Source of the DNA: Bacteroidales bacterium
Lineage (GTDB): Bacteria > Bacteroidota > Bacteroidia > Bacteroidales > VadinHA17
Direction of reading: 5' to 3'
Assembly (NCBI GenBank): GCA_027067975.1
Contig: JAMOUS010000204.1
Location: 1 to 32,707, forward strand
DNA length: 32,707 bases
Under the pieces are notes generated by a model, which was not told where the DNA came from, searched no databases, and worked only from the letters and a program-made list of their open reading frames with translations. The position numbers and the translations under genes were made by a program. Positions 1-32,707 of the stretch are shown here, one piece after another; the first letter of the stretch is position 1, and each line of letters starts with the position of its first letter.

Positions 1-2
1 AT

Positions 3-980
3 ATCCTGATAAGGGAAGGGAGTGCGGCGAAGAATTTCAGCGCATTACATCCTCTGATCGACCGGTATCCCGACAAGGTGATGTTCTGTACGGATGACAT
101 ACATCCGGACGATCTGATGGTAGGACACATTGACACGATGGTCCGAAGGGCATTGGAAGAGGGACATAATCTGTGGAAGGTGTTAAAAGCGGCAGGGAAG
201 AATGCAAAAGAATTTTACAGGTTGCCGATCGGGATGTTGCAAGTGGGAGATCCTGCTGACTTGCTCATCGTGGACAATTTGAAAAGTTTAGAGATCAAAG
301 GGGTGTTTGTGAATGGAGAGAGGATTGAGGATGTTGGAGAAGAAGATGGGAGGAATGATCAACCAAATCGTTTCAAAAGAAAAAGGATCGAAGAAAAAGA
401 CCTGGTTGTCCGGGCCGAAGGGGAAAAGATCCATGTCATTACGGCTGAGGACGGCAGTCTGTATACGAAAACGGTTAAGGAGAGTGCAAAGATCGTGAAT
501 GGGGAGGTGGTATGTGATACGGAAAGGGACCTGTTAAAGATCGTGGTGGTGAACCGTTATGAGGAAGGAACCACTCCGGCGGTCGGTTTTATCAAGGGTT
601 TTGGAATGCAAATTGGGGCCATTGCCACGAGCATTGCACATGACAGTCATAATGTGATCGGGATCGGGGCCAATAAAAAGGATCTAAAAGAAGCGTTGGA
701 AGCGGTGATTGAAAAGAGAGGCGGCATGGCCTTTGTTACGGGAGGAAAGAAAAAGGTATTACCCTTGCCGGTGGCGGGACTGATGAGCGAGGGGAGAGGA
801 GAGCGTGTGGCCGAGGATTACAGGGAGCTAAACCGGTTGGTGCAAGAAGCCGGGAGCGGCATGAAAGCGCCATTTATGACACTATCCTTTATGGCGCTCC
901 TGGTAATTCCGGAATTAAAGATCGGAGACAAAGGTCTCTTTGATGTAAAGGAGTTTAAATTTAAAAATTTGTTCGCCTAA
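3..980 (+). CDS. ade: Adenine deaminase, C-terminal part (5' end outside window)
   Basis: Frame is open from base 3 (ILIREGSAAKNFSALHPLIDRYPDKVMFCTDDIHPDDLMVGHIDTMVRRALEEG...), upstream of the tracked ATG at 78; FCTDDIHPDDL, DPADLLIVDN and IAHDSHNVIGIGAN are typical of adenine deaminase. Confidence 0.9.
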   Translation: MLIREGSAAKNFSALHPLIDRYPDKVMFCTDDIHPDDLMVGHIDTMVRRALEEGHNLWKVLKAAGKNAKEFYRLPIGMLQVGDPADLLIVDNLKSLEIKGVFVNGERIEDVGEEDGRNDQPNRFKRKRIEEKDLVVRAEGEKIHVITAEDGSLYTKTVKESAKIVNGEVVCDTERDLLKIVVVNRYEEGTTPAVGFIKGFGMQIGAIATSIAHDSHNVIGIGANKKDLKEALEAVIEKRGGMAFVTGGKKKVLPLPVAGLMSEGRGERVAEDYRELNRLVQEAGSGMKAPFMTLSFMALLVIPELKIGDKGLFDVKEFKFKNLFA

Positions 981-996
981 GGTTCCACGTGGAACA
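981..996. promoter_or_regulatory. parS-like site (GGTTCCACGTGGAACA)
   Basis: 14/16 match to the canonical ParB site TGTTCCACGTGAAACA; contains the perfect palindrome GTTCCACGTGGAAC; intergenic. Confidence 0.65.
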
Positions 997-1024
997 AAGA
1001 ATAAAATACAAAAAAATAAAATAC

Positions 1025-1040
1025 TGTTCCACGTGAAACG
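1025..1040. promoter_or_regulatory. parS-like site (TGTTCCACGTGAAACG)
   Basis: 15/16 match to TGTTCCACGTGAAACA; intergenic, 44 bp from the first site. Confidence 0.7.
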
Positions 1041-1073
1041 TTTCCGGGCATGGTGGGAAGATGAGGGAAATCG

Positions 1074-1081
1074 TATCTTTG
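1074..1081 (+). promoter_or_regulatory. Bacteroidota -7 promoter element TATCTTTG upstream of uvrC
   Basis: Exact match to TAnnTTTG; ends 4 nt before the uvrC ATG. Confidence 0.5.
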
Positions 1082-1085
1082 TGGC

Positions 1086-2903
1086 ATGGCAGGGAGCAAG
1101 CAGTTGGGTTTGCGGGAGCAGGCGGGTCAGTTGCCCGATATGCCCGGGGTCTATCTCTTTCTTGACAAAGAAGGGAAGGTGATCTATGTGGGGAAGGCCA
1201 AAAGTCTTCGGAAGCGGGTCCTCTCCTATTTCACGGGACAAGTCGAAGGCAAGACGCGGGTGCTGGTGGGCCGGATCGCGGCCATCGATCATGTGCTTAC
1301 GGAAAACGAAGCGGATGCACTGCTGCTGGAAAACAATCTGATCAAAAAATATCAACCTCGCTACAACATCCTTTTGAAAGACGACAAATCCTATCCCTGG
1401 ATCGTTGTCAAGAACGAACCCTTCCCCCGTGTCTTTCTTACCCGGAACCTTCTGAATGACGGATCGGAGTATTTCGGTCCCTATACCTCCGCCCGAATGG
1501 TACGCACCCTCCTCGACCTTATCCGTCAGCTATATCCTTTGCGCACCTGCTCGCTGCGGCTTACCCCGCAAAATATCAAGGCAAAGAAATACCGGGTATG
1601 CCTGGAATACCACTTGGGGAAATGCAAAGCTCCCTGCGTCGGCCGACAAAATGAAGAGGAATACCTGAAAGATATTGAAGCGGTCAGAATGATCCTGAAA
1701 GGGAATATCCGGGAGGTGATCCGACACCTGGAACAACTGATGAAGGATTATGCCGCTGATTATGAGTTCGAGAAGGCGCAGGCAGTGAAAGAAAAGCTGG
1801 AGATCCTGGAAAAATACCAAAGCCGCTCTGTAGTGGTAAATCCACGCATCCGTGATGTGGATGTCTTTTCCATCGTGGACACCCCGGATCTGGCCGTGGT
1901 CAATTTTTTGAAAGTGGTCAACGGAGCGATCGTACAGTCGCATAACGTGGAGGTGAAAAAAGTGCTGGGAGAAGAAAAGGAAGAGATCCTCCCCCTGGTG
2001 GTGAGTGAGCTGCGGCAGCGTTTCGGAAGTTCCGCGCAGGAAACGTTGGTGCCGTTCCTTCCCGCCGGCGAACTCCCCGGAAGCCGGTGGCATGTCCCGC
2101 AAAGGGGCGAGAGAAAAAAATTGCTTGAAATGTCCGAAAGGAATGCCCGTTACTATTTCCTGGAGATCCAAAAAAGAAAGGAACAGTACAAAAAGAAAAA
2201 AGGGTATGAACCGCTTTTGGAACAACTGCGCCGCGACCTGCACATGAAGGAATTGCCCAGGCATATTGAATGTTTCGACAATTCCAATCTGCAAGGGAGT
2301 GATCCGGTTTCGGCCTGTGTCGTCTTCCGGGATGGCCGCCCCAGTAAAAAAGAATATCGCCATTTCAATGTGAAAACGGTGGAGGGTCCGGACGACTACG
2401 CCACGATGCGGGAAGTGGTATGGCGCCGTTACCACCGTTTGTTGGAAGAAGGGGCTGAGCTCCCGCAACTGGTCGTGATCGACGGAGGGAAGGGACAGCT
2501 CAATGCCGCCCGTGAAAGCCTGCAAAACCTGGGGATCCAAGACCGGATCACACTCATCGGGATCGCAAAGAGACTGGAAGAGATCTATTTCCCGGATGAT
2601 CCGGTGCCCCTGTATCTCGACAAAACCTCAGAATCACTCCGTCTCATCCAATATCTCCGCGATGAAGCCCACAGGTTCGGGATCATCTTCCATCGCAAGA
2701 AAAGAGAAAGGAAAATGAGCGGGAGCGAACTGGAGAAGATTCCCGGTATTGGCCCTGCCACGGCGGAAAAACTCATCCGGACACTGGGTTCACTCGCAGC
2801 CGTGCAAGAAGCGCCTGAAGCTTCGCTGGCCCGGTTGGTCGGAAAGGAAAAGGCGAAACGGATTAAGGATCATCTTATGGATAACTCCGGTCGTACGTCC
2901 TGA
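1086..2903 (+). CDS. uvrC: Excinuclease ABC subunit C (UvrC)
   Basis: 605 aa; GIY-YIG start PGVYLFLDKEGKVIYVGKAKSLRKRV, UVR motif, ECFDNSNLQGSDPVSACVVF, C-terminal HhH IPGIGPATAEKLIRTLGS. Confidence 0.97.
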   Translation: MAGSKQLGLREQAGQLPDMPGVYLFLDKEGKVIYVGKAKSLRKRVLSYFTGQVEGKTRVLVGRIAAIDHVLTENEADALLLENNLIKKYQPRYNILLKDDKSYPWIVVKNEPFPRVFLTRNLLNDGSEYFGPYTSARMVRTLLDLIRQLYPLRTCSLRLTPQNIKAKKYRVCLEYHLGKCKAPCVGRQNEEEYLKDIEAVRMILKGNIREVIRHLEQLMKDYAADYEFEKAQAVKEKLEILEKYQSRSVVVNPRIRDVDVFSIVDTPDLAVVNFLKVVNGAIVQSHNVEVKKVLGEEKEEILPLVVSELRQRFGSSAQETLVPFLPAGELPGSRWHVPQRGERKKLLEMSERNARYYFLEIQKRKEQYKKKKGYEPLLEQLRRDLHMKELPRHIECFDNSNLQGSDPVSACVVFRDGRPSKKEYRHFNVKTVEGPDDYATMREVVWRRYHRLLEEGAELPQLVVIDGGKGQLNAARESLQNLGIQDRITLIGIAKRLEEIYFPDDPVPLYLDKTSESLRLIQYLRDEAHRFGIIFHRKKRERKMSGSELEKIPGIGPATAEKLIRTLGSLAAVQEAPEASLARLVGKEKAKRIKDHLMDNSGRTS

Positions 2904-2924
2904 GATAATGTTTCGTCACCGGTC

Positions 2925-2944
2925 TGTTATAGAGCCGTATAACA
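2925..2944. repeat. Inverted repeat TGTTATA-N6-TATAACA
   Basis: 7-bp perfect arms separated by GAGCCG, just downstream of the uvrC stop. Confidence 0.5.
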
Positions 2945-2963
2945 TGGTGATAAATAGAGTATG

Positions 2964-2997
2964 GCTACGTAGTGGTCTACTGAGTTGACTACGTAGC
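2964..2997. repeat. Inverted repeat GCTACGTAGT-N14-ACTACGTAGC
   Basis: 10-bp perfect arms; each arm contains the palindrome CTACGTAG; no following T-run. Confidence 0.6.
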
Positions 2998-3078
2998 TGC
3001 TAAAAAACATTTTCCGGCGAGGAATTGGTGAGGGGAAACGGTACGAAAAGCGAAAGATATGGATGATGAACCGATACA

Positions 3079-3348
3079 ATGAACAGTCTTATGAGAAACA
3101 TTGAAGAACATTTGCGCCGACAGGTGGGTATCCCGGAAGGAAAATGGGTGCCGGGCGTCTATACCAACGGTTTTGTCAGCTTTACCATCCAGCGGATCCA
3201 TGGCGAGGAGGTTTTGCTTTACGCCAACAGCGACATTCCTTATCTGGGTCTATCGGAAGATGAAGCCTTGCGGATCGAGTTGGAAGAACTGACCGTGCTC
3301 TTTGGGGAGCTGCTCGCTGATTTTCGGCTTACCTGGCGTCACCCTTAA
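3079..3348 (+). CDS. Hypothetical small protein (89 aa)
   Basis: ORF with codon usage like neighbouring genes; fills the gap between uvrC and the ArsR-type gene; no recognised family. Confidence 0.55.
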   Translation: MNSLMRNIEEHLRRQVGIPEGKWVPGVYTNGFVSFTIQRIHGEEVLLYANSDIPYLGLSEDEALRIELEELTVLFGELLADFRLTWRHP

Positions 3349-3390
3349 CAGAATATCGGGCGAAAACTTGACAGGTAGCATGAAAAGTAT

Positions 3391-3416
3391 ATTCACATAT
3401 TCATATCTTTGTGAAT
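3391..3416. promoter_or_regulatory. Operator-like inverted repeat ATTCACA-N12-TGTGAAT overlapping -7 element TATCTTTG (3404-3411)
   Basis: 7-bp perfect arms surrounding the -7 motif directly at the 5' end of an ArsR-type gene. Confidence 0.5.
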
Positions 3417-3732
3417 GTCAACAAAACCTGCCCGACCGATGAAAAAAGAGAAAATGACCGAAGAACAACTCGAAAAGGCTGCCAATATCCTGAAAGCCGT
3501 GGCACATCCCATGCGGATCGCGATATTGGAACATCTCGAGGACGGTACCCACATGACCGTTACACAGATCCACAACCTCCTGGGATTGGAACAATCCACT
3601 ACCTCCCATCACCTTGGGATCCTCAAAGACAAAGGGATACTGGGATCGAAAAGGGAGGGGAAGAATACCTTCTACTTTATGAAATACAAGAATATCAGTC
3701 AGGTACTGGATTGTTTGAGAAAAAACGTATGA
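3415..3732 (+). CDS. ArsR-family winged-helix transcriptional regulator
   Basis: AHPMRIAILEHLEDGTHMTVTQIHNLLGLEQSTTSHHLGILKDKGILGSKREGKNTFYFM is a typical ArsR HTH. Start could instead be ATG 3439 (MKKEKM). Confidence 0.88.
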   Translation: MSTKPARPMKKEKMTEEQLEKAANILKAVAHPMRIAILEHLEDGTHMTVTQIHNLLGLEQSTTSHHLGILKDKGILGSKREGKNTFYFMKYKNISQVLDCLRKNV

Positions 3733-3749
3733 TATAAGCTGACAGGGAG

Positions 3750-4199
3750 ATGCCCAAAATACGCATCACGAAGATCTTCACCTTTGAGATGGCCCATGCA
3801 TTGTGGAACTATGACGGGCCGTGCCGCAATATTCACGGTCATTCTTACCGCTTGGAAGTGACCGTACGGGGGGAGCCTCTTGAGGATGATAAAGATGTAA
3901 AGAACGGAATGGTGATGGATTTCGGTGATTTAAAGCGGATCGTGAAAGAGAAGATCATCGACCGGTATGACCATTGTGTGGTGGTGAACGAAAGAGCTCC
4001 TCACGATTTTCTGGGGCGGGTGGAACAGATGTTTTCGCGTTATGAGGTGACCTCTTTCCAGCCGACCAGTGAAAACCTGTTGGTCCATTTTGCCGGCATC
4101 CTCCGAGAAGTGCTCCCCCAAAGAGTGGAATTGGTGGCATTGCGGCTTTTTGAGACCGCGACCAGCTATGCAGAATGGCTGAAAGAGGATAATCCGTGA
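3750..4199 (+). CDS. queD: 6-pyruvoyl tetrahydropterin synthase / 6-carboxytetrahydropterin synthase (QueD family)
   Basis: FTFEMAHAL, CRNIHGHSYRLEV, MVMDFGDLK, YDHCVVVN, PTSENLLVHF, LFETATSYAEW. Confidence 0.88.
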   Translation: MPKIRITKIFTFEMAHALWNYDGPCRNIHGHSYRLEVTVRGEPLEDDKDVKNGMVMDFGDLKRIVKEKIIDRYDHCVVVNERAPHDFLGRVEQMFSRYEVTSFQPTSENLLVHFAGILREVLPQRVELVALRLFETATSYAEWLKEDNP

Positions 4200-4203
4200 G
4201 ATC

Positions 4204-7029
4204 ATGAACGATGAACCGAACCGCGAAGAGAAGGCTCTTTATCTGTTGGATGCCTATGCCTTGATCTTTCGGGCCTATTTTGCTTTTATCCGGAATCCCC
4301 GTATCACCTCGAAAGGTCTGAACACTTCGGCAATTTTTGGTTTTGTGACCACGCTTGAGGAACTTCTGCGGGAGTATGATCCTTCCCATATTGCGATCGT
4401 CTTTGACCCTCCGCGGCCCACTTTCCGACATGAGATCTATCCCGAATACAAGGCCAACCGTGACCAAACCCCCGAAGACATTAAGATCGCGGTGCCTTAC
4501 ATCAAACGGCTGGCAGAAGCATACCGCATTCCCGTGCTTGAGATCCCGGGATATGAAGCGGATGATGTGGTGGGAACCCTTTCGAAAAAGGCGGCGACAC
4601 GTAGTTTCACCACCTATATGGTCACGCCTGACAAAGATTACCTCCAATTGCTCTCCGAAAAAACCTTTTTGCTAAAACCCCGATCCCGACGGAATGAGAT
4701 GGAGAAGATCGGGTTGAAGGAACTTCCCGAATATTTTCAGGTACAACGTCCCGAACAGGTGATCGATGTGCTGGCCCTTTGGGGGGATGCTTCCGATAAC
4801 ATCCCCGGTGCGCCGGGGATCGGGGAAAAAACGGCAAAAAAGCTGATCAATGAATACGGTTCGCTCGAAGGCATCTATGAGAACCTTGATAAAATAAAGG
4901 GAAAACTCAGGGAAACCCTTGAAAAATACCGCGACCAGATCTTCCTATCCCGGGAATTGGTCCGTATCCGTACAGATGTTCCTATCGAATTCGATGAGGA
5001 AAACCTGCGGCATACGGAAATGGACAGAAAGAAACTGGAGGAGCTTTTCCGGGAACTGGAGTTCCGGACGCTCATGGAGAGGATCCTGCAGAAGGACACA
5101 AAGGGTCCTTCTCCATCATCCCGTTCCCACAGTCAGGACGCTGTACAAGGGTCATTGTTCGGAGAGGAGTTTTCGAATGGCGAAGAACAGGAAGGAGGGG
5201 ACGGGGAAGAGAAAGACCGTACCATCGGGAATACCGAACATCATTATCAGCTGTTGGATACGGACGAAGCGATCCGGACATTGGTGAAAACACTTTCCGG
5301 AAAAAAGGCTTTTGCCTTTGATACGGAGACCACGGGCCTCGATTTTCTGGATGCAAGGATCGTGGGACTTTCCATTTCATACCAGGCGCATCAGGGTTAT
5401 TATGTTCCTTTTCCGGAGGATCCTGAAGGGACGCGAAAAAGATTGGAATATTTCAGGTCTCTTTTTGAGGATGAACGGATCCTCAAGGTCGGTCAGAACA
5501 TCAAATTCGACCTGCATATCCTGGCCAATCACGGGTTGCGGGTACGGGGTCCGATCTTTGATACCATGCTGGCCCATTATCTTCTTTATCCGGATCAACG
5601 GCACAACCTCAATGAGATGGCTTTGACGCTATTGGGGTACCGGCCCGTAGCCATCGAGGAGCTGATCGGGAAAAAGGGGAGGGATCAGCTCAGCATGCGG
5701 CAGGTGGAAGAAGAGAAGCTGAAAGAGTATGCGGCCGAGGATGCGGATCTCACCTGGCAACTCTATGAAATTCTTGCTCCCCGTTTGAAAGAGGCGGGCT
5801 TGGAAAAGCTTGCCAGGGAGATCGAGATGCCGCTGGTGCGGGTGCTGCTGGCCATGGAACGTACCGGAATACGCTTGGATGTCCGGGTGTTGAAAGAGTA
5901 TGCGAGTAAGCTGAGAGAGGAGCTTGCCCAACTGGAAAAGGAGATCCATGCCTTGGCAGGGAGAGAGTTCAACATCTCCTCACCGAAACAGTTGGGTGAG
6001 GTGCTCTTTGAAGAACTCAAAATCGCAACGAAGACCAAAAAGACCAAGACCAAACAGTATTCCACCAGTGAAGAGGTGTTGGTCCAGTTAAAAGGGACCC
6101 ATCCCATTGTGGAGAAAGTCCTGGAATACCGGTCGATTCGCAAACTGCTCACCTCTTATGTGGAAACGTTGCCGGAGCTGGTGCATCCCCGCACGGGTCG
6201 TATCCATACGGAGTTTAACCAGGCCATTGCCGTGACCGGCCGTCTCAGTTCTGCAAATCCCAACCTTCAGAACATTCCCGTCCGCGAGGAACGGGGCCGG
6301 GAGATCCGGAAAGCTTTTGTCGCGGCGGATGAAGAGCATCTTCTTTTCTCGGCCGACTATTCGCAGATCGAGCTGCGCCTGATGGCCCATTTGAGCGGTG
6401 ATGAAGGGCTCATCGAAGCATTCCGCGAAGGTCGCGACATCCATGCCGCCACGGCCGCGAAGATCTATGATGTCCCGCTGGAGAAAGTGACACGGGAAAT
6501 GCGCAGTCACGCCAAAACGGCCAACTTCGGAATTATCTACGGGATCTCGGCCTTTGGCCTGGCACAGCGTCTGGACATCCCCCGTAGTAAAGCCAAAGAA
6601 CTGATCGAAGGATATTTCCGTTCCTTCCCGGGGGTGAAGGCTTACATGGAAAAGAGTATCCAGATGGCACGGGAGAAAGGATATGCGGAAACAATCATGG
6701 GACGCCGGCGCTACCTGCCCGACATCCACTCGGGGAACAGCTATGTACGCAGCAATGCCGAACGCAATGCGATCAACACTCCCATACAGGGGTCGGCGGC
6801 CGATATCATCAAACTGGCCATGATCCGTATTCAACGCATCCTGGAAGAGAAGAAGTACCGGACCCAAATGATCCTGCAAGTTCATGACGAGTTGCTGTTC
6901 GATCTTTATATACCGGAAAAGGATGAAGTGATCGAAAAGGTGGTGTACGAGATGGAACATGTGGTCGAGCTACGGGTGCCGCTTGTGGTCGATTATGGGA
7001 CTGGCAGGAACTGGCTGGAAGCTCATTAA
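4204..7029 (+). CDS. polA: DNA polymerase I
   Basis: 941 aa; 5' nuclease domain (YLLDAYALIFRAYFAF, VTPDKDYLQLL, GIGEKTAKKL), intact 3'-5' exo motifs (FDTETTGLD, NIKFDLH, YAAEDADLTW), polymerase motifs (SADYSQIELRLMAHLSGD, KTANFGIIYG, QVHDELLFD). Confidence 0.98.
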   Translation: MNDEPNREEKALYLLDAYALIFRAYFAFIRNPRITSKGLNTSAIFGFVTTLEELLREYDPSHIAIVFDPPRPTFRHEIYPEYKANRDQTPEDIKIAVPYIKRLAEAYRIPVLEIPGYEADDVVGTLSKKAATRSFTTYMVTPDKDYLQLLSEKTFLLKPRSRRNEMEKIGLKELPEYFQVQRPEQVIDVLALWGDASDNIPGAPGIGEKTAKKLINEYGSLEGIYENLDKIKGKLRETLEKYRDQIFLSRELVRIRTDVPIEFDEENLRHTEMDRKKLEELFRELEFRTLMERILQKDTKGPSPSSRSHSQDAVQGSLFGEEFSNGEEQEGGDGEEKDRTIGNTEHHYQLLDTDEAIRTLVKTLSGKKAFAFDTETTGLDFLDARIVGLSISYQAHQGYYVPFPEDPEGTRKRLEYFRSLFEDERILKVGQNIKFDLHILANHGLRVRGPIFDTMLAHYLLYPDQRHNLNEMALTLLGYRPVAIEELIGKKGRDQLSMRQVEEEKLKEYAAEDADLTWQLYEILAPRLKEAGLEKLAREIEMPLVRVLLAMERTGIRLDVRVLKEYASKLREELAQLEKEIHALAGREFNISSPKQLGEVLFEELKIATKTKKTKTKQYSTSEEVLVQLKGTHPIVEKVLEYRSIRKLLTSYVETLPELVHPRTGRIHTEFNQAIAVTGRLSSANPNLQNIPVREERGREIRKAFVAADEEHLLFSADYSQIELRLMAHLSGDEGLIEAFREGRDIHAATAAKIYDVPLEKVTREMRSHAKTANFGIIYGISAFGLAQRLDIPRSKAKELIEGYFRSFPGVKAYMEKSIQMAREKGYAETIMGRRRYLPDIHSGNSYVRSNAERNAINTPIQGSAADIIKLAMIRIQRILEEKKYRTQMILQVHDELLFDLYIPEKDEVIEKVVYEMEHVVELRVPLVVDYGTGRNWLEAH

Positions 7030-7041
7030 CAAAGAAAAGAT

Positions 7042-7887
7042 ATGGGAAAGTTCGTGGGTGCTCATGTCAGCGCGTCGGGTGGGGTGGAAAATGCCCCGGT
7101 GAATGCTCATGAGATCGGGGCAAAGGCTTTTGCCCTCTTTACAAAGAACCAGAGACAATGGCGGGCGAAACCTCTGAGCCGGGAAAGTGTCATCCGGTTT
7201 CGGGAGAACATGGAGCAGTACGGTTTCGATCCGGACCATGTCTTGCCGCATGACAGTTATCTGATCAACTTGGGCCATCCGGACAAGGAAGGATTGCAAA
7301 GGTCGCGGGAAGCCTTTTTCGACGAGATGGAACGGTGTGAGCAGTTGGGTCTGAACAGGCTCAATTTCCATCCGGGCAGCCACCTGAACAAGGTGAGCGA
7401 GGAGCGGTGTCTCCTTACCATTGCCGAGTCGATCAATCTGGCGCTCGACCGCACAAGGGGAGTCACGGCGGTGATCGAGAACACGGCGGGGCAAGGAACC
7501 AACCTGGGCCACACCTTCGAGCAAATCCGTTTTATCATCGACCATGTGGAAGACAAGAAACGGGTCGGCGTTTGCATCGACACCTGCCATGCTTATGCGG
7601 CAGGGTATGATATTAAAAGCGAAGAGGGATATGAGAAGACCTTCCGCGAATTTGAGGAGGTGATCGGCATGCATTATCTGAAAGGGATGCATCTGAACGA
7701 TACCAAGAAAGGACTCGGCTCCCATGTCGATCGCCATGACAACATCGGGAAAGGTTTGCTGGGGGTGGAGGTGTTCCGTCGCATCATGAACGATCCCCGT
7801 TTCGACGGGCTGCCGTTGATCCTGGAAACACCGGACAGCTCCTTGTGGGCCGAAGAGATCCGGATGCTTTACTCTTTCATCGCCTGA
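7042..7887 (+). CDS. nfo: Deoxyribonuclease IV (endonuclease IV)
   Basis: [92 protein letters not shown]. Confidence 0.97.
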
Positions 7888-7936
7888 GCGATTGTCGCCT
7901 TCATAGGTGCCGTGCAGGCAGCTGCCGGAAAAAAGA

Positions 7937-7944
7937 TAACTTTG
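7937..7944 (+). promoter_or_regulatory. -7 promoter element TAACTTTG upstream of sigma-like ORF
   Basis: Exact TAnnTTTG, 27 nt before ATG 7972. Confidence 0.4.
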
Positions 7945-7971
7945 CCGGGTGGGATTCCCGGAGGTATACGG

Positions 7972-8415
7972 ATGAACATAACCGGTGCGATAAGATTGTC
8001 GCAGGAGTTTCTTGCTGATCTTTACGATCTCAGCTTTGACGGACTCTACCTTTTGGCCCGACCTTACCTGGATGCCGAGAAGGCCCGTGATGTGGTGCAG
8101 GAAGTCTTCGTCAGACTGGCCGAGCAGGAGGATCTTATCCTCCACACCTTCCTGAAAGCTTACCTCCACCGGTCGGTCGTGCATGCCTGTCTCAACGAGC
8201 TGAAAAAACGGCATGCCGAAGATGAGTATGCCCTGGAACTTCGCTTGCGTATGCTTGAGGAAGAACGCTCGCGGGAGGAAGATCCCCTTGCGGGCCGCGA
8301 GACCCTGGAGCAGGTGTTGTTGGCTATTCAACGGACCTCCCCGATCTGTTATACCATCGATCACAGGACAGTCTACCTCGAAAAGATCCCGAGCAAGAAC
8401 ACCCAAAATCCATAA
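7972..8415 (+). pseudogene. Truncated ECF sigma-70 factor (region 2 only) fused to a DUF4974-like FecR C-terminal tail; probable deletion relic
   Basis: LSFDGLYLLARPYLDAEKARDVVQEVFVRLAEQ...AYLHRSVVHACLNELKK matches ECF region 2; no region 4 HTH follows. C-terminus ETLEQVLLAIQRTSPICYTIDHRTVYLEK resembles the extreme C-terminus of FecR anti-sigma proteins. Confidence 0.7.
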
Positions 8416-8420
8416 TCGCG

Positions 8421-11400
8421 ATGAGAAATAAAATCCTGACCCTGTTGTTCCATCTCATCCTCACGGCGGTGCCCCTCTTCCCGCAAGGGGAGAAAGTGAC
8501 CGTGAAAGGTGAGGGGATTCCTCTGCGGCAGCTCTTCGAGATGATCCAGGAGAAGACGCATTACCGTTTTTTCTACAACGAGGATCTTCCTGCCCTGAAC
8601 GAAAGGGTGACCGTGGATGCCCGGAATGAGGATGTGAGCACGTTGTTGACCTCGGTGCTGGGGCAACGGGGTCTGATGTACCGGATCATTGATGGCAAGC
8701 TGATCGTCGTGGCCGATCCGAAAGGCTTCCAGCAGCATACCGTGAGCGGGCGTGTGACGACCGAGGACGGCTCCCCTTTGCCGGGGGTGAATGTGTTCAT
8801 CAAGGGCACCTCCAAGGGGACCATTACCGATACTGACGGACGTTACTCGCTCGAGGTCCCTGATGGTGCCACGGTGCTGGTCTTTTCGTTTGTGGGCTAT
8901 AAGCCGCAGGAGATCCCGGTGGGCGACCGACGGGTGCTCAATGTCCGGCTGAAAGAGTCGGTGCAGAAGCTCGAGAAAGTGGTGGTCACCGGCCTGGGCA
9001 TCTCCCGCAAGCAGAAATCGTTGGGATATGCCGTGACCGAGGTGGGAGGTGAAGAGGTGGCCCAGGCCAAGGAAGCCAACATGATCAATTCGCTGGCCGG
9101 AAAGGTGGCGGGCATGCAGATCAACCGCACGGCCGGCGGGGTAGGGTCATCAAGCCGCGTGATCCTGCGCGGCATCACCTCCCTGCTGGGCAGCAACCGG
9201 CCCCTTTTCGTCGTCGACGGCGTGCCGGTGAGCTCCGGAAACCTCGGCAGCGCCGGGGAATGGGGAGGCATCGACCGGGGCGACAACATCGCCGACATCA
9301 ACCCTGAGGATATCGAAAGCATCTCCGTCCTGAAAGGCCCCAGTGCATCGGCCATCTACGGCTCGATCGGAGCCAACGGCGTGATCCTCATCACCACCAA
9401 GAAAGGAAGCCGCAAAGAGGGAGTGGGGGTCGAGTACAGCTCTTCCGTATCGATGGACACCCCGTTGGTATTGCCGGAGCTGCAAAACAAGTACGGCATG
9501 GGGGGCTATGGAGTGTACGCCCCTATCGATCCGGTGACAGGCCTGCCTTCGGGAGAATATCCCTGGGTATGGAGCTACGGACCGGAGATGCAGGGACAAC
9601 TCCTCATCAACTGGCTCGGGGAAGAACAGCCTTATACGCCGCAACCGGACAATTACAAAGACTTCTTTACAACGGGGTGGGGGTTGACCAACACGTTGGC
9701 TTTTGAGGCGGGTTCGCCCAAAGCCACCACACGGGTATCTTTCTCCGATTTCAGGACGCAAGGGATCGTGCCCAACAACGACCTGAACCGCCAGACCTTC
9801 AACCTGCGGGGTACTGCCAAACTGGGCAAGCGCCTCGACCTCGACGCACGGGTCACCTATGTCCATCAACGGGCCCACAACCGCCCTCTGATGAGCGAAG
9901 ATCCCCACAACCCGGTGTATATGCTCGAAATGATGCCCCGTAACCTGCGTCTCGAGGATCTTAAGAACAATATCGTCGATGAGAACGGAAAGGAGAAGAA
10001 CTGGATGTCTGACATCTTCACCAGCAACCCCTATTGGGGCCTGAAATATATCGGGAATCTCGACGATAAGAACCGTATGATCAGTTTCTTGTCGCTCAAC
10101 TATCATTTTTCCGACTGGCTGAGCCTGCTCTTCCGCAACGGGATGGACTATTATTCGTTGCGGACGAAAGAATGGCGTGCCAATAAGTCGAAGACCAACA
10201 ACGACGGATACCTTTCGGCCAGCCAGAGCAACAACATGTCATTCAATTCCGATTTCCTGCTTTCGGCCAAGAAGAAGCTATCGGACAATCTGGGCGGGGG
10301 GCTCAGCCTCGGCGGGAACATGCGCTACTACAACGGTATCTGGATCGGTCAGAGCGGAAGTCTTTTCCATGTTCCCGATTTTTACAACATCAGCAATGTA
10401 TCGCGTTACTCCACCGGTGAGGGTTTTTCGGAAAAAGAGGTCTTCTCGCTGTATGCTCTGGCCAACCTTTCCTGGAAGGATTATCTGTTCCTGGATGCCA
10501 CGATCCGGAATGACTGGTCGACCACATTGCCCAAGAACAACAACTCCTATTTTTACCACTCGGAGAACATCGGTTTCATTTTCACGCAGGCCTTTGGCTG
10601 GAAGAATTATTGGTTCTCGTTCGGGAAGCTGCGGGGTTCGTTCGCAAAGGTGGGGAACGACACGGGTCCGTACCAGACTTATCAGTATTATTATGTGGAG
10701 CAGAGCAAGTTCCCCTACCCGTTGGGCAACCTTTCGTCGCAGTTGGCTTTCTATGACTTCAAACCGGAGCTTACCGACTCGTGGGAGGCGGGGGCGGATC
10801 TGATGTTCTTCGGGCGTCGGCTGGAGGCCAATTTCACCTATTATGAGAACCTTTCGAAGAACCAGATCATGTCGGTGCCGTTGTCGCACACCACCGGCTA
10901 TACGAGCAAGAAATTCAATGCCGGCAGCATCCGGAGCCGCGGTTATGAGGTGGTGGTAGGAGGGACACCGGTACATACCGAATCGGGTTTCGACCTGCAC
11001 TTGTCGTTCAATCTTTCGCACAGTGTTTCGATCGTCGAGTCGTTGCATCCCAGTCTGGACAAGCTGGAGCTGGCACACCTGTGGTCGGCATCGATCCAGG
11101 CCAGACCCGGAGAGAAATATGGTGATATCTACGGCTATGCTTACAAAAAAGACAAGTTCGGCCGCAAGTTGATCGACGACCGGGGTTTTGCCCAGAAAGG
11201 GGACTATACCAACCTGGGGAATATCAACCCTGATTTCCTGGCAGGGTTCTCGGGCAAGATGTCATGGAAAGGTTTGAGCTTCAGTTTCCTTGTGGACATT
11301 CAGCAAGGAGGGAAGTTCTTCTCCTGGGGCAAGGCGATGAAGTGTCTTTTCGGGAATACGGTGGAAACACTTGAGGGGCGTGCCGAATGGTATGCCACCC

Positions 11401-11816
11401 ATGATCCTGCCACGATGTACCAGACCCCGCTGCCGGGAGTGGAGCCGGATGGTTACTATGAGGAGGGTGTCCTGGAGAAGAACGGCCAGCCCAACAATAT
11501 TCCCATCCAGCCGATCTGGCGGTGGTACAACGTGTATGCCCAGGACATTGCGGAGGAATGGATCGTGGATGCTTCCAATGTGAGGATGCGCGAGATGGTA
11601 TTGGGGTATACCTTCCCTGCCAAGCTCCTGAAGAATACGCCCCTGGCCTCGGCACACGTGGGCCTCTCGGGCAGGAACCTCTTCTTCTTTTACCGGGCTT
11701 CGCGCCATGTGGATCCCGAGTCGGGTTACAACCCCGGCAACGTGGGCAACGGTTTTGAGAACCATGCCTTGCCTACCACGCGCAGCATCGCTTTCAACCT
11801 GAAAATCGAATTTTGA
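8421..11816 (+). CDS. SusC/RagA-family TonB-linked outer membrane protein with N-terminal STN domain
   Basis: Signal peptide, STN domain (LRQLFEMIQEKTHYRFFYNEDLP...), CarboxypepD_reg-like (VSGRVTTEDGSPLPGVNVFIKGTSKGTITDTDGRYSLEVP), plug (LFVVDGVPVSSG, ISVLKGPSASAIYGSIGANGVILITTKKG), C-terminal TRSIAFNLKIEF. Confidence 0.96.
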   Translation: MRNKILTLLFHLILTAVPLFPQGEKVTVKGEGIPLRQLFEMIQEKTHYRFFYNEDLPALNERVTVDARNEDVSTLLTSVLGQRGLMYRIIDGKLIVVADPKGFQQHTVSGRVTTEDGSPLPGVNVFIKGTSKGTITDTDGRYSLEVPDGATVLVFSFVGYKPQEIPVGDRRVLNVRLKESVQKLEKVVVTGLGISRKQKSLGYAVTEVGGEEVAQAKEANMINSLAGKVAGMQINRTAGGVGSSSRVILRGITSLLGSNRPLFVVDGVPVSSGNLGSAGEWGGIDRGDNIADINPEDIESISVLKGPSASAIYGSIGANGVILITTKKGSRKEGVGVEYSSSVSMDTPLVLPELQNKYGMGGYGVYAPIDPVTGLPSGEYPWVWSYGPEMQGQLLINWLGEEQPYTPQPDNYKDFFTTGWGLTNTLAFEAGSPKATTRVSFSDFRTQGIVPNNDLNRQTFNLRGTAKLGKRLDLDARVTYVHQRAHNRPLMSEDPHNPVYMLEMMPRNLRLEDLKNNIVDENGKEKNWMSDIFTSNPYWGLKYIGNLDDKNRMISFLSLNYHFSDWLSLLFRNGMDYYSLRTKEWRANKSKTNNDGYLSASQSNNMSFNSDFLLSAKKKLSDNLGGGLSLGGNMRYYNGIWIGQSGSLFHVPDFYNISNVSRYSTGEGFSEKEVFSLYALANLSWKDYLFLDATIRNDWSTTLPKNNNSYFYHSENIGFIFTQAFGWKNYWFSFGKLRGSFAKVGNDTGPYQTYQYYYVEQSKFPYPLGNLSSQLAFYDFKPELTDSWEAGADLMFFGRRLEANFTYYENLSKNQIMSVPLSHTTGYTSKKFNAGSIRSRGYEVVVGGTPVHTESGFDLHLSFNLSHSVSIVESLHPSLDKLELAHLWSASIQARPGEKYGDIYGYAYKKDKFGRKLIDDRGFAQKGDYTNLGNINPDFLAGFSGKMSWKGLSFSFLVDIQQGGKFFSWGKAMKCLFGNTVETLEGRAEWYATHDPATMYQTPLPGVEPDGYYEEGVLEKNGQPNNIPIQPIWRWYNVYAQDIAEEWIVDASNVRMREMVLGYTFPAKLLKNTPLASAHVGLSGRNLFFFYRASRHVDPESGYNPGNVGNGFENHALPTTRSIAFNLKIEF

Positions 11817-11818
11817 CC

Positions 11819-13327
11819 ATGAAAAGGATACGACAGAAAATGAAAACCCTTCCGCAAATACTGGCTTTGATCCTGCTGGCTGCCGGCATGAGCGGGTGCT
11901 ACTCGGATTTCAAGGACATGAACAAGAATCCGAATGCGCTGACCTCCCTCGATGCGGAATATCTTTTCTCCAATGCGGTGAAGAAGACCTTCCTCGACAC
12001 CCGTACCGACTGGAAGCTGATGCTCCATTTCGGGTCACAGTACAGTCATTTCTATGTGGTGTCCCACAATACCACACGGCCCCATGATACGTATAAGGAC
12101 AATCTTTACACGGAGGATTATTTTGACATATACAGTGCCACTTTTGTCGGGCCGTTGAAGCTCACCAACGAGGTGATCCGGCTCACCGCCGAAGGGGGTG
12201 AACAGGAGAATCCTTTGCGCAATGCCATGGCCCAGGTAGTGGCCATGGTCAACTATGCCCGCATCACCGACCTTTACGGGGACATCCCTTATACGGAAGG
12301 CGGTTGGGGCCGCGAAGGGGTCCTCAGCCCCAAATATGATGCCCAGCAGTTCATCTACGAGGATATGATGACCCGGCTGAAGAACTGTATCGAGGTGATC
12401 AAGGCGGGCGACCCCAAGGATGCTTACCCGGGTTTTGACCCGTTGTATGACAATGATCCGGAGGCGTGGGTGCGTTTCGCCAGCTCTTTCCGCTTACGTT
12501 TGGCCATGCGGGCGCGCTTTGCAGATGAGGCGTTCGCATCACAGGTGATCAGCGAATGCTTGCAAGAAGAGCTTATCGAGGATCTCGGGCAGAATGCCCA
12601 GATCGTCCGCTATGACAATCCCGACCTGTATAACAACTGGGACTGGATACACGGGATGCTACCCTGGAAAATGAGCAAGAAGCTGGTCGACTGGTTGAAG
12701 AACACTTCCGACCCGCGGTTGCAGGAATGGGTGGAGCCCACTCCTTTCGGGGAATACCGGGGGGTGCCGAACGGCCTGAACGATGTGGAGTTCTCAAAGG
12801 TGTACTGGGACAGTATCTCCGATCCCACCCCTGCACTTTATGCCAGGGATATGCCGGTCTATTTTCTTACAGCGCCGGAAGTGAAGTTCCTCCATGCCGA
12901 AGCAGCCCTGATCGGACTCGATGGCGGTGATGCCAACCAGTACTACCGCGAAGGGATCCGGCTGGCCATGGAACAGTGGAACATCCCCGACACGGCCATC
13001 CAGCGCTTTCTCGACCATGAGGCGGAAGCCACCCTGTTCGGTAGCGACGAGAACAAACTTCGCCAGATCGCCACGCAGAAGTGGCTCTCTTTTGCCACCA
13101 ACTTTATCCAGGCATATACCAGCATCCGCCGTACCGGCTATCCGTTGATCCCGCAGCGGACCGCCCCATGGCTCGACCGCGGTGTCACGGACGGCTATCT
13201 TCCCAAACGTTTTAAATATCCCAAAAAGGAGATCGCCATCAACTACGATCATGTGATGGAAGCCATCGAGCGGCAAGGGCCCAATGAGATCTCCACGCCG
13301 GTATGGTGGGATGTGAAGGGGGATTGA
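11819..13327 (+). CDS. SusD/RagB-family nutrient-binding outer membrane lipoprotein
   Basis: Lipobox AAGMSGCYSDFKDMNKNPNALTS; RITDLYGDIPYTEGG; immediately downstream of SusC. Confidence 0.93.
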   Translation: MKRIRQKMKTLPQILALILLAAGMSGCYSDFKDMNKNPNALTSLDAEYLFSNAVKKTFLDTRTDWKLMLHFGSQYSHFYVVSHNTTRPHDTYKDNLYTEDYFDIYSATFVGPLKLTNEVIRLTAEGGEQENPLRNAMAQVVAMVNYARITDLYGDIPYTEGGWGREGVLSPKYDAQQFIYEDMMTRLKNCIEVIKAGDPKDAYPGFDPLYDNDPEAWVRFASSFRLRLAMRARFADEAFASQVISECLQEELIEDLGQNAQIVRYDNPDLYNNWDWIHGMLPWKMSKKLVDWLKNTSDPRLQEWVEPTPFGEYRGVPNGLNDVEFSKVYWDSISDPTPALYARDMPVYFLTAPEVKFLHAEAALIGLDGGDANQYYREGIRLAMEQWNIPDTAIQRFLDHEAEATLFGSDENKLRQIATQKWLSFATNFIQAYTSIRRTGYPLIPQRTAPWLDRGVTDGYLPKRFKYPKKEIAINYDHVMEAIERQGPNEISTPVWWDVKGD

Positions 13328-13356
13328 GCAAGAGAAACCCGAAAAATGCGGAAACC

Positions 13357-14292
13357 ATGAAACGAAATGGAAGGATGATACTGAAAAAGATCATACGGAT
13401 GGCAGGGGTGGCCTTTTTCGCCGCCGCGATGTTCTCCGCCTGCAGTGAAGAAGCCCCGTTGGTCGACTTCTATTTTGAGGTGCGGGGCGATACGGCCATA
13501 TTCAACAGCAAGGCGATCCATGCCGATACCTATGCTTGGGATTTCGGTGACGGACAGACCTTCGACGAACCTGACCCGATACACATTTATGAGAACCCGG
13601 GAGATTACGAAGTGACCCTGACCGTCACGGGAAAAGGCGGCCAGGATTCCCAGACGAAGGTCGTGACCATTGTTCCCAATTCGCCCTATGACCTGCTTAC
13701 GGGAGGTCCCGACAATACGGAAGGAAAAGTATGGCGGATCAGCCGTACCATTTCTTCCGGCGATGCCATTTTTACACCCATCGATGAGGAACTTGGGCAT
13801 GTTTACCTGCCAATGTACAACAATGTACTGGAAGACCTGGGCCTGGGGGAGGAGTATGAGGATGAGTTCATTTTTTATCCCGATGGGACATACAAGCATA
13901 ATGTCAAGAACGGCGGGGGGATGACCGGCTATCGTTATGCCAGCAATAACGGACTGGAGGTGATCAAGACCACCCCGTACGGGATCTGGGTGACGAAGTT
14001 CTCCCCTCCCGAACATGCCACTTTCACATTTGCCGAGGATACGACCTTTACCTTAAAGTGTGCGATGGAACGGGAGGATTCGCTTTATGATGTCACCTTC
14101 CACCATGTGATGGTCGTCCAGGCCTCCGAGCCGGAATTCTTTGTCTTGCGGGATTATACCCGTACGGTGATCATCAAGGAGATCACCCATGACAAGATGA
14201 GGGTGTTGGTGTTCCTTTCGAGCAGTGACATTGATGATATTTCCCAATATCCTACCCATGCTTTCCTGATGACCCTCGAAGCTGAAAAATAA
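13357..14292 (+). CDS. PKD-domain lipoprotein (candidate surface glycan-binding protein)
   Basis: Lipobox MFSACSEE; PKD repeat AIHADTYAWDFGDGQTFDEPDPIHIYENPGDYEVTLTVTGKGG; follows SusCD. Confidence 0.8.
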   Translation: MKRNGRMILKKIIRMAGVAFFAAAMFSACSEEAPLVDFYFEVRGDTAIFNSKAIHADTYAWDFGDGQTFDEPDPIHIYENPGDYEVTLTVTGKGGQDSQTKVVTIVPNSPYDLLTGGPDNTEGKVWRISRTISSGDAIFTPIDEELGHVYLPMYNNVLEDLGLGEEYEDEFIFYPDGTYKHNVKNGGGMTGYRYASNNGLEVIKTTPYGIWVTKFSPPEHATFTFAEDTTFTLKCAMEREDSLYDVTFHHVMVVQASEPEFFVLRDYTRTVIIKEITHDKMRVLVFLSSSDIDDISQYPTHAFLMTLEAEK

Positions 14293-14295
14293 ATC

Positions 14296-15882
14296 ATGAT
14301 GATGAAAAAAGGAATAAAAATTTGGATCGCCGCTGGGTTGCTGCTGGCAGGGATCACCGCATGTACAACAGGGACACACTTTTCTCCTTTTCTCCGTGTT
14401 GAGGGGAATGCCTTTATCGATTCAGCGGGCCGCGAGGTCGTGTTGCATGGTATCAATGTGATCAACAAGGATCCTGGGACAAAGTATCTCTGCAGCATAG
14501 GAGAGGAGGTGTATGAAAAGATGCACAGCTGGGGGTTCAATGTGGTGAGGCTGGGCATTCTCTGGGACGGACTGGAACCGGAGCCGGGAAAATATGATGA
14601 GGAGATGTTCCGTTGTATCGACCGGCATATTGCCTGGGCACGCAAATATGGGATCTATGTGCTCCTGGACATGCATCAGGATCTTTACGGGGAGAAGTAT
14701 TCGGACGGGGCGCCTCGCTGGGCTACCCTTGACGAAGATTTGCCCCATCAAACCGGAGCAATCTGGAGCGATGCTTACCTGTTGAGCCCGGCCATCCAGC
14801 GGGCTTTCGACAATTTCTGGAGGAATGCTCCTGCCCCAGATGGGAAAGGCATCCAGGATCATTATGCAGACCTGTGGAAAAAGATCGCGGCCCGGTATGC
14901 CCGGGAGCCGGTGGTGATCGGATACGATCTGATGAACGAACCTTTCCCGGGATCGCAGGCGGAGCAATATGTGCAGGCGATGATCGGGGCATACGGACAG
15001 TGGCTTGCCCGCACCACAGGAAAAATGCTTTCCGAAAAGGAACTGGTGGCTATGTGGAGCTCGCCGGAGGGGAAAGCGAAGGTTTTCGAATCCCTGCAGG
15101 ATACGGCCGTCTATAAGCAGGTGCTTCACTCCATCCTGCCGTTGACCCGCATGTTCGAGCAGGGCCCCCTGAACGACTTCTATACCCGTGTCGGTAGAGC
15201 GATCCGGGAGGTGGACACCCACCACATTCTTTTCCTGGAGCACAACTATTTCTGTAACCCCGGCGTTCCCAGCCAGCTGGTCATTCCCCGCACGGCACCT
15301 GACGGCGGCCGTGACCCGCTCGTGGCCTATGCTCCCCACGGCTATGATCTGCTGGTGGATACCCGGGATTATGACAAGGCCAGTGCCGCACGTGTAGCCT
15401 TCCTGTTTGGACAGATCGAAAAGACGGCCCAGAGATTGAATGTCCCCGTGCTGGTGGGAGAATGGGGGGCGTTCCATTCCCGCAAGGATGTGTTCGTGGA
15501 ACATGCTCGGCTCATTACCGGTATGTTCGCCAAAATGAAAGCTTCTGAAACTTTTTGGGCATATTACGAGGGGATCGAAGAATATCCCTTCTTCCGCGTG
15601 TTGCAGCATCCTTACCCCAAAGCCGTGGCCGGGAAGTTGAAGAGCTATTCTTTCGATCCAGAAAAAAGAGTGTTGAAGGTAACATGGGAGGAGAACGGCC
15701 AGATCCTTGAGCCTTCTCTCTTTTACGTTCCCGGCGTTACGACAGGGGATGCTGTGAACATCGAGCTTCTTCCTGAAGGGGATGGATTTGCGTTCCGTTT
15801 CCTCCCCGACGGAAAAGGGGCGGTGTTGAACGTCATCCCGCAAAAAGAAACCGGAAAAAGAACATTGAAGATCAGTTATTGA
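14296..15882 (+). CDS. Glycoside hydrolase family 5 lipoprotein, endoglycoceramidase-like
   Basis: Lipobox ITACTTG; VLHGINVINKD, LLDMHQDLYGEKYSDGAPRWAT, AFDNFW, YDLMNEPFPGSQ, VLVGEWGAFHS, HPYPKAVAG followed by a C-terminal beta-rich domain. Confidence 0.85.
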   Translation: MMMKKGIKIWIAAGLLLAGITACTTGTHFSPFLRVEGNAFIDSAGREVVLHGINVINKDPGTKYLCSIGEEVYEKMHSWGFNVVRLGILWDGLEPEPGKYDEEMFRCIDRHIAWARKYGIYVLLDMHQDLYGEKYSDGAPRWATLDEDLPHQTGAIWSDAYLLSPAIQRAFDNFWRNAPAPDGKGIQDHYADLWKKIAARYAREPVVIGYDLMNEPFPGSQAEQYVQAMIGAYGQWLARTTGKMLSEKELVAMWSSPEGKAKVFESLQDTAVYKQVLHSILPLTRMFEQGPLNDFYTRVGRAIREVDTHHILFLEHNYFCNPGVPSQLVIPRTAPDGGRDPLVAYAPHGYDLLVDTRDYDKASAARVAFLFGQIEKTAQRLNVPVLVGEWGAFHSRKDVFVEHARLITGMFAKMKASETFWAYYEGIEEYPFFRVLQHPYPKAVAGKLKSYSFDPEKRVLKVTWEENGQILEPSLFYVPGVTTGDAVNIELLPEGDGFAFRFLPDGKGAVLNVIPQKETGKRTLKISY

Positions 15883-15909
15883 AGTATATAACCCATAAAA
15901 CTTAAAACT

Positions 15910-16296
15910 ATGAAAAGGACAATGATGAGAACGTTAATCACGGCAGCCTTCCTGCTGCTGGTGAGCGGAGTGATGCATGCGGAAGGGAAAAAAGTGGACC
16001 CTGTAGGGACCTGGCATTTCAATGCTCCCGACGCACCGTATGAATACAGTACGGGCGATATCGTGATCACGAAAAAGGACGGGAAATACAATGCCCAGAT
16101 CGTGTATAGTGCGTATTATAAACTGGACACCAAGGATCTCAAGATAGAAGGAAATGTGATCACCTTTAAAGCTTATATCGAGGGAGATGTGATCTATTTC
16201 AAAGGGAAGATCGAGAAAGACAAGATCACGGGGAAGGTAAGTTATTCCGACGGTTCTCTTTCCGTAACAGCGGTGAGGGTGAAGAAAAAGAAATAG
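15910..16296 (+). CDS. Small secreted hypothetical protein (128 aa)
   Basis: Signal peptide MKRTMMRTLITAAFLLLVSGVMHA; beta-rich VGTWHFNAPDAPYEYSTGDIVITKKDGKYNAQIVY; followed by an intrinsic terminator. Confidence 0.75.
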   Translation: MKRTMMRTLITAAFLLLVSGVMHAEGKKVDPVGTWHFNAPDAPYEYSTGDIVITKKDGKYNAQIVYSAYYKLDTKDLKIEGNVITFKAYIEGDVIYFKGKIEKDKITGKVSYSDGSLSVTAVRVKKKK

Positions 16297-16310
16297 GGTA
16301 CATTTTCCGG

Positions 16311-16355
16311 AAAAGGACCGGGGAAAGGGGATTTCTTTTCTTTGGTCCTTTTTTT
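16311..16355 (+). terminator. Intrinsic terminator
   Basis: Stem AAAAGGACC (16311-16319) / GGTCCTTTT (16344-16352) with T7 run 16349-16355, 15 nt after stop of the 15910 gene. Confidence 0.7.
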
Positions 16356-16399
16356 GTACAGACAGTTAATATGGGGATAATGTCCCGACAGAATGACAT

Positions 16400-17872
16400 A
16401 TGTTTTTACGAATGAACAAATTATTTCGGTCACTGGTTTTTCTTTTCCTTTTTCTGGGCTTCCTCTGGTTTGGGAGTGTGTTGTGGTTCCAGTGGCGTTA
16501 TCCCCAGTTGCATTGGGATTGGTCAAGTATTGATACCGATGATTTAACTTTCCCTCCGTCGTTTTTGTGGGGGACGGCAACCTCCGCGTATCAGGTCGAA
16601 GGGGGTGATACCAACAGCCAGTGGTATCTGTGGGAACATGCAAAGGACCGACAGGGAAATCCCCGTATTCTGCACGGGGACACGTGCGGGTGGGCGTGTG
16701 ATGAGTGGAACCGTTATCCCGAAGATGTCCGGTTGATGAAAAGTTTGGGGTTGAATGCGTATCGTTTTTCGGTGGAGTGGAGCAAGATCGAACCCCGGGA
16801 AGGGGTGTTTGACCGGGAAGCGATCCTGCATTATCAGCAATTGTGTGATACTTTGCTGAAGGCGGGCATTGAACCCGTCGTCACCCTGCATCACGTCACG
16901 GACCCCATCTGGTTTGCTGAAAAGGGGGGGTGGGAGAAAGAAGAAAACATTCAGGATTTTGTAAAATTTGCCATCCATATTGTTCGAGCCCTGGGAGAGA
17001 GGGTGAGGATCTATTGCACCATCAATGAGCCGGCCGTATATGCCATGGAGTCGTATTTTTCCGGAACGTTTCCTCCCGGGAAGGAAGACCTTCGTCTGAC
17101 GGCGTTGGTGCTGCGAAACCTGCTGATCGCGCATGTTCAGACCTATCATGCGATCAAAGCTTTGCCTGGCGGAAAGGAAAAATATGTCGGCATCGTCAAG
17201 AACATCACCCTTGTCGACCCCTGGAACAAATGGTCCCTGCCCGATTGGCTTTTCAGCCGCCTTTCCGATCAGGCATTTAACGGAACGACGATCGATTTTT
17301 TCCGCACCGGTCGATTCCGTTTCTGGATGCCTGGCATGGTTTTCCTAAATTATGAGGATACTGCGGCTGTTCATTCATTGGACTTCTTTGGTCTCAACTA
17401 CTATTCTCATTATCTTTATCATTTCTCGTTTGACCCGAAGAAGGCTTTTAAGCCCAAAATCCCGGAAAATGAGATAATGACCGATATGGAATATTCTGTT
17501 TATCCAGAAGGTTTTTATCGGGCGGTCCGGCGTGTGGCTGTATTAGGGGTTCCGGTAATGGTGACGGAAAACGGGATTGCGGATGCCCGAGATGACCGTC
17601 GCGAAATGTTCATCCGCCGGCATCTTTTTGCGCTTTCCAAGGCTATACGGGAGGGATACGATGTTTGCGGATATTTTTACTGGAGTTTGCTGGACAATTT
17701 CGAATGGGCGGAAGGATACAGTAAAAAGTTCGGGCTCTATGCCATGGATCCCGTGACGCTGGAACGTACGATGCGGAATGGAGCGAGGGTTTACGGAGAA
17801 ATTGTGAGGAGGTTCAATCCTATTGCCGCTCGACCACCTTCCACAGGCAGGGTGATTGTCGATTGTGAATGA
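16400..17872 (+). CDS. Glycoside hydrolase family 1 (beta-glucosidase-type) with N-terminal membrane anchor
   Basis: Hydrophobic N-terminus LFRSLVFLFLFLGFLWFGSVLWF; FPPSFLWGTATSAYQVEG, YRFSVEWSKIEP, TINEPAVYA, VTENGIAD, YFYWSLLDNFEWAEGYSKKFGLY. Confidence 0.93.
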   Translation: MFLRMNKLFRSLVFLFLFLGFLWFGSVLWFQWRYPQLHWDWSSIDTDDLTFPPSFLWGTATSAYQVEGGDTNSQWYLWEHAKDRQGNPRILHGDTCGWACDEWNRYPEDVRLMKSLGLNAYRFSVEWSKIEPREGVFDREAILHYQQLCDTLLKAGIEPVVTLHHVTDPIWFAEKGGWEKEENIQDFVKFAIHIVRALGERVRIYCTINEPAVYAMESYFSGTFPPGKEDLRLTALVLRNLLIAHVQTYHAIKALPGGKEKYVGIVKNITLVDPWNKWSLPDWLFSRLSDQAFNGTTIDFFRTGRFRFWMPGMVFLNYEDTAAVHSLDFFGLNYYSHYLYHFSFDPKKAFKPKIPENEIMTDMEYSVYPEGFYRAVRRVAVLGVPVMVTENGIADARDDRREMFIRRHLFALSKAIREGYDVCGYFYWSLLDNFEWAEGYSKKFGLYAMDPVTLERTMRNGARVYGEIVRRFNPIAARPPSTGRVIVDCE

Positions 17873-17887
17873 TCATTTATTAATTTT

Positions 17888-18703
17888 ATGAGTATGAAAA
17901 TCTTACGCATTCTGTTTTTTTCGTGGTTCATCCTGGCAAGTGTCTCTTGCAGTACGGTGGAGCTTACAGGTAGAAAACAACTGAACCTCATCCCGGAGAC
18001 GGAGATGATCGCCATGAGCTTTTCACAGTATGATGAGTTCCTCAAAAGCCATGAACGGAGTCGTGATACAGAGGCGGTGGCGATGGTCAAAAGAGTGGGG
18101 GGAAGGATCGCCCAGGCGGTAGAGGAGTATTTTCGTGAGAAGGGGATGTCCGGGCGTCTGAAAGATTATCACTGGGAGTTTAATCTGGTGGAGAGTCCGG
18201 AGGTAAATGCCTGGTGTATGCCGGGAGGGAAGGTGGTCGTTTATACGGGTTTGTTGCCGGTGGCGAAGAACGACACCGGTTTGGCTGTGGTATTGGGGCA
18301 TGAGATCGCCCATGCCATCGCCCGTCATGGGAATGAGAGGATGAGTCAGCAGTTGATGGCACAGCTTGGGGGTATGGCCCTGTCGGAAGCTTTGCGGAAC
18401 AAACCGCAGGAGACCCGGCAGTTGTGGATGACGGCTTTCGGGGTGGGGGCGCAGTATGGGGTGTTGTTGCCATACAGTCGCCTCCAGGAGAGTGAGGCCG
18501 ATCACCTCGGCTTGATCTTTATGGCTCTGGCAGGATATGATCCCCATGCGGCGCTGACTTTTTGGGAGCGCATGGCGGCTGCCAGCCAGGGAACGAAGCC
18601 TCCCGAGTTCATGAGCACCCATCCTTCCGACCGTACCCGGATCCAGAACATACGCAAACTGTTGCCTGAAGTGATCCGGAAGTATTACAAACCCTCAACA
18701 TGA
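17888..18703 (+). CDS. M48-family zinc metalloprotease, lipoprotein
   Basis: Lipobox ASVSCST; LGHEIAHAIARHGNERMSQQ (HExxH), ESEADHLGLIFMALAGYDP, FMSTHPSDRTRIQNI. Confidence 0.93.
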   Translation: MSMKILRILFFSWFILASVSCSTVELTGRKQLNLIPETEMIAMSFSQYDEFLKSHERSRDTEAVAMVKRVGGRIAQAVEEYFREKGMSGRLKDYHWEFNLVESPEVNAWCMPGGKVVVYTGLLPVAKNDTGLAVVLGHEIAHAIARHGNERMSQQLMAQLGGMALSEALRNKPQETRQLWMTAFGVGAQYGVLLPYSRLQESEADHLGLIFMALAGYDPHAALTFWERMAAASQGTKPPEFMSTHPSDRTRIQNIRKLLPEVIRKYYKPST

Positions 18704-18712
18704 GCGCCGGGA

Positions 18713-19513
18713 TCATGGTAAAGGAGGAATGACCAACGTGTCTCGTGTGATGGTCAGCGCTCCGAAATAGCCGAGAGCACCTCCCGAGAGATTGCTGTCG
18801 GGATTGGCGGGCGTGGTGCCCGAGCCGGAAGGACTGCTCGCGTTCACTTCACTAAGGGTAAGAAGGTAACGGTATACACTCTCATCAATGCTTTGAAGTT
18901 CTGCAACGGCTGTATCGCCGGGCTGATAGGTACTGCCGAAAAGAAAGATGTTCACCTGGTTTCCGTCCACCAGTTTGTCGTCGAGCACATAAATGGCGGT
19001 GCCGGCCTGCTTGCTCTTGTACAGTCTCACCCGGTAATAGTTCCCCTTGCCGGGCGGATCCGTGAAATACATGATAATGTAATATCCCGGGTCAGAAAAG
19101 CGGGTCCCGGCGAAATATTCAACATCCAGCGAATCGATCGGTACCGGTTGAGGCATATGGCTCATGGCCCGATAAGTCATTCCGCCGGATTCCACCAGAA
19201 GGGAATAGGTGGTGCCGGGCATGCCGGTGAAGCGGTCGTTGTAGTAATAACCGCTTCGTTTTTCCGTGAAGTACCAACTGTTTCCCTTGTCGTCACTGAC
19301 GAAGACGGTTGCCCCCGTCACAGGAGGGACCGGCCCGGGAGAGTAGAAATCGGTGGTGCGGGTGATCCTCACCAGGTAGGGACCCGGGAGGTTGGTGATC
19401 TTTCCTTCAATGACAATGAGGGGATCACTCTCATGCAAAGGGAGATCGATCACCTCTTCGCACGAGACTAAAAAACTTAGGGGCAATATGAGAAGGAACT
19501 TTTTCATCATCAA
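18713..19513 (-). CDS. DUF4249-type lipoprotein
   Basis: Lipobox LSFLVSCEEVIDLPL; DPLIVIEGKITNLPGPYLVRITRTTDFYSPGPVPPVTGATVFVSDDKG; downstream partner of a TonB receptor. Confidence 0.85.
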   Translation of the reverse strand: MMMKKFLLILPLSFLVSCEEVIDLPLHESDPLIVIEGKITNLPGPYLVRITRTTDFYSPGPVPPVTGATVFVSDDKGNSWYFTEKRSGYYYNDRFTGMPGTTYSLLVESGGMTYRAMSHMPQPVPIDSLDVEYFAGTRFSDPGYYIIMYFTDPPGKGNYYRVRLYKSKQAGTAIYVLDDKLVDGNQVNIFLFGSTYQPGDTAVAELQSIDESVYRYLLTLSEVNASSPSGSGTTPANPDSNLSGGALGYFGALTITRDTLVIPPLP

Positions 19514-21843
19514 AACCGGAAATTGAATGTGACGGTCGGAACGATCGAGAAGAGATAGAGTTTTACCGCTTCCATACGCCGGGGGTCATTCTCTTTTGTA
19601 CGGAAGGTGATGGAATAGGCATTTTTCCGCGCGTAAAGGTTATAGATGGAAAAACTCCACGACGAGTTCCATTTCCTTTCTTTTTTGGGTCCGAGGACCG
19701 CACCGATGTCCAGGCGGTGGTAAGGAGGCATACGGTAACCGTTGCGTTCGGTGTAATAGTTGATATAAGCGTTCTCGATGAGGTATTTTCCGCTGGGGAA
19801 TGTGACGGCACTGCCGGTGTGATAGACCCAAGTGGCGGAGAGCTTCCACCGGGAGGAGAGATCGTAGATAAGGACCAGCGAGAGGTCGTGGATGCGGTCT
19901 TGCTTGGCCGGATAGACCTTGCCCTGGTTGATGGCCGGGAATTGACGCAGGGAACGGGAGAGTGTGTAGCTCAGCCATCCGTGTAAAGGGCCTTTATTCC
20001 GGCGGATCAGCAGTTCGGTCCCGTAAGCTCTTCCTTGCCCGAACACCAGTTGCGATTCCACTTCCTCGTTCAGGAGGATGTCCGCCCCGTTACGGTAGTC
20101 GATCTGATGGCGCATCTTTTTGTAATAGACCTCTAGTGAGGCTTCCAGTCCCGGGTGTTCCAGCACCAGGAAATAACCGGCAGAGACTTGCCATGCCAGC
20201 TGAGGGGCTATATTGGCCGAGCTGGGGATCCACAGGTCAAGCGGAGTGCCGGCGGTGGTGTTGGAAAGAAGATGGAGGAACTGGTGCATTCCGCAATACG
20301 AGAATTTCAGGGAAGAGACCGGCGAGATGCGAATATTCACCAGGAGCCGGGGATCCACTACCGGGTATCCCCGGATCGGTTTTCCTGCCCCGTACCAGGT
20401 GGTGTCAAGGGTGTGACCCAATGAGTCAAAAGTGTAGACATGCAAAGGCCCCAAAAGGGTGAAGTGCGCAAAACGTACCCCGTAACGAAACGTGAGCATG
20501 GGAGTGGCTTTCCATTCATGAGACAGATAGAGAGCATTTTCCCAGGCATGACGACGTTCCATCGTGGTGTCGTTGATCGGGAAATCCCCCGACGAGGTGG
20601 TCTGGCCGGGAAGAAAGACGTGAAAGTTGCTTTTGAGGCCCAGTCGGACGGTGGAACGGGATGAGACATAGAACTGAAGGTCTTCTTTCCAATTAAGATC
20701 CCGGATGAACGACCGCAGTTCGAATTCTCTGTCATTGTCGGTCACGTTGAAGTTGTAATTGTAGTTGCTGTAGATCAAGGAGGAGTTCAGGAACAGTTTT
20801 TGTGAAAAAAGATGGTTCCAACGTAGGGTCAGGGTCTGGTTTCCCCAGTCGATCCCGAATCGCTTTCTGAATTTGAAAACATCCCGGCCGAGGTATCCAG
20901 AGAGATAGACCCGGTCTCTTTTTCCCAGGCGGTAATTGGCTTTGGCATTGAAGTCGTAAAAATAGAGAGTGTTTTGATTGATATTGGTATCGGGAAGCAT
21001 CCGGACAAAGAGGTCGGCATAGGTTCGGCGTCCCGTCACCATGAAAGATCCGCGTTGGCGTGCGAAAGGTCCTTCGAGTTGAAGGTGGGAAGAGATAAGG
21101 CCGAGTCCCCCCGATCCGGAGAATTTTTTGGTATTTCCTTCTTTCATGCGAATATCAAGAACGGAAGAAAGTCTTCCTCCGTAGGCGGGAGGGATGAACC
21201 CTTTCATGATGCGGGCATCATTGATGGCATCGGAGTTAAAGACCGAAAAGAAACCCATGAGATGGGAAGCGTTGTAAACGGGAGCCTCATCCAGTAGGAT
21301 GAGATTCTGGCTGGCGTCGCCCCCCCGCACATAAAAACCGCTGGATCCTTCGTTGACGGGACTGATCCCCGGCAGCAGCTGCATGCTTTTGAGGATGTCT
21401 TGTTCGCCCAGGAGCACCGGCAAGGCCTGCACATCCCGAGTGGTAAGACGTTCCATGCCCATCTGGCTGGAGCGGATCAGGTCGGCGGTGGCTTCGCTTT
21501 TGACCACCACCTCGTCAAGTTCCTTTTCTGCGGGAAACAACTCTACATCACGGCGAAGGTTGTGGTTCAGCAACAAGGTGTCCCGTAAGGGTTGATACCC
21601 CACATATTGCCAGAGGATCACATATCGCCCGGCCGGCAGTGTGAGCGAATAAAAACCGTAGCGATTGGTGGCAGTGCCGGTGTGGAGATCGGAGGTGACC
21701 ACAGTGGCCCCGATCAATACCTCGCCGTTGTTGCCGTCGTGGACATATCCGCTGAGGGTGTACCGTTCCTGAGCGAATGCTTTTCCTCCCCAAAACATAA
21801 AGCCTCCCCAAAGCATTATCAGAAACGTTGTCGGCCTGACCAT
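19510..21843 (-). CDS. TonB-dependent receptor with carboxypeptidase-like regulatory domain
   Basis: YTLSGYVHDGNNGEVLIGATVVTSDLHTGTATNRYGFYSLTLPAG; plug GEQDILKSMQLLPGISPVNEGSSGFYVRGGDASQNLILLDEAPVYNASHLMGFFSVFNSDAI; overlaps the DUF4249 start by 4 nt. Confidence 0.93.
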   Translation of the reverse strand: MVRPTTFLIMLWGGFMFWGGKAFAQERYTLSGYVHDGNNGEVLIGATVVTSDLHTGTATNRYGFYSLTLPAGRYVILWQYVGYQPLRDTLLLNHNLRRDVELFPAEKELDEVVVKSEATADLIRSSQMGMERLTTRDVQALPVLLGEQDILKSMQLLPGISPVNEGSSGFYVRGGDASQNLILLDEAPVYNASHLMGFFSVFNSDAINDARIMKGFIPPAYGGRLSSVLDIRMKEGNTKKFSGSGGLGLISSHLQLEGPFARQRGSFMVTGRRTYADLFVRMLPDTNINQNTLYFYDFNAKANYRLGKRDRVYLSGYLGRDVFKFRKRFGIDWGNQTLTLRWNHLFSQKLFLNSSLIYSNYNYNFNVTDNDREFELRSFIRDLNWKEDLQFYVSSRSTVRLGLKSNFHVFLPGQTTSSGDFPINDTTMERRHAWENALYLSHEWKATPMLTFRYGVRFAHFTLLGPLHVYTFDSLGHTLDTTWYGAGKPIRGYPVVDPRLLVNIRISPVSSLKFSYCGMHQFLHLLSNTTAGTPLDLWIPSSANIAPQLAWQVSAGYFLVLEHPGLEASLEVYYKKMRHQIDYRNGADILLNEEVESQLVFGQGRAYGTELLIRRNKGPLHGWLSYTLSRSLRQFPAINQGKVYPAKQDRIHDLSLVLIYDLSSRWKLSATWVYHTGSAVTFPSGKYLIENAYINYYTERNGYRMPPYHRLDIGAVLGPKKERKWNSSWSFSIYNLYARKNAYSITFRTKENDPRRMEAVKLYLFSIVPTVTFNFRF

Positions 21844-21961
21844 GGCGAAAGTATGAAGGATGAAGGATCCTCACAAAATTATGAGAATGGTATGCGATTC
21901 AAAATAAAGTTTTATTATTTTAGGCAGATTTTGAAAATGTTAAATGAAAAAAGGAAGGAAA

Positions 21962-23167
21962 ATGGCAAATGTCAAAAAGTACAAAGGTGTGATTGCGATC
22001 CTCACGGGGGGTGGGGATGTTCCGGGCTTGAACCCGGCGATCCGGGCGGTAACGATCCGGGCGAACCGGGAAGGGTACAAGGTGATCGGCCTGCGGCGCG
22101 GCTGGGCCGGCATCACCGAGATCATTCGGGATCCCAAGGCGGACAACAGCAACAATTTCATGGTCCTTACCGACGACATCGTCAACAAAGCGGGGCGTAC
22201 GGGGGGAACATTCCTTCACACTTCGCGTACCCGTCCGAGCCATATGCGCAAAGAGGATGTGCCACCACATTTACGGGACACCTATAATCAGGAGTACAAC
22301 GACTTGACTCCCGAAATTCTCAAGAATCTCGAATGGCTGGGGGTGGATTACCTCATCCCCATCGGCGGGGATGATACCCTCAGTTATGCCGTACGTCTAT
22401 ACCAGGAAGGGGTGAAGGTAGTGGCCATTCCGAAGACCATGGACAACGATGTCCCGGGAACGGACTATTGCATAGGGTTCAGTACATGTGTCACAAGGAC
22501 CATCGCCATGGCCAACAGCTTGCGTACATCGGCGGGATCTCACGAACGCATCCTTGTGATGGAGGTGTTCGGCAGGTATGCCGGTTTCACGGCGATGCTG
22601 CCGACCATGGCCGGAGCGGCCAACCGTTGTGTCATCCCGGAATACAAGTTCGATATCGACCAGTTGACGGAATTGCTTGTCGAAGACCGGAACAAGAACC
22701 CAAGTCGTTATTCGGTGGTGCTCGTCTCCGAAGGAGCAATGTTCAAAGGCGGTGAGATGGTCTTCGAAAGCCAGGAAAAAGATGCATATGGCCATGCCAA
22801 ACTCGGCGGAATCGGCGATCTGGTCTCCCGCGAGATCAAGAACCGTTCGGCCAAATACAACAAAGGCAAGACCATCAATATCATCAACCAGAAGTTGGGA
22901 TACTTGGTACGGGGTGGTGACCCCGATTCGATCGACTCGATCGTTCCCATGGCTTACGGAAACCTTGCGCTCGACCTTATCCTCTCGAAGATCCATGGCC
23001 GTCTGGTCGTCCTGAAGAACGGACGTTACGACGACGTCCCTCTTGAAGTGATCACCAGCCGGAAAAAGGTGGTGAACGTCCAGGAATATTACAATACCGA
23101 GCGTTTACGTCCATTCTATCACAGCTTCGAAATGAAGCCTTTCTTGCTCATGGCTTCCGAGATCTGA
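21962..23167 (+). CDS. 6-phosphofructokinase family, probably diphosphate (PPi)-dependent
   Basis: AILTGGGDVPGLNPAIRAV, IPIGGDDTLSYA, IPKTMDNDVPGTDYCIGFSTCV, MEVFGRYAGF; Asp and Lys at the two phosphoryl-donor specificity positions. Confidence 0.9.
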   Translation: MANVKKYKGVIAILTGGGDVPGLNPAIRAVTIRANREGYKVIGLRRGWAGITEIIRDPKADNSNNFMVLTDDIVNKAGRTGGTFLHTSRTRPSHMRKEDVPPHLRDTYNQEYNDLTPEILKNLEWLGVDYLIPIGGDDTLSYAVRLYQEGVKVVAIPKTMDNDVPGTDYCIGFSTCVTRTIAMANSLRTSAGSHERILVMEVFGRYAGFTAMLPTMAGAANRCVIPEYKFDIDQLTELLVEDRNKNPSRYSVVLVSEGAMFKGGEMVFESQEKDAYGHAKLGGIGDLVSREIKNRSAKYNKGKTINIINQKLGYLVRGGDPDSIDSIVPMAYGNLALDLILSKIHGRLVVLKNGRYDDVPLEVITSRKKVVNVQEYYNTERLRPFYHSFEMKPFLLMASEI

Positions 23168-23190
23168 GGAAAAAGGGAACGAACAGGATG

Positions 23191-23226
23191 AAAAAGACTT
23201 GTAGTATCTTTGCTGCAAGTCTTTTT
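23191..23226 (+). terminator. Hairpin terminator after pfk; loop equals a -7 promoter element
   Basis: AAAAAGACTTG (23191-23201) / CAAGTCTTTTT (23216-23226), extended by U.G, A-U, G-C to a loop TATCTTTG (23205-23212), followed by a T-rich tract. Confidence 0.65.
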
Positions 23227-23236
23227 CTTTTTTGTC

Positions 23237-23689
23237 ATGAGAACGGTAATACAAAGGGTGAAGGAAGCCTCAGTAAAAATCAACGGAGAAGTTCATGCAG
23301 TTATAGGGCGGGGTCTCCTCGTGCTGGTGGGTATTGAACATGAAGATGGAGTGGAAGATGCGGAATGGTTGGTGAAAAAAATTTCCCAACTGCGCATCTT
23401 CGATGATGATAAAGGTGTGATGAACCTCTCCGTGAATGACATCCGGGGAGAGGTGTTGGTGGTGAGCCAGTTTACTCTCCATGCCAAGACGAAAAAGGGG
23501 AACCGGCCTTCCTATGTCCGGGCAGCTCCCCCCGAGAAGGCGATTCCCCTTTACGAGGATTTCCTGAAGCAAATGGAACAACATGTCGAAGGGAACGTCA
23601 TGAGCGGTGTTTTCGGAGCCCGGATGGATGTGGCGCTCATAAATGAGGGACCGGTGACGATCCTTATCGATACCAAAAAGAAAGAATGA
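23237..23689 (+). CDS. dtd: D-aminoacyl-tRNA deacylase
   Basis: MRTVIQRVKEASVKINGEVHAVIGRGLLVLVGIEHED, LVVSQFTLHAKTKKGNRPSYVRAAPPEKA, MDVALINEGPVTILIDT. Confidence 0.96.
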   Translation: MRTVIQRVKEASVKINGEVHAVIGRGLLVLVGIEHEDGVEDAEWLVKKISQLRIFDDDKGVMNLSVNDIRGEVLVVSQFTLHAKTKKGNRPSYVRAAPPEKAIPLYEDFLKQMEQHVEGNVMSGVFGARMDVALINEGPVTILIDTKKKE

Positions 23690-24012
23690 TGACCTTGAAA
23701 GAAGCCCAGGAAAGAGTGGACCTTTGGATCCGGCAGGTGGGGGTCCGTTATTTCAATGAACTGACCAATATGGCCCTGCTCACGGAAGAGGTGGGGGAAC
23801 TGGCGCGAGTGATCGCCCGGAAATACGGAGAGCAGTCGGTCAAGAAGGGCGAAAAGCTCGATTTGGCAGAGGAGATGGCCGATGTCCTCTTCGTGTTGAT
23901 CTGCTTGGCCAACCAGACCGGTGTCGATCTTACGGAGGCCCTGGAAATGAGTTTGAAGAAAAAAAGCTTGAGGGATGCCGACCGGCATCGCAATAATCCA
24001 ATGTTGAAATGA
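23686..24012 (+). CDS. MazG-like nucleotide pyrophosphohydrolase
   Basis: LLTEEVGELARVIARKYGEQ ... LAEEMADVLFVLICLANQTGVDL (EExxE/ExxD metal-binding helix pattern). Confidence 0.88.
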   Translation: MMTLKEAQERVDLWIRQVGVRYFNELTNMALLTEEVGELARVIARKYGEQSVKKGEKLDLAEEMADVLFVLICLANQTGVDLTEALEMSLKKKSLRDADRHRNNPMLK

Positions 24013-24013
24013 T

Positions 24014-24874
24014 ATGGAGAAAGAACTGAAAGAAATATTGGAGGCGATTCCCTATGAGGAGAAAGAGTTTTTCTCTTCAGCGGGGAAAGAGGCTTCCGGG
24101 GAGATCGATTACCGGGAATTGTTGGGTGTATTGGACCTGACCACATTGGACATTCGGGATACGGAGGGCAAAGTGGCGGGGATGTGCAGGAAGGTGAATG
24201 CCTTGCCTGAGAAAATTCCCGGTTCGGGGCAGGTGGCGGGCGTGTGTGTGTATCCCCGTTTTGTGTCGGTGGTGAAGGAGGTACTTGCCGATCCTAACGT
24301 GAGGATCGTGGCAGTGTCGGCCGGTTTTCCGGCATCCCAGACCTTTCCTGAGGTCAAGGTAAGAGAGACGGAACTGGCCCTGGAAGCAGGAGCGCAAGAG
24401 ATCGACATTGTGATGCAGGTGGGGGATTTGCTTTCCGGTGAACTGGATGGAGTGTTTGGGGATTTGAGGCTGCAGCGTGAAGTGACGGCGGGAAAGGCCC
24501 ACCTGAAGGTGATCCTCGAAGCCGGCCTGCTGGAGCCCTTCCAGGTGCATCAGGCTGCCGTGACGGCAATGGCTGCCGGTGCCGATTTTATTAAAACCTC
24601 TACCGGGAAAGTGTCTCCGGCAGCCCGTCTCAAGGATGTAAGGATCATGGCAAGGGCAGCGAAACGCTATTACCGGTTGACTGGCAGAAAAGTGGGGATC
24701 AAACCGGCAGGAGGGATCGCCACTGCAATTGAGGCTGCCCAATATGCTGGAGTGGTCCGGGAAGAGCTCGGCGAGGCTTGGCTGCATCCCTCGCTCTTCC
24801 GTATCGGCGCGAGCCGACTGGCCAATGATCTGCTGCGATATTTGAGCGGTGACGAAGAGGTGAGGTACTTTTGA
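24014..24874 (+). CDS. deoC: Deoxyribose-phosphate aldolase
   Basis: VCVYPRFVSVVKEVL, IVAVSAGFPASQT, GAQEIDIVMQVG, LKVILEAG, GADFIKTSTGKVSPAARL, GIKPAGGIATA, RIGASRLANDLL. Confidence 0.95.
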   Translation: MEKELKEILEAIPYEEKEFFSSAGKEASGEIDYRELLGVLDLTTLDIRDTEGKVAGMCRKVNALPEKIPGSGQVAGVCVYPRFVSVVKEVLADPNVRIVAVSAGFPASQTFPEVKVRETELALEAGAQEIDIVMQVGDLLSGELDGVFGDLRLQREVTAGKAHLKVILEAGLLEPFQVHQAAVTAMAAGADFIKTSTGKVSPAARLKDVRIMARAAKRYYRLTGRKVGIKPAGGIATAIEAAQYAGVVREELGEAWLHPSLFRIGASRLANDLLRYLSGDEEVRYF

Positions 24875-24901
24875 GGCTGCGGCGGGCACCGGCAAATTGA
24901 C

Positions 24902-24909
24902 TATCTTTG
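24902..24909 (+). promoter_or_regulatory. -7 promoter element TATCTTTG upstream of DUF4271 gene
   Basis: Exact TAnnTTTG, 21 nt before ATG 24931; overlaps the TTG start used in the ORF track. Confidence 0.45.
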
Positions 24910-24930
24910 TGCACGGAAAGGGTTTTGCCT

Positions 24931-26040
24931 ATGCTCGCGGGGGAAAAGAATGCCTTTGTGATGTTCCAGGACAGTGTTGCTGTGCCTCAGACAACGGACA
25001 CTATCCGGCAGGATACAACGTCCCAACACGATACTGCAACTTCGCATCCCTCCATTCAGGAACTCGGCAAATTGGAGAAGCTTTTCCAACAGGCGGAGCA
25101 ACGTTTGCGGGCGGACAGTATCAAAAAACAAAGCCGGAAAAGAAAAGTTGTTCCCTCTCCGGCAGTCCGTCCGGAACAGACCGGACAGGATCCGTATGAT
25201 TCCATTCAATTCGCAGGTTTTACGGCCGCACCTCCTGACAACACCCCGGTGACTCTTCTTAAGCGGAGTTTTTCCTGGGAGGGGTTTCAGGAGGCTGATT
25301 CGAGCAGGGAATACCGTGAAAAAGGGACCAAAGAAAAACATTTCACCACAACCCTTCGTCCTGTGCAGGGGGTGGCCGTAGAGCGACGACCCGCCTATTT
25401 GCGGGAAAATTGGATGTTCGGGCTCCTGGTATTCGTTTTTCTCGTGATCAGTTGGGGGAAACTGCGTTTCGGCAAGGTCGTCAACCAGACGCTTACCGCC
25501 CTGTGGGATCCCAAAAATGCCAATATCCTTTTCCGTAACAGGAGTGCACTTTATCAAACAGCCTCCTCCCTGTTATTGCTGAGTGCGTTCATCACGATCA
25601 CCCTCTTTCTTTACCTTTTTCTGAAAGCTTTTTTTCCGGGAGTCGTCTCCGTCCTGTCTCCTTTGCGTGTTTATGCCTCTATTTTCGGGGTGGTGGGAGG
25701 CGTGTACCTCTATTTCCAGCTTATGCTGAGGGTGGTGGCCTATCTATCCCTCTCAGGGGAAATGCTCGGTGAATATCGGCATTTTACGAAGTTGTATTTT
25801 ATTGTGACGGGCCTGTATCTTTTTCCGCTTACGGCGGTGATTCCTTATCTCTATCAGGGGATCGCGGAGCGGCTTCTGCTGGCGGGCGCAGGTTTGGTCG
25901 TATTCTTCTATCTCTTTCGGATCGTGAAACTTATCTCTCTTTTTCTTCGGGAAAGATTTTCATTCTTTTTCATGATTTTGTACCTTTGCGCCCTGGAAAT
26001 CCTGCCTGTGGCCCTTTTGTTGAAATATCTGTTCAGGTAA
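24931..26040 (+). CDS. DUF4271-type multi-spanning membrane protein
   Basis: Soluble N-terminal part followed by several hydrophobic segments; located immediately upstream of hemD as in Bacteroidota. Track start 24907 (TTG) overlaps the promoter motif, so ATG 24931 preferred. Confidence 0.75.
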   Translation: MLAGEKNAFVMFQDSVAVPQTTDTIRQDTTSQHDTATSHPSIQELGKLEKLFQQAEQRLRADSIKKQSRKRKVVPSPAVRPEQTGQDPYDSIQFAGFTAAPPDNTPVTLLKRSFSWEGFQEADSSREYREKGTKEKHFTTTLRPVQGVAVERRPAYLRENWMFGLLVFVFLVISWGKLRFGKVVNQTLTALWDPKNANILFRNRSALYQTASSLLLLSAFITITLFLYLFLKAFFPGVVSVLSPLRVYASIFGVVGGVYLYFQLMLRVVAYLSLSGEMLGEYRHFTKLYFIVTGLYLFPLTAVIPYLYQGIAERLLLAGAGLVVFFYLFRIVKLISLFLRERFSFFFMILYLCALEILPVALLLKYLFR

Positions 26041-26080
26041 GAGAGGTTCAGACAGAGAGTTAAACCTAAAACCGGAGACG

Positions 26081-26833
26081 TTGGACAAGATTAAGACCAT
26101 TCTGATCTCGCAGCCACAACCCAAAGACAAGACCCATTACCATGAACTGGCCGAACGCAACAATCTGAAGATCGATTTCAGGCCGTTCATCCATGTAGAA
26201 GGCGTACCCGTTAAGGAAATCCGCAAAGAGAGGATCAACATTCTTGATCATACGGCAGTGATCCTGACCAGCCGGAACGCCGTCGATCATTTTTTCCGGG
26301 TATGCAAGGAGATGCGGGTGAACGTACCCGATTCTATGAAGTATTTTTGCGTTTCTCAAAGTATTGCCAACTATTTGCAGAAATACATCGTATATCGGAA
26401 GAGGAAGATCTTTTACGGAGAGAGGACCTTTGAAAGTCTGTTGCCGCAGATAAAGAAAAACAATAAGGAAAAGTTCTTTGTGCCCCTCTCCGATATGCAC
26501 AATAATAGGATTCCCAAGGCCCTGGAGGACAACAAGATCAAATTTACCACTTCGGTCTTTTACAAGACGGTGTGCAGTGATCTTTCCGATTTGAAGGATG
26601 TGTTTTACGACGTGTTGGTTTTTTTCAGTCCTACGGGGATCAAGTCGTTGTTCGCCAATTTCCCGGATTTCAAGCAGAACAGCACAAAGATCGCCACATA
26701 TGGGGACAACACTTTGAAGGCTGCCGAGGAGGCGGGCTTGCGGGTGGACATAGCGGCTCCCACCCCGGAGAGTCCTTCCATGGTAATGGCCCTGGAAAAA
26801 TACATCCGCGAATATAACAAAGGGAAAAAATAA
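26081..26833 (+). CDS. hemD: Uroporphyrinogen-III synthase
   Basis: TTG start; IKTILISQPQPKDKTHYHELAERNN, VILTSRNAVDHFFRVC, VLVFFSPTGIKSLF, IATYGDNTLKAAEEAGLRVDIAAPTPESPSMVMALEKYI. Confidence 0.88.
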   Translation: MDKIKTILISQPQPKDKTHYHELAERNNLKIDFRPFIHVEGVPVKEIRKERINILDHTAVILTSRNAVDHFFRVCKEMRVNVPDSMKYFCVSQSIANYLQKYIVYRKRKIFYGERTFESLLPQIKKNNKEKFFVPLSDMHNNRIPKALEDNKIKFTTSVFYKTVCSDLSDLKDVFYDVLVFFSPTGIKSLFANFPDFKQNSTKIATYGDNTLKAAEEAGLRVDIAAPTPESPSMVMALEKYIREYNKGKK

Positions 26834-26875
26834 GCAGCTGACCAAGGGTTCCCTTTGTGTCGAAATCCCCATGGA

Positions 26876-27271
26876 ATGGATCAGCGATTGACCAAGCCGG
26901 AACGTCTTTCCGGAAAGAAAAGTCTTGACAGGCTCTTCTCTGAAGGAAAGAGCTTTTTTATCGCGCCTTTCCGGATCGTCGTTCTGCAGGATAAGGAAGA
27001 GACCGACCGGCCGACAGTGCGCATGGCGCTATCGGTGCCCCGCAAGGTCTTTAAACGTGCGGTCAAGCGCAACCTGATCAAAAGACGTATCCGGGAAGCC
27101 TACCGCCGTAACAAAACCATCCTTGTCGAACCCCTCCGGGAAAAAGGAGTCCGCCTGGATCTTATCTTTATCTATACCCGCCCGGAGATCCTTCCCTATC
27201 GCGATATCGAAGAAAAAATAATCTTATCTTTGCGAAAGATCCTTGAAGATCATGAAAAAGGCACTCACTAA
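26876..27271 (+). CDS. rnpA: Ribonuclease P protein component
   Basis: [53 protein letters not shown]. Confidence 0.95.
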
Positions 27272-27473
27272 GGCGATGATCGGGGTGATCCGTATCTATC
27301 AGGCGATTATTTCACCTCTGTTCCCTCATAGTTGCCGTTATACCCCTACCTGTTCCACTTACGGTGTGGAGGCCTTGAAAAAATACGGACCCTTCAAGGG
27401 AGGATGGTTGACCCTCAAGAGGTTCCTTTCCTGTAATCCTTTTGGGGGGCAGGGGTATGATCCTGTGCCTTGA
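27252..27473 (+). CDS. yidD: Membrane protein insertion efficiency factor YidD
   Basis: [65 protein letters not shown]; overlaps the rnpA end. Confidence 0.96.
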
Positions 27474-27569
27474 TCCCGCGCACTGGAGGTTAATCTTTGT
27501 TAAAATCCCGGGATAGAGTTTTTTCTTTCGTGAAAATGCTCTAATTTGCGGCTTCTCATAAATAATGAC

Positions 27570-29297
27570 ATGAAAAGAGTACGTGCCGGAAAGATACGCA
27601 AGACCACGCTCGGGGCGGCACTGGTGGCGCTCCTGTTGCTGGTGTATGCCTTCAATGAGAGTCAGAATTTCAAGCTGGCCAAGAATATTGAGATCTTCAG
27701 TAACATTGTCAGGGAGTTGAACCTTTATTATGTGGATGAGATCAAGCCGGACACACTGATCCCGGCCGGGATCGATGCGATGCTTAAAACGCTTGATCCC
27801 TATACCGTCTATATCCCCGAGTCGAAGATGGCTGATTTCAAGTTTATGACGACCGGCCAGTATGGCGGGATCGGTTCCTTGATCCGAAAGAGCGGAGATT
27901 ATGCGATCATTGCCGAAGTGTATAAAGGATTTCCGGCCGATGTGGCCGGCCTGAAGGCGGGGGACAAGATTCTGGCCGTCGACGGGAAATCGATCAAGGG
28001 GCTTCCGCTCGATAAAGTGAGCAGCATGTTGAAAGGGGTGCCCAACACGGAGGTGGTGCTGACCATCCAGCGTCCCGGCGTGGAGAGAACCATGCAGGTG
28101 AAGATCATCCGGAAGAAAGTGAGCATCCCCGCAGTGCCCTATTACGGGATGCTCAATGATCATACCGGTTATATCAGACTGAGCAATTTCACTTCCGGGG
28201 CTTACAAAGAGGTGAAAACGGCCCTTGCCGACCTGAAAAAAAACCACGGGATGGAGTCACTGGTGCTGGACCTGCGGGGAAACCCCGGCGGACTGCTCAT
28301 CCAGGCGATCCAGATTGTCAACCTTTTTGTGGAGAAGGGTGAGACCATCGTCAGTACGCGGGGGAAAGTCCGGGATTTCGATCAGGTGTACAAGGCTCCG
28401 GCACAACCCGAAGAACCGAACCTGCCGCTGGTCGTGCTGGTCAACAACAGCTCTGCCTCTGCCTCGGAGATCGTGTCAGGCGCCATCCAGGACCTCGACC
28501 GCGGCGTGATCATCGGGAAACGCACCTTCGGGAAGGGTCTGGTACAGACCACCCGTCCGGTGGGTTACGGCGGCCAGCTCAAGGTCACCTCGGCAAAGTA
28601 TTATATCCCGAGCGGACGGTGCATTCAGGCCCTCGACTATTCGCATCGCAACCCCGACGGAAGTGTGGGCCATATTCCGGATTCCCTCATCTCTGCTTTC
28701 AAGACCAAGAACGGACGTACCGTATATGACGGAGGGGGTATCGATCCTGATATAGAAGTGGATCAGCCCACCCTCAGCCCGATCACCCTCAATCTCTATA
28801 TGCGGAATTACATCTTTGACTACGCCACTCTTTTTGCCCAAAAGCATGATTCGATCCCACCGCCGGATAAATTCACCATCACCCGGGAGGTCCTTGATGA
28901 TTTTCACAGGTTCATCAAGGAGAAAAATTTTAATTATAATACCGAATCGGAAGCAATGCTGGACGAATTGATCAAAACAGCCCAAAAAGAGGATTATTAC
29001 GAGCGTGCTTCCAAGGAGTTTGAGGCGTTGAAAAAAAGTTTGTCACACAATATCGACGAAGATTTTTACCGTCACAAGGATGAGATCTCCCAGTTGCTCA
29101 AGCAGGAGATCGTAGGGAGGTACTACTACCAGGCCGGCCGTATCGAAAGTTCGCTTGATCAGGACAGTGTGGTGCTGAAAGCCGAAGAGGTTCTTTCCGA
29201 CCCTGCTGAGTATGCTGCCATTCTCAACGGAGAGGCGGGGAAACACCGTCGGGAAGCCCCTGCAAAGAAAGGAGCGGTTGCCCTTCGTCAGGATTGA
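27570..29297 (+). CDS. S41-family C-terminal processing peptidase with PDZ domain
   Basis: YGGIGSLIRKSGDYAIIAEVYKGFPADVAGLKAGDKILAVDGKSI (PDZ), LVLDLRGNPGGLL, VLVNNSSASASEIVSGAIQDLDRGVIIGKRTFGKGLVQT (Ser/Lys dyad). Confidence 0.95.
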   Translation: MKRVRAGKIRKTTLGAALVALLLLVYAFNESQNFKLAKNIEIFSNIVRELNLYYVDEIKPDTLIPAGIDAMLKTLDPYTVYIPESKMADFKFMTTGQYGGIGSLIRKSGDYAIIAEVYKGFPADVAGLKAGDKILAVDGKSIKGLPLDKVSSMLKGVPNTEVVLTIQRPGVERTMQVKIIRKKVSIPAVPYYGMLNDHTGYIRLSNFTSGAYKEVKTALADLKKNHGMESLVLDLRGNPGGLLIQAIQIVNLFVEKGETIVSTRGKVRDFDQVYKAPAQPEEPNLPLVVLVNNSSASASEIVSGAIQDLDRGVIIGKRTFGKGLVQTTRPVGYGGQLKVTSAKYYIPSGRCIQALDYSHRNPDGSVGHIPDSLISAFKTKNGRTVYDGGGIDPDIEVDQPTLSPITLNLYMRNYIFDYATLFAQKHDSIPPPDKFTITREVLDDFHRFIKEKNFNYNTESEAMLDELIKTAQKEDYYERASKEFEALKKSLSHNIDEDFYRHKDEISQLLKQEIVGRYYYQAGRIESSLDQDSVVLKAEEVLSDPAEYAAILNGEAGKHRREAPAKKGAVALRQD

Positions 29298-30541
29298 GCG
29301 AACAGTCTTTTGATGTGTCTTTCAATGAGGTTTTCCCGCACCTGCCGGGAGATGATCTCTTCCTGTGTGTCGAGCATGCGGAGATAGTCGTCGCCCATTT
29401 CGGCGGCGATCTTGTAGGCTACATGCATCAGCTGACGGAGGTGGGGATTGAACTGAGGGTTTTCGGGATCGTGTCGTAACGAAGCGGCGATCTTTTGTTC
29501 GTTGTAAGAGGCAAATTCTGCAGCGGTAGGAAGTGAGCGGGTGTTGATATCGATCACTTCGGCATAGGGGGCGGTGAGTTCTTCACGCCTCTTCAAGGCT
29601 TCGGCGTAAATATGTTTCACCATTTCCGTGGCTGTGCCGCCGGCAAGGGCCAATCCGATAAGCTCTTCGAGCCAGGTGGTCCCGGCGGTTTTCACATGGA
29701 TCCCTTGCTCATATTTCCGGATCAAACGCCCCATCACCGGATAGATGGAAAACTTGTCGCTGCCGGAATGGATGCTGAGCTTGAGAGAATCCGGCAGTCC
29801 GAAACCGGCCCGGGCATGGCTCAGCACGATGAGATCCTGTTCGAATTCCTCCTCGAACTTCTTCAGGTCCCCTACATAGTCGACCCCCTTATTGAAACGG
29901 CCTGAAAAGCGGGGCGCAATGGTCTGTACAGGGATGTTCTTTTCCGCCAGCAGCTTCAGGATGAAATAGAGGTCGGCAGGTGACTGGGGTTGGTCCACCT
30001 CGTCCATAGAGACTTCTATGACGATCTCTTCCGCGTTGCGGTGGCGAGAGATATGGTCGTAGATCTTTTCCGCTTCGTTGATGGCGTGGAGGTACTGCTT
30101 TGCGAACCGCCGCAGATATTTTTCGTCGGCCGGGACGGGACGGTCCATGCCCGGGAGATGGATCACCCCCCCGGGAGTCGCATTGTCGGCCACAAAAGCT
30201 TCCGCCTCTTCAGGGGTGACAGGCTTGCCGATGGCCGAGGCTACGTCCATTGTGAAAAAATCGCAGTGTGGCAGGAATCCCTCCACATTGGAGAGGTTGA
30301 TGTGGTCAGCGTCGACGAAATAGGGATTGTTCCAGCCTAAGGCCCTTACCGCTTCATCTGCTTCACGGCGTGTATCGGCCGGTGTGGTGCCGATGGTGGT
30401 GTGCTCCCGGTGCGACTTGTTCCACACCGGAATGAGTTCAATACCAAGGGATCCGGCATCCATGATCGCCTGTAGCTGGGCTTTTCCCTGGCGACCGAAA
30501 CGATCGCCCGTGCCGAACGAATATTTCCCCAATTTTTTCAT
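29288..30541 (-). CDS. Tagaturonate epimerase (UxaE)-like protein
   Basis: KYSFGTGDRFGRQGKAQLQAIMDAG, GIELIPVWNKSHREHTTIGTTP, PYFVDADHINLSNVEGF, SIHSGSDKFSIYPVMGRLIRKY; family assigned from recognition only. Confidence 0.7.
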   Translation of the reverse strand: MKKLGKYSFGTGDRFGRQGKAQLQAIMDAGSLGIELIPVWNKSHREHTTIGTTPADTRREADEAVRALGWNNPYFVDADHINLSNVEGFLPHCDFFTMDVASAIGKPVTPEEAEAFVADNATPGGVIHLPGMDRPVPADEKYLRRFAKQYLHAINEAEKIYDHISRHRNAEEIVIEVSMDEVDQPQSPADLYFILKLLAEKNIPVQTIAPRFSGRFNKGVDYVGDLKKFEEEFEQDLIVLSHARAGFGLPDSLKLSIHSGSDKFSIYPVMGRLIRKYEQGIHVKTAGTTWLEELIGLALAGGTATEMVKHIYAEALKRREELTAPYAEVIDINTRSLPTAAEFASYNEQKIAASLRHDPENPQFNPHLRQLMHVAYKIAAEMGDDYLRMLDTQEEIISRQVRENLIERHIKRLFAQS

Positions 30542-30634
30542 TTTTCTCTTGGTTTCTTTTCTGTCCCCGGTCTATCTTTAAGGTGATACAAAATAAAGCA
30601 TTATCTTTCAAATCCACCGGGGGAAGAGAATATC

Positions 30635-32707
30635 ATGATACGAAAGAATTACCTTGTTTTGGGCATTCTTGTCCTTTTGTTCGTTTCTTCCTGTCGGGAC
30701 GGGAAGAAAGGGACCTTTGAGATCGGTGAAGAGGATTTTCTTCTGAACGGCAAAACTTATGTGGTCCGGTCGGGGGAGATGCATTTCATGCGGATCCCGC
30801 AAGCATATTGGGAGCACCGTTTGAAGATGGCGAAGGCGATGGGGCTCAACACGGTATGTGCCTACATGTTCTGGAACGCGCATGAGGAGCGGCCGGGCGA
30901 GTTCAATTTTTCCGGCCGGCGGGATGTGGCAAAGTTTTGCCGTCTGGCGCAGAAGGAAGGGCTTTATGTGATCCTGCGACCCGGACCCTATTCCTGTGCC
31001 GAGTGGGAGTTCGGCGGATTTCCATGGTGGTTGCTGAAGAAAAAAGATCTGAAGCTTCGTACGCGGGACAGTTTTTATATGGCCCATGTACGGGAATACC
31101 TCCGTCAGGTAGGGGAACAGTTGGCCCCTCTCCAGATCACGCGAGGCGGTCCGATCATCATGGTGCAGGTGGAGAACGAATACGGCAGCTACGGGAGCGA
31201 TACGGTATATATGGGCATGCTGCGGGATATCCTGAAGGAGGCCGGTTTTGAAGTGCCCCTGTTTGCGTGCGATGGTCCTTCCCAAATGGTCAATGACAAG
31301 CGGAGCGATCTGTTCAGTGTGGTCAACTTCGGCGGCAATCCGGAAGGGGCATTTAAGGCGTTGTGGAGGCTGCAACCCACCGGACCGTTGATGTGCGGCG
31401 AATATTATCCGGGTTGGTTCGACTCCTGGGGCAAGCCCCACCATACCGGTCCGACAGCTCCCATCATCCACGACCTGAAGTGGATGCTCGATCACCGGGC
31501 TTCGTTCAGCATTTACATGGTGCATGGCGGTACCTCTTTCGGTCTCTGGTCGGGAGCCAACTGTCCACCCTTCTCGCCCCAGACCTCGAGCTACGACTAT
31601 GATGCCCCCATCAGTGAGGCAGGATGGGAGACTGAAAAATTCGATGCCATCCGGGAATTGTTCGCGAAATACCTGCAAGAAGGGGAAACGCTGCCGGATC
31701 CTCCCGCTCCCAATCCGGTGATCACCATTCCGCAGTTTTCCGTTACAGAGATGGCGCCTGTCATGGAGAACCTCCCCGAAGGGATCCCCGACGAACGGCC
31801 CCGGAACATGGAGGAGTACGACCAGGGATATGGTTTTATCGTGTACCGGACCGACCTGCCGCCTTCGCAGGAGCCGAAGAAAATATGGATCGACGAGGTG
31901 CATGATTATGCTGTGGTGATGCTCGATGGCAAGCGGATTGCCACGATCGACAGGAGGAAGACCAACAACATCGCCACACTCCCGCCCCATAACAGTAATG
32001 CCCGTCTGGACATTTTCGTCGAAGCCATGGGAAGGGTCAATTATGGCGGATACATCCATGACCGCAAGGGGATCACCCACGGAGTGTATTACATTGATGA
32101 AGAAGAGAATAGGGTAGAGATCACCGGTTGGACGGTCTTCCCCTGTCCGCTGAGCAGTGATGCGGCACCTTCGGGCCTGCATTACGGCGAGGTGACGTCT
32201 GCCGAGGGGCCTGCTTATTACCGTGCCACCTTCACCCTGGAGGAGGTGGGGGATGTCTTTCTCGACATGCGCAAGTGGGGTAAAGGGATCGTCTGGGTCA
32301 ACGGTCATGGATTGGGTCGTTTTTGGAACATCGGTCCCACTCAGACGATGTACCTTCCGGGTCCGTGGCTGAAAAAAGGGGAGAACGAGGTGATCATCCT
32401 CGATGTGAACGGTCCTGCGGAGCCGGTGTTGCAGGGGTTGGACAAACCCGTCCTGGATGAGCTGCATGTGCCGCAGGCGATCCGGCACCATATGCCTGAG
32501 CAGCATCCGGACCTAAGCGGGAGGAAGCCGGTGGCCGCCGGCACCTTTCCTCCCGGCAAGGATTGGAAGAAGGTAGCCTTCCGGCCGGTGACGGCAAGGT
32601 ATTTTGCCCTCGAAGCGCTCAGCTCGCAGAGGGACGATCCTTTCACCACCGTGGCGGAGATCTATCTTCTCGATCCTTCTGGGAAAAAACTTCCGCGTGA
32701 GGGGTGG
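30635..32707 (+). CDS. Glycoside hydrolase family 35 beta-galactosidase lipoprotein, C-terminus beyond the window
   Basis: Open for 691 codons to the window edge; lipobox LFVSSCRDG; VRSGEMHFMRIPQAYWEHRLKMAKAMGLNTVCAYMFWNAHEERPGEFNFSG, ILRPGPYSCAEWEFGGFPWWLL, VQVENEYGSYG, CGEYYPGWFDSWG, VNGHGLGRFWNIGPTQTMYLPG. Not in the ORF track because no stop occurs in the window. Confidence 0.96.
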   Translation, partial: MIRKNYLVLGILVLLFVSSCRDGKKGTFEIGEEDFLLNGKTYVVRSGEMHFMRIPQAYWEHRLKMAKAMGLNTVCAYMFWNAHEERPGEFNFSGRRDVAKFCRLAQKEGLYVILRPGPYSCAEWEFGGFPWWLLKKKDLKLRTRDSFYMAHVREYLRQVGEQLAPLQITRGGPIIMVQVENEYGSYGSDTVYMGMLRDILKEAGFEVPLFACDGPSQMVNDKRSDLFSVVNFGGNPEGAFKALWRLQPTGPLMCGEYYPGWFDSWGKPHHTGPTAPIIHDLKWMLDHRASFSIYMVHGGTSFGLWSGANCPPFSPQTSSYDYDAPISEAGWETEKFDAIRELFAKYLQEGETLPDPPAPNPVITIPQFSVTEMAPVMENLPEGIPDERPRNMEEYDQGYGFIVYRTDLPPSQEPKKIWIDEVHDYAVVMLDGKRIATIDRRKTNNIATLPPHNSNARLDIFVEAMGRVNYGGYIHDRKGITHGVYYIDEEENRVEITGWTVFPCPLSSDAAPSGLHYGEVTSAEGPAYYRATFTLEEVGDVFLDMRKWGKGIVWVNGHGLGRFWNIGPTQTMYLPGPWLKKGENEVIILDVNGPAEPVLQGLDKPVLDELHVPQAIRHHMPEQHPDLSGRKPVAAGTFPPGKDWKKVAFRPVTARYFALEALSSQRDDPFTTVAEIYLLDPSGKKLPREGW

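Follow-up and report, generated by a model that had tools for sequence, protein, structure and literature searches.

An in-frame fusion of ECF sigma region 2 to the end of FecR as the probable scar of a deletion in a sigma-FecR-SusC operon of a Bacteroidales bacterium

The analyzed sequence is a contig of a Bacteroidales bacterium, the whole length of which (32,707 nucleotides) is referred to below as the window. Downstream of polA and nfo, region 2 of an ECF sigma factor is joined to the C-terminal end of FecR in one ORF, which is followed by STN-SusC, SusD-like, PKD-domain and GH5 genes. The following features are located in this region.

4204–7029, plus strand: polA, upstream anchor gene (DNA_pol_A, E = 1e-165; syntenic in genome G001).
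7042–7887, plus strand: upstream anchor gene, which we take from sequence recognition to be nfo (endonuclease IV-like; syntenic in G001).
7972–8415, plus strand: chimeric ORF, from ATG at 7972 to the stop codon ending at 8415, 147 aa.
7972–8298, plus strand: remaining 5' portion of the ECF sigma gene, encoding region 2 plus the beginning of the region 2–4 linker, aa 1–109 (Sigma70_r2, TIGR02985 and identity with the G001 sigma).
8298/8299, no strand: proposed deletion junction, placed by comparison with G001.
8299–8385, plus strand: retained 3' end of fecR, the last ~29 codons (27–29 residues), FecR_C model positions 43–70 (FecR_C, BLASTN and identity with G001).
8386–8415, plus strand: probable read-through extension IPSKNTQNP and stop codon (comparison with the FecR ends of G001 and G017).
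8421–11816, plus strand: intact STN-type SusC (TonB-dependent transporter), 1131 aa (STN, CarbopepD_reg_2, Plug).
11813–13327, plus strand: intact SusD-like lipoprotein (SusD-like_2, E = 6e-68; pN/pS 0.18).
13303–14292, plus strand: PKD-domain protein encoded in the operon (synteny with G005 and G001).
14296–15882, plus strand: GH5 glycoside hydrolase of the operon (Cellulase, E = 3e-31; syntenic in G005).

Mechanical ORF calling placed the start of the chimeric ORF at GTG 7912. According to the Pfam search, both halves of the ORF are recognizable, as the initial annotation, made from the window alone, had proposed. The match to Sigma70_r2, the region of core binding and -10 recognition, covers aa 34–81 (E = 9e-6, 25.8 bits, above the Pfam cut-off), and the model of the Bacteroidetes-type sigma-70 family, TIGR02985, aligns with aa 16–127 (E = 1e-13, below the family cut-off). 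The motif ARDVVQEVF of the core-binding region 2.2 is kept. The FecR_C match at aa 109–135 (E = 5e-3; with the tail searched by itself, 1e-3) lies below the Pfam cut-off and covers positions 43/44–70 of the 70 in the model, so that the subdomain is incomplete. Similarity of the tail to the DUF4974/FecR C-terminus had been named beforehand as one of the points on which the chimera could fail, and it was found; the weak match is regarded as secure because the orthologous locus of G001 matches. The annotation was also right in placing the STN-SusC gene 5 nt past the chimera stop, with no separate fecR at the locus.

ECF sigma factors consist of regions 2 and 4 (PMC6372665). In the Pfam search of the chimeric ORF, neither region 4, which recognizes the -35 element, nor the periplasmic FecR domain PF04773 was detected, and reading of its sequence by eye revealed no hydrophobic segment long enough to span the membrane. 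The window contains no counterpart of residues 1–329 of the G001 FecR, which include the N-terminal sigma-binding domain and the transmembrane segment. The FecR proteins of G001 and G017 terminate with LEKIN and LESLN, respectively; the original FecR stop codon was probably lost in the chimera, with an 8-codon read-through into former intergenic sequence.

Genome G001, a member of the same genus, contains an intact locus. Its contig C162 carries polA, nfo, sigma (179 aa), FecR (360 aa) and STN-SusC genes collinear with the window. Both sigma regions are present in G001 (region 2 score, 48.1 bits; Sigma70_r4_2, E = 2e-18, whereas the chimeric ORF has no match to region 4, as claimed in the initial annotation), and the G001 FecR contains the FecR domain (PF04773, E = 1e-17) plus FecR_C. 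A BLASTN comparison of the G001 contig with the window gave one block covering polA–nfo up to window position 7860 and another at 8299–8903, extending into susC (E = 2e-69, 70%). The second block begins at base 8299, the exact start of the FecR tail. From the sigma start to the susC start, G001 has 1,715 bp and the window 449 bp, so that 1,266 bp net are missing; the sequence lost relative to G001 comprises the whole of sigma region 4 and FecR residues 1–329. The in-frame deletion of region 4 together with almost the whole of FecR, suggested earlier from the window sequence, is thus borne out by the intact congeneric locus, and the loss would most simply be read as a single deletion event. The order sigma, fecR, SusC is also intact in G017, a more distant member of the family, with a related SusC. 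There, a 724-aa ORF is located between sigma and fecR (L040 6409–8583), presumably sialidase/BNR-repeat-like as judged by eye.

Since synonymous sites are near saturation between the window and G001, the pN/pS ratios of this comparison are rough: 0.45 for the sigma part of the chimera (42% identity), 0.16 for its FecR tail (84% identity with the end of the G001 FecR over 31 aligned residues), 0.16 for nfo (83% identity) and 0.33 for the N-terminus of SusC (68% identity). The spacer between nfo and the sigma ORF is 84 bp in the window (7888–7971) and 331 bp in G001, and the upstream sequence differs too.

No direct repeats were found around the junction. The proposal that the deletion occurred between ETLEQVL-like repeats was not upheld, as the best match between the G001 breakpoints comprised 10 of 14 bases and 321 of 2,000 random pairs were as similar. 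As for the age of the deletion, with substitutions only, 147 codons would stay open with a calculated probability of 0.34 after 0.1 neutral substitutions per site and of 0.13 after 0.2. This low chance of a lasting open frame indicates that the deletion is recent or that the ORF was kept, and makes long neutral decay unlikely. In the tree of sigma sequences, the branch length is 1.07 for the window versus 0.50 for G001; accelerated decay of the sigma half is nevertheless not supported, since Tajima relative-rate tests with two outgroup sigmas were not significant (p = 0.13 and 0.64).

The genes downstream of the chimera are open and conserved. In comparison with G005, SusC, SusD, PKD and GH5 genes have the same order and pN/pS of 0.13–0.28, with 0.13 for the C-terminal 404 codons of SusC; the SusC C-terminus of G005 is 98% identical to that of G001. 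The STN domain of the window SusC was matched with E = 1e-5 and 25.6 bits, below the cut-off of 28.4. The GH5 gene may point to a beta-glycan as substrate. Upstream of the chimeric ORF, neither a sigma-70 promoter nor a Bacteroidota-type promoter (TTTG-N17-23-TAnnTTTG) was found. Since the transporter and enzyme genes are intact and conserved, the operon is probably still expressed, from another promoter. Elsewhere, the genome carries several further sigma and FecR genes. Half sigma/FecR genes on contigs C10 and C75 were considered as further deletions and rejected, being cut by contig ends. Farther downstream in the window, a GH1-family gene is located at 16400–17872, between a 128-aa ORF and an M48 peptidase; it has no match at the corresponding place in G005, and on this comparison of gene content it appears to have been either gained in the genome of the window or lost in G005.

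Taken as a whole, these data make it very likely that the ORF marks where an ECF sigma-FecR-STN-SusC operon lost ~1.27 kb by in-frame deletion and that the product of the ORF is a relic. The deletion would have removed sigma region 4 plus the cytoplasmic, membrane and most of the periplasmic sequence of FecR, so that sigma region 2 is now joined to the final piece of the FecR STN-like subdomain. With no anti-sigma domain and no region 4, neither function would be expected, and the domain content makes loss of both the most likely state of the fused product. As a consequence, the operon may have lost its dedicated cell-surface-signalling control and would probably now depend on a constitutive or globally regulated promoter, not on substrate-gated sigma release.

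In gene order, domain origin and operon context, the locus resembles the ECF sigma-FecR-STN-SusC operons of Bacteroidota (FecI/FecR/FecA-type). It differs from them in that sigma region 4 is missing, FecR is represented by the last ~29 residues only, and the remnants form one ORF. Two described systems are comparable in part. In IutY, a natural hybrid of Pseudomonas putida, an N-terminal sigma and a C-terminal FecR-type anti-sigma are likewise combined in one polypeptide, and truncation of the anti-sigma part activates the sigma (PMC5411451). However, IutY keeps the full sigma, the transmembrane segment and the periplasmic domain, whereas the chimera lacks region 4 and the transmembrane segment and retains very little of the anti-sigma. 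Mutants with loss of the anti-sigma BT1876, described for polysaccharide utilization loci (PULs) of B. thetaiotaomicron, are similar in that the anti-sigma gene is lost from an ECF-controlled operon; in these, the sigma stays whole and expression of the operon rises (PMC11501099). Raised expression by this route is not expected in the window, because the route needs a whole sigma and here the sigma is truncated too.

The initial annotation had left the choice between a relic and a short protein that still binds the RNA polymerase core. The relic is favoured; the functional protein, for the activity of which no support was found, is less so. It seems improbable that a 147-aa product is made and acts with region 2 alone, either competing for the RNA polymerase core or serving as a crippled sigma that needs a partner for promoter choice. 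The open frame of 147 codons and the kept region 2.2 motif are consistent with such a protein, as is the AlphaFold model, in which region 2 is predicted with confidence (block-mean pLDDT 85–98 over aa 11–100) and aligns with sigma-E region 2 structures (best Foldseek matches 4lup, 5or5 and 2mao; prob 1.00, E 0.05–0.1). However, the last ~22 residues, belonging to the tail, are predicted to be disordered (pLDDT 43–54), and region 2 scores about half as high as in the intact orthologue. One of the Foldseek matches is an RNA-guided transcription complex; an RNA-guided dCas12f-type partner for the crippled sigma was rejected, since no match to the Cas12f/TnpB zinc ribbon was found in the genome. 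The pN/pS of the sigma part also exceeds the values of the downstream genes, although a sigma that was fast-evolving before the deletion could give the same ratio. Of the 117 family genomes, one has a match that extends over both halves, that of the window itself, and there is no second example of such a protein. The narrower suggestion that the 147-aa protein is made and has been retained to bind RNA polymerase through region 2 alone, modulating transcription of the downstream operon, must be considered quite unlikely.

An artefact of assembly or binning, in which a collapsed or mis-joined contig would hide sigma and fecR genes that are in fact intact in the genome, also appears improbable. 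The locus was read in a single draft assembly of 311 contigs, and contigs of neighbouring species break inside susC. On the other hand, the junction is in frame and lies within a continuous contig of 32.7 kb. As noted above, it is not flanked by a direct repeat, and the corresponding ends in G001 share 10 of 14 bases at best; with no long identity between the ends, a mis-join by a k-mer assembler is disfavoured. In addition, the rest of the assembly yielded no hit to this FecR at E <= 1e-30. The idea that such short sigma/anti-sigma fusions form a conserved stand-alone family of proteins, for which the existence of hybrids such as IutY (PMC5411451) may speak, is hardly credible: it is refuted within the bacterial family, as in none of its other genomes does a match extend over both halves; those nearest relatives of the sigma half whose neighbourhood was read are ordinary sigmas with a separate fecR; and IutY retains full sigma and anti-sigma domains.

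The preferred reading, a deletion scar with a relic product, is well-documented ordinary gene decay. Its interest lies in the surroundings of the fused gene. The locus provides a clear natural example of a sugar-uptake operon that is left without its dedicated signalling regulator while the transporter and enzyme genes are still conserved, and it could serve for studying what drives expression of such operons once sigma/anti-sigma control is lost. Moreover, within one genus the cluster occurs with an intact regulator, decayed, and not found. In G002, pieces of SusD (aa 11–74 and 454–504) and of GH5 (aa 427–528) are located next to nfo (L092 6546–8191) together with one small ORF that is still intact; sigma, fecR and susC left no trace at this decayed locus. 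The corresponding place in G006 yielded none of the cluster genes, and in G004 the contig ends there.

G003 and G004 contain separate STN-SusC genes (L097 10070–13483 and L098 6709–10116, respectively), 46–47% identical to the SusC of the window. These genes have no adjacent sigma or FecR and are conserved nevertheless, which indicates that STN-SusC can persist without local signalling genes. Relaxed constraint on the STN domain of the orphaned SusC in the window was also considered. Identity of the window SusC with that of G001 is 70% in the STN domain and 87% in the C-terminus, and the values for G003 versus G004 are 85% and 94%; this pair is a weak control, as both of its genes are themselves orphaned. 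The ratio is similar in the two comparisons, and the idea was rejected as giving no locus-specific signal. Two genes named by eye lie upstream of the STN-SusC genes of G003 and G004: one presumably encodes a regulator of two-component type, and the other, on the opposite strand, is presumably enolase-superfamily-like.
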